Assembly: GCF_014077005.1 (NCBI RefSeq)
Contig: NZ_JACGVC010000043.1
Location: 1 to 64,000, forward strand
Direction of reading: 5' to 3'
DNA from: Colwellia sp. MB3u-45
GTDB taxonomy: Bacteria; Pseudomonadota; Gammaproteobacteria; Enterobacterales; Alteromonadaceae
DNA length: 64,000 nucleotides
This document shows positions 1 through 64,000 of this stretch, piece by piece; positions within the stretch are counted from its first letter, which is position 1; each line of letters starts with the position of its first letter. Both the position numbers and the translations under genes were made by a program. The notes below the pieces were generated by a model, which did no database searches, was not told the DNA's origin, and saw nothing but the letters and a program-made list of their open reading frames with translations.

Positions 1-23
1 GCCTTGCCTGAAGCGAGATGCGC

Positions 24-51
24 ATTCTACGCACCTGAGTTTTAATGTCAA
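24..51 (-). promoter_or_regulatory. rRNA-type promoter, downstream of a tandem pair
   Basis: Reading leftwards, a perfect -35 TTGACA (46-51) and -10 TAGAAT (24-29) are separated by 16 bp and followed by a GC-rich discriminator GCGCATC. This is the layout of stringently controlled stable-RNA promoters in gammaproteobacteria. Upstream (52-110) the DNA is very AT-rich and could act as an UP element. No gene lies between it and the window edge, so the transcript, probably an rRNA operon, begins in the last bases of the window and runs out of it. Confidence 0.75.
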
Positions 52-192
52 CGTTTTATTTAGATTTTTTAAACTTTCTTTTCAGAAGATTCAAACTCAT
101 TTTTAAAACGTTAAGTTAACTTAATCAGCCTAGACCGAGTTAGATAACTCATTGAAACCGTTCGTTTGGGTTACCCCTTGGAACTGGAGCGC

Positions 193-220
193 ATTCTAGA
201 GATTTCTGGCTTCACGTCAA
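193..220 (-). promoter_or_regulatory. rRNA-type promoter, upstream of a tandem pair
   Basis: A second leftward promoter has -35 TTGACG (215-220), a 16-bp spacer, -10 TAGAAT (193-198) and discriminator GCGCTCC. It lies 169 bp upstream of the similar promoter at 24-51. The tandem arrangement with the same -10 and GC-rich discriminators is typical of rrn P1/P2 pairs. An AT-rich stretch at 221-260 lies just upstream. Confidence 0.72.
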
Positions 221-606
221 CACCTAATATCAATTAAATTGCGATTAAATGACTGTTTGCTTTTTAATTAGGCAATGTGAGCAAATAGAAGCCGATACAT
301 ACATTAATAAACACTAATGCGTAATAAATAGCGGGCTTTTGCTTAAGTTAATGCAAGTAACAATGGCCTTCAAACGCCTTTTATCTTAAATGATTAACTT
401 AATTGTAAGACGCTGCCTAATAATATTCTATTAGACCCTTCTATACTGTATTCATTTCTAATAGCCCTTGTTATGAATGAATACAAACTACTTACCGCTA
501 AGATTAGTTATTGAATAGCGCTTAGGTTTAATTTTTTAACATGACTAGCTAGTTATAGAGCGCAGAAGGCATTGTTGACTGGATTGAATGCAAGGTTTGG
601 AAACGA
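221..606. other. AT-rich intergenic DNA, no gene seen
   Basis: About 390 bp lie between the leftward rRNA-type promoters and the tRNA-Ser terminator. The DNA is AT-rich with many stops in all frames. Part of it may hold upstream activating sequence for the promoters, but I see no defined site. Confidence 0.4.
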
Positions 607-635
607 AAAAAGCCGCTAGATAACTAGCGGCTTTC
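607..635 (-). terminator. Rho-independent terminator of tRNA-Ser
   Basis: A 9-bp stem (AGCCGCTAG at 612-620, CTAGCGGCT at 625-633) with a 4-nt loop is followed on the minus strand by a T run. It sits about 40 bp past the 3' end of the leftward tRNA-Ser gene. Confidence 0.8.
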
Positions 636-673
636 ATATTTAATATTGTTATACCTTACAGTAAATCAATAGA

Positions 674-761
674 TGGCGGTGAGGGAGGGATTCGAACCCT
701 CGAAGGCTTGCGCCTTACACGCTTTCCAGGCGTGCTCCTTCGGCCACTCGGACACCTCACC
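674..761 (-). tRNA. tRNA-Ser (anticodon GGA)
   Basis: An 88-nt cloverleaf on the minus strand has acceptor GGTGAGG paired with CCTCACC, discriminator G and an encoded CCA. The anticodon loop CTGGAAA gives anticodon GGA, which reads UCC and UCU. The long variable arm typical of class II tRNA-Ser and the T arm with GTTCGAATC are visible. Confidence 0.95.
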
Positions 762-804
762 GTTTTAATCACTATCTATTGAGCTCCTCGTACCGAGCTG
801 CGCT

Positions 805-833
805 ATGTTAGAAAAATAATCTCTATAACGCAA
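805..833 (-). promoter_or_regulatory. Likely promoter of tRNA-Ser
   Basis: On the minus strand, -35 TTGCGT (828-833), a 17-bp spacer and -10 TAACAT (805-810) are followed by a GC-rich AGCGCAGC stretch, as in stable-RNA promoters. The tRNA 5' end is about 43 nt downstream. The match is moderate. Confidence 0.45.
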
Positions 834-889
834 CCTAATTTAAACAAAGTTAAAGCAGTTGCTTATTTAACAGCCAACGTATAATAAGA

Positions 890-1936
890 TTACTTATTTT
901 TGTTCATTTCAGTATTAAAATTTAACATGCGGTCTAGAGATTTAAGCGCTCCTGTGCGAAGTTTCATATCAACGAAGACTTCTCTACCTTCTGGGTTTAA
1001 CAGTGCTTGTTCAATTTCCTTTAAGCCATTCATTGCCATCCACGGACAATGTGCGCAACTACGACATGTAGCACCTTCGCCAGCTGTTGGTGCTTCAAAG
1101 AATTCTTTATCAGGGCATAACTGTTGCATTTTATAAAAAATACCACGGTCCGTCGCCACAATGAATTTTTTATTGGGTAGTGCTTGAGCCGCTTTAATTA
1201 ATTGGCTAGTTGACCCTACCGAATCGGCCAGATCAATTATTTCTGCTGGTGATTCCGGATGAACAAGCACGGCAGCATCTGGATGAAGCGCCTTCATATC
1301 AATGAGTGCTTTGGTTTTAAACTCATCATGAACAATACAAGCACCTTGCCACATGATCATGTCGGCACCCGTTTGCTTTTCAATGTATGCACCTAGATGG
1401 CGATCAGGACCCCAAATAATTTTCTCACCCAGGTCATCAAGATGCTCAACAATTTCTAAAGCGCATGATGAAGTCACTATCCAATCAGCACGAGCTTTAA
1501 CAGCGGTAGAAGTATTAGCATAGACCACAACGGTTCTGTCAGGGTGTTGATCACAAAAAGCACTAAACTCTTCAATTGGGCAACCTAAATCTAACGAACA
1601 TGTGGCTTCTAATGTAGGCATTACCACTGTTTTTTCTGGGGTCAGTACTTTTGACGTTTCACCCATAAAACGCACACCCGCTACAATCAAAGTCTCTGCA
1701 GGATGGTTGTTACCAAATCTTGCCATTTCTAATGAATCAGCTACACAACCACCGGTTTCTTCTGCTAATGCTTGAATTTCAGGATCAGTGTAATAATGTG
1801 CAACAAGTACAGCGTTTTTTTCTTTCAATAATAATTTGATACGTGCTTTAGACTCTTCACGCTCTACAGCACTTAGTGGCGTAGCCTTTTTGGGGAATTG
1901 AAAATCAAAATCAACGGCTAAATTTGCTTGGGTCAT
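890..1936 (-). CDS. nadA: Quinolinate synthase NadA
   Basis: Quinolinate synthase condenses iminoaspartate with dihydroxyacetone phosphate to make quinolinate in de novo NAD synthesis; it is a cytoplasmic [4Fe-4S] enzyme. The cluster cysteines are recognisable in [23 protein letters not shown] and the C-terminal [13 protein letters not shown]. The ATG at 1936 gives 348 residues, close to the E. coli length of 347, and has GAGAAG just upstream; a TTG at 1948 would add four residues and is less likely. The gene stands alone between tRNA genes. No nadB partner or NrtR-like site was seen nearby. Confidence 0.97.
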
Positions 1937-2119
1937 ATGTCTTCTCAATGAGTGCCTTAAAAATCGTAAGAATTATAAGGTATAGAAGAATAAAAGTGTA
2001 CTACGAATATGGTTCAAGGTGGATAAGAGATATAAAAATTATATTAATGAGATAAAGAATAATGTAGGTGGTTAGATAAATTTAAACAGTACTGAGGAAT
2101 AAGATAGGGTCATTAAAAG

Positions 2120-2195
2120 TGGTCGGTCGTGAAGGATTTGAACCTTCGACAAATTGGTTAAAAGCCAACTGCTCTACCAACTGAGCTAACGACCG
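2120..2195 (-). tRNA. tRNA-Lys (UUU), copy 3 in transcription order
   Basis: A 76-nt tRNA has acceptor CGGTCGT paired with ACGACCG and an encoded CCA. The anticodon loop CTTTTAA gives anticodon UUU. It is identical in sequence to the two other copies at 2295 and 2417, and is the last of the array in the leftward direction. Confidence 0.96.
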
Positions 2196-2294
2196 ATAAA
2201 CTACTTTTAATTTTTAATAATGAAACCGCATGGTGCTAATTTCAATGCCACTATGTTCTTAACTATCAACTATCAAGGTTAAGGTTAAGAAAAG

Positions 2295-2370
2295 TGGTCG
2301 GTCGTGAAGGATTTGAACCTTCGACAAATTGGTTAAAAGCCAACTGCTCTACCAACTGAGCTAACGACCG
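2295..2370 (-). tRNA. tRNA-Lys (UUU), copy 2
   Basis: This copy is identical over all 76 nt to its two neighbours, with encoded CCA. A 99-bp spacer separates it from the next copy downstream and a 46-bp spacer from the copy upstream. It is probably co-transcribed with them and cut out by tRNA processing nucleases. Confidence 0.96.
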
Positions 2371-2416
2371 TCATATATTCTGAAACAAATACCGAACACT
2401 TTTATTGGTAAAAAAG

Positions 2417-2492
2417 TGGTCGGTCGTGAAGGATTTGAACCTTCGACAAATTGGTTAAAAGCCAACTGCTCTACCAACTGAGCTAACGACCG
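2417..2492 (-). tRNA. tRNA-Lys (UUU), copy 1 (promoter-proximal)
   Basis: This is the first of the three identical tRNA-Lys(UUU) genes on the minus strand, with encoded CCA. It lies about 145 bp downstream of cpoB, the last gene of the tol-pal operon, with its own likely promoter in between. Confidence 0.96.
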
Positions 2493-2532
2493 GTATTTGT
2501 TTCCGCTGGACTACTCGTCCAATGCGGGGCAT

Positions 2533-2560
2533 ATAATACTCATAATATTTTTAAGTGCAA
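2533..2560 (-). promoter_or_regulatory. Likely promoter of the tRNA-Lys array
   Basis: On the minus strand, -35 TTGCAC (2555-2560), a 16-bp spacer and -10 TATTAT (2533-2538) are followed by the GC-rich ATGCCCCGC. It lies between cpoB and the first tRNA-Lys, so the array need not depend on read-through from the tol-pal operon. Confidence 0.5.
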
Positions 2561-2638
2561 CAACAATCGTCGACTTTTTTGCACTTTATTGTTTGTTCGA
2601 ACAAAAAGCCACCAAAGCGCACAACTTATAAGCAAAAA

Positions 2639-3427
2639 TTATGGTTTGATACTATTTAATCGTGGTTGCGCTAGTTTTGCAGCACTTGAATTAGGGTATT
2701 GCGCTATCAACTTTTTGTATACGGCAATCGCTTTGGTTTCATTATTTTCTTTTTGCTCAACCATAGCAAGCTTTAACATTGCGTCACTACGTTTACTGGA
2801 ATCAGGATAATTACTCACCACCACATCAAATTCTTGACGTGCTTGAGTTAACTCACCTTTGTTAAACAATAACTGTCCTAACCAATAATGGGCGTTCGCT
2901 GCATAAGTCGAGTTAGGGTACCTTTGATTAAACGCTTCAAACTCAGGAATAGCTTGTTCGTAACGCTTATCTTTTAACACCATATTAACCGCACGATCAT
3001 AGGCTTCATTTTCAGTTAAGTTATTACTGTAATTTACCTTACCTGCATCACCGCTAGGTGCAATGATTGTTGCGGGTATTTGATTTGCTGGTTTTAGTGC
3101 TTCTGATACTCTGCGATCAAGCTCTTGATACAACTCACGTTGACGGTCAAGTACCTGACTCAATTGATAAGTGTGTAACTCAGTGATGCCACGAAGCTCG
3201 TTAACTTCGTTTTGCAGTTCATCGAGTTGTCGTTGAACGTTAACTTGGGCTCTGTTACGGGCATCAAGTTTGCGTTCAAGACTAACCAGCTGTTCACTCA
3301 AGCTTAATTTGGCAGCCTTGGTAGGCGTGCCAGCGGTTACTTCAATAACAGGAGCCCGTTCAGCTGCTACTGCCAAATTGGCAGCCACAGCGAACGTCAT
3401 CCCGAATAGAATACTATTGGGTTTCAT
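2639..3427 (-). CDS. cpoB: Cell division coordinator CpoB (YbgF)
   Basis: CpoB is the periplasmic partner of TolA that links outer-membrane constriction to septal peptidoglycan synthesis by PBP1B. The 262-residue protein has a signal peptide ending near AVAA and a coiled-coil trimerisation region (about residues 45-95). TPR repeats fill the C-terminal half, for example YEQAIPEFEAFNQRYPNS and LTQARQEFDVVVSNYPDS. Length and domain order match the family. It is the last gene of the tol-pal operon, starting 12 bp after pal. Confidence 0.95.
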   Translation of the reverse strand: MKPNSILFGMTFAVAANLAVAAERAPVIEVTAGTPTKAAKLSLSEQLVSLERKLDARNRAQVNVQRQLDELQNEVNELRGITELHTYQLSQVLDRQRELYQELDRRVSEALKPANQIPATIIAPSGDAGKVNYSNNLTENEAYDRAVNMVLKDKRYEQAIPEFEAFNQRYPNSTYAANAHYWLGQLLFNKGELTQARQEFDVVVSNYPDSSKRSDAMLKLAMVEQKENNETKAIAVYKKLIAQYPNSSAAKLAQPRLNSIKP

Positions 3428-3439
3428 TTCATTACCTGA

Positions 3440-3994
3440 TTAGTAGACCAACACGGCACGACGGTTTTTAGCAAACGCGCCTTCGCTACGATCTTTAACC
3501 ATTGGTTTTTCTTCGCCGTAACTTACTGTGCTTAATTGTGCAGCTGAAACGCCCATGTTCTCTAAAAACGTTTCAATAGCTTTTGCACGGCGCTCGCCTA
3601 ATGCAATGTTATATTCAGGTGTACCACGTTCATCAGCATGACCTTCAATTAACACATTGACCGTTGAGTTTTCGTTAAGAAACTCAGCATGTGCTTCAAG
3701 AATAGCGACAAAATCACCACTTACTGTTGATCTGTCAAAATCAAAATAAACAATATGCTCTGAACGTAATTTTTCAATTTCTTGACGTTTTTTAGCTTCA
3801 ATAGCATCAGCACGTTGCATTGCTTCAACTTTTACAAGTTCGGCTGCTTCACGAGCTTTTTGTTCAGCCATAACGGCTTCATTTTTTTGCATCGCACTAG
3901 CGTCTTCGCTAGCTGAGTCAGATGAACTACAAGCCGATAAAGCCATGATAGGTAAAACAACCGCTAAGGCTTTTACTGTTTTATTAAAGCGCAT
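3440..3994 (-). CDS. pal: Peptidoglycan-associated lipoprotein Pal
   Basis: Pal is the outer-membrane lipoprotein that binds peptidoglycan and TolB in the Tol-Pal trans-envelope machine. The signal peptide ends in the lipobox LSAC, giving an acylated cysteine near residue 22. A linker rich in Ala, Glu and Lys (about 35-80) leads into an OmpA-like domain with FDFDRSTV and EGHADERGTPEYNIALGERR, which includes the diaminopimelate-binding residues. At 184 residues it is slightly longer than E. coli Pal because of the linker. It follows tolB after 43 bp. Confidence 0.97.
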   Translation of the reverse strand: MRFNKTVKALAVVLPIMALSACSSSDSASEDASAMQKNEAVMAEQKAREAAELVKVEAMQRADAIEAKKRQEIEKLRSEHIVYFDFDRSTVSGDFVAILEAHAEFLNENSTVNVLIEGHADERGTPEYNIALGERRAKAIETFLENMGVSAAQLSTVSYGEEKPMVKDRSEGAFAKNRRAVLVY

Positions 3995-4037
3995 TTTATG
4001 TGTCCTTATTATTTACAAATTAAATTACTAATAATTA

Positions 4038-5384
4038 TTATAAAAATGGTGACCATGAAGGTGACTTCACTTCGCCATTAAGTGCTGGCAACCTTGCCTT
4101 AAATCTTCCATCTACGGAAACTAAACTTAGTACCTGACGGTTATTGTGTAAAGTACTATAAATAATCATACCACCGTTAGGTGATATACTTGGTGATTCG
4201 TCCAAACGTGTTGTGGTTAACACTTGAAAAATCCCTGAATCAAATTCTTGCTTGGCTAGATGATACTTACCGTTTGTACGATTTACCATCACTAATTGAC
4301 GACCATCAGGTGTTAATGAGCCACCTAGGTTCATTTCGCCATCAAAAGTTAGCCTTCTAATTTTGCCATCTACTAAACTTACCCGATATAGCTGCGCTCT
4401 TCCACCCCGTTCTGAACTAAATATCAATGACTTGCCGTCTGGTGTCCAACTGGGTTCAGTATCAATGGCACGATGACGAGTTATACGTCGTAATTTTTTC
4501 GTTGCAACATTCATCACGTAAAGCTCAGGATTATCATCTTTAGACAATACCATTGCCAGTTTTTTACCATCTGGTGACCAATTAGGTGCACTGTTGATAC
4601 CCTCAAACGAGCTGATTAAATTACGTTGCCCGGAATAAATATCAATAATATGAATTTGTGCTTGTCGATTTTCAAAGGTTACATAAGCTAACTGATTGCC
4701 ACTTGGGTGCCACGATGGTGACATTAATGGCTCTTTTGAACTTAACAAAACATGTTCGTTAAAACCATCGTAATCAGCAATAGCTAACTGATAAGGATAT
4801 TCACCTTGATCGCGCACAATAACATAGGCAATTTTTGTTAAAAATGCACCGCGTGTACCTGTGAGCTTTTCATAAACAGCATCACTGATACGGTGGGCGT
4901 AACGACGAAATTGATCGGCGCCAATCTCAACGGTACTTTCATCCAAAATATGATCTGAGGTACGCACTAACTTGCCATTACTTAACATTTGCGTTTCGCC
5001 ACCGGTAACTTGGCCACGAATAACATCAACCAGCTGATATTTAATTTGATAACGACCTATCGAGGTTTCGCTAACTTCACCAATAACAACGGCTTCAACA
5101 CCTTCACTTGCCCAAGCGCTGTAATCAATTTCACTATCCTTGTTAGGTACCTGAGGATAACGTGAGGCTTTAATTGGACTAAATTTACCACTGCGTAGTA
5201 AATCATCACTGACCACTGTAGATAAACGCTCTGGCATGACACCCGTTCCTGTCCATTTAAATGGCAACACAGCAATGGGTCGTGCACTATCAACACCTTC
5301 GGTGATAACAATTTCTAACGTTGCCCTTACCTGCTGCGAAAACACTGCAGCAAAGAATAGTAAAAATAAAGTTACATTTTTCAT
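4038..5384 (-). CDS. tolB: Tol-Pal system protein TolB
   Basis: TolB is the periplasmic beta-propeller protein that shuttles between Pal and TolA. It has a 448-residue length, a signal peptide (about residues 1-21), an N-terminal alpha/beta domain and a C-terminal propeller. The propeller shows repeated blades such as [32 protein letters not shown] and [16 protein letters not shown]. It sits between tolA and pal in the usual order, with a 33-bp gap after tolA. Confidence 0.97.
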
Positions 5385-5417
5385 AGCGTCGATTATCTTC
5401 CTAATATATACAAAAAC

Positions 5418-6320
5418 TTAATTAAATTTGTCTGGTGCTACCGTTAAACTGATCGTTCTCATTTCTCGAAATATTTCAGGGTCTTTAGAAACAGGTAAAG
5501 TACCCGCTTTATATACCGCTGTTTTTGCTGCTTCACAAACTCGTCTGTCGCCTTGGCCTGTGACCACATTGGTCACAAAACCTGAGGGTGCTAGACTTAT
5601 GGTTAACTTACAAGATTTACCTTCCATCGTGCTACGGTCAGTGATCAAATTACGCTTTATGGTTTGCGTTATTAATGCGGTAAACCGACCAATTTCTGTC
5701 ATCATTTGTTGGCGACGAGCCTGTTGACGATTGGCCATTTCTTCAGCCATTTGTTGCTCTAATAACTTTTGCTGAGCGGCACGTTCTCGATCTTCTTGCT
5801 GTTTACGTTTTTGGTCTGCCGCTTTCTTTTTACGCAAATCTTCTGCTTTTTTAGCCGCTTGCTCTTCTTTTATTCGCTTAGCTTGCGCGTCTGCTGCCGC
5901 TTTATCAGCTTGCGCTCTTTCAAGCTCTTTTTGTTTGCGCTGTTTGTCTGCCGCATTTGCTTTAGCTTGAGACTTTTTAGCCGCGCTGTCAGCTGCCTTT
6001 TTTTCTTGCTCTTTTATCTTACGCTGACGTTCAAGACTCTTAATGCGTTTTTCTTCATTTAGTTGTTTTTCTTTTGCGGCGGCAATACTATTTTCAAGAT
6101 TTTTAAGCTTTTGAGCGTCATCGGCCTTTTGCTTTTTAATCTTATTAATTTGCGCCTCTACTTTACTTCTTTCAACAACAACCGCTTGAATAGGCTCCAT
6201 TTGTACTGACGTTGGCGTCGATTTTGGTGGCGATGAGAAATCACCCCACAACAAAACAACAGCAAGTACTATGTGTATGGCAAAACTTAACGCTAAGGGA
6301 GTTGAATACTTCGATGACAC
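5418..6320 (-). CDS. tolA: Tol-Pal system protein TolA
   Basis: TolA is the inner-membrane protein that spans the periplasm and uses TolQR proton-motive energy to pull on TolB-Pal. The 300-residue protein has one N-terminal transmembrane helix (about residues 10-26) and a long Ala/Lys/Gln/Glu-rich helical stalk (about 45-215). The globular C-terminal domain carries the two cysteines in GKSCKLTI and RRVCEAAKTA. It starts with GTG, and its first base overlaps the last base of the tolR stop (TAGTG), so the two genes are probably translationally coupled. Confidence 0.95.
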   Translation of the reverse strand: MSSKYSTPLALSFAIHIVLAVVLLWGDFSSPPKSTPTSVQMEPIQAVVVERSKVEAQINKIKKQKADDAQKLKNLENSIAAAKEKQLNEEKRIKSLERQRKIKEQEKKAADSAAKKSQAKANAADKQRKQKELERAQADKAAADAQAKRIKEEQAAKKAEDLRKKKAADQKRKQQEDRERAAQQKLLEQQMAEEMANRQQARRQQMMTEIGRFTALITQTIKRNLITDRSTMEGKSCKLTISLAPSGFVTNVVTGQGDRRVCEAAKTAVYKAGTLPVSKDPEIFREMRTISLTVAPDKFN

Positions 6321-6748
6321 TACTTACTCTCCGGGGTATCAGTCATTAAACCAACAGATGGTACACCTGCTATTTTTTGTAACATCACCATTAATTGAAT
6401 AACCGCATCATAAGAAACCGCACCATCGCCATTAACCACCACGGGGGTATCAGGTGCCAACTTTAAATGTGCGGCGACTAAGGTGGCAACTTCTTCTGCC
6501 GACATAGGTTCATTTTTGCTGGTTCCAACCGCCAGATAATAATTGCCATTAGCATCAACTGAAGCCACTAAAGGCGGTTTCATGTCTTTACTTAGAGGTT
6601 GTGCATCAGCTTGCGGTAAATCAACTTTAACGCCTTGTGTTATCAGCGGTGCCGTTACCATAAAAATAATCAGCAACACTAACATTACGTCAATATAAGG
6701 TACTACATTTATCTCAGCAACCTTGCGGCGCCTGACTCGATTATACAT
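6320..6748 (-). CDS. tolR: Tol-Pal system protein TolR (ExbD family)
   Basis: TolR forms the proton-driven TolQR motor in the inner membrane. The 142-residue protein has a short cytoplasmic basic N terminus, then a single membrane helix in VVPYIDVMLVLLIIFMVTAP. That helix carries the conserved aspartate of the proton path. A periplasmic domain follows. Length matches the family. It lies 14 bp after tolQ and overlaps tolA by one base. Confidence 0.97.
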   Translation of the reverse strand: MYNRVRRRKVAEINVVPYIDVMLVLLIIFMVTAPLITQGVKVDLPQADAQPLSKDMKPPLVASVDANGNYYLAVGTSKNEPMSAEEVATLVAAHLKLAPDTPVVVNGDGAVSYDAVIQLMVMLQKIAGVPSVGLMTDTPESK

Positions 6749-6762
6749 AGTTAATCTCTACC

Positions 6763-7446
6763 TTAGCCGTGTTGCTCTGTCGCTGTTTGTCTTTGTAATA
6801 TACTTGAAAATTCGTCCATAAAGTTACCATAGCTATTTTCAAGTTTTTCAACATTATGACTAAAACGGTTAAATGCCATCACGGCAGGAATGGCGGCAAA
6901 CAACCCCATTGCAGTCGCGATTAATGCCTCGGCAATACCGGGCGCAACCATAGCCAGAGTGGCTTGCTCAACCGCACCTAGGGCAATAAATGAATTCATG
7001 ATACCCCACACGGTACCAAACAAACCAATATAAGGGCTTATTGAGCCAACGGTGGCCATAAAGGGCAAATGTGTTTCCAAGTTATCGACTTCTCTTGACA
7101 TTGCCACGCGCATTGCCCGGTGTGTGCCGTCAACTATCACTTGCGGTGAATAGCCATGCGATTTACGTAAACGAGCAAATTCACGAAAACCAGAAACAAA
7201 AAGACTTTCAATACCGTCAATATGCTCTTTGGCAGAAACTTCACTGTAGAGCTTACTTAAATCAGCCCCACTCCAAAATTTGTCTTCAAAGTCTTTTAAT
7301 TGTATTTTAGCTGCAAGCAATACTTTACGACGTTGAAAAATCATGGTCCAACAGGCAATTGAAAATCCTAATAAGGTCAACATGACCAGCTGAACTAATA
7401 AACTGGCCTGTAAAAATAAATCAAAAAACGAAATTTCAGCTGACAC
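6763..7446 (-). CDS. tolQ: Tol-Pal system protein TolQ (ExbB family)
   Basis: TolQ is the pentameric inner-membrane proton channel that works with TolR. The 227-residue protein has three membrane segments (about residues 14-34, 135-155 and 170-190). The conserved family stretch [20 protein letters not shown] is present, followed by the [16 protein letters not shown] helix. Its 5' end overlaps the end of ybgC by 11 bp, which is usual for this operon. Confidence 0.97.
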
Positions 7447-7852
7447 GTTTTAATGCTCCTAATATGCTTTTGGGGATAGTACAAGGTTTAGGTTTTGCTA
7501 GAGCCAAGTTAACACAAGCGACTTTAATCTCAGCCGTACATAATGTTATCTGGTTCTGGTTCACAAGTTGCTGTGAAAATACCAAACTCGCAGACTTTAA
7601 TCGGCTTATTGTTGTGGTCATTGTTAGCAAGTCATCAAGTTTTGCTGATGCCTTATTGTCCATTGCCACCTTTGTGACCACAAAACCGATATTTTGTTCT
7701 AAAAATATTGATTGATTAATACCAAGTTCGCGCAGCCATTCTGTTCTAGCGCGTTCAAAAAACTTTAAATAGTTCGCGTAATAAACGATACCACCGGCAT
7801 CGGTATCTTCATAGTAAACACGTACGGTGTGTTGATGACTGCTTAATGACAT
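7436..7852 (-). CDS. ybgC: Acyl-CoA thioesterase YbgC (tol-pal associated)
   Basis: YbgC is a cytoplasmic hot-dog thioesterase that heads the tol-pal operon; in E. coli it hydrolyses short-chain acyl-CoAs and is linked to phospholipid metabolism. The 138-residue protein shows the 4HBT signature [25 protein letters not shown] with its catalytic aspartate, read here in two parts as [15 protein letters not shown] and [10 protein letters not shown]. It is the first gene of the seven-gene minus-strand operon, so the operon promoter should lie in the 7853-8100 region. Confidence 0.94.
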
Positions 7853-8111
7853 TAAATTTTTCGATTTATCTTAGTATAAAATTTTCAAGTGCTTATCTTA
7901 ATAGATAAAGCTCACACGGAACAAGAGCTAAGGTACTTTCTTTGTAAAAATTTCAACAATAAATCTAATTACGGATCTTTTATTAGTCTAATATTATAAA
8001 AAATCATTACTGATCAGCGACTGTAAATGGTTACTCTCCTTATATTAATGCAAGATTACGACAATTTATTTCGCATTAGTTTTCCTAATGATTAACATAA
8101 ATTATTTTTGT

Positions 8112-8140
8112 TTGTGTTGCTCAACTCATCGGACTAGAAT
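8112..8140 (+). promoter_or_regulatory. Candidate promoter of an orphan small RNA
   Basis: On the plus strand, TTGTGT (8112-8117), a 17-bp spacer and TAGAAT (8135-8140) form a moderate sigma-70 match. No protein gene follows on this strand before a strong terminator at 8287-8316. Confidence 0.35.
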
Positions 8141-8146
8141 AGCCTT

Positions 8147-8316
8147 GTTGTTTGAGCTAGCGCACGAATTTTGTTTTTTACATTTTTCATCTTAGCCCAC
8201 AAATGTTTTGATAGGTGTTGTTACCTTTCTCTGTTATATATTTTCTAGGATCCCCATTTCCTTTTAGCAGCTTATATTTTAAGTTGGCCCACATAGATTT
8301 ATGTGGGCTTTTTTTT
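8147..8316 (+). ncRNA. Candidate small RNA between ybgC and ruvB
   Basis: This is inferred only from signals. A plus-strand promoter-like sequence is followed about 165 bp later by a canonical terminator with eight Ts, yet both flanking genes run on the minus strand. The interval is U-rich with no credible reading frame. A U-rich body ending in a GC stem and long U tail is the usual form of an Hfq-binding sRNA. I do not recognise the family, and conservation was not tested. Confidence 0.4.
8287..8316 (+). terminator. Rho-independent terminator (plus strand, no plus-strand gene)
   Basis: An 8-bp stem GCCCACAT/ATGTGGGC (8287-8294 and 8301-8308) with a 6-nt loop is followed by eight Ts. It points rightwards, so it cannot serve ybgC or ruvB. 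Confidence 0.8.
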
Positions 8317-8390
8317 ACTTAAAATTCAAAGAATAAACATCGACGTTCTTTCACATCCATGTGACCACGCCATACCGTTCATCCTGAACA

Positions 8391-8416
8391 AAAAAAGCAC
8401 CCTAAGGTGCTTTTTA
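8391..8416 (-). terminator. Rho-independent terminator of ruvB
   Basis: GCACC/GGTGC with a CTAA loop is extended by A and T runs on both sides, 20 bp past the ruvB stop. The T run on either strand means it could also work rightwards. Confidence 0.75.
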
Positions 8417-8436
8417 TAACGGTAAAAACTTAGCAG

Positions 8437-9441
8437 TTAACTTGGAAAGTCTAAACCAAAGTGTAGATAAGCTCTACTTGTAGCAATTCGCCCGCGCGGT
8501 GTGCGTTGTAAAAAACCTTGCTGGATTAAAAAAGGCTCTAATACATCTTCAATGGTTTCACGTTCTTCGCCAATGGCAGCGGCAATGTTATCAAGACCAA
8601 CGGGGCCGCCGGAAAATTTATCAATAATCGCTTCCAATAATTTCCGGTCCATTAAATCGAAACCTTCATTATCTACCTCTAACATATCTAAGGCACTGGC
8701 AGCGGTTGCTTTACTGACTATACCGTCAGTTTTTACATCCGCGTAATCTCTGACTCTGCGTAATAAGCGATTAGCAATGCGCGGTGTACCACGAGAACGC
8801 CTTGCGACTTCAAATGCTCCCGCTTGAGCAATGTCTAAATCTAAGAAATGTGCTGAACGCATGACAATTTCGGTTAACTCTTGCGTGTTATAAAATTCTA
8901 GCCGTTGAACTATCCCGAAACGATCGCGAAGTGGTGAGGTTAACGCGCCTGCGCGAGTTGTTGCACCAATTAAGGTAAAGGGCGGTAAATCAAGTTTTAT
9001 AGAGCGGGCTGCTGGCCCTTCGCCGATCATAATATCTAACTGATAATCTTCCATCGCTGGGTAAAGAATTTCTTCTACCACAGGACTTAAACGATGAATT
9101 TCATCGATAAACAAGACATCATTTTCTTCAAGGTTAGTCAGTAATGCCGCCAAATCACCGGCTTTTTCCAATACCGGACCTGAGGTAGCCCGAACACTGA
9201 CGCCCATTTCATTCGCGACAATATTGGCTAAGGTGGTTTTACCTAAACCCGGTGGACCAAAAATTAACAAATGGTCAAGCGGCTCGCGTCTTTTCAAAGC
9301 CGCCGCAATGAAAATTTCCATTTGAGACTTTACATGAGCCTGCCCAGTATAGTCGGACAACATTTTAGGCCTAATAGCTCGGTCAACCGTTTCATCTTCA
9401 CGGGTGGCTACGGGTTCAATTAATCTGTCTGCTTCTATCAT
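8437..9441 (-). CDS. ruvB: Holliday junction branch-migration ATPase RuvB
   Basis: RuvB is the hexameric AAA+ motor that drives branch migration of Holliday junctions with RuvA. The 334-residue protein has Walker [10 protein letters not shown] (about residue 62), Walker [10 protein letters not shown], sensor GATTRAG, arginine-finger segment SPLRDRFG, and a C-terminal winged helix ending in TPRGRIAT. It follows ruvA after 104 bp, longer than in many relatives, and ends at a strong terminator. Confidence 0.98.
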
Positions 9442-9545
9442 GTATTACTCATTGAAAAAATCATTAAAAAACTCATTGAAAAATTTTATCGTCATTTACC
9501 TTTGGCCCAAACTTGTTATCGTCGATATGGCGAAGTGATTACTAC

Positions 9546-10163
9546 TTATAACATGGCTTTTAAAGCACCACGGATCAGGTCTTCGCTACTTTTGTCAGGA
9601 TGAAAAACTGATTTAACTGCTTTGTCTGCTTGTAGCTGACTATACCCTAAAGAAACTAAGGCGTTAATAGCATCGCCTTTACTATCACTGATAAAGGCAT
9701 TGGCTTGATGAACATCCGTTGGCATCATATGCACCAAAGCGTCACTACTGTCAGTTTGCCAATCTTTTAATCTATCGCGCATTTCAATCAACAAGCGTTC
9801 CGCTGTTTTCTTACCAACACCGGGTATTTTCACTATGGTGGTTAAATCGTCATGTATAACACAACTGACAAATTGATCGGCAGACATGCCTGACAAAATA
9901 GCCAAACCTAATTTAGGCCCAACACCATTAACCTTGATCAGTAAGCGAAACAGTTTACGCTCAACTTTATTAGCAAAGCCATAAAGTAATTGTGCATCTT
10001 CACGTACCACAAAGTGGGTATATAAAGTCGCTTCTTGATTAACCTCGCCAAGGGCATAAATGCTGGTCATTGGCATAGTCACTTCATAGCCAACACCATT
10101 ACATTCAATTAAAATTTCGGGGGCCATTTTTTCTATTAATATGCCACGTAAACGTCCAATCAC
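9546..10163 (-). CDS. ruvA: Holliday junction DNA-binding protein RuvA
   Basis: RuvA tetramers bind four-way junctions and load RuvB. The 205-residue protein has the N-terminal OB fold beginning [12 protein letters not shown], helix-hairpin-helix segments around [13 protein letters not shown] and [15 protein letters not shown], and a C-terminal domain III (about 155-205) that contacts RuvB. A weak LexA-box-like sequence lies 45-60 bp upstream of the start. Confidence 0.98.
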
Positions 10164-10208
10164 GGCTTAACCTTTGCTTGATATACTATATGACAACACC
10201 ATACCACT

Positions 10209-10224
10209 AGATATTTATACAGTA
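10209..10224 (-). promoter_or_regulatory. Weak LexA-box-like sequence upstream of ruvA
   Basis: Read on the minus strand, the site is CTGT, eight AT bases, then CTAG. This compares with the gammaproteobacterial LexA consensus CTGT-N8-ACAG: one half is perfect and the other keeps only two of four bases. ruvAB is an SOS operon in several relatives, so the position is plausible but the match is incomplete. Confidence 0.25.
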
Positions 10225-10287
10225 AAGTTTACGCCCTGAATTATTTAAAGCGGTGCGCAAATAACGATAATACTAGAAAAATAACTA

Positions 10288-10815
10288 TTAGCGTAAGCGT
10301 CCACGTACTGTTTTAGTGGCTTGGCCTGAAAGTTTACTGATCGAGTCGTGACTGTGCGCATGACACAGGGCAACGGCCAGTGCATCGGCGGCATCAGCTT
10401 GAGGTGTGCCCGGTAATTTCAAAATAGTTTTCACCATATGTTGCACTTGAGTTTTATCTGCCGCACCTGTACCCACAACCGATTGCTTAATTTGTCTAGC
10501 CGAGTATTCTGCAATCGTTAAACCATTGTTCGTCGCCGCAACAATAGCCGCACCTCGAGCTTGGCCTAACTTTAATGCTGAATCAGGATTTTTCGCCATA
10601 AAGACTTGCTCAATAGCAAACATGTCAGGTTGAAATTGCAAGATAAGCTCACTAACGCCAGCAAAAATTGTTTGCAAGCGCATACCTAAATCTTCACCTG
10701 CCGCTGTGGCTTTAATACAGCCACTGCCTAAATAGGTAAAATTACGGCCCGATTGTTTAATGACGCCATAGCCGGTTAAACGTGACCCTGGGTCAATACC
10801 TAAAATAATACTCAC
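10288..10815 (-). CDS. ruvC: Crossover junction endodeoxyribonuclease RuvC
   Basis: RuvC cuts Holliday junctions symmetrically. The 175-residue protein shows the RNase H-like acidic residues in [12 protein letters not shown] (Asp7), MFAIEQVF and [16 protein letters not shown]. Length matches the family. It lies between aspS and ruvA, and a 124-bp gap to ruvA with a possible SOS site suggests ruvAB has its own promoter. Confidence 0.98.
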
Positions 10816-10862
10816 TTGTTATTTACCTTAATAAAAGCGTTAACTTTAAAAATAATACTATT

Positions 10863-10912
10863 GAAAAAAAACGCACGAATAAGGCCTAAGTAGCATTAAT
10901 TCGTGCGTTTTA
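10863..10912 (-). terminator. Rho-independent terminator of aspS
   Basis: A 13-bp stem (10868-10880 with 10899-10911; core ACGCACGAAT/ATTCGTGCGT) has an 18-nt loop and is followed on the minus strand by a T run. It lies about 50 bp past the aspS stop and separates aspS from ruvC. Confidence 0.75.
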
Positions 10913-10961
10913 ATTGTGTTAACATTAACGCTTAGTCACGTTAAAATTTTTCTAACAGAGG

Positions 10962-12746
10962 TTATTCTGCTTTTGGCTCAGTATCAATTTCTTTTGCCAA
11001 ACAAGCAATGCCTAATTCAGCCAGTTGTGCTGGGTTTGCATGACCTGGCGCATTAGTTAACGGACACGCCGCAGTTGTTGTTTTCGGGAATGCCATCACA
11101 TCACGAATTGAACTAGCTCCAGTCATCAGCATTACTAAACGGTCTAAACCAAAGGCTAAACCGGCATGTGGTGGCGCGCCGTATTGTAATGCTTCTAGTA
11201 GGAAACCAAACTTTTCTTGCGCTTCTTCATCGCTAATACCCAGAATGCGAAATACAGCGGCTTGCATATCTTGATTATGAATACGCACTGAACCACCACC
11301 TAATTCACAGCCATTAAGAACCATGTCATAGGCATCAGACAAAGCACCCACGGGATTTGCTTCTAATTCAGCCGCGGTTAAATTGGTTGGCGCGGTAAAC
11401 GGATGATGAATAGCATGCATATTGCCGTCAGCTTCTTCAAACATTGGAAAGTCTACCACCCACAATGGTTTCCAATCACCTTGCAATAGCTCAAGCTCTT
11501 CACCCACTTTTAAACGCAAGGCACCTAATGATTCAGTCACCACATTATAAGTGTCTGAGCCAAAGAAAATAATATCGCCGGTTTTAGCATGAGTACGGGT
11601 TAATAAGGCATTAACGGCGGCTTCATCTAAGAATTTTAAAATCGGTGATTGTAAGCCTTCAAGACCAGCATCAAGGTCATTAACTTTTAACCAGGGCATG
11701 CCCTTAGCGCCGTAAATACCGACAAATTTAGTTAACTCGTCAATACCTTTACGAGAGAATTTAGCGGCGCCTCCCGGTATACAAATAACGGCAACTCGGC
11801 CTTTATCGTCGTTAGCAGGGCCAGAGAACACTTTAAACTCAACATCTTTTAAGATGTCAGCCACGTCAACAATTTCAAGTGGATTACGTAAATCTGGTTT
11901 ATCAGAGCCAAAACGAGTCATCGCCTCTAAATAGGTCATGCGCGGAAATTCACCTAAGTCTACGTTAAGTAGCTCTTGGAATAAGCCGCGGATCATAGTT
12001 TCAGTCACTTGCATCACTTGATCTGAACTCATAAATGAGGTTTCAATATCAATTTGAGTAAATTCTGGTTGGCGATCTGCACGTAAGTCTTCATCACGAA
12101 AACACTTAACGATTTGATAGTAGCGTTCCATACCTGACATCATCAACAATTGTTTAAATAATTGTGGTGACTGTGGTAAAGCAAAAAATTGCCCTTTATG
12201 AGTACGGCTAGGCACTAAATAATCACGCGCACCTTCAGGGGTAGCGGCTGTAAGAATAGGTGTTTCTATATCCAAAAAGCCTTGTGACTCAAGTGATGCA
12301 CGCACCGCTGAAGTCACTTTAGCGCGAAAACGCATGCGCTCAGTCATTTCTGGACGACGTAAATCAAGATAACGATATTTTAATCGTAGCTCTTCAGAGT
12401 TCTTCTGATTTGAATCTAAAGGTAGCGGTGCTGACTTATTTAAAATAGTTAACTCTAAGCCCAACACTTCAATAGCGCCCGTTGCCATATCTTTATTCAC
12501 TTGGCCATCAGGACGAGCGCGCACTTTACCTTTGATTTGCACACAAAACTCATTACGCAAGGTGTTGGCTTTTTCAAGCACTTCAGGAAAGTCCGGGTCG
12601 TAAACAACTTGTACAATACCTTCACGGTCTCGTAAATCTAAGAAAATTACCGCACCTAAGTCACGACGACGATTAACCCAACCACAAAGTGTGACTTCCT
12701 GACCCACATGAGATTCATTAACCTCACCACAATAAAGACTACGCAT
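10962..12746 (-). CDS. aspS: Aspartyl-tRNA synthetase
   Basis: This class IIb synthetase charges tRNA-Asp in the cytoplasm. The 594-residue protein has the N-terminal OB anticodon-binding domain (about 1-105), class II motif 2 in [16 protein letters not shown], the bacterial GAD insertion domain (about 290-420), and motif 3 in [12 protein letters not shown]. The bacterial type matches the 590-residue E. coli enzyme. It is transcribed alone, with a promoter upstream and a terminator after it. Confidence 0.98.
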
Positions 12747-12830
12747 GTATTTACCCTAAAATTCGAATAAGCTGAACAAGTTAACAGATGTTTTATAAAT
12801 CTATAACTTGTGATGATAAAAATTGCCAAC

Positions 12831-12858
12831 ATTATAAAGCAATGCTAAGTAAAGTCAC
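12831..12858 (-). promoter_or_regulatory. Likely promoter of aspS
   Basis: On the minus strand there is a perfect -10 TATAAT (12831-12836), a 16-bp spacer and -35 GTGACT (12853-12858). The aspS start is about 85 bp downstream. Confidence 0.45.
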
Positions 12859-13034
12859 CCGACATTCAATGAATAGTCTAATTAGACCCGTTCCACTTCA
12901 GTATGCCGGTTAATGATATTGATAATGCTTACCCCCTCAAGCTTTAAGCAGGTTTTGCATTCTATGCTAAGCACTACCAATAATGGCGTAAAGTCGGCTA
13001 TAACGTCCTAAGCAGAACATAAAAACACATTACC

Positions 13035-13064
13035 TTGTTTATCAGAGAATATATCAGGTAAAAT
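13035..13064 (+). promoter_or_regulatory. Likely promoter of cmoAB
   Basis: On the plus strand, TTGTTT (13035-13040), an 18-bp spacer and TAAAAT (13059-13064) form a promoter-like pair about 40 bp upstream of the cmoA ATG. Confidence 0.4.
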
Positions 13065-13089
13065 ACGCTTTTATAGCCTCAAACGTTAG

Positions 13090-13839
<750 letters not shown>

Positions 13840-13843
13840 CCCC

Positions 13844-14809
13844 ATGATTTCATTTAACAACTTCTATCAAAAAATAGCGAGTAATCGCTTAAGCCACTGG
13901 CTTAACATTTTGCCCGCTCAACTGACTCAGTGGCGAGAACAACATTTACACGGCGAATTTGCCCAATGGCAAAAAACCTTAATGGCGCTACCAAAAACAT
14001 CACCATCGAGTGTTGATATTAGTACCACAGTACGGGCAGGCGAACGCGCTGACATTAATGACGGTGAATATAAACGTTTAGAGAATTTACTGAAAAAGTT
14101 TAAACCTTGGCGTAAAGGCCCGTATCATATTCATGGGCTGCACATAGATACTGAATGGCGTTCTGATTTTAAATGGGATCGCTTAGCGCCGCATATTAGT
14201 GACTTAACTCATCGTTATGTACTCGATATTGGCTGTGGCAGTGGCTATCACTTGTGGCGCATGCGCGGTGCAGGTGCTGAGTTTGTTGTGGGTATTGACC
14301 CGACACAATTGTTTTTATCACAATTTCAAGCCATACAACATTTTGTTCAAGATGATCACGTTAACTTATTACCGCTAGGTGTTGAACAGTTGCCTGAGTT
14401 AAATGCCTTCGATACCGTATTTGCGATGGGCGTTTTGTATCATAGACGCTCGCCAATAGATTTTCTTTACCAACTAAAAGCGCAATTGGTTAAAGGCGGC
14501 GAACTGGTCTTAGAAACCCTAGTGGTTGATGGCGATGAAAATACCGTGTTAGTGCCGGGCGAGCGCTACGCGAAAATGCGCAATGTTTGGTTCTTACCCA
14601 GTTGTGAGGCTATGTGTGCATGGCTTGAACGTTGTGGTTTTAAAAATATTCGTGTGGTTAATACTGATATCACTGCCCTTGACGAACAACGTAAAACTGA
14701 TTGGATAGATACTGAATCATTACAAGACTTTCTTGACCCTGATGATAACAGTAAAACCATTGAAGGCTACCCAGCACCAAAACGGGCAATATTTATTGCC
14801 AATAAATAG
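13844..14809 (+). CDS. cmoB: tRNA U34 carboxymethyltransferase CmoB
   Basis: CmoB transfers the carboxymethyl group of carboxy-SAM to 5-hydroxyuridine-34 of tRNAs, giving cmo5U. The 321-residue protein has an N-terminal helical region and a methyltransferase domain with [15 protein letters not shown] (about residue 125). It shows the family segments [20 protein letters not shown] (binding-pocket region) and [16 protein letters not shown]. It is coupled to cmoA with a 4-bp gap. Confidence 0.97.
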
Positions 14810-14859
14810 CCTTATGTTAGTTAACTGTCACTAAAACACAATGCTATTTCACCACTGAG

Positions 14860-15440
14860 GGACAGAGGGATTTCGTCCTACGGTGAGAAGAGTAAAAAAT
14901 TAAAGTCATGCCTTAACTTTCGACATTAAATTTACTCCGTGTTTACTCAATATTGACTCCTTCTCTTCTCATTCTTTCCTCCCTGTAAATTCTAAAAAAA
15001 TTCACAGGAAGAAATGAATGAGGACTGAATGAGCTAAAAAACACTAAACCATGTCACAATCGAGAAACGTTGTCCTACACCAATAAAAGCAAAATAAATT
15101 AACGTAATGTCTTACTCAATATCAACCGACCTTCATTAAATTTACTCAGTGCTTACTCCTTCTTTTCTCATGTTTTCCTCCCTGTAACACACTAAAAAAC
15201 TCACAGGAAGAAGTGAATGAGGACTGAATAAGGTAAAAAAATGCTAAGCCATTTCACCAGCGAGGTACTTTGTCCTAAACGAAAAAGAAAAATACATTAA
15301 CGTAATTTTTTACTCAATATCAATCTACCTTCCTTAAATTTACTCAGTGTTTACTCCTTCTTTTCTCATGCTTTACTCCCTGTAAATCCTCCTTGTAAAA
15401 TACTAAAAAAATTCACCACCGAGAGACTTGGCTCTGCACC
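14860..15440. repeat. Imperfect 199-bp tandem repeat with internal inverted repeats
   Basis: Three imperfect units lie between cmoB and dgt. The landmark CTCAT...TCCCTGT begins at 14968, 15167 and 15365, giving spacings of 199 and 198 bp. In units 1 and 2 the landmark is the left arm of an inverted repeat whose right arm, ACAGGAAGAA(A/G)TGAATGAG, ends at 15022 and 15221. The right arm has decayed in unit 3. Each unit also contains TTAAATTTACTC. There is no reading frame. The stem-loops could act in RNA or be a degenerate mobile repeat; the origin is unknown. Confidence 0.7.
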
Positions 15441-15581
15441 TAGAGGGAAAAATTAAAGTTGTTGTCAACGGCTAGCAAGTGCTGAGTAAGAGCTAACTTA
15501 ATGGCTTGGCTATTACCTTCCTTTAAAGAATAATATACTATTTGTATCATACGGTTAATTCAGCTTGAAAACAGAGGCATC

Positions 15582-16928
15582 ATGGACAATCCTTGGCAAA
15601 TAAGACGATTAGAGCGAGTCGCAAAAAGACATCAAGATCACCGCAGCCCATTTCAACGTGACCGAGCACGTATTCTCCATTCAGCCGCATTTCGACGACT
15701 ACAATCAAAAACCCAAGTGATGGGCAGTGGTCAAAGTGACTTTCATCGCACCCGATTAACCCATTCTTTAGAAGCGGCACAAATTGGTAGCGGCATTATC
15801 GCGCAAATTCGCAGTAAATATCCTGAGCATAGCGCTGCCCTACTGCCTAATGACGACAGTTTGATTGAAGCATTATGTTTAGCGCATGATATCGGCCACC
15901 CTCCTTTTGGCCATGGTGGAGAAATTGCCCTACATTATATGATGCGTGATTATGGTGGCTTTGAAGGCAATGGACAAACCTTTCGTATCGTGGCGCACTT
16001 AGAACCGTTTAGTGAAAATTTCGGTATGAACTTAACCCGCAGAACACTACTGGGCTTAATAAAATATCCACAAACCTTAAACAATTTACAACAAAATATT
16101 CCGCAAGCAATACCGGCATCTTTTCGCCAATTAGAAACGTCGAAATGGCAGCCACCCAAAGGCTTATATCTTGACGATATTGATATGTTTAATTGGGTAT
16201 TAGCGCCTTTATGTCAGTCAGACAAAGCACTTTTTCAACAATTTACCAGCAAAGCGAATAGCCATAGTAAAACCAATTATAAATCTTTAGATTGCTCGAT
16301 GATGGAATTAGCCGATGATATTGCCTATGGCATTCATGACCTAGAAGATGCCATAGTTACCGGCGTGGTTAATCAACAAGACTTTGATGAAAATGTGATC
16401 AAAAGGCTACTAAAAATAGACGATGATTGGCTGCACGACTATAGCTTAAGCTTAGCGGATAATCTTTTTAGTCCTCAACGCTATAAACAAAAAGAAGCCA
16501 TTGGCGGTTTAGTGAATTACTTAATAACCGCCGTCGAATTAGATGATATTAACGCAACTAAAACGTGTAACTTTCAAGAGCAACTTTTACGCTATAATGC
16601 CGTGCATCCGTTAATTGCCGCTCAAGTGCTACAGATTTTCAAAGACTTTGTTTATCAGTTTGTGATCAAGCAAACGTCAATTCAACAGTTGGAATATCGT
16701 GGTCAGCAAATTGTGATGGAATTATTTCAAGCCTTGTCTTCCGACCCTGAGCGCTTATTACCTAAAAACACCGCCATGCGTTGGCTACAAGCAAAAGAAA
16801 ACAAGCTCAATCAACACCGTGTTATCGCTGATTATGTCGCGGGGATGACCGATGAATATGCCACCAAACTTTATCAAACCTTATTTTTACCCATAGGACA
16901 AACTGGATTTGGTCAACACGACTATTAA
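15582..16928 (+). CDS. dgt: dGTPase-like HD-domain triphosphohydrolase
   Basis: The protein is predicted to hydrolyse dNTPs (classically dGTP) to the deoxynucleoside and triphosphate. It has 448 residues with an HD domain. Metal ligands are visible in FHRTRLTHSLEAAQIG and LCLAHDIGHPPFGHGGE, and a later DDIAYGIHDLEDA completes the HD set. It matches the shorter dGTPase-like subfamily rather than E. coli Dgt (about 505 residues), so the substrate may be broader than dGTP. It stands alone after the repeat array. Confidence 0.9.
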   Translation: MDNPWQIRRLERVAKRHQDHRSPFQRDRARILHSAAFRRLQSKTQVMGSGQSDFHRTRLTHSLEAAQIGSGIIAQIRSKYPEHSAALLPNDDSLIEALCLAHDIGHPPFGHGGEIALHYMMRDYGGFEGNGQTFRIVAHLEPFSENFGMNLTRRTLLGLIKYPQTLNNLQQNIPQAIPASFRQLETSKWQPPKGLYLDDIDMFNWVLAPLCQSDKALFQQFTSKANSHSKTNYKSLDCSMMELADDIAYGIHDLEDAIVTGVVNQQDFDENVIKRLLKIDDDWLHDYSLSLADNLFSPQRYKQKEAIGGLVNYLITAVELDDINATKTCNFQEQLLRYNAVHPLIAAQVLQIFKDFVYQFVIKQTSIQQLEYRGQQIVMELFQALSSDPERLLPKNTAMRWLQAKENKLNQHRVIADYVAGMTDEYATKLYQTLFLPIGQTGFGQHDY

Positions 16929-17023
16929 CTTATCCAGCAGATAACCTAAGCAGGTGCTGATAAGTTAAGTACCACTAAAAAATAGTATGCACTGTAATAA
17001 CCCATGGAGAGGTTTTTCTAACG
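16929..17023. other. Inverted repeat after dgt
   Basis: An inverted repeat (ACTTATCCAGCA / TGCTGATAAGT with one bulge, about 16927-16966) follows the dgt stop. No T run follows, so I do not call it a terminator. A good ribosome-binding site (GGAGAGG) lies just before the truncated patatin start at 17024. Confidence 0.4.
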
Positions 17024-17149
17024 ATGGCTAATATGCTAGATATTTATTGTGGCAGCAACGCCTTAAAAACAATACAAGAACACGGTTTTAAACAAGAACT
17101 TTTTACCACTATGCTGGGCGTCAGTGGTGGGCCAAAATGGTTTCTTTAG
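17024..17149 (+). pseudogene. 5' fragment of a patatin-like gene
   Basis: The frame starts at ATG 17024 and runs 41 codons to TAG at 17149. From the internal ATG at 17033 to 17143 it matches the first 111 bp of the intact patatin gene at 20645, with 10 mismatches of which nine fall in the first 39 bases. The frame keeps GFKQELFTTMLGVSGGPKWF, then breaks into unrelated sequence straight after TGGTTT and meets a stop. It lacks the catalytic GxSxG and DGG segments. It retains a better ribosome-binding site than the intact copy. Confidence 0.88.
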
Positions 17150-17184
17150 TGCAAGCTATACGCCGAAAATATAATAATAAAAAT

Positions 17185-17211
17185 AAGTTCATAAAAAGTT
17201 TTTATGAACTT
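17185..17211. other. AT-rich hairpin
   Basis: AAGTTCATAAAAA and TTTTTATGAACTT form an almost perfect palindrome just right of the patatin fragment. It may end minus-strand transcription from the lipoprotein gene at 17316, although it has no GC-rich stem. Confidence 0.4.
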
Positions 17212-17315
17212 AAAACAGACAATGTTAAATTTGATATCACAACATTTGTTAAGACGTTAATTCCCAAGAGTGACCTCAGGAATTAACTAGATTTAAAAGT
17301 ATAAACTTAATGTAA

Positions 17316-19769
17316 CTAACGTGTAGTTATTAGTCGAGAGGATTTCTTTTGACTAGTGACAGGCTGTGCTATTTTATTACTAGAGTCAGAGCCTGATGTT
17401 AATCCTAAATTTTGAGTGTTCTCCCATGCTTCACTCCAACGACTTAAGTCTTCTTTCATCAGGATATTAATACGAGGTTTGATATACGGGTTAATTTCAT
17501 CTTCAGAAACTACACCGTCCCCATTATCATCATAACCCATTGTAGAATATTCAAGCACTAGCGCTCTGCCCATATCATCGACTGAAATGACTTCCCAAGT
17601 ATGATGGCGTGTTTGATAAGAATTTTCCTTATACAAATTAACGATGTTACTCTCTACATTCCAAGTCCAATTATCATCACCCATGCGAAAATAATCCACG
17701 CCATATTCATTCCATTTTCCAGCAGGCTCACCTCTGATACCTCGATTGAAAGTACCATCCGCGTTAAATTGATATCCATAAATATTTTCAAGCTTTAGTT
17801 TATCGCCGTCCCATTGGTCAGCGCTTGAGGCATTAATAAAAGATGCTTGTATCTCTGGTAGCTCAGTAACAAGATTATCCGTGTATAAAGTAAAACTGTC
17901 ATCGAATTTAGCTATTTGTGAACTCACGACATCAGTTAATTTACCATCAACCCACTGTTCAATTTTTGCCAGGTAATGTTTACCTGATTGCTTAAAAGGC
18001 GTTATTTTATAGCTGATATTTTCTTGCGTCAGAGTTAAAGTTCCGTCATCAAGTGTTGGCGTAAATTGATAAGCCGACTTGTCTGTTGTCGCTGAGGTTT
18101 CACTAATGGTAATAGTGTCCCCGAAAAAGCCTTCAACTTGCTCTTGTGAAAAATCCTTCGTTGAATAGTCAAAATGCATTACCCAACGACCAGATATATC
18201 ATTTAGCACTTTGCCTGCAAATAAACTATTGTCATTGTGAACATAAGTACGAGTTGAGTTGATAAATTCTGTACCAGTAGGAGATTCACCCTGCCAATCC
18301 ATTGCTTCTGGAGGTATCATTTTATAGCCAAATTCGCCTGAAACATTCACTTGGTAAGCTGTATCAGTTTTTGATAATAGGGTTACACTCTCATGTCCTA
18401 CGCCTGAATGAATTTCAATTCGTAAGTTTTGACCGATTACTCCATTATCTGCAGCTTCTTTTAACTTATCTTGAACTGATTGTTCAAAACCATAACGCGT
18501 GGTTACGCTATCAAACGGATAAGAAAAGTAATCTAAGCTTACTTCATTTTTTTTATAGGCTAACACGAGCTTGCCATTGGTGACTGTCCAATCCACTTGT
18601 TTGGTATCAGCAGCATAATAGTTGATATAGTTACTTGCTGTTCCGTTACTATTAAAGTGCCAGCCATTTCCCGAATGTCGAAGCCACCCTTGTTTAGCGC
18701 CATTGAGACTGAGCATGGTTTTGTCGGTAAACATTTCAGTTGTGAATTGTGCTACCGCGTCTGGGTCCGAAATTGTTGCCGCTATAGCTACGTCTAACGC
18801 TTGAGTATAAGCTTCAGTTGCCTCACCACTTTCATCAACATAAGCGTTTGCTACTAGGTAGTTGTTTATAGCCTCTGTTGTTGAACTAGCTTCGTCAGAG
18901 TCCAGTAATGACAAAATAGACTCGCCTTCAGGTATTTGAAAGTTGGGGTTATCTACTAATAATTTAATAAAACCTGCGGTTTCTAGCGTATCCTCTGCCG
19001 AAATATCGCTTTTTAACGCTTCAAGCTGCTCGTTTGAAGCTATGTTTTGGTTTTCATTCCTGTCTTTCGCTAGTAAATACGTTGCCGTAGAAAGGTGAGT
19101 CACGTTAGTTCTATTGTTTTCTTGATTTGTTAGTTCTTTGTTAGCATCAACAGAACTAAGCAGATTTTTAACCTCTCCTAGCATAGCAACCAACTCAACG
19201 CTTGCCTGATTGTTTATCTCACTACCTTGTGCTTTTATGAAAAGCATATTTTGCATGTTATTAATGGTGATGGGTAGCTGGTAGTTGCCTTTCGAGTCGG
19301 CTGTGGCGGTATAAGTTTGACCGTCTAATTCAACTGTAACTAATGCATTTGAGATTGGGCTGTCTGTAACCTTTCCCGCTATTGTCATTGTATGATTGAT
19401 TGTAAGGTTAACTTCAGCTTCTGCGGTTAATGCACCATCAGATATTTGATAGCTTAGGGTGTCAACGCCTGCATAATCTGTTAGTGGAGTGAATAAAAGC
19501 GCATTATCAACGATTTCAACCGTGCCAAATTGTGGCTGAACAGTGATGCTGTCTAAGGTTAAAGTATCACCGTTACTGTCTGTGTCATTAGCTAATACAT
19601 CAAGTGTGCTTGACTTATTATTTTGTGCAAGGCCAGTATCAGCATTAGCTATAGGGGCTGTGTTGCTTTCGGGAGGGGGTGGAGTTGTAGTTTTGGTTGA
19701 TTTATCACTACCGCCACAACCTGTAATAATTGATAACGCTAGCATTGAAAGTAATAACTGTTTTTTCAT
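17316..19769 (-). CDS. Large Ig-like (cadherin-type) lipoprotein, function unknown
   Basis: The 817-residue predicted lipoprotein has a signal peptide ending in lipobox IITGC (acylated Cys near residue 18) and a Thr/Pro-rich linker. A cadherin-like Ig domain of the VCBS/tandem-95 type follows (about 37-125; NDTDSNGDTLTL, PLTDYAGVDTLSYQISDG). A carboxypeptidase-regulatory-like domain comes next (about 128-180; GKVTDSPISNALVTVELDGQ). The rest is not recognised except an EF-hand-like loop DDNGDGVVSEDE near residue 760. It is likely an outer-membrane or surface protein that binds calcium. It lies within the segment flanked by duplicated patatin sequence, which suggests acquisition. No enzyme motif is seen. 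Confidence 0.85.
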   Translation of the reverse strand: MKKQLLLSMLALSIITGCGGSDKSTKTTTPPPPESNTAPIANADTGLAQNNKSSTLDVLANDTDSNGDTLTLDSITVQPQFGTVEIVDNALLFTPLTDYAGVDTLSYQISDGALTAEAEVNLTINHTMTIAGKVTDSPISNALVTVELDGQTYTATADSKGNYQLPITINNMQNMLFIKAQGSEINNQASVELVAMLGEVKNLLSSVDANKELTNQENNRTNVTHLSTATYLLAKDRNENQNIASNEQLEALKSDISAEDTLETAGFIKLLVDNPNFQIPEGESILSLLDSDEASSTTEAINNYLVANAYVDESGEATEAYTQALDVAIAATISDPDAVAQFTTEMFTDKTMLSLNGAKQGWLRHSGNGWHFNSNGTASNYINYYAADTKQVDWTVTNGKLVLAYKKNEVSLDYFSYPFDSVTTRYGFEQSVQDKLKEAADNGVIGQNLRIEIHSGVGHESVTLLSKTDTAYQVNVSGEFGYKMIPPEAMDWQGESPTGTEFINSTRTYVHNDNSLFAGKVLNDISGRWVMHFDYSTKDFSQEQVEGFFGDTITISETSATTDKSAYQFTPTLDDGTLTLTQENISYKITPFKQSGKHYLAKIEQWVDGKLTDVVSSQIAKFDDSFTLYTDNLVTELPEIQASFINASSADQWDGDKLKLENIYGYQFNADGTFNRGIRGEPAGKWNEYGVDYFRMGDDNWTWNVESNIVNLYKENSYQTRHHTWEVISVDDMGRALVLEYSTMGYDDNGDGVVSEDEINPYIKPRINILMKEDLSRWSEAWENTQNLGLTSGSDSSNKIAQPVTSQKKSSRLITTR

Positions 19770-20234
19770 GGTATGTCCTTATTAATTGGTATTATTATGG
19801 TTTGAAATTTTTAGTGTATTAATTTTAATTGAGGTATTCATAAGTATAAAAATGACTATTGAGCTAATCTCTATAAAGAGAAAATGGCCAGTTCATTTTA
19901 ATCATGCGCAATAACTCATATTGTTTTTATTAGTGGGCTTTCCGATGCCATACGGCTAACAATTGCTGAGTCCCCTTTATTATTACGAAGGTCGACTATT
20001 TACAGCCTGTACGAACTTTTGTTAATTATGGGAAATTGAGCTTATTCTTTTACTTTGAGCTTGGTGTAGGGAGGTTTTTGACAAGTATTAGCTACTGATA
20101 ATAGCGGAGTTCGAAGAAGAAAAAGTAGCAGTGATGAATGTAAAAATGTTATGAGCATATTAGTTCCTTTAAATTTAAAATCCCTGTCCTTAGGTAGTTA
20201 ACTACCTAAAACAGATCCTACAATACACTAAAAC
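19770..20234. other. Intergenic DNA with a perfect 20-bp palindrome
   Basis: I see no gene in these 465 bp. TTAGGTAGTTAACTACCTAA at 20191-20210 is a perfect 20-bp palindrome, 25 bp beyond the stop of the broken small gene. It lacks a T run on either strand, so it resembles a protein-binding site more than a terminator. Confidence 0.5.
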
Positions 20235-20541
20235 TCATATATAACAACAACTAATACTACTGAGTAAAATAAAGCCAAATTGAGGTTGTTTAGAAAAGCC
20301 TTTCCCCACAACTTTTAAATTACCATCATTCACCTCAGAACTATTATGTTTTTTGAAATGAATGACAAAATCTCCTTCATCTAATACTTCTATATTTTTC
20401 ACATCACAGTTAAGCATTTTTAAAATAGGTTTCATCTGAGGAGCATATTTTTGATGCATAGCTTTGATGCATAGCTTTGTTCATTTCGAACATTTTTTCA
20501 TTCATCAATACACGCTTGTTGTGGAATTTAAACCGCTTCAT
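20235..20541 (-). pseudogene. Small gene broken by a 13-bp tandem duplication
   Basis: From ATG 20541 the minus-strand frame reads MKRFKFHNKRVLMNEKMF and continues through EMNKAMHQ. It then hits a tandem duplication of a 13-bp unit (TTTGATGCATAGC on the plus strand, about 20453-20478) that shifts the frame. Removing one copy restores a continuous 97-codon frame that continues KYAPQMKPILKMLNCDVKN and ends at 20235. The surviving downstream part alone is a 74-codon frame starting inside the duplication. No family is recognised. It could also be restarted at the internal ATG, so the shorter protein may still be made. Confidence 0.65.
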
Positions 20542-20644
20542 CTATAGGCTCAGACAGAGTACTATTGCACTCTACCTGATGACTATAAACCTAATAATGA
20601 AGGGTTAATAACCAGTCACCTGAAAATTAAATTGAAGAAATAAG

Positions 20645-21694
20645 ATGTTAGATATTTATGCAGGCTCTAATGCCTTAAAAAAAATACAAGAACACGGTTT
20701 TAAACAAGAACTTTTTACCACTATGCTGGGCGCCAGTGGTGGGCCAAAATGGTTTAGCTTATTTGGCTTAGACAAATACCTTTTTGGTGAATATTTTAAA
20801 GATCGCCGCACTGAATTAAATTTAGTTGGTTCGTCAGCGGGGGCATTTCGCTTTGCCGCCCTTAGCCAGCAAGATCCCGTTGCGGCGATTACGCGCTTAG
20901 CGACACTCTATTCACAAACCACCTATTCGGAAAATGCCAAAAATAAAGAAATTACCGCCAAAGCAATGGCTCTACTTGAAGAAGTCTTAGGTGCGAAAGG
21001 CAGTGATGAAATTATCAACAATCCAATTTTCAAAGCACACTTTATTGTCGCAAAATGCCGTGGCTTAACTGCTTTTGAGCAAAAAACGCCGTTAATGTTG
21101 GGGTTAATATCAAGCATGGTATTTAATCAAATCAATCGCGGTTTACTGGCCAAACAATATCAACGCTTTGTTTACCATCATCCTAAAAGCCAGTTAACGA
21201 TTAATGACCCTTATAATTTTAATACCCAATATCAAGCCTTGAGTCACAAAAACTTAACCACCAGTTTGCTTGCTTCTGGCTCTATCCCTGTTGTTATGGG
21301 CGGTGTAAAAAACATTGCTGATTCGCCAAAAGGCATGTATCGCGACGGTGGTATTATTGATTACCACTTTGATGTTGATATCAAGCCAGCATCTGGCCTT
21401 ACCCTGTATCCACACTTTTCACCAACGCCAAAAGCCGGTTGGTTTGATAAAAATTTAGCGCGTAAGGTCAATACCGAGTATTACAAAAACACCGTAATGT
21501 TAGTGCCCTCTGCAGCCTTTATTGCTCAATTACCTTTTGCAAAAATACCTGATCGGAAAGATTTTATTAATCTAGCGCCTGCAACACGGCTAAAATATTG
21601 GCAAGCAGTGTTAAAAGCATCTGAATGTTTAGCGGATGAATTTTCAGCATGCGTAGCTAAACCGAACACCGAACATATTAAACTTATTGAATGA
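20645..21694 (+). CDS. Patatin-like phospholipase
   Basis: This is a predicted serine acyl hydrolase with a Ser-Asp dyad. The 349-residue protein has the oxyanion segment GASGGPKWF (about 29-37), the nucleophile elbow GSSAG (Ser64), and the catalytic aspartate in YRDGGIID (Asp234). It has no signal peptide, so it is probably cytoplasmic. The first 111 bp are repeated as a fragment at 17033. The upstream sequence differs from that of the fragment and carries only a weak ribosome-binding site. A strong terminator follows. The substrate is unknown. Confidence 0.88.
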   Translation: MLDIYAGSNALKKIQEHGFKQELFTTMLGASGGPKWFSLFGLDKYLFGEYFKDRRTELNLVGSSAGAFRFAALSQQDPVAAITRLATLYSQTTYSENAKNKEITAKAMALLEEVLGAKGSDEIINNPIFKAHFIVAKCRGLTAFEQKTPLMLGLISSMVFNQINRGLLAKQYQRFVYHHPKSQLTINDPYNFNTQYQALSHKNLTTSLLASGSIPVVMGGVKNIADSPKGMYRDGGIIDYHFDVDIKPASGLTLYPHFSPTPKAGWFDKNLARKVNTEYYKNTVMLVPSAAFIAQLPFAKIPDRKDFINLAPATRLKYWQAVLKASECLADEFSACVAKPNTEHIKLIE

Positions 21695-21697
21695 GCT

Positions 21698-21737
21698 TAA
21701 TACTAAACGGACTAATTTAGTCCGTTTAGTATTATTT
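21698..21737. terminator. Bidirectional Rho-independent terminator
   Basis: A 16-bp perfect stem (21699-21714 with 21718-21733) with a 3-nt loop sits between the converging patatin and kinase genes, with AT-rich flanks on both sides. Confidence 0.75.
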
Positions 21738-21775
21738 GAATCAAGCCTTTATGGCTATTTTATTGTTAGACAGAG

Positions 21776-23608
21776 TTAAGGTTGTGCTGTTTGCTTGGGG
21801 TTTCTCGGATAAAACTTATCCGGTAAGCCATTTATGTGTTCAAAAAATCGTGTGTCTTTGTAAGGCAGCTTCATAAAACCAGAAATACCAATACCGGTAA
21901 TTGTTGGTAGCAACTGTAATATTTCTGTCAAGCATTGCGTAAATTCTGCTTCTTTATCGTGATTTAGCAACATTAAATAACTGTGAATTTTAAGGTGTCG
22001 TGGCAAAACTTCAAAAATAATACAACCTGTGTGATGGATCTGATTTAAACGCCCTAGCACCACCATAACTTCGTCGGGTAAATATAAATATTCATCTGGG
22101 TCGACACCATCTTCAAAGTAAGAATGCAGTCGTGTTATATCGTCAATATCAGCAATATCACTGACATCAAAATGGATAACTTGATTGGCTAAGGCTTGAA
22201 AGGGTTGCTCTTCATTTTCACGCTCAACATGCAAAGTGTTTCGGGCATTGAATAAACAACTTTTAAAAACCCCTATTCTGAATATCCCTTGAGCTAAGCG
22301 CACCATATTATTCACCGCACTTTGAAATGATGTTTTCAGTTTCGGGTCAAATAACGATAAGTTTGAGTCAATATACACGCCATTTTTTTCCCAACGCACC
22401 GCTAAGCCACCCACAACAGGAAAATTAGCTAGTCGGCTAACCGCAGCAACAAAAGCCTTCTCAGTATCGCCCATGCCCATCAGAAAATTCTTAAAGTATT
22501 TTTCTAATTGCACGTCGTCTATATCATTTAATTCGTCTACCTCTACAGATTCTCGCAGGAAAGATTTACGCGAACCATAAACCACAGTATCCATATTTTT
22601 GTGATAACTTTTACACCAAACTGGCACTAAAGGCTTAATTTCAACCGGCAAAGGCGGATCGGCCATCACGGTGTTTTTTAACAGGGCTAGATGTTTAAAA
22701 AAATAGTCCCCGGCTTGATTTCGCTCACTTCTGTCTTTGCTAAACATACCCGATAATATTTGTGCCAGTAATTTAGGCAAGCCCAAAGATGAAGGCGTGA
22801 TCACCGCACTACCATAGCGACAAGACTGCCCTGAAGCTAAGGCATATAAGGTAGCCGCTAGCCCTTGTTCGTCAAAACGGGGCGACGACATTTCACCGCT
22901 AATTTGCTCATCACCAATAAAGTAAACATCGCCTAAGCGGGCATTACTATTTTGTAAGTCGCTGCTCATTAAATCCATAACATTATTAGCGGTAGATTGG
23001 CCATTAACATCAAGTTGGGCAGGTACTGAAGAGCCCCAATCGATTAGGTAGACTTTCTCAGTTTCAGGGTCAAACACCACATTGGAAGGTTTTATGTCAC
23101 CATGAACATAAGGCCTACCCTTCTCGTGTTGACTAGAATCGCGCAAATAAATCAGAATATCAGCAAGTTGTAGGGCAATTTTAACGATTAATTCACTCGG
23201 TAAAGGCCCTTCTTGATAGGACAACTTCTCAAGATCTATGCCTGGAGCACGCTGCATATGGACAATTGATTGGCGCTTTATCTTATAATAACCCATGATT
23301 TTAGGAATACGTTCATGAGATAATTCTCGCTGAATATCCGCTTCTTCAGCTAAGCGATCTTGAACATGTTGTGGCAGATTAATACGGGAAAACTTAAAAA
23401 CTTGTGATTGCCCATGTTCGTCTTCACCGCCAAAGACAAAACCATAAGCCCCTTTACCAATGAGCGCGATATTTTGATAACCCAACAAAGTTAACTGCTG
23501 CTGACAAAGCTCAACCCATTGCTTTAACTTGGTTGCATCTTCATGATTTAATAAATAAATCGACTGTTCTTCAGCGATATAAAAATGCTGGAGTTTCTTT
23601 TCCGCCAC
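21776..23608 (-). CDS. Divergent Ser/Thr protein kinase with unknown C-terminal domain
   Basis: This is a predicted Hanks-type protein kinase of 610 residues. The N-terminal kinase domain (about 40-310) has glycine loop GKGAYGFVFG (51-60), lysine in FKFSR (Lys72) and catalytic loop HGDIKPSN (169-176). The metal-binding motif is DWG (190-192) rather than DFG. The loop has HGD rather than HRD, which points to a non-RD kinase. No membrane segment is visible, so it is probably cytoplasmic. Residues about 340-600 form an unrecognised domain that may sense or bind a partner. No phosphatase or other partner gene is adjacent; it stands alone between terminators. Confidence 0.85.
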   Translation of the reverse strand: MAEKKLQHFYIAEEQSIYLLNHEDATKLKQWVELCQQQLTLLGYQNIALIGKGAYGFVFGGEDEHGQSQVFKFSRINLPQHVQDRLAEEADIQRELSHERIPKIMGYYKIKRQSIVHMQRAPGIDLEKLSYQEGPLPSELIVKIALQLADILIYLRDSSQHEKGRPYVHGDIKPSNVVFDPETEKVYLIDWGSSVPAQLDVNGQSTANNVMDLMSSDLQNSNARLGDVYFIGDEQISGEMSSPRFDEQGLAATLYALASGQSCRYGSAVITPSSLGLPKLLAQILSGMFSKDRSERNQAGDYFFKHLALLKNTVMADPPLPVEIKPLVPVWCKSYHKNMDTVVYGSRKSFLRESVEVDELNDIDDVQLEKYFKNFLMGMGDTEKAFVAAVSRLANFPVVGGLAVRWEKNGVYIDSNLSLFDPKLKTSFQSAVNNMVRLAQGIFRIGVFKSCLFNARNTLHVERENEEQPFQALANQVIHFDVSDIADIDDITRLHSYFEDGVDPDEYLYLPDEVMVVLGRLNQIHHTGCIIFEVLPRHLKIHSYLMLLNHDKEAEFTQCLTEILQLLPTITGIGISGFMKLPYKDTRFFEHINGLPDKFYPRNPKQTAQP

Positions 23609-23758
23609 TAGACTTCCTTAACTGTAAACATCTGGATCTAGATAAATTATCATTGAATTTAAGGCTAATTGATATCTTTTAGCTGAGTTCTTGTGACTAA
23701 AGTAATTCAAAAACATTGAGTTATTTAAATTTATCATTTCTTCAGCCTAATTTTTAAT

Positions 23759-23788
23759 AAAAAAAACCTGCATAATGCAGGTTTTTTT
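23759..23788 (-). terminator. Rho-independent terminator of the 2-oxoacid dehydrogenase operon
   Basis: CCTGC/GCAGG with a short loop is flanked by A and T runs, about 22 bp past the E2 stop. It is bidirectional in form. Confidence 0.75.
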
Positions 23789-23810
23789 AATCAAGATAAT
23801 TGAACAAAAA

Positions 23811-25409
23811 TTATGACATATGCACTAGCATATTGCTTGGCTCTTCAAGGAATGACTTCCATAAATTACAAAAACGAGCAATGGTGCCACCGTCAATAGT
23901 ACGATGATCGCCAGACCAACTCACTTGCATAATTGAGCGAGCTTCCACTTCACCTTTGTCATTAAAGCGGGGTAATTTTTGTAACTTACCTAAGGCAACA
24001 ATAGCAGATTCAGGCTTATTGATAATAGGCGTTGCCACCGTGCCACCAATAGCGCCAATGTTTGAAATGGTGATCGTGCCACCTTTCAAATCAGCTGCTG
24101 GCACTCGACCTGAGCGCGCGTCATTGGTTAAACGGGTAATATCCGCAGCTAAGTCTAAAATAGATTTTGTTTGTACTTGTTTAACATTAGGTACTAACAA
24201 ACCTACTTTCGAGTCAACGGCCATGCCAATATTATGATCGTCAAAATAAGTTAACTCGGTACAATCTTCATTCACTTGCGTATTCACTAACGGAAATTGT
24301 TTCAACGCTAACGACATAGCTTTCATAAAGAATGGCATCATGGTTAATTTAATATCTTGCTTGGCATAAACTTCTTTTAGTTCTCCACGCAATTTAATCA
24401 AATTGGTCATGTCGATTTCTTCACAGTAAGTAAAGTGAGGAATAGTCGATACTGACCTAACCATAGCTTTTGCCATCACAGCTTTTATACCGCGAATAGG
24501 TTCAACGCGTGTGCCACCAAAAACACTACTGGTAACATTGCTAACATCAGCAACGCTAGGGTTAGTTGCCACTGCGGGTGCTGGTACTTTGTTAAAAGCT
24601 AAAACATCTTCTTTATAAACCCGACCTTTTTTACCACTGCCAGGTACTTGATGAATATTAACACTTAACTCACGCGCAACACGGCGCACAGCAGGACTCG
24701 CGACAGCTTTTTTATTCACTACTTTTGCTACAACTGCTTGAGTTTCAACAACCTCAGCCTTAGCTGGTGCATTAGTGGCAACAGCTTTTGGAGCTTCAAC
24801 TACAGCAGCAACAGTCGCTGGTCCAGAGGCGGCAATTTCAACGGCAAATAAGGGTGCATGAACTTTGGCAATTTCACCTTTGGCATAATAAAGCTTAACC
24901 ACTTTACCTTTATGCATAGCTGGTATTTGTACCAAGGCTTTATCGGTCATCACATCAGCTATCGGTTGATCTTCTTCAATCAAATCACCTTCAGCTACTA
25001 ACCATTCAACCAATTCACATTCAACAATACCTTCACCAATATCAGGTAAAATAAAGTCTTCTACTTGAGTGCCGCTTGCACTTGCAGTAGTAGGCGCTGG
25101 CGCTACAGGTATTTCAGCGGCTATTGTGTCATCTAATGTTGGTGCAACAGCGCTTTGCGTTTCAGCGCTACCTTCTGGTGTCATAGAAAATAAAGGTTGA
25201 TGAACTTTCGCTATCTCGCCTTGTGCGTAGTAAAGTTTGTCTACTACGCCAGAATGCATCGCTGGAATTTGAACCAAGGCTTTGTCGGTCATCACATCAG
25301 CAACGGGCTGATCTTCTGCAATCACATCGCCTTCAGCTACTAGCCATTCAACCAGTTCACATTCAACGATACCTTCGCCAATATCTGGCAGTATAAAATC
25401 AATGCTCAT
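23811..25409 (-). CDS. bkdB: Branched-chain 2-oxoacid dehydrogenase E2 (lipoamide acyltransferase)
   Basis: E2 carries the acyl group on lipoyl arms and transfers it to CoA. The 532-residue protein has two nearly identical lipoyl domains with TDKALVQIPA (Lys43 and Lys157), separated by Ala/Pro-rich linkers. A peripheral-subunit-binding domain follows (about 235-265; ASPAVRRVARELSVN). The catalytic domain ends with DHRTIDGG, which holds the active-site His and Asp. It is the third gene after E1 alpha and E1 beta. Branched-chain rather than acetoin specificity is inferred from resemblance to the marine gammaproteobacterial bkd clusters; no E3 gene is present. Confidence 0.88.
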   Translation of the reverse strand: MSIDFILPDIGEGIVECELVEWLVAEGDVIAEDQPVADVMTDKALVQIPAMHSGVVDKLYYAQGEIAKVHQPLFSMTPEGSAETQSAVAPTLDDTIAAEIPVAPAPTTASASGTQVEDFILPDIGEGIVECELVEWLVAEGDLIEEDQPIADVMTDKALVQIPAMHKGKVVKLYYAKGEIAKVHAPLFAVEIAASGPATVAAVVEAPKAVATNAPAKAEVVETQAVVAKVVNKKAVASPAVRRVARELSVNIHQVPGSGKKGRVYKEDVLAFNKVPAPAVATNPSVADVSNVTSSVFGGTRVEPIRGIKAVMAKAMVRSVSTIPHFTYCEEIDMTNLIKLRGELKEVYAKQDIKLTMMPFFMKAMSLALKQFPLVNTQVNEDCTELTYFDDHNIGMAVDSKVGLLVPNVKQVQTKSILDLAADITRLTNDARSGRVPAADLKGGTITISNIGAIGGTVATPIINKPESAIVALGKLQKLPRFNDKGEVEARSIMQVSWSGDHRTIDGGTIARFCNLWKSFLEEPSNMLVHMS

Positions 25410-25420
25410 GCTTATAAATC

Positions 25421-26398
25421 CTAGTAGGTCATAGTGGTTTTAATTGCTTCAAAGATCTTTAAATGATCTGCAGCGTATTCTTTTTCAAGTGCTAATGGAT
25501 AAGGTGTATCCATGCCACAAACTCGAGCAATTGGCGCTTCTAAATGCAAGAAACATTCTTGTTGAATAGTCGCGGCAATTTCACTGGCAAAACCAGCCGT
25601 TAAAGGGGCTTCCTGACTGACAACAAAACGCCCTGTTTTAGTCACTGAGTTGGCTACTGTTTCAATATCCCAAGGCAAAATGGTACGTAAATCAATAATT
25701 TCACATGAAATACCGTCGCTTGCTGCCAATGCTGCTGCTTTCTCAACGATCTCAACTTGAGCGCCCCAAGCCAGTAAGGTGATATCACTGCCTTTTTGTA
25801 CAACTTCAGCTTTACCTAAGGGTAGTTCGTAGTCTTCTTCTGGCACTTCGCCAACTGATGCACGATACAAACGTTTAGGTTCAAAGAATATTACCGGGTT
25901 ATCGTCACGAATTGACGCCAGTAACAAACCTTTTGCTTGATAAGGGTTACGAGGCACCACAACTTTTAAACCCGGCGTATGAGCAAAATAAGCTTCAGGT
26001 GATTGGCTATGATATAAACCACCGGCAATACCGCCGCCGTATGGCGTACGAATAGTCAGTTTACCCACATCAAATTCATTACCACTGCGGTAACGAAATT
26101 TAGCTGATTCATTAACAATTTGGTCAAAGGCCGGAAAAATATAATCAGCAAACTGAATTTCAGCAATAGCGGTACTACCTTGCGCGGCTAGGCCATTAGC
26201 AAAACCAATAACACCTTGCTCAACCAAGGGGGTATTAAAGCAACGGCTTTTACCGTATTTTTCTTGTAAACCACTGGTGGCACGGAATACGCCACCAAAG
26301 TGACCCACATCTTCACCAAAACAAACCGCACGATCGTTTTCTGCCATCACGATATTAAGCGCGTCATTAATCGCTTGTAATAAATTGATTTGCGCCAT
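25421..26398 (-). CDS. bkdA2: Branched-chain 2-oxoacid dehydrogenase E1 beta subunit
   Basis: The beta subunit pairs with E1 alpha to form the thiamine-diphosphate decarboxylase of the complex. The 325-residue protein begins with the typical [19 protein letters not shown] and has [32 protein letters not shown] and [11 protein letters not shown], followed by the C-terminal transketolase domain ([17 protein letters not shown]). Its start overlaps the E1 alpha stop by one base and E2 follows after 11 bp, so the three genes are coupled. Confidence 0.9.
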
Positions 26399-27582
26399 TA
26401 CTTAATTCTCCCTGACGTAAACGGGTAAGCTTTAGGATGTTTTTTGATATGTTCTTTAAGATCATCAAATTGACTTTGTAACAAAGGCGGTACTTGGTCA
26501 TAAACATCAGTAATGAGATCTTCTACTGGTGGCTTGTCAATTTTTTCAGCCACTTTAACAGCGGCTAAAACTTCATCTCTTAACTTTTCAAACAAGGCAG
26601 TTTCTTGTGCTTCGTCCCACCAACCTTGGGCAAGCATCCAGTTCTTCATCCGAAGAATTGGATCATGTTCTTGCCATTTGGCTTCTTCTTCACGTGTTCT
26701 ATAACCTGAAGGATCATCAGACGTTGAATGCGCACCTAAACGGTAAGACATAGCTTCAATTAATACCGGCTTGCCTTCTTTTATGCCATATTCACGCGCC
26801 AATTGTACGGCAGCAATTACAGCTAAAATATCATTGCCGTCAATACGTATGGTTTTCATACCGTAACCCACACCACGTGAAGCAATACCATTACCGACAT
26901 ATTGTTCTTCTGATGGCGTTGAAATAGCGTAGCCATTATTACGACAGAAGAAAATAACCGGTGCTTGATGTACAGCCGCCATGTTTAAGCCGGCATGAAA
27001 GTCACCTTCAGACGCCGCGCCTTCACCGAAATAACAAATGGTAACCGCATCTAAACCTTGCAGTTTTTGACCATAGGCATAACCGGCAGCTTGTGGGATT
27101 TGTGTACCAAGTGGTGATGAAATCGTCATATAGTTCAATTCACGACTACCGTAATGAATTGGCATTTGACGACCTTTACCTAAATCTTTTTCATTGCTGA
27201 ACATTTGGTTCATAAAGTTTTCAAGGCTAAAACCTCGAAACATTAATGCTCCCTGCTCACGATACTGCGCCATGATCATATCTTGATCTTTCAGGCCAGC
27301 AGCACCACCAACACTAGCAGCTTCTTCGCCAAGTGCCGTCATATAAAAACTGATGCGACCTTGGCGCTGTGCTGCCACCATACGTTCATCTAATACACGA
27401 TGAAAAGCGAGCGTTTTATAGGTTTTAGTCGCTAATGCTTGATCTATGTTTGGCATGGCAGCATTTTTATAAATGCTACCATCTTGTTTCAATATTTTAA
27501 GGATTGGAATTTCAACTGAATGACCATCAATAAAAGCGGGTTGATGTACAACCGGGCTTTCGCTATATACGTCAGTGTTCAT
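26398..27582 (-). CDS. bkdA1: Branched-chain 2-oxoacid dehydrogenase E1 alpha subunit
   Basis: This thiamine-diphosphate-dependent subunit decarboxylates branched-chain 2-oxoacids from Val, Leu and Ile breakdown, which also supplies branched acyl-CoA primers. The 394-residue protein has the cofactor-binding motif [15 protein letters not shown] (ending in NNGYAIS) and the phosphorylation-loop-like [17 protein letters not shown] seen in this family. It heads the operon. The 5' extension before the dehydrogenase fold (about residues 1-50) resembles that of BCKDH alpha rather than of acetoin or pyruvate enzymes. Confidence 0.9.
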
Positions 27583-27894
27583 AGCCTTCTCTTTTTTTAT
27601 TAACCTTGGATATAAGGTAACATTGCCTATTCTACCTTGGCTTTAATTAATGAAAGTATAGAAGCTTTCAACGCAAGGTGAGTATTAATGTCGTTGTTAT
27701 GAATTGTTGGTTGTAATAATCGCGATCACTTTACCTTTACGTAAACTGAAACACAAGTCTAGTGATCAAAGTGAACTGTTCTGCAAGCCTTGCAGCGAGC
27801 AGAATTCTTTACAGTTATATTCGCTATAATCAAACCTATGAGTCTAAGTCATTGATAAAAAATATTTTAGTTTCAAAAAAATCAGTAGCTAAAT
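27583..27894. other. Intergenic region upstream of the bkd operon
   Basis: The leftward bkd promoter should be here, but I cannot single it out. A hairpin-like TTCTGC/GCAGAA pair (about 27779-27804) and a TATAAT are visible on the plus strand, without a supporting -35 or a downstream plus-strand gene. Confidence 0.3.
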
Positions 27895-28119
27895 ACCGAA
27901 GTCCATTTAGACGCAGACTTTTAGTTTCAGTTCTAAGCTAAGTATCTAAGTAACGAGATTCACCTAGGCACAGGCTATGTCTTCCAGACATAACCTAAGT
28001 AACTAAGTCCATTTAGGCACAGGTTATTTGTTCCAGACATAACCTAAGTACCTAAGTCCATTTAGGCACAGGTTATTTGTTCCAGACATAACCTAAGTAC
28101 CTAAGTCCATTTAGGCAAG
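27895..28119. repeat. 49-bp tandem repeat array at the 3' end of astE
   Basis: GTCCATTTAG recurs at 27901, 28007, 28056 and 28105, and a degenerate unit lies at 27957-28006. The last full units are exactly 49 bp apart and nearly identical. Each contains two small inverted repeats, CCTAA/TTAGG around GTCCAT and AGGTTAT/ATAACCT. The final partial unit runs into the stop codon of astE (28111-28113). There is no open frame across the array. Paired stems could affect the astE mRNA 3' end. Confidence 0.85.
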
Positions 28120-29220
28120 TGTTGTGGGGGTAACGGTTAGCATCGCACGTTGGCCAATAGCGACATTAGCATTAGGGAAAATAATCGCTTCGCCGTCTTG
28201 CTGAGTTTTAACTTCATTTTCACCGTCAATCGCTAATACATGACCTTTAGGAAAGTCTGTGAAATTTTCAACATCATCAGCAAAAGTTAACGAAAAATTT
28301 TCATGCTGGCGATCAATCACTTGTGATATTTCATAAAGGTTAAAATCGCTGGCTTTATATGGCACTAAATCAAGCTGCTGACCTGACACTAGCTTGGTCA
28401 AAGTGTCTCTAACTTGAACAAACTGGCTCATATCATTCTCACCAAATGGACGTACTTTACCTAGCTCAACGGTAAAAGCATCGGCGCCAAATTCATGTGA
28501 CGAAAAATAACTGAAGGTAGTAGTTGGAGAATGTGACAATAAAATAGTGCTAACACCGCAGGCATTTAGAAACTGTAGCTGACTTTTTTTACGCGGCGCG
28601 CCATGCAAAAAAGGGTAAACCGCAAATTTGTCACACTTTGAGCCACGAATAGCGGTATGTAGATCGTAATGACAACGACTACGTTCTTCGCCATCTGCTG
28701 AGTCTAATTTACTGCCTGCAACGAAGAAGTCTCTCACTGTGTTTTCTAATAACAAAGCACGATGACGCTCTTTATTAATTAACCCCGCACCTTGGCCTTG
28801 GTCTTGTGAATGGCCGCCAGAAAACAAACGATTCAGGTTTTCTTCAATAAAGCGCTCGGCAATATTCATTGAGGCCGGATTACCAAAAATAAATAATACC
28901 CGCTCTGCTAACGCCAACTCACCTCGGATCAATTGGCCAATAATATCGCTGCAAATTTCAATTGGCGCGGTTTCATTACCATGAACAGCACTCGATAAAA
29001 CAATATCTTGGCTGCTAGCACGATCAATCGGTTCGAAGGTAATTAAGCCGGTATCTAATACCGTGACTTTACTTGAGGTTTGAGAAGCTTGATGCGTAAC
29101 ATCAAAACTAAAAGCGCCACCAGGTAATGACCATTCATTAGCACGAGTCATTGAGAGAAAATCACCACTTTGTTGTAAAGTTGATGCGAAGGCATTGGTT
29201 GAACTTGAAAAATCACTCAC
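28111..29220 (-). CDS. astE: Succinylglutamate desuccinylase AstE
   Basis: AstE performs the last step of the arginine succinyltransferase pathway, releasing glutamate and succinate from N-succinylglutamate. The 369-residue zinc hydrolase has the metal motif VHGNETAP, NLNRLFSGG, the second histidine in CHYDLHTAIRGS and the catalytic glutamate region FTVELGKVRPFG. It is longer than E. coli AstE (322) through extra N-terminal and internal residues. Here it stands apart from astABCD. A 49-bp tandem repeat abuts its stop codon. Confidence 0.9.
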   Translation of the reverse strand: MSDFSSSTNAFASTLQQSGDFLSMTRANEWSLPGGAFSFDVTHQASQTSSKVTVLDTGLITFEPIDRASSQDIVLSSAVHGNETAPIEICSDIIGQLIRGELALAERVLFIFGNPASMNIAERFIEENLNRLFSGGHSQDQGQGAGLINKERHRALLLENTVRDFFVAGSKLDSADGEERSRCHYDLHTAIRGSKCDKFAVYPFLHGAPRKKSQLQFLNACGVSTILLSHSPTTTFSYFSSHEFGADAFTVELGKVRPFGENDMSQFVQVRDTLTKLVSGQQLDLVPYKASDFNLYEISQVIDRQHENFSLTFADDVENFTDFPKGHVLAIDGENEVKTQQDGEAIIFPNANVAIGQRAMLTVTPTTLA

Positions 29221-29862
29221 GCGTTTTCACCTGTTGTCATAAAAGAGTTTAATTGAGTAGCCTAGATTGGAGACGGCAACGCTTATTAATTGTTGATTGC
29301 TGATTGCTGATTATGCGCTATTGTACTTGATTTGAAACTAAAGGTCTTTGCGCTGCAAATTTAATCTCTTTTGTGCATGATTACTCAGTGTGAGCTTTAA
29401 CAGTAGATATTTTTTGTCGCTATTGGTTGCTTAGTAGGTTGATTGGTTAGTAGTAAAATATTCGTCTTTAACTGTCTCAGCCATCTTATTAAGCACTTTA
29501 AGCAAGCGGTTTAAAATAGTGAAAATTACAACTTTCAGAGTTAAAAGTTTAACCAGGTTACTAACTCGCTCTAGGGTATAAAGCGAGTTAAAATTTTATG
29601 CTAAACGTAGACATTTGCAGGCGTATTATGAACCTATGACTTGGGTTATTAACAGCCACTTTTGTCGCTAGCTATTAAAATTAGGACTTAAATTTTAATA
29701 GCTACTTTTGTTGCAATAGCGTTTGAACTCTCCTGAGGTCATGGCGACTATCTTCGAAGGTAGCTAGATTAGACAAATATTATTTTTAGCGCGCAATATC
29801 CCCTAAAAATCTTCGATGTTTAAATTTGGTTTGATGAAACTTGTTAACCTTGCTGCGGATAA
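29221..29862. other. Intergenic DNA, no gene seen
   Basis: These 640 bp have stops in all frames. A short run of direct repeats (GATTGCT, about 29295-29313) is visible. No terminator or promoter stands out, and no RNA is recognised. Confidence 0.4.
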
Positions 29863-31386
29863 CTATTTTTGCACAAAGGCTTTATAAACTCCGTTTGTCC
29901 AACCAAAGCCTTCTTGCACATCATACTCGCCTCCTTCAGCTTTATCACTTTGCTGGCAGACATTGTATTTTTCCATCAGCTTGCCCGTTTTGTTAAAATA
30001 AACCTCAACAGTATTAAGCCAACGACTTTTAATTGTTTGCGCTAAAGACGCTTGCTGATAGTTAAGTAAACCTTGCACCGCAAACCAGTGTAAAGGTGCC
30101 CAACCGTTAGGGGCGTCCCATTGTTGGCCGCTGTTAATAGCTGTAGTCGTTAAGCCTCCTTTTTGCAAAAACTTATCTTCAATAACATCAGCTATCTGCT
30201 CTGCTTGGCTTGAACTGGCTAATTGTACAAATAAAGGTAACACGCCAGCTAAGGAATACACCGCACTCTGGTTTTGCTGACCGATATCGTAATCCATAAA
30301 ATAACCCTGCTTCGTTGACCACATATAACGATTAATAGCATTTTTTCTGCTTAGGGCATAATTCTGGTAACTTACACTCGCGGCTTTATCGCCAATCGCT
30401 AAATAATAATCAGCCAGTAGGCTTTCTTGTTTATACAACAAGCAATTTAAGTCTACTGGAATAATTTGGGTGGTACGAATAGACGCCAATGACTGCGCAT
30501 CAGCCAACCAGCGCGAGCTAAAATCCCAACCCGACTCACAAGCCGCACGAATATTACGATAAAACTCACCAGGGTTTTCGGGCCTTGACTGATCTAGCAA
30601 TTCTATATCTTCTTTATATGACTCTGACCGTGGTGTTTCGTTGTCGTCCCAATAACGATTCAAAAAGCTACCATCAGGCATTTTTACAACACGCCTATGC
30701 TCATATTGCCCCTGAGATAAACTGGCACTTCCCTGCATCCAAAATTGGTATTCCACTTCAATCGGCGTAATATATTTTTTTAAAAATGCGCCTTTATCGT
30801 CTTGATAAGGTAAAAGCAATTCAACTAATAAGCCTAGAATAGGTGGTTGAGAACGCGAGATATAATAGCTTCTATTGCCATTAGGAATTAAGCCGTAACG
30901 TGATTGTAAGTCGACAAAATTTTCTAACATAGATTCAACTAGCGCAACTTGATTCGACTCAACCAAGCCCAAAGCAGTAAAATAACTGTCCCAGTAGTAT
31001 ATTTCTCTAAAACGCCCTCCTGGCACTATATAAGGTTTATTAAGGGCTAATAAAGAGCTATTGAGTTGCTGATCTGCTGGCATGCGTAAAGCTTGCCATA
31101 AAGCGTCAATTTGCTTATTAATATCAAGACTTGGTGTTTCAATAAGTATTTCATTTAGCTTAGGAATAATAAAATTTTCTTCAACAAATTCAATGATATT
31201 TTCATTATTAATTGGCGCTGAATTATATTTTTTCAATATATCTTCAAGCGGAAATCTGGCTATGGCGTCAGCAAAAGTTTTACTATCAGGAAAAATGCCA
31301 CTCATTTGTACTTGATTAAATAGCTCACTTTCAAAGAATGCTAAGCTTGTTTGAACTTTTGACGTTATATTATTGGTGTGTTTCAT
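29863..31386 (-). CDS. treF: Cytoplasmic trehalase (GH37)
   Basis: The enzyme hydrolyses trehalose to two glucose molecules. The 507-residue protein has both family 37 signatures, PGGRFREIYYWDSYF (about 121-135) and QWDAPNGWAPLHW (about 419). The ESGWDFSSRW segment holds the catalytic acid, and the C-terminal GGEYDVQEGFGWTNGV holds the catalytic base. There is no signal peptide, so it acts in the cytoplasm on sugar imported by the adjacent transporter. It lies 9 bp after the MFS gene and is probably co-transcribed under the LacI-type regulator. Confidence 0.93.
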   Translation of the reverse strand: MKHTNNITSKVQTSLAFFESELFNQVQMSGIFPDSKTFADAIARFPLEDILKKYNSAPINNENIIEFVEENFIIPKLNEILIETPSLDINKQIDALWQALRMPADQQLNSSLLALNKPYIVPGGRFREIYYWDSYFTALGLVESNQVALVESMLENFVDLQSRYGLIPNGNRSYYISRSQPPILGLLVELLLPYQDDKGAFLKKYITPIEVEYQFWMQGSASLSQGQYEHRRVVKMPDGSFLNRYWDDNETPRSESYKEDIELLDQSRPENPGEFYRNIRAACESGWDFSSRWLADAQSLASIRTTQIIPVDLNCLLYKQESLLADYYLAIGDKAASVSYQNYALSRKNAINRYMWSTKQGYFMDYDIGQQNQSAVYSLAGVLPLFVQLASSSQAEQIADVIEDKFLQKGGLTTTAINSGQQWDAPNGWAPLHWFAVQGLLNYQQASLAQTIKSRWLNTVEVYFNKTGKLMEKYNVCQQSDKAEGGEYDVQEGFGWTNGVYKAFVQK

Positions 31387-31394
31387 GCGAGTCT

Positions 31395-32636
31395 CTATAC
31401 CGGCTTTAAATCGAGCGTTTTCTGCGTTGCCGTTTTGAAAAAATACAGACTAATAAAAATTAGTCCCATAGGAATAAGTGACAGATAAAAAGCGGTTTGG
31501 CCGCCAAAAGCTTGAAAAGAGAAGCCGGTAATAATTGAACCTGTGGTTCCCCCCAAAGCAGAAAAAATAACAATTAACCCTGTCATAGCCGCATGTTGCG
31601 AACGCTCTATACTGCTTAACATCACTGAATTAAGTACTGGATAAATAGGTGCCATCATCAAACCAATCAGGGGTAAAAGATAAGCAACTAAAGGCGCATC
31701 AAAAATGCTGGTCACATTTTGTGTTGAAGAAAGTTCGGTTAATGGTAATAGCACGATAATGGTTAGCCCCATCACGATTAAGCAGATGTTGAGTAACACA
31801 TACCAATGAATTACTCGTAATACTTGTCCGGCCAATAATCGACCAATGGCAAGCGCAGCCGCAAAAATACTGGTCATTTGTACGCTAACATTACTGGGCA
31901 ACCCTAGGACCTCACTGTTAAAGGTGGGTAACCAAGTGCCAATACCCTGCTCAATTAATACGTAAAGGAAGATAGACAGAACAAACACCAACACTAAGGG
32001 CTGAAAGCTCATTTTAATCATGTGCATAAAACCACTGATCATGTTTTTATTTTCACTGCTTATTTCAGCTTTCTCAATGGAAGAAAAAGCGACTAAGACT
32101 AAGGTTAACGCGATCATTGCGGCCAAAGGGTAATACACGTCTAACCAATCAGTAGAGGTTTTAATATTAGGGTCGACATAAAAGCTAAATAACCAATAGC
32201 CTGACAAGCTACCCAACATAAAAATACCTTCAATGGTGTTAAGTAGTGACGAATGTGATTTTACCGATGATGATAGTTGGCCAATAATCGAGTAAACCGA
32301 TACTTTGACTAACGCAAATGAAACACCAATGCAGGCAAACAGTAACTTAATCACCCAAAAACTGCCCAGTATTGGAGTAATCAAACACGCCAGTGTCACT
32401 AATGACAAACCCATCATCAAGGTGACTTTATAGCCAATTCTTGGAATGAGAGAGGCTATAAAAAAAGAAACAAAAGCAATGGATAAGTCTTTAAAGCCTT
32501 CTAAAGTACTAGCTTGTGGCATACTAACACCAAAACTATTAATCGATTGAAGGATCACTGTACCAACGCTATTTAGCAGAATGGCAAAAACAAAATAGGC
32601 TGCTGCAATAGCACTTATGGTGACTAGTCGGGACAT
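31395..32636 (-). CDS. MFS sugar transporter (predicted trehalose uptake)
   Basis: The 413-residue inner-membrane protein has about 12 hydrophobic helices and resembles the FucP-like sugar:proton symporter branch of the major facilitator superfamily. Trehalose as substrate is inferred from the operon: trehalase follows after 8 bp, and a LacI-family gene with shared operators lies upstream. The leader at 32637-32740 carries a 40-bp palindrome that includes a copy of the operator. No phosphotransferase component is seen, consistent with import of unmodified trehalose. Confidence 0.82.
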   Translation of the reverse strand: MSRLVTISAIAAAYFVFAILLNSVGTVILQSINSFGVSMPQASTLEGFKDLSIAFVSFFIASLIPRIGYKVTLMMGLSLVTLACLITPILGSFWVIKLLFACIGVSFALVKVSVYSIIGQLSSSVKSHSSLLNTIEGIFMLGSLSGYWLFSFYVDPNIKTSTDWLDVYYPLAAMIALTLVLVAFSSIEKAEISSENKNMISGFMHMIKMSFQPLVLVFVLSIFLYVLIEQGIGTWLPTFNSEVLGLPSNVSVQMTSIFAAALAIGRLLAGQVLRVIHWYVLLNICLIVMGLTIIVLLPLTELSSTQNVTSIFDAPLVAYLLPLIGLMMAPIYPVLNSVMLSSIERSQHAAMTGLIVIFSALGGTTGSIITGFSFQAFGGQTAFYLSLIPMGLIFISLYFFKTATQKTLDLKPV

Positions 32637-32678
32637 ACTTTAACTTATCCTTGAAGGTGATTTCACTTAGTGTATAAC

Positions 32679-32718
32679 AAAAAAACCATAATGCAAACGT
32701 TTGCATTATGGTTTTTTT
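32679..32718 (-). promoter_or_regulatory. 40-bp perfect palindrome: LacI operator inside a terminator-like hairpin
   Basis: The palindrome is centred between 32698 and 32699. Its core TGCAAACGTTTGCA (32692-32705) is identical to the two operators upstream of the TonB receptor. The flanks extend the symmetry through CCATAA/TTATGG to A7/T7 runs. It starts 22 bp after the LacI gene stop, and the minus-strand T run gives it terminator form. A promoter-like TTGCAT, 16 bp, TACACT overlaps its left side and leads into the MFS gene, so repressor binding there would block the transporter-trehalase operon. Confidence 0.75.
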
Positions 32719-32740
32719 ATAATCTATATCCGCTAGTAGC

Positions 32741-33763
32741 TTAACTATCGCGGGTAGATTTTCGCTTAATAAGCTCAATGTCGATGACAACAGACTCGGC
32801 TGCTTGGTGATTAAATTGCCTTAACAGCTGCTCAACCATTATTTTAGCCGCTAATTTAGTGTCCTGTTTAATGGTAGTTAAGGCGGGATGAAAAAGTTCG
32901 GCCATCGCAATATCATCAAAACCAATAATACTGACATCATTAGGAATGTTAATGTATCTTTCTTTCAAAGCCTTTAAAGCCCCTAGAGCCACCATATCAC
33001 TCGTAGCAACTATGCCATCAAAAAATAACCCTTTAGCTAAAATTATCTCGTCAATTTTTTCATAGGCAACTTTACTGGTAATGTCACAAGATAAAGTTAA
33101 CTCGGTTGAAGAGTCTATATCAGCTTCTATTAAGGCTCTTTTATAGCCTTTATAACGTTCACTCATTTCAGCATGTTCAGGATCGCCGAGAAAAAGAATA
33201 CGTTTACAGCCGCCGTCAATCAAATGCTGTGTTGCAAGGTAGCCGCCCAAGTCGTTATTACTGCCAACAATAACGTAACTGGATTGTGCCGTTGGAGCGC
33301 CCCAAACCACAAGCGGAGCACCTGATTTAGCCACTTGCTCGACTTGTGTTGTGCTTTTACCCTGGCCAATAACTATAATGCCGTCGGCTCTGCTACTGCT
33401 AATAAAATAGTTAGCCCAATCATCATTAGCCATGTGCGAATTTGACAATAATAATTCATAGCCGTGTTGATTAAGCTCTTGGTTCAAGTCGCCAACAACT
33501 TTAAGTAAAAAAGGGTCGCTGATACTTTGGTCTGTATCATCAGTTAAATTTAAAATAACGGCTACAACATTAGTCTTTTGGGTACGTAAACGACTTGCCG
33601 CTCGGTTTAAACTGAAATTGTGCTCTTTAGCTAAAGCTTGTAGGCTTTCTCGCGTTTCTTTTTTTATCAATGGGTTATCTTTCAAAGCCCTTGATACTGT
33701 TGACGTCGAAACACCGGCTAGTTTTGCCAGCCCTGCTAACGTTAATTTGTTGTCATTAACCAA
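32741..33763 (-). CDS. LacI-family regulator of the trehalose locus
   Basis: The 340-residue protein has an N-terminal LacI helix-turn-helix (LTLAGLAKLAGVSTSTVSRALKD, here read as LAKLAGVSTSTVSRALKD) and hinge helix (RAASRLRTQKTN). A periplasmic-binding-protein-like sugar-sensing domain follows (about 60-335). It lies between the transporter-trehalase operon and the divergently read TonB receptor gene. Three copies of TGCAAACGTTTGCA, the type of palindrome LacI proteins bind, flank it, so it probably represses both units and itself. The effector is likely trehalose or a derivative. Confidence 0.88.
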   Translation of the reverse strand: MVNDNKLTLAGLAKLAGVSTSTVSRALKDNPLIKKETRESLQALAKEHNFSLNRAASRLRTQKTNVVAVILNLTDDTDQSISDPFLLKVVGDLNQELNQHGYELLLSNSHMANDDWANYFISSSRADGIIVIGQGKSTTQVEQVAKSGAPLVVWGAPTAQSSYVIVGSNNDLGGYLATQHLIDGGCKRILFLGDPEHAEMSERYKGYKRALIEADIDSSTELTLSCDITSKVAYEKIDEIILAKGLFFDGIVATSDMVALGALKALKERYINIPNDVSIIGFDDIAMAELFHPALTTIKQDTKLAAKIMVEQLLRQFNHQAAESVVIDIELIKRKSTRDS

Positions 33764-33893
33764 TTGTCTTTACTTCCTAAGTTGATACAACTTTCGATTT
33801 TACCGTCATAAATTTACAGCTTAATTTTTTCTACTTAATAATGCTCAAGAATTATTGCACAATTAGCCAGTAATGCAATTGAAAACAAAAAAA

Positions 33894-33907
33894 TGCAAAC
33901 GTTTGCA
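33894..33907. promoter_or_regulatory. LacI-type operator, distal copy
   Basis: TGCAAACGTTTGCA is a perfect 14-bp palindrome in the region between the divergent LacI and TonB receptor genes. It lies 24 bp, centre to centre, from a second identical copy. Confidence 0.8.
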
Positions 33908-33916
33908 ACAATCGAC

Positions 33917-33945
33917 TTGCAAACGTTTGCATTCACACTTATATT
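33917..33945 (+). promoter_or_regulatory. Likely promoter of the TonB receptor gene
   Basis: TTGCAA (33917-33922), a 17-bp spacer and TATATT (33940-33945) lie about 75 bp upstream of the receptor start. It overlaps an operator. Confidence 0.5.
33918..33931. promoter_or_regulatory. LacI-type operator, promoter-overlapping copy
   Basis: This is an identical TGCAAACGTTTGCA. Its left part overlaps the -35 of the predicted TonB receptor promoter (TTGCAA, 17 bp, TATATT), so bound repressor would block RNA polymerase. Confidence 0.82.
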
Positions 33946-34021
33946 GCTCGTGGGGAAAAATATATTCAACAAAACTATTAACTGATAAAGCGAATGCTCT
34001 TATCAGATCAGGGGACAAAAC

Positions 34022-36304
34022 ATGACTAAGAATTTCAAACTATCTGCAATCACCATTGCAATAACCTTACTTTGCCAAGCAAATAATGTTTTAGCTGCAG
34101 AAGAATCAAACCGTAAAGTAGCCAATGAGAAAATTGAAAAAATTATCGTTACTGGTACTTTTAGTGGTAAAGCGGTTGCTAAGGAAGAAGCCAGCTTTGC
34201 TATTAGCTCGTTTTCTGAAGAAGATATTAAAAGATTAGCACCAAAAAGCACTGCTGACTTGTTTAAGGCAATTCCTGGTGTTTGGTCTGAAAGCTCAAGC
34301 GGCGTTGCTGGTGCCAATGTTTTCGTGCGTGGCTTCCCTAGTGGTGGAGATGCGCCTTTCTTAACAGTTCAACTGCAAGGTGCGCCAATATTTCCGCCAC
34401 CAACGCTTTCTTTCCTAGAAAATTCAACCCTATTTCGCTTAGATGAAACAGTAGAGTTTATGGAAGCACTACGTGGTGGTACCAACCCAGTGATCAGTAA
34501 TGGTCAACCCGGCCTTACCACTAACTTTCTATTAAAAGAAGGCTCAGAATATACCGAAGGCTTAGTAAAGTACTCTACTTCTGACTACGGTTTACAGCGT
34601 GTAGACGCAGTGGTGAGTGGCAGCCTTGCTGATGATCTGTTCTTCATGGTAGGTGGTTATATTAAAAGCTCACCCGGTGTGCGCGATGCGGGTTTTAATG
34701 CTGAAGAAGGCAATCAATTTACGCTTAACTTAACGAAAGTTTTAGATAACGGTAAAATCAACTTCTACACTCGTCAAACTGATGACCATGGTGTTTGGTA
34801 TTTACCAACACCTTTAAATGTTGAAGGTGTTGATAATAAATTTACTCAAATAGGTACATTAAATCGCCAAGCAAGTATTCAATATGGTCCTGAAGGTAAT
34901 AAAACCACTGAAACGGTTGATTTTGGCCAAGGGCGTGGCTGGAATGGCTCAGTATCTGGCGGTAGTATTGATCTAACTTTAGATAATGGCTGGGGAATAG
35001 TAGATCGATTCATTTATACCAGTGGCGATGCTGATACCTATGGCTTAGTACCAAACGGCTCAGCCGTTAAATTATCAACGGTTGCGGATAATGGCAGTAG
35101 TGCATTGGGCAGTGTTACAGGTACTGAATATTCAGGTGATACTGATGTTCAGCAAATTGGTCGTTGGGTAGTTAAAAAACAAATTGAAGCATTTACCAAT
35201 GATTTCGCTTTAACCAAAACCTTTGACAAGGGCAGCGTAACCGCCGGTTTATATAACTCTACTTTTTCTGCCAAAGATTGGTGGGCATTAGGAAATCATT
35301 CCTATCATGTAATAGCACCCGGCGGTGAAAACCTGACTGGTATCGATTGTAATGACAATGTGGATAGCTGTGGCTGGAATTACGATATCAATAGTGTTGG
35401 CGAGGGCCGTACAACAGCCCTTTACCTTGCTGCTTCTTATGAAGTATCAGATGCAATAACGATTGATGGTGGGTTGCGTCGTGAAAACCATCAAATTGAG
35501 TACACGGTTGACGAAGGCCTAGACGGTACTATTACCAAAGCAGTTTCATACGATGAAACAAGCACGGCATGGACAGTTGGTACGAACTGGATGTTTGCTG
35601 AAAAACAAGGCATTTTTGTCCGCGCTAGTGAAGGCAGTAAAATGCCTTTCTTTGATGATTTCAGAGATAACTTTGGTGCCTACCAAACCGGTGAAGATCT
35701 GATCAAAGATGTTAGTCAATTTGAATTAGGTTATAAGCTTTCTACCAATAGCTATGAGCTTTATGCTACAGGTTTTTTCAACGAGGTAAAAGGTGACACT
35801 TTCGTGGCAACGCCAGGTGATCCTGCAGAAGTTTTTACCAATGAAGCTTATGGCGTAGAACTCGATTTTAATTACTACAGTAATAATGGTTTTTCAATAA
35901 ACCTAAATGCTACTTTGCAAAAAACAGAAGTCACTGAGCATAGCGATCCACTGGTTATTGGCAATGAATCGCCAAGATTACCAAGCTATCAAGTGCGGGT
36001 AACACCTAGTTATAATATCGACTTTAGTAATGGCATGTATGCCACCTTGTACGGCACACTTAGCGTGGTAGATGATCGTTTTAGCGATGCATTAAATACC
36101 CCAGCAGCAATATTAGAGGGCTACGAGAAAATTGACCTTGGTATGATTTTAAATCTTTCTGATGCAGTACAAATGCAATTATCGGTAAGTAACTTAACTG
36201 ATGAAGAAGGTTTAACCGAAGGAGATCCACGTGACACCTTATCTTCAAATGGTCGTTACATCTTAGCGCGTACTATTGATTTTAATGTCAGTTATCAGTT
36301 CTAG
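34022..36304 (+). CDS. TonB-dependent outer-membrane receptor (predicted trehalose uptake)
   Basis: The 760-residue protein has a signal peptide (cut near VLAAEE), a plug domain with IIVTGTF and DLFKAIPGVW, and a beta-barrel ending in the typical aromatic residue (FNVSYQF). It is likely to move oligosaccharide across the outer membrane using TonB energy. The substrate is inferred as trehalose or a related sugar from its operators, which match that of the transporter-trehalase operon. No partner lipoprotein is seen. A hairpin follows the stop. Confidence 0.88.
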   Translation: MTKNFKLSAITIAITLLCQANNVLAAEESNRKVANEKIEKIIVTGTFSGKAVAKEEASFAISSFSEEDIKRLAPKSTADLFKAIPGVWSESSSGVAGANVFVRGFPSGGDAPFLTVQLQGAPIFPPPTLSFLENSTLFRLDETVEFMEALRGGTNPVISNGQPGLTTNFLLKEGSEYTEGLVKYSTSDYGLQRVDAVVSGSLADDLFFMVGGYIKSSPGVRDAGFNAEEGNQFTLNLTKVLDNGKINFYTRQTDDHGVWYLPTPLNVEGVDNKFTQIGTLNRQASIQYGPEGNKTTETVDFGQGRGWNGSVSGGSIDLTLDNGWGIVDRFIYTSGDADTYGLVPNGSAVKLSTVADNGSSALGSVTGTEYSGDTDVQQIGRWVVKKQIEAFTNDFALTKTFDKGSVTAGLYNSTFSAKDWWALGNHSYHVIAPGGENLTGIDCNDNVDSCGWNYDINSVGEGRTTALYLAASYEVSDAITIDGGLRRENHQIEYTVDEGLDGTITKAVSYDETSTAWTVGTNWMFAEKQGIFVRASEGSKMPFFDDFRDNFGAYQTGEDLIKDVSQFELGYKLSTNSYELYATGFFNEVKGDTFVATPGDPAEVFTNEAYGVELDFNYYSNNGFSINLNATLQKTEVTEHSDPLVIGNESPRLPSYQVRVTPSYNIDFSNGMYATLYGTLSVVDDRFSDALNTPAAILEGYEKIDLGMILNLSDAVQMQLSVSNLTDEEGLTEGDPRDTLSSNGRYILARTIDFNVSYQF

Positions 36305-36323
36305 TTTGCACTAGCGTCAGTTA

Positions 36324-36359
36324 ACAACAAAGCGAAACAACTTGATTCGCTTTGTTGTC
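36324..36359 (+). terminator. Probable terminator of the TonB receptor gene
   Basis: A 13-bp stem (36324-36336 with 36346-36358; core CAACAAAGCGAA) has a 9-nt loop. The T run after it is short, so its strength is uncertain. Confidence 0.55.
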
Positions 36360-36558
36360 TTGACTCACTATTAACTATTAAACTAAGCCAGTAACTAAGC
36401 CAGTAACTAAGCTTACCATAGATTAATAACTACCCATTTGCCAATCTAGCAGCAAAAGTAGTAGAAAAAACAGAGCTAATTAGCACATAAAGTTATCGCT
36501 TTGTGCGCTAATTCATTTCATCAACTCAACACTGCAATACACTGCAATTTTTTCGCCA

Positions 36559-37503
36559 CTAACGATTTAACAGCTCGGCATTGCTTGGATATTTTTTCAG
36601 TAACTCAACAAGTTTACTCGCACCTTCTGTGGGTTTAAGCCCGGTAAATGCTCTTCTCAAATTTTTTATATTTTCGAGATCCTTAACATTTAACAGCAGT
36701 TCCTCACGGCGCGTACTACTTTTAGCCATATCCAAGGCAGGAAAAATTCGTTGTTGTGCAGCTTCCCGTGATAAAACAACTTCCATATTACCCGTGCCTT
36801 TGAATTCCTCAAATATCACTTGGTCCATCCGGCTGCCAGTATCAACAAGTATGGTTGCTAAAATAGTCAGTGACCCACCATGCTCAATCTTTCTCGCCGC
36901 GCCAAATAATTTTCGTGGTATCGCCATCGCGCTAGCGTCAAGGCCGCCCGACATAGTACGGCCACTGCTTTTCTGATTGGCATTATGTACTCTTGTCAGT
37001 CGAGTTAGAGAATCAATAACAATCATAACATCATGACCTTCTCCCGCTTCCTTGCGCGCAATATTAAGCAGGTTATTAGCGACACGAACGTGTTGGTCAT
37101 GGTTTTCATCCGTAGAGGAAGCATGTACTTGTGCCGACACACTGCGCTTAAAGTCGGTCACCTCTTCTGGACGCTCATCAATAAGTAAGGCATAAAGCTT
37201 TATTTCGGGATAAGCTGTCGCCACTGCTTGGCAAACATCTTTTAAAAGCGTGGTTTTTCCGGAGCCTGGCGGAGCTACAATCAAGCCTCGTTGCCCCCTG
37301 CCAAGCGGTGTAAACAAATCCATCGCTCGCATGGAAAGTTGCTCAGAGCCTGATGCTAGCTCAATACACTGATAAGGATTAATGGCTACGCCATTTAAAA
37401 AACGCTTTTGTGGGTCATCACAAGATGCATCTTTAACTACTTCATGCACTTGTTTGGATATTTTTTTTCTTTTGACCGGTAATGTTAATATTTTTCTTGT
37501 CAT
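36559..37503 (-). CDS. Rho-like ATPase lacking the N-terminal RNA-binding domain
   Basis: The 314-residue protein matches the ATPase half of transcription terminator Rho. It has GRGQRGLIVAPPGSGKTT with the P-loop at about 77-85, LLIDERPEEVTDF, Walker B IVIDSLTRL (161-169), the Q-loop and R-loop region DTGSRMDQVIFEEFKGTGN, and a C-terminal helical part. E. coli Rho has 419 residues; about 105 are missing at the start, including the cold-shock-like primary RNA-binding domain. In its place is a short basic tail (MTRKILTLPVKRKKISKQ). Key ATPase residues appear intact. It may be a paralogue that modulates Rho or acts independently. It is monocistronic; a normal rho is presumed elsewhere. Confidence 0.88.
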   Translation of the reverse strand: MTRKILTLPVKRKKISKQVHEVVKDASCDDPQKRFLNGVAINPYQCIELASGSEQLSMRAMDLFTPLGRGQRGLIVAPPGSGKTTLLKDVCQAVATAYPEIKLYALLIDERPEEVTDFKRSVSAQVHASSTDENHDQHVRVANNLLNIARKEAGEGHDVMIVIDSLTRLTRVHNANQKSSGRTMSGGLDASAMAIPRKLFGAARKIEHGGSLTILATILVDTGSRMDQVIFEEFKGTGNMEVVLSREAAQQRIFPALDMAKSSTRREELLLNVKDLENIKNLRRAFTGLKPTEGASKLVELLKKYPSNAELLNR

Positions 37504-38250
37504 GATATCGCTTTATAGCTCTGGAGAGTGAAGTGTTCTTTAACCTCGGTATTTTAGTCTAAGGTAACTAACGGGTATTACACCCATACAATATTAGCGA
37601 CCTGCTCAGATTATATTTTATTAAAATAGCGATTAAGCCACTAGAAAAAATTGATCAATATTTTCAGCGGTTATCTTTAAAATCAAAATCTAAATTAAGC
37701 TTAAAGTGCTATCGCTCTGCTTCCCTTGCTATCACCGAAAAAACTATATCCATAGCATTGTAAATTAAGCTAAAGGAGCCCAATTTATCATCACAGAAAA
37801 GCGTTTTTTTAGCTAACGTTTTATGTCAGTAAAATAAATTAAGCGCTAACGTAGCATTTTTATAGCGGCTAACTTTCCTATTAAAGTCATGGTAGATAGA
37901 GTCACGTTGAAGAGTAATTACCAGCAGTTTTGAGAATTTATGCCATCATTATCAATGACTATTTTATCGCTTTATTTTACTCATTGGACATAAGTAAATT
38001 TCAGCGGCATAAGGGCTCTATTAATTGTGCTCGTTTTAAGTAATTAACAGCGCACTTGTGCGGATGGTTCAATAGCGATCCTGACTGTTGATTTTTAATG
38101 CCAGTTTTTATCACTGAGTCGGCTTGTTTTTATTGTTCAGGATGACATTGAAAAGCTGAACTTAATATCTTAACAGCGTTAATTTGCTCACAAAAACCAG
38201 CAACAAAGGGTTGCAAAATTCAAAGCTCATTTCTGATAGCAATAAATAAC
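37504..38250. other. Intergenic DNA, no gene seen
   Basis: I find no supported gene in these 747 bp. I looked on the minus strand for a displaced Rho N-terminal domain upstream of 37503 and saw no cold-shock-domain-like sequence, so the Rho-like gene does not look like the product of a recent frameshift. Confidence 0.45.
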
Positions 38251-39204
38251 TTAACGCTTTATTTCTCGAAATTTAGGCATAGGTTTAGCGTTATACTTTG
38301 CCAATAAATCTGTTGAATAAGAAATAACTTGACCACGTCCAGTCGCTTTAGCAAAGTATAATGCCTTATCTGCATTGCTTAGTAGTTCATCTAAAGTCGT
38401 ACCATGTGTTGTATTCTCGACAATACCAGCACTAAAACTAAGTTGAGTCATGTTTTTTTCTGGCGTCAGTATTTCATAACATTTTATTGAATCTAAAACC
38501 GTATCAATCAGCGTAGTTAACTCTGCGCCATTGCGTGTGTAACTAAAGACACAAAACTCTTCTCCACCAATACGGGCAAAATAACAGTCATTATCTAACG
38601 CTAGTGTAACTTTTTCAGCGAAGCGCTTTAGCACATAATCACCGAACTCATGGCCATAAACGTCGTTAAACTGTTTAAAATGATCAATGTCAATTACGGC
38701 GATAGAGCCTTTAGTATTATTTTGGTTTTGGTTTTGGTTTTGGTTTTGGTTTTGAATGTATTCATTAAATCTTTTGAACATAGCTCGACGGTTGGCGATA
38801 CCGGTTAATGAGTCGGTATAGGCCATTTTAATCAGGCTCTTTTCTTGTGTTTCCATAAGAGAAGCATAAGCCTGTAATGAATATTCTAGTTTTTTCAGCT
38901 CGGTTATGTCCTGACCAACAATCATGAGTTGGTCTTCATCATAATCACTCATGGTAACTTTGATGGTTTTACGCGTGCGTTCAGCTTTTAATTGTATGGT
39001 AAATGCATAAGGGCTTTGTGCAGTTACAGCTAAGACTTGCTCTCTAGAGAATTCTTGATATTTACTCTCAAATAGGTTGAAAATGGCCTCGCCACATTCC
39101 CCTATGATCGCCTTAAACTTGCTACTCGAATAAGATGGGGCTAATGTTTGCCTGTTACATATTGCAACGACAACGTCTAATTTATTTAATAAATCAAATC
39201 CCAT
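38251..39204 (-). CDS. PAS-GGDEF diguanylate cyclase
   Basis: The 317-residue protein makes cyclic di-GMP if active. It has an N-terminal PAS-like domain (about 1-105, ending GQDITELKK), a short coiled linker, and a GGDEF domain with DSLTGIANRRAMF and an intact active-site motif ARIGGEEF. I see no RxxD inhibitory site upstream of the motif. Inside the GGDEF domain, before IAVIDIDHFKQFND, a run of alternating Asn and Gln is encoded by a hexanucleotide repeat. It is cytoplasmic, and its gene follows the globin gene after 5 bp. Confidence 0.9.
   Translation of the reverse strand: MGFDLLNKLDVVVAICNRQTLAPSYSSSKFKAIIGECGEAIFNLFESKYQEFSREQVLAVTAQSPYAFTIQLKAERTRKTIKVTMSDYDEDQLMIVGQDITELKKLEYSLQAYASLMETQEKSLIKMAYTDSLTGIANRRAMFKRFNEYIQNQNQNQNQNQNNTKGSIAVIDIDHFKQFNDVYGHEFGDYVLKRFAEKVTLALDNDCYFARIGGEEFCVFSYTRNGAELTTLIDTVLDSIKCYEILTPEKNMTQLSFSAGIVENTTHGTTLDELLSNADKALYFAKATGRGQVISYSTDLLAKYNAKPMPKFREIKR
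38720..38754. repeat. In-frame hexanucleotide repeat inside the GGDEF gene
   Basis: The plus-strand unit TTTTGG occurs nearly six times in a row. On the coding strand it gives (Asn-Gln)n. Because the unit is 6 bp, gain or loss by slippage changes the length of the Asn-Gln run without a frameshift. Confidence 0.9.
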
Positions 39205-39209
39205 GGTTA

Positions 39210-39572
39210 TTACTCCGCGACAATTAACGATTTTCGAGCAGCTATCAAGCGAGCTAACGCCTTGATATCCTCGTCTTCAACTTTAAAATTGTTCAAGGTA
39301 GCGATAAAAATATTGACCACTTCATGCCATTCAACTTCAGTTATCTTAAATTGACTATGGGCTGATTTGAGCTTTTCATCATCATATTCACCTGGGCCTC
39401 CCATCATAGCCGCCAAATATTTGGTTTGGTGCTCGATTAATGCCTCCATCCTAATTGGTTCAAAAATATAAGCGACAATATCTGACTCTAGAACTGCATC
39501 GTAAAACTCACCCACAAGAGGATATAAAGTGGCAAAGCCCCCGTATTTTTCAAAATAATTTATTGCCGTCAT
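39210..39572 (-). CDS. Truncated haemoglobin (group I-like)
   Basis: The 120-residue single-domain globin has the short two-over-two form. YGGFATLYPLVGEFYDAVL marks the B/E region, HQTKYLAAMMGGPGEY the E-F turn, and AHSQFKIT holds the likely proximal histidine (about residue 72). It would bind haem and respond to O2 or NO. The gene immediately precedes, by 5 bp, a PAS-GGDEF diguanylate cyclase gene, so the pair probably works as a two-protein gas sensor controlling cyclic di-GMP. This is inference from the gene order. Confidence 0.85.
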   Translation of the reverse strand: MTAINYFEKYGGFATLYPLVGEFYDAVLESDIVAYIFEPIRMEALIEHQTKYLAAMMGGPGEYDDEKLKSAHSQFKITEVEWHEVVNIFIATLNNFKVEDEDIKALARLIAARKSLIVAE

Positions 39573-39702
39573 TTAATTTCCATTTCTAGTTCTATTGCTA
39601 GAATTTATCCATAACTAGGAAGCCTAATATTTCGCTAAGCTAATATCTCACTAACTAAGTGACTACTTGCTCTTTTTTTCAATGAATATAACAAGACTAA
39701 AG

Positions 39703-39916
39703 CTTGCTATATTCATCTTAACCCGCACCTCAATACTTGATACTACACTAAGCGTAAATAAAACTACCTTAACGTCTTGTTACATTCATCTTAACCCACA
39801 CTACAATACTTGATAATACACTAAGCGTAAATAAGACTACCTTAACATCTTGTTACATTCATCTTAACCCGCACCACAATACTTGATAATACACTAAGCG
39901 TAAATAAGACGACCTT
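39703..39916. repeat. 73-bp tandem repeat array
   Basis: Three units begin at 39703, 39776 and 39849 with CTTG(C/T)TA and share TTCATCTTAACCC, AATACTTGATA and ACACTAAGCGTAAATAA. Spacing is exactly 73 bp both times. There is no spacer diversity, so it is not CRISPR. The array lies between the globin-GGDEF operon and the 3' end of pgm. Confidence 0.88.
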
Positions 39917-40031
39917 GAGTATCATAAGAACAGAAAGTAATAGATAAATATTAGAATGACATAACGATAAATAAAGTCACCCACTGGCAACTTTATTTAA
40001 CACCATTCTAACCATATTTTTTATGCTTGTA

Positions 40032-41678
40032 TTACAAACCAGCAGCCACAAAGGCAGCACTGACAAGTTTTTGTGCATCGCTAATAATTAACTGTAAATG
40101 CGCATCATCAATAAAACTTTCGGCGTATATTTTATAAATATCTTCAGTGCCTGACGGGCGAGCAGCAAACCAACCATTTTCAGTACACACTTTAATGCCA
40201 CCAATAGCGGCATTGTTACCGGGCGCATGTGACAATATTTGGCTGATTTTCTCACCTGCTAGCATATCAGTAGTAATAGCATCGGCGGTTAGTGCCGTCA
40301 GTACCTGCTTTTGTTGCAAGTTAGCGACCGCCTCAACACGGCCATAACAGGGTTCGCCTAATTGCTTAGCTAATGCTTGATATAATTGATAAGGGTCTTT
40401 ACCAGTAACGGCAAGCATTTCAGCCGCAAGTAAAGTCATCACAAAACCATCTTTGTCTGTGGTCCAACAGCTGCCGTCACGGGCGATAAATGTCGCGCCG
40501 GCGCTTTCTTCACCGCCAAAGGCATAGCTTGCATCATGTAAACCATCAACAAACCATTTAAAACCAACAGGTACTTCTGAAAGAGGACGGTCAATAAGCT
40601 TGGCAACACGGTCAATTAGCGAACTAGAGACCAGTGTTTTACCTATTTTACAAGTTTTAGGCCAGTTTCGGTGAGTCATTAAATAGTGAATAGACACGGC
40701 TAAGTAATGATTGGGGTTCATCAAACCACCGGTTTTAGTCACAATACCGTGGCGGTCAAAATCAGGATCGTTGCCGACGGCAATATCAAACTTGTCTTTC
40801 AAAGCAATTAAGCCAGCCATGGCATAAGGTGATGAGCAATCCATGCGAATTTTGCCATCTTTATCTAAGGGCATAAAAGCAAAACTAGCATCAACCACTG
40901 GGTTGACTACGTCTAATTTCAAACCATATTTTTTAGCGATTACCGGCCAATAGTGAATACCTGAGCCCCCTAAAGGGTCAACACCAATATGTATACCTGC
41001 TTTTGCAATGGCTTCCATATCGACTACTTGGCTTAATTGCTCAACATAAAAAGTGATAAAGTCTTCACGAGTCAGTAATGCAGATTTTAGCGCTTGGGTA
41101 TAATCAAGGCGTTTAACATCAAGCAGTTTATTCGCAATTATTTCGTTCGCACGCTGCTCAATAACTTGGGTTATTTCACCTTCAGCTGGACCACCATGAG
41201 GAGGATTATATTTAATGCCGCCATCGCTGGGTGGGTTATGCGAAGGCGTGATGATCAAACCATCAGCTTGGCTTGACTGGGTTTTATTATGGACAATAAT
41301 CAAGCGTGAAATAACCGGCGTTGGCGTAAAGCCATCATCGTCTTGAATAACAACAGGGACATTATTGGCGATCAATACTGAAATAGCAGAAGCAAAGGCT
41401 GGCTCAGATAACGCATGGGTATCTTTACCTAAATAAAGTGGCCCATTAAAGCCTTGCGCTAAACGATATTCAGCTACTGCCTGACAAATAGCTTCAATAT
41501 GCTGCTGATTAAAGCTTAATTTACTGGCATTACCACGATGCCCAGAAGTACCAAAAGTCACTTTTTGCTCGGCAATGTCAACATTAGGTGTTTGTAAAAA
41601 ATAGTCGCTAACCAAACGACCAAGGTTAATTCTATCTATCGGTCTTGCCAGTTTGCCTGCATGTTGATGAATGGTCAT
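40032..41678 (-). CDS. pgm: Phosphoglucomutase (alpha-D-glucose type)
   Basis: The enzyme interconverts glucose 1-phosphate and glucose 6-phosphate in the cytoplasm. The 548-residue protein has TFGTSGHRG near the N terminus, the phosphoserine loop ITPSHNPPSDGG (about 143-154), the metal loop GNDPDFDRHG, the sugar-binding GGEESAG and the phosphate-binding RPSGTEDIYKIY. Length matches E. coli Pgm (546). It follows seqA, an order conserved in enteric bacteria and relatives. Confidence 0.97.
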   Translation of the reverse strand: MTIHQHAGKLARPIDRINLGRLVSDYFLQTPNVDIAEQKVTFGTSGHRGNASKLSFNQQHIEAICQAVAEYRLAQGFNGPLYLGKDTHALSEPAFASAISVLIANNVPVVIQDDDGFTPTPVISRLIIVHNKTQSSQADGLIITPSHNPPSDGGIKYNPPHGGPAEGEITQVIEQRANEIIANKLLDVKRLDYTQALKSALLTREDFITFYVEQLSQVVDMEAIAKAGIHIGVDPLGGSGIHYWPVIAKKYGLKLDVVNPVVDASFAFMPLDKDGKIRMDCSSPYAMAGLIALKDKFDIAVGNDPDFDRHGIVTKTGGLMNPNHYLAVSIHYLMTHRNWPKTCKIGKTLVSSSLIDRVAKLIDRPLSEVPVGFKWFVDGLHDASYAFGGEESAGATFIARDGSCWTTDKDGFVMTLLAAEMLAVTGKDPYQLYQALAKQLGEPCYGRVEAVANLQQKQVLTALTADAITTDMLAGEKISQILSHAPGNNAAIGGIKVCTENGWFAARPSGTEDIYKIYAESFIDDAHLQLIISDAQKLVSAAFVAAGL

Positions 41679-41751
41679 TTAATTTCCTTATCCCTTATAA
41701 AAATTTAAGCCGTATACCTTACTTGATCACAGATTAATATCACCATGACAA

Positions 41752-42303
41752 CTAAAGTAAATCGCGAATGTCTTCTACATCTTGCTCGTTATAGCCTAAT
41801 GCTCGACTGACTTCGGTCAACATCATTTTTTTACGGGTAGTGTTTGAGTTTGTAATCACCCAAAATGGGCTTTCTGGAATCTGACGAGGCTTAGTACTAC
41901 TGCCACTAGCCACTAATTCTGCTTCACTGGCCGCAAAATATAAACGGTCACGACCTCTGATCTGACAAGCGACTGAAAAACGCTGGCCGTGCACCCGATG
42001 TAATGCCGCTAATACCAGTAAAAATCGACCTACAGCGCCACGCTGCATAGCCAACTCTTCTCTATTGATGTAATGAAATACTGAGCCATTAACATCAACC
42101 TTTGCATCAGCTACTGGCTCTTCAACAACTGCTTCTACAATTTGTTCAACAACTTCTACTTTAACGGCAGCTACAACCTCAGCATTGTTTTGGCTGGGTA
42201 AGTTAATTAGACGACGTAATATCGACGAGGCACTTTCGCCAATATACTGGGTATTTGAGGCAATATGTTGATAAAGTTCTTCATCTATTTCGATGTTTTT
42301 CAT
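41752..42303 (-). CDS. seqA: Negative modulator of replication initiation SeqA
   Basis: SeqA binds hemimethylated GATC sites, sequesters oriC and organises new DNA. From ATG 42303 it has 183 residues, against 181 in E. coli. The N-terminal oligomerisation segment [16 protein letters not shown] and the C-terminal DNA-binding domain (about 115-183, including SNTTRKKMM) are recognisable. The linker between them is rich in Val, Glu and Ala. An upstream in-frame start at 42339 would add 12 unconserved residues and is rejected. It is upstream of pgm by 73 bp. Confidence 0.96.
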
Positions 42304-42567
42304 TGATGACCCTAGGAAAATTATGATAGATCGCGGCAAGATTATACTTGCGTTAATAATAAGTCTCTATAGTGGATTAACAAATGATGGAAATATTTTT
42401 CAAAAAGCCATTGGGTAAGCTCTTAAAATTAAATATTAGCCACCACAATCAGCACGCTCAAATCGATATACTGCTTGATTTTAATAAAATTTAATTTAGA
42501 TTTTATTACCTCAAAATGTAAAAATAAGCACAGTTTTATTCCTTAAATAACACCATAAGAGACTCCA

Positions 42568-43335
42568 ATGGCAAAGCTTTTAAACTATCAACAATCTGGC
42601 AGCGGTAAAAACATTATCCTTATCCATGGTTTATTTGGCCGCTTAGAAAACCTCAATATGGTGGCAAAAGCCTTAGCGGAAAATTATCGAGTCACCAGTG
42701 TTGATGTCCGTAACCATGGCGACTCATTTCACGATAGTGTGATGAACTACTCAACCATGGCACAAGACATCATTGATATTATGCAGCACCTAGCCATCAA
42801 TAGTGCCGTAGTCTTAGGGCATTCTATGGGCGGAAAAATAGCCATGGAATTAGCCCTTACTGCACCAGCGCTAGTTGAAAAGTTAATTGTTGCCGATATA
42901 GCCCCTGCTGAATACCCACCGCACCATAAGCAAATAATTGCTGGCTTAAGGTCACTTGACTTTACCACGATAAAACAACGTAAAGACGCGGATAAACAGC
43001 TCAGCCAATATGTTGACAATCTCAGCGTGCGACAATTTTTATTGCGTAATTTAAGTAGCGAAAATGGCCAGTTTTCTTTTAAATGTAATATTGAAAACAT
43101 AGCAAAAAATTATCCACATATAATGACAGCTTATCAAGGCAACAATAGCTATCAAGGCCCCACCCTGTTTATCAAAGGGGCTAATTCTGACTATATATTG
43201 CCCGAACACCGCACTGCAATATTACGCTTATTTCCACAGAGTCGTGCTCGCGTTATTCAAGGGGCTGGGCATTGGTTACATGCTGAAAAAACGCTTGCCT
43301 TTAATCGCAGCGTTGAAGGATTTTTAACAAGTTAA
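42568..43335 (+). CDS. ybfF: Alpha/beta hydrolase, YbfF esterase family
   Basis: The 255-residue cytoplasmic esterase is divergent from seqA. It has the oxyanion-hole HGLFG (about 20-24), nucleophile elbow GHSMGG (Ser near residue 92), and a C-terminal catalytic histidine in GAGHWLHAEKT. It resembles E. coli YbfF, which hydrolyses acyl-CoA and short esters. The position between seqA and the ybfE-fldA genes is the conserved one. Confidence 0.92.
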   Translation: MAKLLNYQQSGSGKNIILIHGLFGRLENLNMVAKALAENYRVTSVDVRNHGDSFHDSVMNYSTMAQDIIDIMQHLAINSAVVLGHSMGGKIAMELALTAPALVEKLIVADIAPAEYPPHHKQIIAGLRSLDFTTIKQRKDADKQLSQYVDNLSVRQFLLRNLSSENGQFSFKCNIENIAKNYPHIMTAYQGNNSYQGPTLFIKGANSDYILPEHRTAILRLFPQSRARVIQGAGHWLHAEKTLAFNRSVEGFLTS

Positions 43336-43481
43336 TTGATCTAGCGCTAATACCAAACAGTATAACTTTGTATAATTAGCGAGATAAAATTATTTTATAC
43401 TCATAGGCGCCAAAATAGCAAAATAATGCTGACAAAGTGGTTACTCAGGTAACAAAAATAATGTCTTTAAAAGCCGTAATA

Positions 43482-43490
43482 TGCTATAGT
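43482..43490 (+). promoter_or_regulatory. Extended -10 promoter before the DUF2788 gene
   Basis: TGCTATAGT, an extended -10, lies 27 bp before the DUF2788 start and could drive DUF2788-ybfE-fldA. No good -35 or LexA box was seen. Confidence 0.35.
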
Positions 43491-43516
43491 GCGCCCTGAA
43501 AATTTTAGGGTTAAAT

Positions 43517-43738
43517 ATGTTAGCAGAACACTTCGAATTAATTGAAACCATTGGGCTAAATTTATTTTTTGCTTTTATCTTTATTTTCATTGGCTTATCA
43601 ATGCATGATGTAATGAAAAAAAACGATGTACCTAAGATCGGAAAGATAGTTGTTTATTTTGTATTATTTTTAGGGTGTGCTGGATTTATCGCAAAAGGCA
43701 TCATTCAGTTTATTTGGGAAAGCCAAGGCGTTGGGTAA
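43517..43738 (+). CDS. Small membrane protein, DUF2788 family
   Basis: The 73-residue protein has two membrane helices (about 12-31 and 45-65) joined by a basic loop, VMKKNDVPKIGK. It fits the DUF2788 family, which recurs between ybfF and ybfE in marine gammaproteobacteria. Function is unknown. ybfE follows after 12 bp. Confidence 0.85.
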   Translation: MLAEHFELIETIGLNLFFAFIFIFIGLSMHDVMKKNDVPKIGKIVVYFVLFLGCAGFIAKGIIQFIWESQGVG

Positions 43739-43750
43739 GTAAGTAATAAG

Positions 43751-44038
43751 ATGGCAAAAGAAGTAGCAGATTTAACGACCATTGACTTATTTAGCGATGA
43801 AAAGCGACCGGGGCGACCAAAAACGAACCCCCATTCACGCAGCGTGCAAGTAAAAATAAACAAACGCAATCAGGTCAAGCGCGATAAGAACAATGGCTTA
43901 AAGCGAATAGAGTTTAAATTACATCAAGATGTATATGAACGCTTAGACGCTTTAGCAAATGATAAAGGTGTTAGTCGAAGTGAATTAATAGAAGCCCTAT
44001 TAGTTCAGTCGCTTGATGCCAACGATATTAAAGTTTAG
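43751..44038 (+). CDS. ybfE: LexA-regulated protein YbfE (ribbon-helix-helix)
   Basis: The 95-residue basic protein has a C-terminal ribbon-helix-helix-like segment, FKLHQDVYERLDALAND followed by GVSRSELIEALL. An upstream GRPKTNPHSRSVQVKINKRN is rich in Lys and Arg, suggesting nucleic-acid binding. It matches YbfE, an SOS gene in E. coli. I saw no clear LexA box immediately upstream here, so SOS control is not supported by this sequence. fldA follows after about 23 bp. Confidence 0.87.
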   Translation: MAKEVADLTTIDLFSDEKRPGRPKTNPHSRSVQVKINKRNQVKRDKNNGLKRIEFKLHQDVYERLDALANDKGVSRSELIEALLVQSLDANDIKV

Positions 44039-44061
44039 TTAGCTATAAAAAGGTTAAATTG

Positions 44062-44589
44062 ATGGCAATTGTAGGTTTATTTTTCGGAAGTGACACAGGC
44101 AACACCGAAGCCGTAGGCAAAATGATCCAAAAAAAATTGGGTAAAAGCCTTGTCGATGTTAGAGATATCGCCAAAAGTACCAAAGAAGAAATCGCTGAGT
44201 TCGATTTAATAATTTTAGGTATTCCTACCTGGTATTATGGCGAAAACCAATGTGATTGGGATGACTTCTTACCTGAATTAGAAGAAATTGATTTTACCGA
44301 CAAACTCGTGGCTATTTTCGGTTTAGGCGATCAAGAAGATTACTCTGAGTACTTCTGTGATGCGATGGAGCCATTGCGTGATATCGTGGAATCAAAGGGC
44401 GCTATTATTGTTGGTAACTGGCCAACCAAGGGTTATGAATTTGAGGCCTCTAAGGGCTTAGTTGACGAAAACACCTTTATCGGTTTATGTATTGATGAAG
44501 ACCGTCAGCCTGAACTAACCGCCGAGCGCGTCGATACTTGGGTTAAACAAATTTACGATGAACTATGTTTAGCTGAGTTAGCAGACTAA
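44062..44589 (+). CDS. fldA: Flavodoxin FldA
   Basis: Flavodoxin is the FMN electron carrier for biotin synthase, IspG and other enzymes. The 175-residue protein has the FMN phosphate loop FFGSDTGNTE, the isoalloxazine-contact segment GIPTWYYGE and GLGDQEDYSEYF. ATG 44062 is chosen over TTG 44059 because it has an AAAAGG ribosome-binding site at good spacing and matches the family start. A terminator follows at 44623. In relatives fur normally comes next; here it is 6.5 kb away. Confidence 0.96.
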   Translation: MAIVGLFFGSDTGNTEAVGKMIQKKLGKSLVDVRDIAKSTKEEIAEFDLIILGIPTWYYGENQCDWDDFLPELEEIDFTDKLVAIFGLGDQEDYSEYFCDAMEPLRDIVESKGAIIVGNWPTKGYEFEASKGLVDENTFIGLCIDEDRQPELTAERVDTWVKQIYDELCLAELAD

Positions 44590-44622
44590 CGCTTTACACA
44601 GTAAACTACATTGTATTGAAAG

Positions 44623-44646
44623 AGCCAGCGGTTAGCTGGCTTTTTT
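44623..44646 (+). terminator. Rho-independent terminator of fldA
   Basis: A 7-bp stem AGCCAGC/GCTGGCT with a 5-nt loop is followed by six Ts, 33 bp after the fldA stop. Confidence 0.85.
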
Positions 44647-44660
44647 GTTGCTATTATAGC

Positions 44661-44824
44661 TAATACCAATTTCACTAATTATCTGATCATTTTTACTGGT
44701 TAAAACAACCCACTACTGCGTTATTTATTTAATAATTAGAACAACTAGTTATTAAATAAATGCCTTATATTTGGCCATTTTACCTGCGTATAAAGTAGAC
44801 CACCTAGTTAATGAAATTGGTATA
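44661..44824. repeat. Palindromic repeat element with terminal inverted repeats
   Basis: About 164 bp are bounded by TACCAATTTCACTAA (left, within 44663-44679) and its near-perfect complement TTAATGAAATTGGTA (right, 44808-44822). An inner inverted repeat, TTATTTAATAA and TTATTAAATAA, is centred near 44743. It has no coding capacity. This is the form of a miniature mobile or structured intergenic repeat. It lies right after the fldA terminator, where local gene order departs from relatives. Confidence 0.65.
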
Positions 44825-45116
44825 ACAAAACCTGCTATACGCTTGCAGCCGGACATGCGTTTAAGGTATATACATTAATTTTCAACCCTTCATCTAAAAA
44901 AACTAGTAAACAAAAAATGTAGCCATACTAGCGCATAAGCGCTTGAGATAAAGGCAATGGCGGTTGACTATCACTATAGTCCAAGGCATTTAATAGTTAA
45001 CACTTAGTAATGCTGCTCCTAATTAAGTTTAATTATTTGATTTTAATAATTAAACTTAATTAATATCGTGAATCTTGCTATCATGATCTTCCGATGGTTT
45101 GGTACTGATCTTTCTA
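44825..45116. other. Upstream region of the solute-binding protein gene, with an AT-rich palindrome
   Basis: The region has an 18-bp-arm inverted repeat at 45020-45062 (arm core TTAAGTTTAATTATT, 7-nt loop), about 55 bp before the next start. It is AT-rich and lacks a T tail, so it could be an operator or a cruciform site. Nothing else is seen. Confidence 0.5.
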
Positions 45117-45881
45117 ATGAAAATATTTATTTTAAAATCAATTTTGTTGTTTTTTTTAGTGCTTCCTCAACTGAAGGCATTTCAACCACCATCGGCCATT
45201 GAAAACATCACCTTTTATACTGAGATTTATCCGCCAGCCAATTATTTAATCAATGATGAACTCAAAGGCATTTCAGCAGATACGTTAAAAGCTATCTGGA
45301 AAAATTTAGACATACCTGAGCAAGAAGTACTGTTAGTGCCATGGGCACGTGGCTATAAATTTACTTTAGATAAAAGTAATACCGCTTTATTTACTGTGTC
45401 TAAAACTCAACCACGTGAAAAGCTATTTAAATGGGTTGGGCCTTTTTTTCATTCTACTCATGTCTTATTTGCCAAAAAATCAAAAAACTTTAATTTTTCC
45501 AACTTACAGCAAGTGTTTAATCATACTGTTGTAGCGGTAAAGGATGATATTTCCGGTATTTCGCTACATAAAATGGGTTTTCCTGCGGCTAGTCTCGCAG
45601 AAATTTCACAACTAGAACAAGCCTTTTTGTTGATGCAATCAGGTCGTGTAGACATGATGGTTACCTCTATTCATGCTTTTGAGCATTTAGCGAAAAAAAG
45701 CAACTTAAATACTGATGCCTATGAACAGGTTTGGCAGGTCAACAAAACAGGTAATTACTTGGCATTTAATATCAATACACCCGATCACATAATACAAAGC
45801 TACCAGCGAGCCTTTGATAATATTGCTAAACAGCGATTAACCATTAAACAACAATATGACTTGTCTCCAGCTGAGTACTAA
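45117..45881 (+). CDS. Periplasmic solute-binding-like protein (SBP family 3)
   Basis: From ATG 45117 the protein has 254 residues with a signal peptide (about 1-20, FILKSILLFFLVLPQLKAF). It then shows the start of a type-2 periplasmic-binding fold (ITFYTEIYPPANYLINDELKGISADTLKAI). It resembles the amino-acid-binding SBP_bac_3 family, common as orphan proteins in Alteromonadales. No transporter permease is adjacent, so it may be a sensor or a non-transport protein. A TTG at 45099 would extend it by six residues. The ribosome-binding site is poor for either start. Confidence 0.8.
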   Translation: MKIFILKSILLFFLVLPQLKAFQPPSAIENITFYTEIYPPANYLINDELKGISADTLKAIWKNLDIPEQEVLLVPWARGYKFTLDKSNTALFTVSKTQPREKLFKWVGPFFHSTHVLFAKKSKNFNFSNLQQVFNHTVVAVKDDISGISLHKMGFPAASLAEISQLEQAFLLMQSGRVDMMVTSIHAFEHLAKKSNLNTDAYEQVWQVNKTGNYLAFNINTPDHIIQSYQRAFDNIAKQRLTIKQQYDLSPAEY

Positions 45882-46128
45882 TTAACAGGTTTTTTAGCTA
45901 TAAAAGGACTTTAGCCATAATAAACTTGTTTTTTCAGCTACGAATTTTCATGGTTAAAAGTGACTTAGCCAGTTTCCTCTGAAAAAGCCTTACCTGATTA
46001 AATATAAAATAAGTGTTTCAGCAATCGACTCACTTTGATTCAAACTCGGTTTATCCTAGTTACTGGCTGGCAGTGTTGTAGGATAAGAATGCTGTGCTCT
46101 GTCCTCTGTTAACAGTTAACTATCACTG

Positions 46129-46902
46129 TTAAGCTAAATAAGTCGCGAAAAAGAAATATAATGTCGTCGCAACACTTATCACAATAACAACACCTCTGAC
46201 CTGCTTTTGTGGTAGTTGGCGTGATATATTCGCCGCCATATAGCCTCCTACTAACGTACCACATAACAAAATAGTGCCTTCATACCAGACAATAACGTCA
46301 TTATAAATAAAAAGGGCGATGGCAATTAATGACACGGCCGCTGACACTAATAATTTCAATCCATTCATTGCATTGATGTTGGTATGGCCGGCTAATGCTA
46401 AATAGCTGAGTATAATGATACCCAATCCCGCGTTAAAAAAGCCGCCATAAATAGACACTCCCAAGAGTAGTATTAACAGTAAAATCCCACCGATAGCAGA
46501 TGCGTGTTGGTGCTTAGTCGCTATTTTTTTAAAGCCTGCATTAAGCTGACCACCAAAAATAAACAGTACAGTGGCAAATAATAACAACCAAGGAATAGCG
46601 ACTCGAAATATCCCTTCTGATGTTTGCAGCAATAGCCAAGCACCAAAAACACCGCCTATTAAACTGATAACGATGATGAGTAAGAGTTCATCTTTATGCG
46701 CAGCAAGCTCTTTTCGAAAGGCATAAGTACCGCTCATATAACCGGCGCACGACGCAAAAGTATTGGTCGCATTAGCCATAATAGGAGGAATACCGACAAA
46801 GATAAGCGCGGGAAAGGTAATAAAACTTCCACCGCCGGCAATCGAGTTAACAACACCACCAAAAAAACCGGCAAGGAACAAAAATATGAGTTCAAATGAC
46901 AT
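46129..46902 (-). CDS. TSUP-family membrane transporter (TauE/SafE)
   Basis: The 257-residue inner-membrane protein has about eight hydrophobic helices. It carries the family's N-terminal motif AGFFGGVVNSIAGGGSFITFPAL and the repeat-like ANATNTFASCAGYMSG; the first is read here as FFGGVVNSIAGGGSF. TSUP proteins export or import organosulphur compounds and anions. The substrate cannot be told from context, since neighbours are unrelated and divergent. Confidence 0.87.
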   Translation of the reverse strand: MSFELIFLFLAGFFGGVVNSIAGGGSFITFPALIFVGIPPIMANATNTFASCAGYMSGTYAFRKELAAHKDELLLIIVISLIGGVFGAWLLLQTSEGIFRVAIPWLLLFATVLFIFGGQLNAGFKKIATKHQHASAIGGILLLILLLGVSIYGGFFNAGLGIIILSYLALAGHTNINAMNGLKLLVSAAVSLIAIALFIYNDVIVWYEGTILLCGTLVGGYMAANISRQLPQKQVRGVVIVISVATTLYFFFATYLA

Positions 46903-47172
46903 GATTAATAATAAGCCTGTAAAGATAAAAATGGGTTAAACGGTAGCATATTTTCTTTCAGCCCCAGATACTGGCAAGTAAAATGCCTGTGTGATGTTCA
47001 ATCCTAACCTGATTTCATCCATTTGAATATTATATATGATGACGGCTTGACTACTATTTGACTAGTGCTTGACTAGAGTTTCATCACTGAATAATAGAAA
47101 TTAATCGACAAAAGAGACAAAGCGATATAGTTTAGCTGTATCATTTACAGCATCCATAACTGACGGATTAAC

Positions 47173-48234
47173 TTGATCTATTTCAAAGATGCCCACCCTC
47201 TTGGAAAAATTAATCATATTCCTAGAATTGTTGCAACCATGTATGCTTTGTCCATTTCGGTGCAAATTTTAGGAGCAAATATCTTTGATATACATTATAT
47301 CTGGATTATTCCCTTGTGCCTTTTATGGCCACATCTTGCCCTGACAGCAACCAACCTGTCTGCAAATGGACGAAAACAGGAAGAGATAAACATGCATTTA
47401 GATGCTTTGTTTGCTTGCCTGATGATACTGGTTACGCCGATTTATTCCTTTACTTCAACGATGATCACATTATTGATTGCAAACGCGCTATTTGTTGGTG
47501 GCTTTCGTGCCATGTTAACTACGCTATTAGTGATGATCACAATTTTTGCTCTAGCTTTTGCTATCTTGCCTGAATTGCACTTTTTGGATGAAGAGTACAA
47601 TACTATTATTTCCAGTAGTTTTTTCTTGCTTATTTACTTGTGCGCATTCGCTCTAACGGTTTTTCGCCTCACGCATCGATTAATTAAGCTCAATAAGAAA
47701 GTTAAAACACTCTCGGTAACCGACCCATTAACTGGCTGCTACAATCGATTATACTTGGATAACAATTTAGCCAAAGAACTACAGCGTGCTTATCGTTTTA
47801 AAAATCAAGTTACTGTGCTGTTTGCAGATTTAGACCATTTTAAAAAAATTAATGATCAACAAGGTCACAATACTGGCGACAGGGTACTAAAAAAATTCGT
47901 ACAGATAGTTAATACATGTATTCGCCATGACGTTGACTGGATAGCCCGTTATGGTGGAGAAGAATTTGTTATTATCTTACCAAACACCGACGCAGAATCA
48001 GGTGCCATCACGGCCAATCGTATCCGAGAAGCCATCAGTCAATATAAATTTGTTTCAGACGAGAGCTATTTTCAAGTTAGTTGTAGTTTTGGTGTCTCAG
48101 AAACTTATCTCGATAATGATGAATTAAGCATAGAGCAACTGACTAATCAGGCTGATCAAGCGCTTTATAAGGCAAAAGATAAAGGTCGAAATCGCGTTGA
48201 AATATTTTCACCAAACGAAAATTTGAAAGGTTAA
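47173..48234 (+). CDS. Membrane-bound diguanylate cyclase (MASE2-like, GGDEF)
   Basis: The 353-residue protein has an N-terminal membrane domain with about five helices (about 18-165) resembling MASE2. A short linker leads into a GGDEF domain with DPLTGCYNRLYLDNN, LFADLDHFKKINDQQGHNTGD and intact RYGGEEFVIILP. The inhibitory-site arginine is replaced (RHDVDW does not align as RxxD), so product feedback may be absent. The start is TTG at 47173, the only suitable upstream start in frame. The gene is monocistronic. Confidence 0.87.
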   Translation: MIYFKDAHPLGKINHIPRIVATMYALSISVQILGANIFDIHYIWIIPLCLLWPHLALTATNLSANGRKQEEINMHLDALFACLMILVTPIYSFTSTMITLLIANALFVGGFRAMLTTLLVMITIFALAFAILPELHFLDEEYNTIISSSFFLLIYLCAFALTVFRLTHRLIKLNKKVKTLSVTDPLTGCYNRLYLDNNLAKELQRAYRFKNQVTVLFADLDHFKKINDQQGHNTGDRVLKKFVQIVNTCIRHDVDWIARYGGEEFVIILPNTDAESGAITANRIREAISQYKFVSDESYFQVSCSFGVSETYLDNDELSIEQLTNQADQALYKAKDKGRNRVEIFSPNENLKG

Positions 48235-48831
48235 TCGCTCGATACCTGTACATAAATGATCAAACGCTAAGTAACAAACTTTATTGCTTAATGATTTTAA
48301 TAACAGCACAAGCGTGACTTCTTCTGACTAAGTTAACTTGATGCTTATCACCACTTAATTTTTTTATTATGGCTTGTTCTGTTTCAGTTCGCCAAAAAAA
48401 ACACGGTCAGGCATGAGCTGTTTTATTCAATAAAAAAATTTCGCTTTTTCTTCAAACTAGCTCGCCTTAAGGTTAAAGCTCAACCGTATTGACTCCTAAC
48501 GGTAATAACTTACAAGGGAAATAAAGTCTAAGCGCTATTAACGTCTAACAAGCCAACTGACGATTAGTTATTTCGTCCCCTCACACACTCACAAGGTGAA
48601 CCAGTGGCTAAAAATCGTTCATCATAAAACACTTACTCACCTTGGCCTTAAGGCATTATGGCCTAAATACGCTGTTTAATGAGTTAACTGATATCTCAAT
48701 ATATCGACAATTTTTCGCTTACAACAATTTAGTCTGCAATTACTCTATAAAGCTTACCTATAACAGCGTAGGATGAGGTAACTTTAGATATAAATTAGGG
48801 CTGCACTTAACGTGCACTAACATAAAAAATT
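48235..48831. other. Intergenic DNA upstream of the HflX-like gene
   Basis: These 597 bp show no supported gene, repeat or terminator. The HflX-like promoter must lie near the right end, but I cannot assign it. Confidence 0.4.
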
Positions 48832-50199
48832 ATGCAACTAACAGCAAAAGCATCACTGACTAACGCGTTACTTATTTCTATTTGCACACCGAATTTTAAA
48901 GGTGATGAAGCAACCGAGTCACTTGCAGAGCTTGCCCGCTTAGTCACTACGTTAGGCTTTAAAGTAGTAGGTACACAATCGCAAAAGCTGAGTTCTACCC
49001 AAAAAGTGAATGTACTCGGTTTAGGAAAACTGGCTGAAATAGCGCAACTCACCGGTAACAAGGGTGTGGTTGAAGGCTTAGAAGAGGATGAAAACTTAGA
49101 AGAAGATGCAGAATTCACCCTTAACCCTGTAAATGTTCCATCAGATAACCTGCCGTTTGCCTGCGCTGATGTGGTGGTATTTGATTGTGATTTAAGCCCA
49201 TCTCAGCTGCGTAATGTCGAGAATCAGTTAGGCGTAGAGGTGTTTGACCGTACCGGCATTATTATTGAAATATTTAGTCGCCATGCTCGGACCAAAACAG
49301 CGAAATTACAAGTTGAAATTGCTCGGCTTAATTATGTTGCACCGCGCCTTCGTGAAACCTCAACGGGTGATAAAGAACGTCAAATGGGTAAAGGCGCTGG
49401 CGAAACTACACTAGAGCTAAACCGCCGTGCAGTTCGCGACCAATTAGCCGAACTCAAGCGTGAGTTAGTCAGTGTTCAAGACGAAATGAAAGGCCGACGT
49501 AGCCAACGTTCTGAGCTTTTTTGTGTCGCTTTAGTGGGTTATACCAATGCCGGCAAGTCATCCATGATGCGAGCCATTACCGGTAGTGATGTTGAAGGTG
49601 AAAACAAACTTTTTGCCACCCTTGACACCACAGTTCGTGCCTTATATCCCATCACTCAACCACGAATATTAGTCTCAGATACTGTCGGTTTTATTAAAAA
49701 ATTACCACACGATTTAGTCGCCTCATTTCATTCCACTTTAGCAGAAGCCCATGATGCATCATTATTGCTCTATGTGGTTGATGCTGCCGATCCTTCATTT
49801 CGTGCGCAACTCGATGTCGTGCATGACGTATTAGAAGAAGTGGGTGTTGAAGACAGTAAAAAATTACTGGTACTCAACAAATCAGACCAACTCAGCATTG
49901 AGCAACAACAAGCGCTGATGGAAGAGTTCCCTGATGCAATGATGACTTCAACGCGTAATCCCGCTGATATCAGTAAATTGCATAAATATATTGTTGGCGT
50001 TGCACAGGACGAGATGATTGAAGACGAAGTTATTATTCCCTATACCGCTAAAGGTATCATAGGTGAAATTCGTTCAAATATGAGTGTTATTAAAGAAGAA
50101 TATGAATACAGCCATATTAAGCTTACTGTACGTTCAAATGCGATTGATTTAGAAAGATTAAAAAAAAGCATGCTAGGTTTATCAACTGATGACTCATAA
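48832..50199 (+). CDS. hflX: HflX-type ribosome-associated GTPase
   Basis: The 455-residue protein has the HflX N-terminal nucleotide-binding region and the GLGKLAEI segment. The glycine-rich linker GKGAGETTLELNRR follows, then a G domain with G1 GYTNAGKSS (about 240), G3 DTVGFIKKLP and G4 LNKSD. A C-terminal domain closes it. HflX splits or rescues stalled ribosomes after heat or antibiotic stress. Here it lacks the usual hfq and hflKC neighbours, and residues about 85-110 are an acidic insertion (EGLEEDENLEEDAEF). It may therefore be a second HflX in this genome. A terminator follows at 50281. Confidence 0.85.
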   Translation: MQLTAKASLTNALLISICTPNFKGDEATESLAELARLVTTLGFKVVGTQSQKLSSTQKVNVLGLGKLAEIAQLTGNKGVVEGLEEDENLEEDAEFTLNPVNVPSDNLPFACADVVVFDCDLSPSQLRNVENQLGVEVFDRTGIIIEIFSRHARTKTAKLQVEIARLNYVAPRLRETSTGDKERQMGKGAGETTLELNRRAVRDQLAELKRELVSVQDEMKGRRSQRSELFCVALVGYTNAGKSSMMRAITGSDVEGENKLFATLDTTVRALYPITQPRILVSDTVGFIKKLPHDLVASFHSTLAEAHDASLLLYVVDAADPSFRAQLDVVHDVLEEVGVEDSKKLLVLNKSDQLSIEQQQALMEEFPDAMMTSTRNPADISKLHKYIVGVAQDEMIEDEVIIPYTAKGIIGEIRSNMSVIKEEYEYSHIKLTVRSNAIDLERLKKSMLGLSTDDS

Positions 50200-50206
50200 A
50201 ACTTAA

Positions 50207-50240
50207 GCCATAAGTCATAAGTCATAAGTTATAAGTCATC
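50207..50240. repeat. Short direct repeats after the HflX-like gene
   Basis: CATAAGT or a close variant occurs four times in a row, seven bases apart, just after the stop codon. Confidence 0.7.
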
Positions 50241-50280
50241 AATGCTAGCGCATCAACGGCACAGTCATTAACTGTTCTCA

Positions 50281-50312
50281 CGGGAACACATTAACCATGT
50301 GTTCCCGTTTTT
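50281..50312 (+). terminator. Rho-independent terminator of the HflX-like gene
   Basis: An 11-bp perfect stem CGGGAACACAT/ATGTGTTCCCG with a 5-nt loop is followed by TTTTT. Confidence 0.88.
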
Positions 50313-50417
50313 GGTCTAATAATTAAAATAAAGCTCACGCCTGCTTTACCTTAGCTGACTTATCAGCATAAATGATTGAAATTTCAACTCCAAATATTAG
50401 TCACTTTACAGCCGTTA

Positions 50418-50873
50418 TTACGCTGATTTTTTTCTGCGAATATAGAGTTTTCTATTGAGCTTAGCGACAATTTCGCCTTGCGCATCTTTTACATACACCG
50501 GAATTTCAGGCAGGTATTTCTCGCCTTGCGCCGTATGGGTCAAAATATCGGCAATCAAAGCATCGGTAATGACAAATTCTGCGGTTACTGTGCCCTTACC
50601 GGGTTTAATATAGTCGATGTCTGCTGACTTATCCCAAACGATATAATCTTTTCCCAATCGCGCCATTACCAATAACATGCAGAAGGGATCTGTCATTGCA
50701 TATAACGAACCACCAAAATGTACACCAACCGCATTTTGGTTAAACATGTTTAATTTTAAACGCACTTTGGCTTGACGAAAATCCTCAGAAACATCAACAA
50801 CACGAATGCCAGTAAATAGAAATGGTGGCCAGATATTTAGTAATAATTTCATTTGCCAAGCTTTTTTAAACAT
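50418..50873 (-). CDS. DUF4442 hot-dog-fold thioesterase-like protein
   Basis: The 151-residue protein has the DUF4442/PaaI-like fold. FNQNAVGVHFGGSLYAMTDP holds the likely active-site region (VHFGGSLYAMTDPF, about 52-65), and DIDYIKPGKGTVTAEF follows. It is probably a cytoplasmic acyl-CoA thioesterase. The substrate is unknown. It stands alone, convergent with the HflX-like gene. Confidence 0.83.
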   Translation of the reverse strand: MFKKAWQMKLLLNIWPPFLFTGIRVVDVSEDFRQAKVRLKLNMFNQNAVGVHFGGSLYAMTDPFCMLLVMARLGKDYIVWDKSADIDYIKPGKGTVTAEFVITDALIADILTHTAQGEKYLPEIPVYVKDAQGEIVAKLNRKLYIRRKKSA

Positions 50874-51017
50874 AGGTTTTCCTCAAAGGTGGAATAAAAA
50901 CGTGAGTACTGATATAAACGCTAAGGTTTATATCCTCATACTCGTCAGACCAGCAAAGTATTATGACGTTTTAAGCCAATAAAACCAACAAAATAGACAA
51001 TCATTTACAACTAGCCC

Positions 51018-51046
51018 TTTCAACCGAGCCCATAACCCCCTATAAT
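51018..51046 (+). promoter_or_regulatory. Likely promoter of fur
   Basis: TTTCAA (51018-51023), a 17-bp spacer and a perfect TATAAT (51041-51046) lie 38 bp before the fur start. I see no convincing Fur box here. Confidence 0.4.
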
Positions 51047-51084
51047 TTTCACTATATTAAAAGCAGATGTAGAGACCAAAATTA

Positions 51085-51528
51085 ATGCCTGAACAAAATG
51101 AAGAACTAAAAAGAGCTGGACTAAAAATTACTCTGCCACGCATTAAAATTTTGGCCATTTTACAAAACCCCAATAACCAGCACATCAGTGCTGAAGACGT
51201 ATACAAACTTTTGCTTGAGCATAATGAAGAAATTGGTTTGGCGACAGTATATCGCGTATTAAACCAATTTGATGATGCAGGTATTGTCACTCGTCATCAT
51301 TTTGAAGGTGGTAAATCAGTATTTGAACTAAGCCATAAGAAACACCATGATCACTTAGTGTGTTTGAATTGCGGTAAAGTGATTGAATTTGAAGACGATG
51401 TAATCGAACAGCGCCAAGAAGACGTGGCAAAATTTCATAAAGTAAAATTAACCAATCATAGTTTATACTTATATGGCGAATGTGAAGACGAAGTAGCGTG
51501 CGAGAAATATCGTAAAGCGCAGTCTTAA
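51085..51528 (+). CDS. fur: Ferric uptake regulator Fur
   Basis: Fur is the Fe(II)-dependent repressor of iron acquisition genes. The 147-residue protein has a winged-helix DNA-binding domain (about 1-83; LPRIKILAIL, GLATVYRVLNQFDDAGIV) and a dimerisation domain. The metal ligands are visible in KKHHDHLVCLNCGKVIEF and the C-terminal ECEDEVAC. Length matches E. coli Fur (148). It normally follows fldA, but here a block of unrelated genes lies between. It is probably monocistronic, with a terminator at 51551. Confidence 0.97.
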   Translation: MPEQNEELKRAGLKITLPRIKILAILQNPNNQHISAEDVYKLLLEHNEEIGLATVYRVLNQFDDAGIVTRHHFEGGKSVFELSHKKHHDHLVCLNCGKVIEFEDDVIEQRQEDVAKFHKVKLTNHSLYLYGECEDEVACEKYRKAQS

Positions 51529-51550
51529 AGCGCAGATAAAATAATAAATA

Positions 51551-51590
51551 AAAAGCCCTAGTTATTAAGTTAACTAGGGCTTTTTATTTT
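51551..51590 (+). terminator. Rho-independent terminator of fur
   Basis: A 14-bp perfect stem (51551-51564 with 51571-51584; core AGCCCTAGTTA) with a 6-nt loop is followed by Ts. It could also stop leftward transcription. Confidence 0.88.
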
Positions 51591-51720
51591 CAAGAAGAGC
51601 TGTCTCTATATAGAATATTAACTCAAGTTATCGCACACTTAGTGAGGATAACCTGTCTTTAAACAGCTACCACCTAGGCTAACATCAAGCTAACGCAGCG
51701 CAGCTAAACGCTAATCAAAC

Positions 51721-52842
51721 TCACCAACGCTCAATACTCCATTGCACCGCCATCAAGGCAATCAATAAAGAACCTAGCGGCATCACGCCTTTACTATAGA
51801 ATTTTCTCTTGCGCAGTAAAATTAATACCGGTAATAAAATAGCTAATATGGCTAACTGACCGATTTCCACACCAAGATTAAAGGCTAATATACTCAGCAA
51901 TTGTTGATCAGCGGGTAAACCTAACTCGCCTAATACACCAGCAAAGCCCATACCGTGTAACAAACCAAAAGCAAAGGTTAACCAAGCTAAACGTAGTACT
52001 AGAGGCCAAATATTATTCAGGGCAGCAAATAAAACTGATAAAGCAATGCCAAGTTCCACCCAACGACTACTTGGGCTTAACCAGCCTAAAGCGGTTGCGG
52101 TTAATGTCAGCGAATGGGCTAAGGTAAATGCGCTAATAATCCATACCGTATTGGTCAAAATAACGTTAACACTGGTAATAGCTTGCCACTGCTTGTTTTT
52201 ACGTTCTAGTACCGCCGGCAACAATAGCGCTAACAAGAACAGAATATGATCAATGCCGATCCAAATATGAATAATGCCTTGATAGACAAACTGCTTAAAG
52301 GTGGTCTGCCAACTTCCCTCACGTAAATCTATCGCTATTTGTCTGGTGTTATCATCCAAGACAAAGCTGTGCATATTGCTGCCATCACCAATGTTTAGCA
52401 CCATTTCATGGCTACTATCTAAAGCAAATATCGCACTATATTTTATATTTAATGCCCCACTGATAGCACATTGCCCTGAAAAGTCAGTAACAGCGAAGGC
52501 TTCGTTAGCATGATCCTGTAAACGCTCTACAAGGTCGAAACGTAGGTTACATGTAAGATTGTCACGGCTAAGTAATAAGTTTTCTGCTAAGTAACTGGCG
52601 ATCTCAGCTTGGCGACTTTTTACTTCTCCCCAAGTTAACTCACCATTAGCATTGAGATCTAAACCCACCGCCAGTTCCAAATCAGCTAAACTCAATTGCC
52701 ATTCGCCATTAATGCGACCCGTGTCGTCAATTTCGGCAATAATATAACTGGTGCTCAATTGATGAGCCGCCACGGTATTCGCTAATAATAACGACAGTCC
52801 GATTAAGGCTATTTTTAACCACTGGTGCATATTTAATCTCAC
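51721..52842 (-). CDS. HupE/UreJ-like membrane protein
   Basis: The 373-residue protein has a signal peptide (ending AVAA, about residue 26) and a periplasmic N-terminal domain (about 27-185) with an EF-hand-like DLNANGELTWGE. A C-terminal region follows with about six or seven membrane helices; its IWIGIDHILFLLALLLPAVL and HSLTLTATALG match the HupE/UreJ_2 family. Family members are linked to nickel or cobalt uptake, but no hydrogenase or urease genes are near. It is the last gene of the DUF4331 operon, 35 bp after the TPR gene. Confidence 0.83.
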   Translation of the reverse strand: MRLNMHQWLKIALIGLSLLLANTVAAHQLSTSYIIAEIDDTGRINGEWQLSLADLELAVGLDLNANGELTWGEVKSRQAEIASYLAENLLLSRDNLTCNLRFDLVERLQDHANEAFAVTDFSGQCAISGALNIKYSAIFALDSSHEMVLNIGDGSNMHSFVLDDNTRQIAIDLREGSWQTTFKQFVYQGIIHIWIGIDHILFLLALLLPAVLERKNKQWQAITSVNVILTNTVWIISAFTLAHSLTLTATALGWLSPSSRWVELGIALSVLFAALNNIWPLVLRLAWLTFAFGLLHGMGFAGVLGELGLPADQQLLSILAFNLGVEIGQLAILAILLPVLILLRKRKFYSKGVMPLGSLLIALMAVQWSIERW

Positions 52843-52877
52843 TACTGTTACTGCTTATTGGCTATAAGCTTTCTGGC

Positions 52878-53978
52878 TTATGCCTGCGTTGAACTTTTAA
52901 GGTCGGCTTGTGCTGCCATTGCGCGTTTAAGTATGCGTTTATCTGGGCCTAATTTAGCTTGTTGCCAGTTGATTTTTGCCCAGTGCAGCGCTTTAATTGC
53001 ATCAGGCGCAATATCTAAATAATAACGGGCAATGTCGGCGGCATGGGCTGTATCGTTACGCTGCAAGCGTATTTCAATGCGCTGGCTTAGTCGCTGTTGC
53101 CACACTTGCTTGTCTATATTACTGGCTGAGTTAACCGCTTGCTCTGCCAAGGCTAAACGCAGTAGTAATGCATCATCAAAACTGTCACTGGCCAGTACAA
53201 TAGGCCCTAACTTATCTAATACAATGTTACCTTGTTGTTGCTCCAAATGAATATCAGCCCATAACGCCAAATAACTCACGGGCGCTTGTGCTAGAGGAAA
53301 ATCTGACAAATGCTGAATTGCCTGCTCTAGTAACTGCTGACGTTGGGCAAGATCAGCCAAAATTTGTTTAAGCCACACATGCTGTTCACGTGGAATGTCG
53401 CCCGCCATATTAACCACGCGTTGTAATTGCTGATAACTTTGGGCAACTTGTCCTTGTTCAGCATTAACTTCAAGTACACAAGCTGTGCTTAGCAAAAGAC
53501 TGCCCTGCCCCAACACTTGTAAGCAGGCTCGTTTAGCTGCCACTAAATCACCTTGAACCATGTGAATATTGGCTTTCATTAGCCAAGCGGCGACATGATC
53601 AGGCTGAAGCTGCAGTATTTCCAAAAGCAGTTGTTGTGCCTGATCAAACTCATGATAGTGCTGCAATACCGTAGCTGAATAAAATTGTAATTCTAAATCA
53701 TTAGGAGTAGCTAAAAGTAAGGGCTTAAGTAATGCGCTGGCGCGGCCATAATAGCGACTGGCTAAACCTGGTTTGCTCGCGTCACTGATCAGTTGCGCGA
53801 TAAACACTTTTGGTTGTTCTGCGGGTTGAGGCACCGTCCAACTGGCAACGATACTTTGGTCTGATTGGGGTACATAACTTGCTGAGTATGCCGGGTGTGC
53901 GATAGTAATAAAAATCAATATTAATAAGGCGCGGGTGTAACCTTGTAGGTAAATGAGTATGGCCATATTATTATCCAT
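52878..53978 (-). CDS. Periplasmic TPR-repeat protein
   Basis: The 366-residue protein has an N-terminal signal peptide or membrane anchor (about 6-32). TPR-like helices follow (about 75-200), as in PNDLELQFYSATVLQHYHEF and PDHVAAWLMKANIHMVQGDL. It is likely a scaffold or assembly factor in the periplasm. It lies between the Ig-like lipoprotein and HupE-like genes in one operon, so it may serve the DUF4331 system. No catalytic motif is seen. Confidence 0.8.
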   Translation of the reverse strand: MDNNMAILIYLQGYTRALLILIFITIAHPAYSASYVPQSDQSIVASWTVPQPAEQPKVFIAQLISDASKPGLASRYYGRASALLKPLLLATPNDLELQFYSATVLQHYHEFDQAQQLLLEILQLQPDHVAAWLMKANIHMVQGDLVAAKRACLQVLGQGSLLLSTACVLEVNAEQGQVAQSYQQLQRVVNMAGDIPREQHVWLKQILADLAQRQQLLEQAIQHLSDFPLAQAPVSYLALWADIHLEQQQGNIVLDKLGPIVLASDSFDDALLLRLALAEQAVNSASNIDKQVWQQRLSQRIEIRLQRNDTAHAADIARYYLDIAPDAIKALHWAKINWQQAKLGPDKRILKRAMAAQADLKSSTQA

Positions 53979-54014
53979 AAAAGGGCGCCTTCCATGGCGC
54001 AGTCAAACTTTATT

Positions 54015-54557
54015 TTACTGTGGAAGCAAGTCGTCGTATGCCGCTGGATCCTCAACATCTTGAGTAAACGTACGACCATTTACGGCCAAAGGTTTATCAT
54101 TAGATTGCTGATTAAAAGCTGCACGACTCGTGCTGTTAAAAGATACTGTCAGCGTTTCAATAGTAATGTTAACTGTACCAGTAACCGCAGTATTTACGCC
54201 GTCAGTCACTGAAAAAGTAAAGCTGTCACTACCGGTTACTTCGTTATTTGGCTGGTAAGTAAATCCACCATTGCCGCTAACAGTAACCACACCTAACATT
54301 GCCTGTTGATCAAGGCTAAAGCTTAAAGCGTCGCCATCTGCATCAGCTGCACTTAACATATCGGTAATCGGCGTTTCTGTTTGAGTAATCAAATCCACCG
54401 TTATCGTAGTAGGTGCCGCATTGGCTGGCTCGCTTGGCGCTTCATAACCATCATTACAGCCTGCAAGTACCAGAGTGGTCGCTAAACTTAACGCTATCAC
54501 CTTAAGTTTAGGTGCTGCGATAATATGCGACGCTATGTTGCGTTTATTATATTGCAT
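54015..54557 (-). CDS. Small Ig-like (cadherin-type) lipoprotein
   Basis: The 180-residue protein has an unusually long basic N-terminal extension before its signal peptide, which ends in lipobox LVLAGC (Cys near residue 34). It carries one cadherin-like Ig domain (about 45-135; AADADGDALSFSLDQQ, NNEVTGSDSFTFSVTDG). The C-terminal 40 residues are not recognised. The MSP-like start could also be the internal Met near the hydrophobic core. It lies 11 bp after the DUF4331 gene, so it is coupled to it and may display or anchor the DUF4331 protein on the outer membrane. Confidence 0.8.
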   Translation of the reverse strand: MQYNKRNIASHIIAAPKLKVIALSLATTLVLAGCNDGYEAPSEPANAAPTTITVDLITQTETPITDMLSAADADGDALSFSLDQQAMLGVVTVSGNGGFTYQPNNEVTGSDSFTFSVTDGVNTAVTGTVNITIETLTVSFNSTSRAAFNQQSNDKPLAVNGRTFTQDVEDPAAYDDLLPQ

Positions 54558-54568
54558 TAAAGTGCTCC

Positions 54569-56161
54569 TTATTCAGAACCGGGTAACGGCATAGCTAAAT
54601 ATGGGAAGCTAGTACCTGTCATAGATGCATCGCTAGGTGCGCCATCAGTAAAGGCGGCATTTCCAACACTAGCATCTTCTGGTGCACAGAAACCTAAATT
54701 TGTCGGCACGCCATTCACTGGAATGTCATGACATAAAGCACCCATGACTACACGAAGTGCAATATCGACTACGTCATCACCTGGACGACGACCATTTGGA
54801 AAACCAGCTAAATCGTCTCCAGCTACGCCAAATGCAGATTGCTCGCTAGCTGGCTTGGCTGGAATAATTGTACTTAAGCGCAACATTTCAGAACCTGTAA
54901 CGATTGATTGCTGGTTAACACCTTCAACACCGGTCAAAAATGCCGCGATTAAATCAGTACGAGGAAAGTTTGTTGGTGCCAGTGTTTCTAAATCAGCGCC
55001 AAGTCTAGTATTTACCGCATCTTTAAACAGAATATTCAGTAACTCAGGTAACGTTGGGTGTGTAACATAATCGATAAACTGGCCATCATTACTGGGATGC
55101 GAAGTTGAAAATTTATCTTTATCTGCTAAGCCGATAACCAACTCGTTTACTAACGGTGAACCCAAACGTGAAACCTGAGTCATTGCACCACCGTTCACTT
55201 CAGTGCTATCAAAACTGGCATTAGGATTCAAAATTCTTGCTTGCGGCAAACTTGCGCTTGTCCAACTACCAATAACACCATTACCTTCGCCAATTAAACA
55301 AGATTTTGGTACTTCAATAGCAATACTGGTGACGTTTTTATCAGCTAAATCATCATTCATTGATGACTGAGTAATACCGCCGGGGAAACCTTCTCCATCG
55401 CCATTACCACGAGCACTGTCACCTTCAACAGGAACAAAGTTGACTAAATCAAATACCTTACCCAAGTTGACAGTAAATGCATCTTTACGCTGACCCACGA
55501 ACACTTTAGCCGGGGCATCACATCCAGGGATAGCTGCTGAGTAAACAAAGCTATCGGCGTAAGTTTTATATTCTGCGGCGCTGCCAAATGATTTAGTACC
55601 AATATAATCTAGTGGCTTGCGAAAATTTGTACCACCTGTGTCCATATTAGTAACATCGGCAGTAGTGCCTGTGCGCATCGGGCCTGAAGTCATTTTAACC
55701 GTGTACTTTTCAGAGAAATTAGCTGCCCCTTGATTATCCGCCGTGATCTTACCTACATTCTTAAGCGGTACACCAACAGATTTTTGTTCACCTTCTGGGC
55801 CTACCATCAAGGCAATACCAGCATTGTCATTGCCTAGCATCTGACTAAAATTAAAACTGAAAGTAATATCTTCAACGGCATCGCCATCGCTGTCGATATG
55901 GATATCATAAGTCGCAGCAGGATCCATTGCGAAATAGTTAGGTCCACCATAGGCATCTTGTAAAGGAATATAATTAGCAATTAGGGTGACGTATTCACCA
56001 CGCCCTGCTTCGTAACTATTGAATGAATAAAAATCTGTTGAATCTATTGTCGGCATGCGCGTAACATTAGGTGCTTCACGATGACTTGATGCTGTAACAG
56101 CTTGAGACAAAGTTGCACTCATAATTACCGAGGCAATAAGCGTTAATTTATATTTTTTCAT
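54569..56161 (-). CDS. DUF4331 family secreted protein
   Basis: The 530-residue protein has a signal peptide (ending near AVTASS) followed directly by the family's SSHREAPNVTRMPTIDSTD and DFYSFNSYEAGR. It then has a metal- or Ca-binding-looking DIHIDSDGDAVEDITFSF and a C-terminal part with VDIALRVVMGALC. DUF4331 has no established function. It is the first gene of a four-gene operon (Ig lipoprotein, TPR, HupE-like). A candidate ECF promoter, GCATCC-N16-CGTTT, lies 58 bp upstream and resembles the one before the nearby sigma-factor gene. Confidence 0.85.
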   Translation of the reverse strand: MKKYKLTLIASVIMSATLSQAVTASSHREAPNVTRMPTIDSTDFYSFNSYEAGRGEYVTLIANYIPLQDAYGGPNYFAMDPAATYDIHIDSDGDAVEDITFSFNFSQMLGNDNAGIALMVGPEGEQKSVGVPLKNVGKITADNQGAANFSEKYTVKMTSGPMRTGTTADVTNMDTGGTNFRKPLDYIGTKSFGSAAEYKTYADSFVYSAAIPGCDAPAKVFVGQRKDAFTVNLGKVFDLVNFVPVEGDSARGNGDGEGFPGGITQSSMNDDLADKNVTSIAIEVPKSCLIGEGNGVIGSWTSASLPQARILNPNASFDSTEVNGGAMTQVSRLGSPLVNELVIGLADKDKFSTSHPSNDGQFIDYVTHPTLPELLNILFKDAVNTRLGADLETLAPTNFPRTDLIAAFLTGVEGVNQQSIVTGSEMLRLSTIIPAKPASEQSAFGVAGDDLAGFPNGRRPGDDVVDIALRVVMGALCHDIPVNGVPTNLGFCAPEDASVGNAAFTDGAPSDASMTGTSFPYLAMPLPGSE

Positions 56162-56220
56162 GACGTTTCCTTTTTAATTTTATGATTCTTAGTAGTACTT
56201 TTTTTAGAGTTCATATAGTT

Positions 56221-56247
56221 AAACGGTTGAGATTAAGTATTGGATGC
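56221..56247 (-). promoter_or_regulatory. Candidate ECF promoter of the DUF4331 operon
   Basis: On the minus strand, GCATCC (56242-56247), 16 bp, then CGTTT (56221-56225). The sigma-factor gene has TCATCC-16 bp-CTTTG at the same kind of position. The shared form CATCC-N16-C(G/T)TT suggests a common sigma factor. It is loosely similar to the SigK (ECF19) type promoter as I recall it. Confidence 0.45.
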
Positions 56248-56249
56248 AA

Positions 56250-56691
56250 AGAAAGTAATCTTTTTTTAAATTAATTATTTTTCCAAGCGATTAATCAGCT
56301 TAAACACGCTAATAGGTCATATTTACTTACCCTATTAAAAACGTGTCATAGCTTATACACGGATCTTATGTACCGCTCTTATATACCGCAGCATCTCTAT
56401 GCCTTTATACTTTTGTGCTCCTTTATTGATTATGTTGTTCACCAACCTAGGCAACTTAATTAACTAACACAAGCTGATTTAAAGCTAGCCCACAATGACA
56501 CTATATGCATTTGTGCTTTTATTGACTAGGTTAGCTTTTAACTTATGCAGCTGACACAACTTGTACCAGCTGGTTAAACTTATGCTGTAATCCCGCTCAA
56601 TATTTTTTAATGATTGACGATTCATCCAACACACTAATAACAGACCGCCAATGGGTAAATTTATTTCAGGGTAATAACAAAAAAGTAAAAA
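56250..56691. other. Intergenic DNA between the DUF4331 operon and the anti-sigma gene
   Basis: I see no gene in these roughly 440 bp upstream of the DUF4331 promoter. The sequence is AT-rich with no strong repeat. The anti-sigma terminator lies at its right end. Confidence 0.4.
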
Positions 56692-56717
56692 AAAAGCGAA
56701 ACTTGCGTTTCGCTTTT
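56692..56717 (-). terminator. Rho-independent terminator of the sigma/anti-sigma operon
   Basis: An 11-bp stem (AAAAGCGAAAC / GTTTCGCTTTT) with a 4-nt loop is followed on the minus strand by a T run. It lies 59 bp after the anti-sigma stop. Confidence 0.82.
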
Positions 56718-56775
56718 CACCTTATTTAGAACAAATCATGCGCTAGGTGTAAACTCATTAGCGCTTATTAATAAA

Positions 56776-57474
56776 CTAAAGCGTAACCAATTTAGAGGTA
56801 TATAGCACGGTAGTAGGTGAACCATTAGGCGAGCCACCTAGCGGCTCTAAACTCACCGCCAAAGCAGCAATTTCAATTTGATCAAACAACTGAGGTTTAT
56901 TTAAGGTCAATTTACCGGTTTTAGGTAATAAGCCTAAAGAGATAGGTGCTCTGCCATCTGCTGGTACTATCCATAATTGATAATCCGCATTGGCCTGTGC
57001 TACTAAGGTCTTAGTCGCTTGAATATCAATAGTGTCTGTGCCGATTTCTAGTGCCCATAGCAGCTCAGTTTGTTCATTATTTACTAAAGCGAGTTGCTGA
57101 GCATCAGGTGCTGATATGGGTTCAACATTGACTAATAATACCGCTAGCACCAAGGCAGCCGCTGACGCTAATCCCGCGATGCTTTGCCAGATTTTTGGCT
57201 TGGCCTTGGTGAACGACACAATATTATTTTTTTCTGGTTCAGAAACAAACCCTAACTGCTGCTCGATACGCAGCCAAACTGACACGTCAGGTGTCACGGG
57301 TGGAATTTTTTCTCCTAAGCCATTTAGCTGCTGTTCCCAAGTGTGGGTTGCCTCGCTGATCGGTGGATATTGCATCATTAATTTTTGAAAGCGCTGACGA
57401 GCAGGCCCACGTAAGGTACCTAATACGTATTCTGCAGCTAGGGCATTTTTGAGGTTTTCAGATAAATAATTCAT
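56776..57474 (-). CDS. Anti-sigma factor (RskA-like)
   Basis: From ATG 57474 the protein has 232 residues. The N-terminal cytoplasmic part (about 1-90) has the anti-sigma-like AAEYVLGTLRGPARQRF, one membrane helix follows (about 98-118; AGLASAAALVLAVLLV), and the periplasmic C-terminal domain resembles RskA (LWIVPADGRAPISLGLLP). Its ATGA start overlaps the sigma-factor stop, so the pair is translationally coupled. A longer start at 57519 would lie inside the sigma gene and is rejected. It probably holds the ECF sigma factor at the membrane until proteolysis releases it. Confidence 0.88.
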   Translation of the reverse strand: MNYLSENLKNALAAEYVLGTLRGPARQRFQKLMMQYPPISEATHTWEQQLNGLGEKIPPVTPDVSVWLRIEQQLGFVSEPEKNNIVSFTKAKPKIWQSIAGLASAAALVLAVLLVNVEPISAPDAQQLALVNNEQTELLWALEIGTDTIDIQATKTLVAQANADYQLWIVPADGRAPISLGLLPKTGKLTLNKPQLFDQIEIAALAVSLEPLGGSPNGSPTTVLYTSKLVTL

Positions 57475-58001
57475 GAGGTTAAGCAACTTTGTAAACTTGT
57501 AAGACCACGTCTTATCCAACTTTTAACAGTGCCCAAAGGATTATTGAGGTGTTTAACCACCTCCTGATGGGAGCAGCCATTGAAGTAGGCCAAATAAATA
57601 GCCTGACGTTGTTGCAGATCAAGCTTTTGCAAGCATTTGTCTAGTAACAGTTCTTCTATGTCATGGCTTTTCTCGGGCGTATCTAGGTCAACGCTGTCTG
57701 TCTCAAGTAATTCATCTTCTTTTCTAATTTTGTTATAGCGCAAAATATCTAGCGCCCGATAACGCACTATGCTGATCATCCAAGTCAACACTGTGCCCTT
57801 GCCCACTCGGTATTCTGATGCGTTATGCCAAATACGCACATAAGCCTCTTGCAAAGCTTCTTCAGCTAATTCTTTACGCGCTAACATTTTCAAGCTAACC
57901 GCATAAAGCTGTTTACTGGTGGTTTGGTAAAGCGCTGAAAACGCCTTTTTATCGCCTTGAGCTATAGCGCCAAGTAAGGCTAGGTGCTGTTCATGTTCCA
58001 T
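57471..58001 (-). CDS. ECF sigma factor (SigK/ECF19-like)
   Basis: The 176-residue RNA polymerase sigma factor has region 2 (about 20-90; ALYQTTSKQLYAVSLKML, EALQEAYVRIWHNASEYR) and region 4 (about 120-175; LDLQQRQAIYLAYFNGCSHQ, GTVKSWIRRGLTSL). Its coupling with an RskA-like anti-sigma suggests the SigK branch. A candidate autoregulatory promoter, TCATCC-N16-CTTTG, lies about 40 bp upstream, and a similar motif precedes the DUF4331 gene, which makes that operon its likely target. The inducing signal is unknown. Confidence 0.9.
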   Translation of the reverse strand: MEHEQHLALLGAIAQGDKKAFSALYQTTSKQLYAVSLKMLARKELAEEALQEAYVRIWHNASEYRVGKGTVLTWMISIVRYRALDILRYNKIRKEDELLETDSVDLDTPEKSHDIEELLLDKCLQKLDLQQRQAIYLAYFNGCSHQEVVKHLNNPLGTVKSWIRRGLTSLQSCLTS

Positions 58002-58040
58002 TATTTAGTGCTCTTTTTCTGAAGGAGTAATTTACTGACG

Positions 58041-58069
58041 AGCAAAGATACTATACTAATTAAGGATGA
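58041..58069 (-). promoter_or_regulatory. Candidate ECF autoregulatory promoter
   Basis: On the minus strand, TCATCC (58064-58069), 16 bp and CTTTGCT (58041-58047). It shares CATCC-N16-C(G/T)TT with the site before the DUF4331 gene. Confidence 0.42.
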
Positions 58070-58331
58070 TTTACCTACAACTCCATTTAGCTTCAAGCGA
58101 TAAATTCCTTTTAAAACAGGCTAAAAACGCCCGATTGGAAAATAAATATTGCGATTAAATAGGGCTATTATTTGCCTAAATTTATGACACAACTGTTCAG
58201 TATTCAGCAGCAATATATTGCACAGAGTAACTCTTGATATTTGATTGAACATCAGTAAACAGCTTTAACAGAGCGCTTGGTGGGTAAGTGCTAGGTAGGT
58301 AGGTTCATCATAATAAATAGCTTATTAAATC
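58070..58331. other. Intergenic DNA between the sigma gene and a small membrane protein gene
   Basis: No gene is seen in this AT-rich stretch of about 260 bp and no terminator stands out. Confidence 0.35.
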
Positions 58332-58676
58332 TCACACACTCAAGAGTTTTATCGTTGCATAGAGCAGTGCTAAGCTGATAAAAATGAACACGATTGTGGC
58401 CAATTTAAATATAATTTTTGCTAGCCAATGTTTCATCCGGGCAAACCAACCTTTGGGCATATCGTCAATATTTGGCGTATTAACTAATAACCCTAATATC
58501 GCACTTAATAACAAGCTCCATGTGGCTAATAACAAACTCGGTACACCATAGCTATTTTGCTCAGCAATCGAGCCATTAAGAAATAAAATCACAATAAATA
58601 CCAGACAGGCAACAAAGGCAAAATTTAATAACGGCTTGATAATAAACAAACGCTGCGCCAACTTTTTAACTGTCAT
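58332..58676 (-). CDS. Small membrane protein, function unknown
   Basis: The 114-residue protein has three hydrophobic helices (about 16-35, 47-66 and 86-110). A basic loop GWFARMKHWLAK separates the second and third. No family is recognised. It lies upstream of, and in line with, the sigma gene on the minus strand, with 330 bp between them, so it is not clearly in the same unit. No CATCC-type promoter was found before it. Confidence 0.6.
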   Translation of the reverse strand: MTVKKLAQRLFIIKPLLNFAFVACLVFIVILFLNGSIAEQNSYGVPSLLLATWSLLLSAILGLLVNTPNIDDMPKGWFARMKHWLAKIIFKLATIVFIFISLALLYATIKLLSV

Positions 58677-59004
58677 ACTTTATGCCTCTTTAACTTAGTT
58701 TTAATGTCAATTTAATTAAATTTCAATTAAATTTCACTTAACTTTCATGTCACTTTCATATTAGGTTCATGTGATTAGCCACACAGTCATAGCCTAGTGT
58801 GATTATCTCGACAGCTTAACGTTTTTGCCCGCAGACTCAAACCACTAGTTTTATTATTTACCATAATTATCAGCCCTTTTTCTGGACCTAAAGTAGCATT
58901 TTACAACTTGGTTTTATAAGCCATGCTGCTAAGCTGAAGTGATTTTATTGGCCTCTTAATTGTTAGCTTTGATTTTTGATTTTTTACTATGGAGGAAATT
59001 TAAC
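58677..59004. other. Divergent intergenic region with AT-rich direct repeats
   Basis: Near 58705-58760 the motifs TTTCA and TTAATTAAATTTCA recur. The region should hold promoters for the divergent membrane-protein and esterase genes, but none is clear. An excellent ribosome-binding site, GGAGG, lies at about 58991. Confidence 0.35.
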
Positions 59005-59925
59005 ATGACTAAGTATTTATCGATGTTTATCATCATTGCCATCAGCTTGTTAAGTGCTAGCAGCCTAGCTAAGCCAACGACATTAATTGGATTTGGCCTT
59101 AATCCTGGTGAGCTAAGCGCCAGTTATTTTCAAGGCGCTAAAGACAATACAAACCTTATTGTCTTGTTACACGGTTGTGCTCAACAAGGGCAAGTGCTCG
59201 CACAGCAAAGTGGCTTAATGGCTTTAGCAGACAAAAAACAATTTTCGCTACTTATTCCACAGCAAAGCCAAGACAATAATATTCAAGGCTGCTTCAATTG
59301 GTTTTCTTCACAAGATATAGAGCAAAACCAAGGTGAAAGCCTGTCAATAAAAAACATGATCACGAGCGTTAATGCTGAACATCATTTTAACAAAATTTAT
59401 ATTATAGGATTGTCAGCCGGTGGTGCGATGGCAAGTTCGATGTTAGTTAATTACCCACAGCTATTTACTGCTGGCGCCATTATTTCTGGCATCCCCTACC
59501 CTTGCGCCCATAATTTAACCACGGCTATTGCCTGTATGCGCAGCGGCCCCTCACAAGACCCTGAGCAATTAACCCAATTAGTGCATCAAATAAACAGCTC
59601 AACAAATCATTGGCCTAAGCTGTCAATTTGGACCGGCTCTCAAGACACAGTTGTTAACCCAAAAAATTCACAACAACTTGCTATCCATTGGGCCGAGTTA
59701 ACTCAGTCGTCAAAACAGCCCATTATCTCAAAGCACCCGGGCTATAAAGTTAGCCAATGGCAAGGGCAGAACAAGCAAGTGAATGTCGAACTGATTGAGA
59801 TTGAAAATATGGGCCATGGCATTGCGGTAGCGCCACAAAAAATTGATGGCGGCAGTGAAGCGCCGTTTGTCATTAACACCCCTATTAGCACCGTATTGTA
59901 CTTACTCGAGGCTTGGGAGCTATAA
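59005..59925 (+). CDS. PHB depolymerase-like secreted esterase
   Basis: From ATG 59005 the protein has 306 residues with a signal peptide (ending near SLA). It is an alpha/beta hydrolase of the esterase PHB depolymerase (LpqC) family: LIVLLHGCAQQGQ forms the oxyanion region, IIGLSAGGAMASSML is the nucleophile elbow, and the C-terminal ENMGHGIAV holds the catalytic histidine. The GGAGG site decides this start over an upstream in-frame ATG at 58960. It may act on polyesters or esters outside the cytoplasm. It is monocistronic. Confidence 0.87.
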   Translation: MTKYLSMFIIIAISLLSASSLAKPTTLIGFGLNPGELSASYFQGAKDNTNLIVLLHGCAQQGQVLAQQSGLMALADKKQFSLLIPQQSQDNNIQGCFNWFSSQDIEQNQGESLSIKNMITSVNAEHHFNKIYIIGLSAGGAMASSMLVNYPQLFTAGAIISGIPYPCAHNLTTAIACMRSGPSQDPEQLTQLVHQINSSTNHWPKLSIWTGSQDTVVNPKNSQQLAIHWAELTQSSKQPIISKHPGYKVSQWQGQNKQVNVELIEIENMGHGIAVAPQKIDGGSEAPFVINTPISTVLYLLEAWEL

Positions 59926-60140
59926 ATGCTTAGCTATTTCGCTAACACTAGGCTGTAGCAATAAATAAAATTATATTTAACAGCTTTAATTACAGTCACT
60001 TAAATACGAATACTGACGACATACTACTATAGTACAAATTGTCATCTGGAAAATTTACTATAAAGTTTTAAGCACACTAATGAAGAAATAAAAACCGCGC
60101 ACATTAGCGATTAATTAGATTTAAAACACAGGGAAATATT

Positions 60141-62414
60141 ATGAAGCATTGCAACCTAAGGCTAAGTGTTTTGGCCATCACCATTTCAGCCGCACTGACC
60201 AGTCAAAGTATCTTGGCCGCAGCAGCGAATGAACAGCTAAACAATGATCCAACATTGGAGCGGATTGAAGTCACCGCTCGAAAATCATTGGAAAGTTTAC
60301 AATCTGTACCTGTCGCAATCACTTCTATTGGCGCTGAACAATTAGCACAAAATGGCATTAGTGTGATGACAGAAGTTCAACAGTTCTCACCGAATACGAC
60401 TTTACAGGCCAGTCGTGGTACTAACTCAACCTTAACGGCTTTTATTCGTGGTGTTGGTCAAGATGATCCACTTTGGGGCTATGAACCTGGTGTTGGCATT
60501 TATGTTGATGATGTTTATATTGCCCGTCCACAAGGAGCCGTATTAGATATTCTTGATGTTGAACGTATTGAAGTATTACGCGGTCCTCAAGGTAGTTTAT
60601 ATGGTAAAAACACGATTGGTGGTGCGATTAAATATGTCACTAAAAAAATGTCTGGTGATGTAGAACTTGATCTTAAAGGAACCTTTGGTACTTACGATCG
60701 TAAAGATTATAAAGTTGCGGGTAAAGTTCCAGTGATAGCTGATAAATTATATCTTGGCTTTGCTTTGGCTGATCTAAAAAGAGGTGGTTATGGGGAGTTT
60801 TTACAATCTTCCTTACCGGGTCAAAACTTAGAGAACTACAATAAAGATATTTTTGCTGGTCGACTTACCATTGAGTTCGAACCGACAGAAGATTTATTCT
60901 TACGTTTTAATTATGATAAAACCATCGACGACTCAAATGCTAAAGGTGGCTATCGTTTATTGCCAAGCATAGTAACTAATGCGCCAGTACCCAATAGTGT
61001 TTATGATTCTTACACCAGTATGCCTACGTGGAATAGTGTTGAGTCAGAAGGCTTTAGCCTAACGGCTGAATATATGATCAATGATACTTGGTCAGTTAAA
61101 TCAATCACCTCAAGCCGAGATAATTATTCAAAAACAAATATTGATTTTGATAATACCGCCGAACGTATTTTTGATGTACCTGCCATTTATGATGATGAAC
61201 AATTTACGCAAGAATTTCAACTAAACTATAACTCAGATAATTTAAACTTTGTCTCTGGTCTGTACTACTTTGATGGTGAATCATGTGGCCACTTCGACGC
61301 TATTTTAGAGAATTTCGGCAAGTCTTTGGCTTTACCTGGGCTAACTCGAGAAGTAACGGGTTGTAATAACAGTGAAAGCTATGCTGTTTATGCTCAAGGT
61401 TCCTTCAATATTACCGATAAATTCTCCATGACCTTAGGTGCGCGTTATACCAAAGAAGAAAAAATAGCTAAGGTTAATAATGGTGTGGTATTTGAAACAG
61501 TTTATCCAGAAAGTGGCTGGGTAAACGGTTATGAACGTGGTGATGTTCAATTCCCTGAAGTGCTTAATGATAAAGAAGATTGGTCGCGCTTTACCCCGCG
61601 TGTAGGCGCAGAGTATCAATACTCAGACGACATGATGTTTTTTGCCAGTTATTCACAAGGCTTCAAATCAGGTACTTTTAATCCAAGAGCCAGTGGTCCA
61701 GAGCCAGCGGTAGATCCAGAAGTGGTAGATTCATTTGAAGTTGGCCTAAAAAGTGAGTGGAATAATAATTTGAGGGTTAATGCGACAGCCTTCTATCTTG
61801 ATCATAAAGACAGACAATTTGTTACGGTATTACCCACAGCAGACAACAGTGCATTAAGTCAACGTTTAGGCAATATAGGCACCTCGACGGCATCAGGTTT
61901 AGAATTAGAAATTGAATATGCCGTAGCAGATAACTTAAATGTTTTTGCCAGTTTAGGCTTGATTGACTCATCTTTTGACGAAGTAACATCATTTGACAAT
62001 GACGGTAACCAGATAGATATTAGCGATAGCTTCACTATTACGAATACGCCTGAAACTACCGCTAACCTTGGTTTTACTTATAACATCGACACATCGGTTG
62101 GTAGTTTTGTTGTTAATAGTAACTACTATTACCGTAGTGAGTATGACTTAAACGTTACCGAAAACTTATTAACTCAAGACGGCTATGGTCTACTTAACTT
62201 TGGTGTTAACTGGTATAGCAACAACGGAGATTGGACTGCAGCACTGCATTGGAAAAATATTACCGACAAAGAGTACTTAGTCGGTAACTACGCCTTCTTA
62301 GGCGCACAAAATAATGATGGCAGTTATCAACCTGGTTTAGGTGGAGATACGACACTGATTGGTTATTACGGGGATCCTGAAACCCTTGCATTGACCATAG
62401 GTTATAGTTTCTAA
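60141..62414 (+). CDS. TonB-dependent outer-membrane receptor
   Basis: The 757-residue protein has a signal peptide (cut near SILAAA), a TonB box region ERIEVTARKSLESLQ, and a plug domain with VPVAITSIGAEQL, FIRGVGQDD and VEVLRGPQGSLYGKNTIGG (read as RIEVLRGPQGSLYGKN). The barrel ends LTIGYSF. It belongs to the large TonB receptor group of marine gammaproteobacteria; neighbours do not identify the substrate. A response regulator gene follows after 190 bp, which may or may not control it. Confidence 0.9.
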   Translation: MKHCNLRLSVLAITISAALTSQSILAAAANEQLNNDPTLERIEVTARKSLESLQSVPVAITSIGAEQLAQNGISVMTEVQQFSPNTTLQASRGTNSTLTAFIRGVGQDDPLWGYEPGVGIYVDDVYIARPQGAVLDILDVERIEVLRGPQGSLYGKNTIGGAIKYVTKKMSGDVELDLKGTFGTYDRKDYKVAGKVPVIADKLYLGFALADLKRGGYGEFLQSSLPGQNLENYNKDIFAGRLTIEFEPTEDLFLRFNYDKTIDDSNAKGGYRLLPSIVTNAPVPNSVYDSYTSMPTWNSVESEGFSLTAEYMINDTWSVKSITSSRDNYSKTNIDFDNTAERIFDVPAIYDDEQFTQEFQLNYNSDNLNFVSGLYYFDGESCGHFDAILENFGKSLALPGLTREVTGCNNSESYAVYAQGSFNITDKFSMTLGARYTKEEKIAKVNNGVVFETVYPESGWVNGYERGDVQFPEVLNDKEDWSRFTPRVGAEYQYSDDMMFFASYSQGFKSGTFNPRASGPEPAVDPEVVDSFEVGLKSEWNNNLRVNATAFYLDHKDRQFVTVLPTADNSALSQRLGNIGTSTASGLELEIEYAVADNLNVFASLGLIDSSFDEVTSFDNDGNQIDISDSFTITNTPETTANLGFTYNIDTSVGSFVVNSNYYYRSEYDLNVTENLLTQDGYGLLNFGVNWYSNNGDWTAALHWKNITDKEYLVGNYAFLGAQNNDGSYQPGLGGDTTLIGYYGDPETLALTIGYSF

Positions 62415-62604
62415 AAATCATGCTGTTTTCAACGCATAGAAAGCGCTGGTTTTTACTGGCGTTTTTTTTAATAATAAAAAATTAAGCCGTCTGTTAAATT
62501 AGTTCCCGCTGAGGGAATAAAGCTAATAGACTTGATAATACGCCCATTATTTTCAGTGTATTGGGCGACCTCCTAGTGTTGTCATCATATAAAAGGCTGC
62601 TGTA

Positions 62605-63273
62605 ATGAAGCAAGCAAAAGTAATTATCGCCGACGATCACCCCTTGTTTCGCACCGCATTAAAACAAGCCATAGTCGAATGTATTGAGGATCACGAAAGC
62701 TTAGAAGTAGACAACTTTGACGATCTACTCAAAGCGGTTACCCTTAACAACAGCTTAGAAATCGTTTTTCTAGATTTACATATGCCAGGTAATGATGGCT
62801 TTACTGGCTTAACACAACTGCAAAACCATTTTCCTGATATTGTGGTGATCATGGTCTCGTCAGACGACAATTCTGAAACCATGCAAAAAGCGATTAACTT
62901 TGGCGCAGCGGCATTTATTCCTAAATCGGCTGATTTAGCCACCATAGCACAAGCCATTGATAGCGTTTTAGCCGGGGGGATTTGGTTACCAAAAAATATC
63001 GAATTTAATGCCGACCAAAAAATAGATTTAGCACACCAGAAACTGGCCAAACAATTAAGCCAACTTACCCCTCAGCAATACATAGTATTAACTCAAATAG
63101 CCGATGGTCAGTTAAATAAGCAAATTGCCTATGATCTCGACATTAAAGAAACTACGGTTAAAAAGCATGTTTCCGCAATATTATTAAAACTAGAAGTGAA
63201 TAACCGAACATTAGCTGGGCTTGCTTATCAACAATTAATGCTTAGCCCTTCACAGCATTTGAATGTGTCTTAA
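62605..63273 (+). CDS. NarL/LuxR-family response regulator
   Basis: The 222-residue two-component regulator has a receiver domain (about 5-120) with acidic ADDHPLFR, phospho-acceptor Asp57 in VFLDLHMPG and Lys107 in FIPKSAD. A C-terminal LuxR helix-turn-helix follows (about 150-215; LTPQQYIVLTQIADGQLNKQ, then TTVKKHVSAILLKL). The usual ETTVKxH recognition helix is intact. No histidine kinase is adjacent in the window, so its partner is unknown or lies beyond it. Confidence 0.93.
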   Translation: MKQAKVIIADDHPLFRTALKQAIVECIEDHESLEVDNFDDLLKAVTLNNSLEIVFLDLHMPGNDGFTGLTQLQNHFPDIVVIMVSSDDNSETMQKAINFGAAAFIPKSADLATIAQAIDSVLAGGIWLPKNIEFNADQKIDLAHQKLAKQLSQLTPQQYIVLTQIADGQLNKQIAYDLDIKETTVKKHVSAILLKLEVNNRTLAGLAYQQLMLSPSQHLNVS

Positions 63274-63568
63274 TCTCCCTAAAACAGCGGCAAAGCTTAT
63301 AAACCTCTCGCGTTTAACAACAAAGTTTTTCTCAAAATTTTCATGCTCTTTCGGCGATTTTTACTGGTTTAAATCTCTGGCGGTGCTAGTGTTAATCTAG
63401 ATAAAAAAGACAGTACAAGGAAATAATAACACCTGCCGCTTGGCTGTAAATTGAACAGGCTTACAGCCATATTGTAGCCGTGAGCCAAAGTAGAGGTTTA
63501 GCCATTTTTATTCGTTACTTAGCGCAAGATAAGCGCTGCAATAAATTCACTGTTAAAAGGATAATGAC
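63274..63568. other. Intergenic DNA before the edge lipoprotein gene
   Basis: This 295-bp region has no clear terminator or repeat. A ribosome-binding AAAAGGA lies just before the next start. Confidence 0.35.
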
Positions 63569-64000
63569 ATGAAAGTAAAATACACAGCGGTAGCCTTACT
63601 TATCACCATTTTAAGTGGTTGTGCTACACAAAAACTCATGACTGAGCAGGAAATGTTCGTACAACACCCGACATTGGCTCAGGCTAAAACTAGCATTGAG
63701 GCAGCCGAGCGTGAAAACTTAGCACTCTACTCGCCCGTACAGTTGAAAAATGCCGAAAATATTTATCAAAACGCACTTGAACAAGCTCAAAATAGTAGCC
63801 CAAAAGTAAATGATAGTGCCAGCGAAGTTATAGCGCGTATTGAAACGGCGAAGAAACAAGCCGTAAAAGCAAAATATGTTTTTGAAGAGGTTTTCAATGC
63901 CCGAGACCGAGCGATAAGTGTCAATGCTAGCTCAGCTGCACCCGCTGCTTTTAAAAAAGCTGAAACGGAACTGGCAAAAGTATTAGCCTTACTTGAAGTT
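63569..64000 (+). CDS. Lipoprotein with helical DUF4398-like region (cut by window end)
   Basis: The frame starts at ATG 63569 and stays open for 144 codons to the window edge, so the C-terminal part is missing. The signal peptide ends in lipobox ILSGC (Cys near residue 18), then a long helical stretch rich in Ala, Glu, Lys and Gln begins (about 30-144; AQAKTSIEAAERENLALYSP, AAPAAFKKAETELAKVLALL). This pattern fits the DUF4398 type, often followed by an OmpA-like domain. Whether one follows here cannot be seen. Confidence 0.75.
   Translation, partial: MKVKYTAVALLITILSGCATQKLMTEQEMFVQHPTLAQAKTSIEAAERENLALYSPVQLKNAENIYQNALEQAQNSSPKVNDSASEVIARIETAKKQAVKAKYVFEEVFNARDRAISVNASSAAPAAFKKAETELAKVLALLEV

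Follow-up and report, generated by a model that had tools for sequence, protein, structure and literature searches.

The closest described counterparts of the regulatory genes presented here are SigK-RskA of Mycobacterium tuberculosis and the mpt83-sigK-rskA cassettes of Yersinia (ECF18/ECF19). According to the accessible part of PMC7509140, mpt83-sigK-rskA cassettes carry a SigK site that is conserved even in Gram-negative bacteria, and the SigK-type cysteine pair is retained in 94% of the ECF18 and 56% of the ECF19 sigma factors. Outside Mycobacterium, few outputs of regulators resembling SigK are known. On the transport side, the closest counterparts are the Ang-1-HupE/UreJ-2 permeases. The accessible part of PMC12537917 describes HupE/UreJ proteins as nickel permeases, Ang-1 as a domain that binds copper (Kd 73.6 nM) and nickel (220 nM) via its mature N-terminal histidine, and DUF4198 proteins as secreted, nickel-binding proteins with an N-terminal His; Ang-1-HupE is proposed there to serve metal capture and uptake. 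The DUF4331 family (PF14224), the third component of the locus, is without assigned function: Pfam gives none, and no paper containing the term DUF4331 was found in a literature search.

The window (the whole stretch of 64,000 nucleotides that was analyzed) is part of the 4.17-Mb genome of Colwellia sp. MB3u-45. Six of its genes, all on the minus strand, encode, in this order, an ECF sigma factor, an anti-sigma factor and, after a gap of 614 bp, a DUF4331 protein, an Ig-like lipoprotein, a TPR protein and a HupE/UreJ_2 protein (Table 1). The gene coordinates bear out the predicted ATGA overlap of the sigma gene with that of the RskA-like anti-sigma factor, and the common strand and the domain matches agree with the operon of DUF4331, Ig-like lipoprotein, TPR and HupE/UreJ-like genes that had been proposed. 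The true start of the HupE gene is probably the ATG at position 52830. A consensus scan for intrinsic terminators (10 such sites in the region vs. 6.0 expected) placed one hairpin in the gap that separates the anti-sigma gene from DUF4331 and another past the HupE gene, which is consistent with the DUF4331 transcript being separate. The sigma-70 promoter scan was uninformative (15 found vs. 17.0 in shuffled sequences), and there was no Rfam match in positions 51400-58400. Directly upstream of the sigma gene (58332-58676, minus strand) lies a 114-aa membrane-protein-like gene with a weak Pfam hint, which is present in 9/9 clusters of the genus and missing from all clusters from outside it that were compared.

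Table 1. Features of the sigma factor locus, with positions in the window.
Feature	Position	Strand	Basis or remark
ECF sigma gene, SigK-like, 176 aa	57471..58001	-	Sigma70_r2 and r4_2; relative of 4nqw; C123/C173
RskA-like anti-sigma gene, 232 aa	56776..57474	-	PF10099 RskA_C, E 2.1e-17; ATGA overlap with sigma gene
GCATCC-N16-CGTT, predicted promoter for the sigma factor before the DUF4331 operon	56222..56247	-	PWM and conservation
DUF4331 gene, 530 aa, predicted secreted	54569..56161	-	PF14224, E 6.9e-146; predicted mature N-terminus SSHREAP
Ig/cadherin-like lipoprotein gene, 180 aa	54015..54557	-	PF17963 Big_9, E 5e-14; lipobox LVLAGC in translation
TPR protein gene, 366 aa	52878..53978	-	PF14559, E 2e-5
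HupE/UreJ_2 permease gene, N-terminal Ang-1-like domain	51721..52842	-	PF13795, E 1.6e-44
Intrinsic-terminator-like hairpin, anti-sigma/DUF4331 intergenic	56691..56718	-	Consensus scan only
Intrinsic-terminator-like hairpin 3' of HupE gene	51546..51589	-	Consensus scan
Genus-conserved element upstream of sigma gene, TAGGTAAAT-N9-TTAGTATAGTATC here	58047..58077	-	Congener comparison; overlaps 58043-58069

The best relative of the sigma factor among solved structures is SigK (4nqw, E 1.8e-23), with regions 2 and 4 present; in the alignment, its C123 and C173 coincide with the cysteine pair of SigK (C133 and C183), and both are invariant in 22/22 orthologues. Judged by sequence, the sigma/anti-sigma pair is SigK/RskA-like, cysteine pair included. 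As in the SigK-RskA systems, the overlapping pair contains an anti-sigma factor with an RskA_C domain, and the sigma site precedes the gene of an exported protein. The GCATCC box of this site resembles the SigK -35 element, which we take to be CCATCC; no paper with the latter string was found in the literature search. Unlike in the SigK-RskA systems, the output here is DUF4331-Ig-TPR-HupE instead of MPT83/MPT70, and the Colwellia sigma gene is without a site of its own.

The GCATCC-N16-CGTTT string that had been predicted before the DUF4331 gene is present with its 16-bp spacer and is clearly above chance. When the window was scored with a position weight matrix (PWM) built from relatives, GCATCC-N16-CGTT was the best of 127,934 positions, with a score of 28.8 vs. 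6.2 for the runner-up. Its conservation, together with synteny, was followed in named genomes, of which the best 80 of 563 relatives were kept (these loci are related to one another and overlap in part with the order and genus genome sets); among these 80, the nearest relatives are Colwellia strains, with DUF4331 identities of 96 and 95%. Exact GCATCY-N16-CGTW precedes DUF4331 in 67 of the 80 loci and starts at a median of -63 relative to the start codon (-57 to -66 in 58/67). Within the 71 loci that bear the sigma gene, 62 match with a spacer of N16 and 2 with N17, and none with N13, N14, N15, N18, N19 or the reversed pattern; the near-misses in the remaining nine are GAATCC (five loci), an N17 spacer (two) and CGGAG (two). 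Unguided dyad counting recovered the same two boxes, since CATC-N17-CGTT ranked first in both upstream sets (49/65 and 20/64; shuffle maxima 10 and 8). In eight congeners, whose sigma proteins are 84 to 96% identical, the site is exact in six and reads GAATCC in two. Only 2 of the 497 other ORFs of at least 150 aa in the 80 loci match the pattern within 250 bp upstream.

Presence of the site was found to follow presence of the sigma gene. The latter is in the same locus as DUF4331 in 71 of the 80 loci, and 62 of these 71 have the exact DUF4331 site. The site is also present in five of the nine loci without the sigma gene, and in each of these five genomes the orthologue is encoded at another place: in L178, L207, L213 and L220 it was detected with E values of 3.2e-80 to 4.8e-72, and L165 is a contig of genome G292, whose sigma gene sits on another contig. 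All 67 genomes with an exact site encode the orthologous sigma factor, 62 of them within the locus and 5 outside it. The remaining four sigma-less loci have neither a site nor a sigma orthologue (best E 2.4e-26 to 3.5e-21), and no site was found in four further sigma-less genomes (G107, G135, G148 and G161), which are congeneric with three of these four. The site is therefore present in 0/8 sigma-less genomes (seven of Kangiella and one of Alteromonas), i.e., about two independent losses, and at the expected place sigma-less Alteromonas L201 has a decayed GAATCA-N16-CGTA. Fisher's exact test, in which kinship is ignored, gave p 4.5e-4 for the 80 loci and 5.6e-7 with the four genomes added.

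The same association was observed at other taxonomic levels and in rearranged loci. Of 17 genomes of the genus, 9 have DUF4331, and exactly these 9 also have the sigma orthologue; in the order, DUF4331 is present in 26/295 genomes. The exact DUF4331 site was found in 17/17 order clusters in which the sigma gene adjoins DUF4331 (one of them split over two contigs of G292). The six-gene cassette is complete in 16 of these 17, L044 being without the TPR and HupE genes; the flanking genes vary between genera, and the cassette thus moves as a unit. Outside the order the agreement is weaker: only 5/9 full-length DUF4331 genes have the exact site, although all 9 genomes gave a sigma match with an E value of 1e-25 or lower, near DUF4331 in seven. 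Rearranged loci, in which the sigma gene is divergent (L164, L181 and L184) or placed after the HupE gene (L227), keep the DUF4331 site. The conservation of the site, its joint occurrence with the sigma gene and the rearranged loci all agree, and the DUF4331 operon is very probably an output of this sigma factor, as had been predicted.

The second half of that prediction, a motif shared with the sigma gene's own promoter, fared differently. Both strings are present with the identical 16-bp spacer; the copy before the sigma gene, TCATCC-N16-CTTTG (58043-58069), is no better than chance here, as it ranks 973 of 127,934 in the PWM scan and a site of this type was found in 0/8 congeners. A different element is conserved at this place in the genus, of which the parts TAGGTAAAT and TTAGTATANTATC were each found in 8/9 congeneric loci (window counted). 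Autoregulation of the sigma gene in this strain was accordingly rejected, and in Colwellia it is apparently absent. In many other genera it is likely: an exact site lies before the sigma gene in 49 of the 71 sigma-bearing loci (among the best 80 of 563 relatives) and in 12 of the 16 order clusters other than that of the window.

Further targets were sought with the same patterns. Across the whole Colwellia genome, loose GCATCY-N16-CGTW gave 15 matches vs. 14 for the reversed pattern, i.e., no excess, and the only strict site is that before DUF4331; a large regulon in this genome, considered as a candidate, is thus unsupported. Among 36 genomes, strict matches numbered 40 in the 25 with the system and 12 in the 11 that lack it, while the reversed control gave 2 in each group; given these 12, isolated distant matches carry little weight. 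Two kinds of additional putative target recurred, an NHL-repeat lipoprotein and TonB receptors. The lipoprotein, which has a collagen-like linker, is encoded in 4/31 genomes, all of them sigma-bearing, with an exact site in three and a near-miss in one; the Colwellia genome has no homologue at E 1e-15.

TonB receptors import their substrates, and members of one subfamily are encoded within the cluster or next to it in 25/80 loci (one being an 86-aa fragment), a second receptor type occurring, with the site, in two further loci; grouping by single linkage gave 27 loci, including the two of the other type and the fragment. Of the cassette receptors, 17 directly follow HupE and have no site of their own, four precede the sigma gene and carry the site (the sigma gene there being without one), and one has a near-miss; no site was found at two receptors of Kangiella or at the fragment. 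In 9/36 genomes the receptor is encoded separately, with a site in two of the six that bear the sigma gene and in none of the three that do not. The Colwellia genome has no homologue of the cassette-type receptor at E 1e-60, and so the TonB-dependent receptor found in the window about 2 kb upstream of the sigma gene, on the opposite strand (60141-62414, plus), appears to differ in type from the cassette-linked subfamily.

Both site-bearing ORFs among the 497 mentioned above are DUF4198 genes (L164 and L184). In these two Thalassotalea loci, the DUF4198 gene with its own site adjoins the divergent sigma gene, and there is also a second-type TonB receptor with a site, as well as a further, DUF4198-looking protein with the sequence AHDFWLSP. 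A DUF4198 gene adjoins DUF4331 in L279 and L280. DUF4198 thus adjoins DUF4331 or carries the site in relatives; none was seen in the flanks of the cluster in the window.

The function of the operon was approached through its HupE and DUF4331 proteins. In the AF2 model of the former (pLDDT 89.1), the N-terminal domain matches copper-bound Ang-1 (9gce) with Z 12.2 and rmsd 2.9 over 130 aligned residues at 14% identity, followed by the zinc-binding proteins ZrgA of Vibrio cholerae (Z 10.7) and PA4063 of Pseudomonas aeruginosa (Z 9.8), which have the same fold; the first unrelated match is at 7.8. The profile search with HupE returned no sequence relative among solved structures at E 1. A His directly follows the predicted signal peptide in 35/35 HupE homologues (in the alignment, with cleavage judged by eye). 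Like Ang-1-HupE/UreJ-2 (PMC12537917; 9gce), the protein combines a PF13795 membrane domain, the Ang-1 fold and a conserved predicted N-terminal His, and it is predicted from the model to be a permease of this type; the identity to 9gce is low, and the accessible part of PMC12537917 does not mention a link with DUF4331 and an ECF pair. Unlike in ZrgA and PA4063, the domain is here fused to the HupE membrane domain, and the metal may differ.

In DUF4331, which matches its family over the full length, the stretch A24-S25-S26-H27-R28-E29-A30-P31 is invariant in 54/54 sequences, including the Ala before the predicted cut (cleavage judged by eye), and SSHREAP was also found in 9/9 full-length DUF4331 proteins from other orders or classes (one of which, L276, comes from the genome of L191). 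A free X-X-His N-terminus (ATCUN) is a known copper/nickel site, and Ser-Ser-His-Arg-Glu-Ala-Pro is a possible copper/nickel-binding N-terminus. Three partial DUF4331 relatives (L281, L282 and L283) have S-D-H (two) or S-S-H-H (one) after a likely signal peptide. Comparison of the DUF4331 fold with the PDB was dropped, as the model is poor (pLDDT 55.8) and retrieved beta sandwiches of the antibody type, none with Z above 7.1; a search for sequence relatives among solved structures gave only chance-level matches (E 0.29 and above).

Promoter conservation, sigma-site co-occurrence, cassette synteny, the Ang-1 fold and the conserved predicted N-termini are thus established by comparison. We consider it likely, taking the reading as a whole, that a SigK/RskA-type sigma factor drives DUF4331-Ig-TPR-HupE via one promoter and that the operon captures a transition metal. 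Transition-metal capture as the role of the operon is, taken separately, a reading that we favor with some reserve; the metal would most likely be copper or nickel. Several results count against parts of the whole reading: the Colwellia genome has a single strict site and no cassette-type receptor at E 1e-60, the separately encoded receptor is without a site in four of six sigma-bearing genomes, and the exact site is found in only 5/9 full-length DUF4331 genes from outside the order. The original prediction of a cell-envelope module, to which no role was given, holds as regards the envelope, and the HupE fold and the N-termini narrow the role to this proposed capture. Under the proposed mechanism, (i) a signal would release the sigma factor from RskA, as in SigK; (ii) RNA polymerase would initiate about 50 bp upstream of DUF4331; (iii) the secreted DUF4331 protein would bind metal at its Ser-Ser-His N-terminus; (iv) the Ig-like lipoprotein and the TPR protein would act as envelope partners; and (v) the Ang-1 domain would pass the metal on to the membrane channel of HupE, this being the presumed direction of transport. 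Passage through the outer membrane would be the task of a TonB receptor and DUF4198 proteins, which in some relatives are part of the same regulon. A more specific version, evenly poised in our judgment, is that DUF4331 is a secreted copper/nickel carrier with SSHREAP as its X-X-His site and that it forms, with Ang-1-HupE and, in many relatives, a dedicated TonB receptor, an undescribed uptake system under SigK-type control. In this version, metal state (or a metal-linked redox state) would be the signal of one SigK/RskA branch. If metal capture is the role, the operon would represent a possible route for the acquisition of scarce transition metals by Gammaproteobacteria of the sea.

It is unlikely that the sigma factor controls an operon that sequesters or exports metal, i.e., one that confers tolerance without uptake. 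Detoxification could make use of the same binding proteins, and in Gilvimarinus (L276, 10753-12977) CusB/HlyD-like and OEP efflux genes lie shortly downstream of hupE; however, 25 to 27 of 80 loci link the operon with importing receptors of the TonB type, and the descriptions of HupE/UreJ proteins as nickel permeases and of Ang-1-HupE as serving metal capture and uptake (PMC12537917, accessible part) speak for inward transport. We regard as quite improbable a surface or adhesion module resembling the SigK-controlled MPT70/MPT83, in which the metal sites would be structural. Such a module would accord with the mpt83-sigK-rskA organization of SigK systems (PMC7509140, accessible part), with the export of DUF4331 and the Ig lipoprotein, and with the site before the NHL-repeat lipoprotein gene in three of the four genomes holding it, but HupE, as a permease of the membrane, carries a domain of a metal-binding type, and the associations with TonB receptors and DUF4198 suggest metal. 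That a different regulator uses the motif as its operator, the sigma gene being a mere neighbor, is very hard to sustain, since two boxes with a fixed 16-bp spacing about 60 bp from the start codon are typical of an ECF promoter, and the site tracks the sigma gene even when this is located elsewhere and is missing without it.

Other arrangements upstream of DUF4331 genes were also observed. In L056 (G272), a second DUF4331 paralogue is preceded by GCATCT-N16-CGTT, and a different ECF sigma gene lies nearby on the opposite strand. The sigma-less DUF4331 operons of Kangiella (L055 and L057-L061) have a common upstream GGGGTAT ... ATACCCC pair and, convergent at the operon end, an NsrR-like Rrf2 gene; upstream in L060 there are NO-related genes, encoding a NorB-type reductase and a hemerythrin/ScdA_N protein. 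These Kangiella operons may have been taken over by another regulator.
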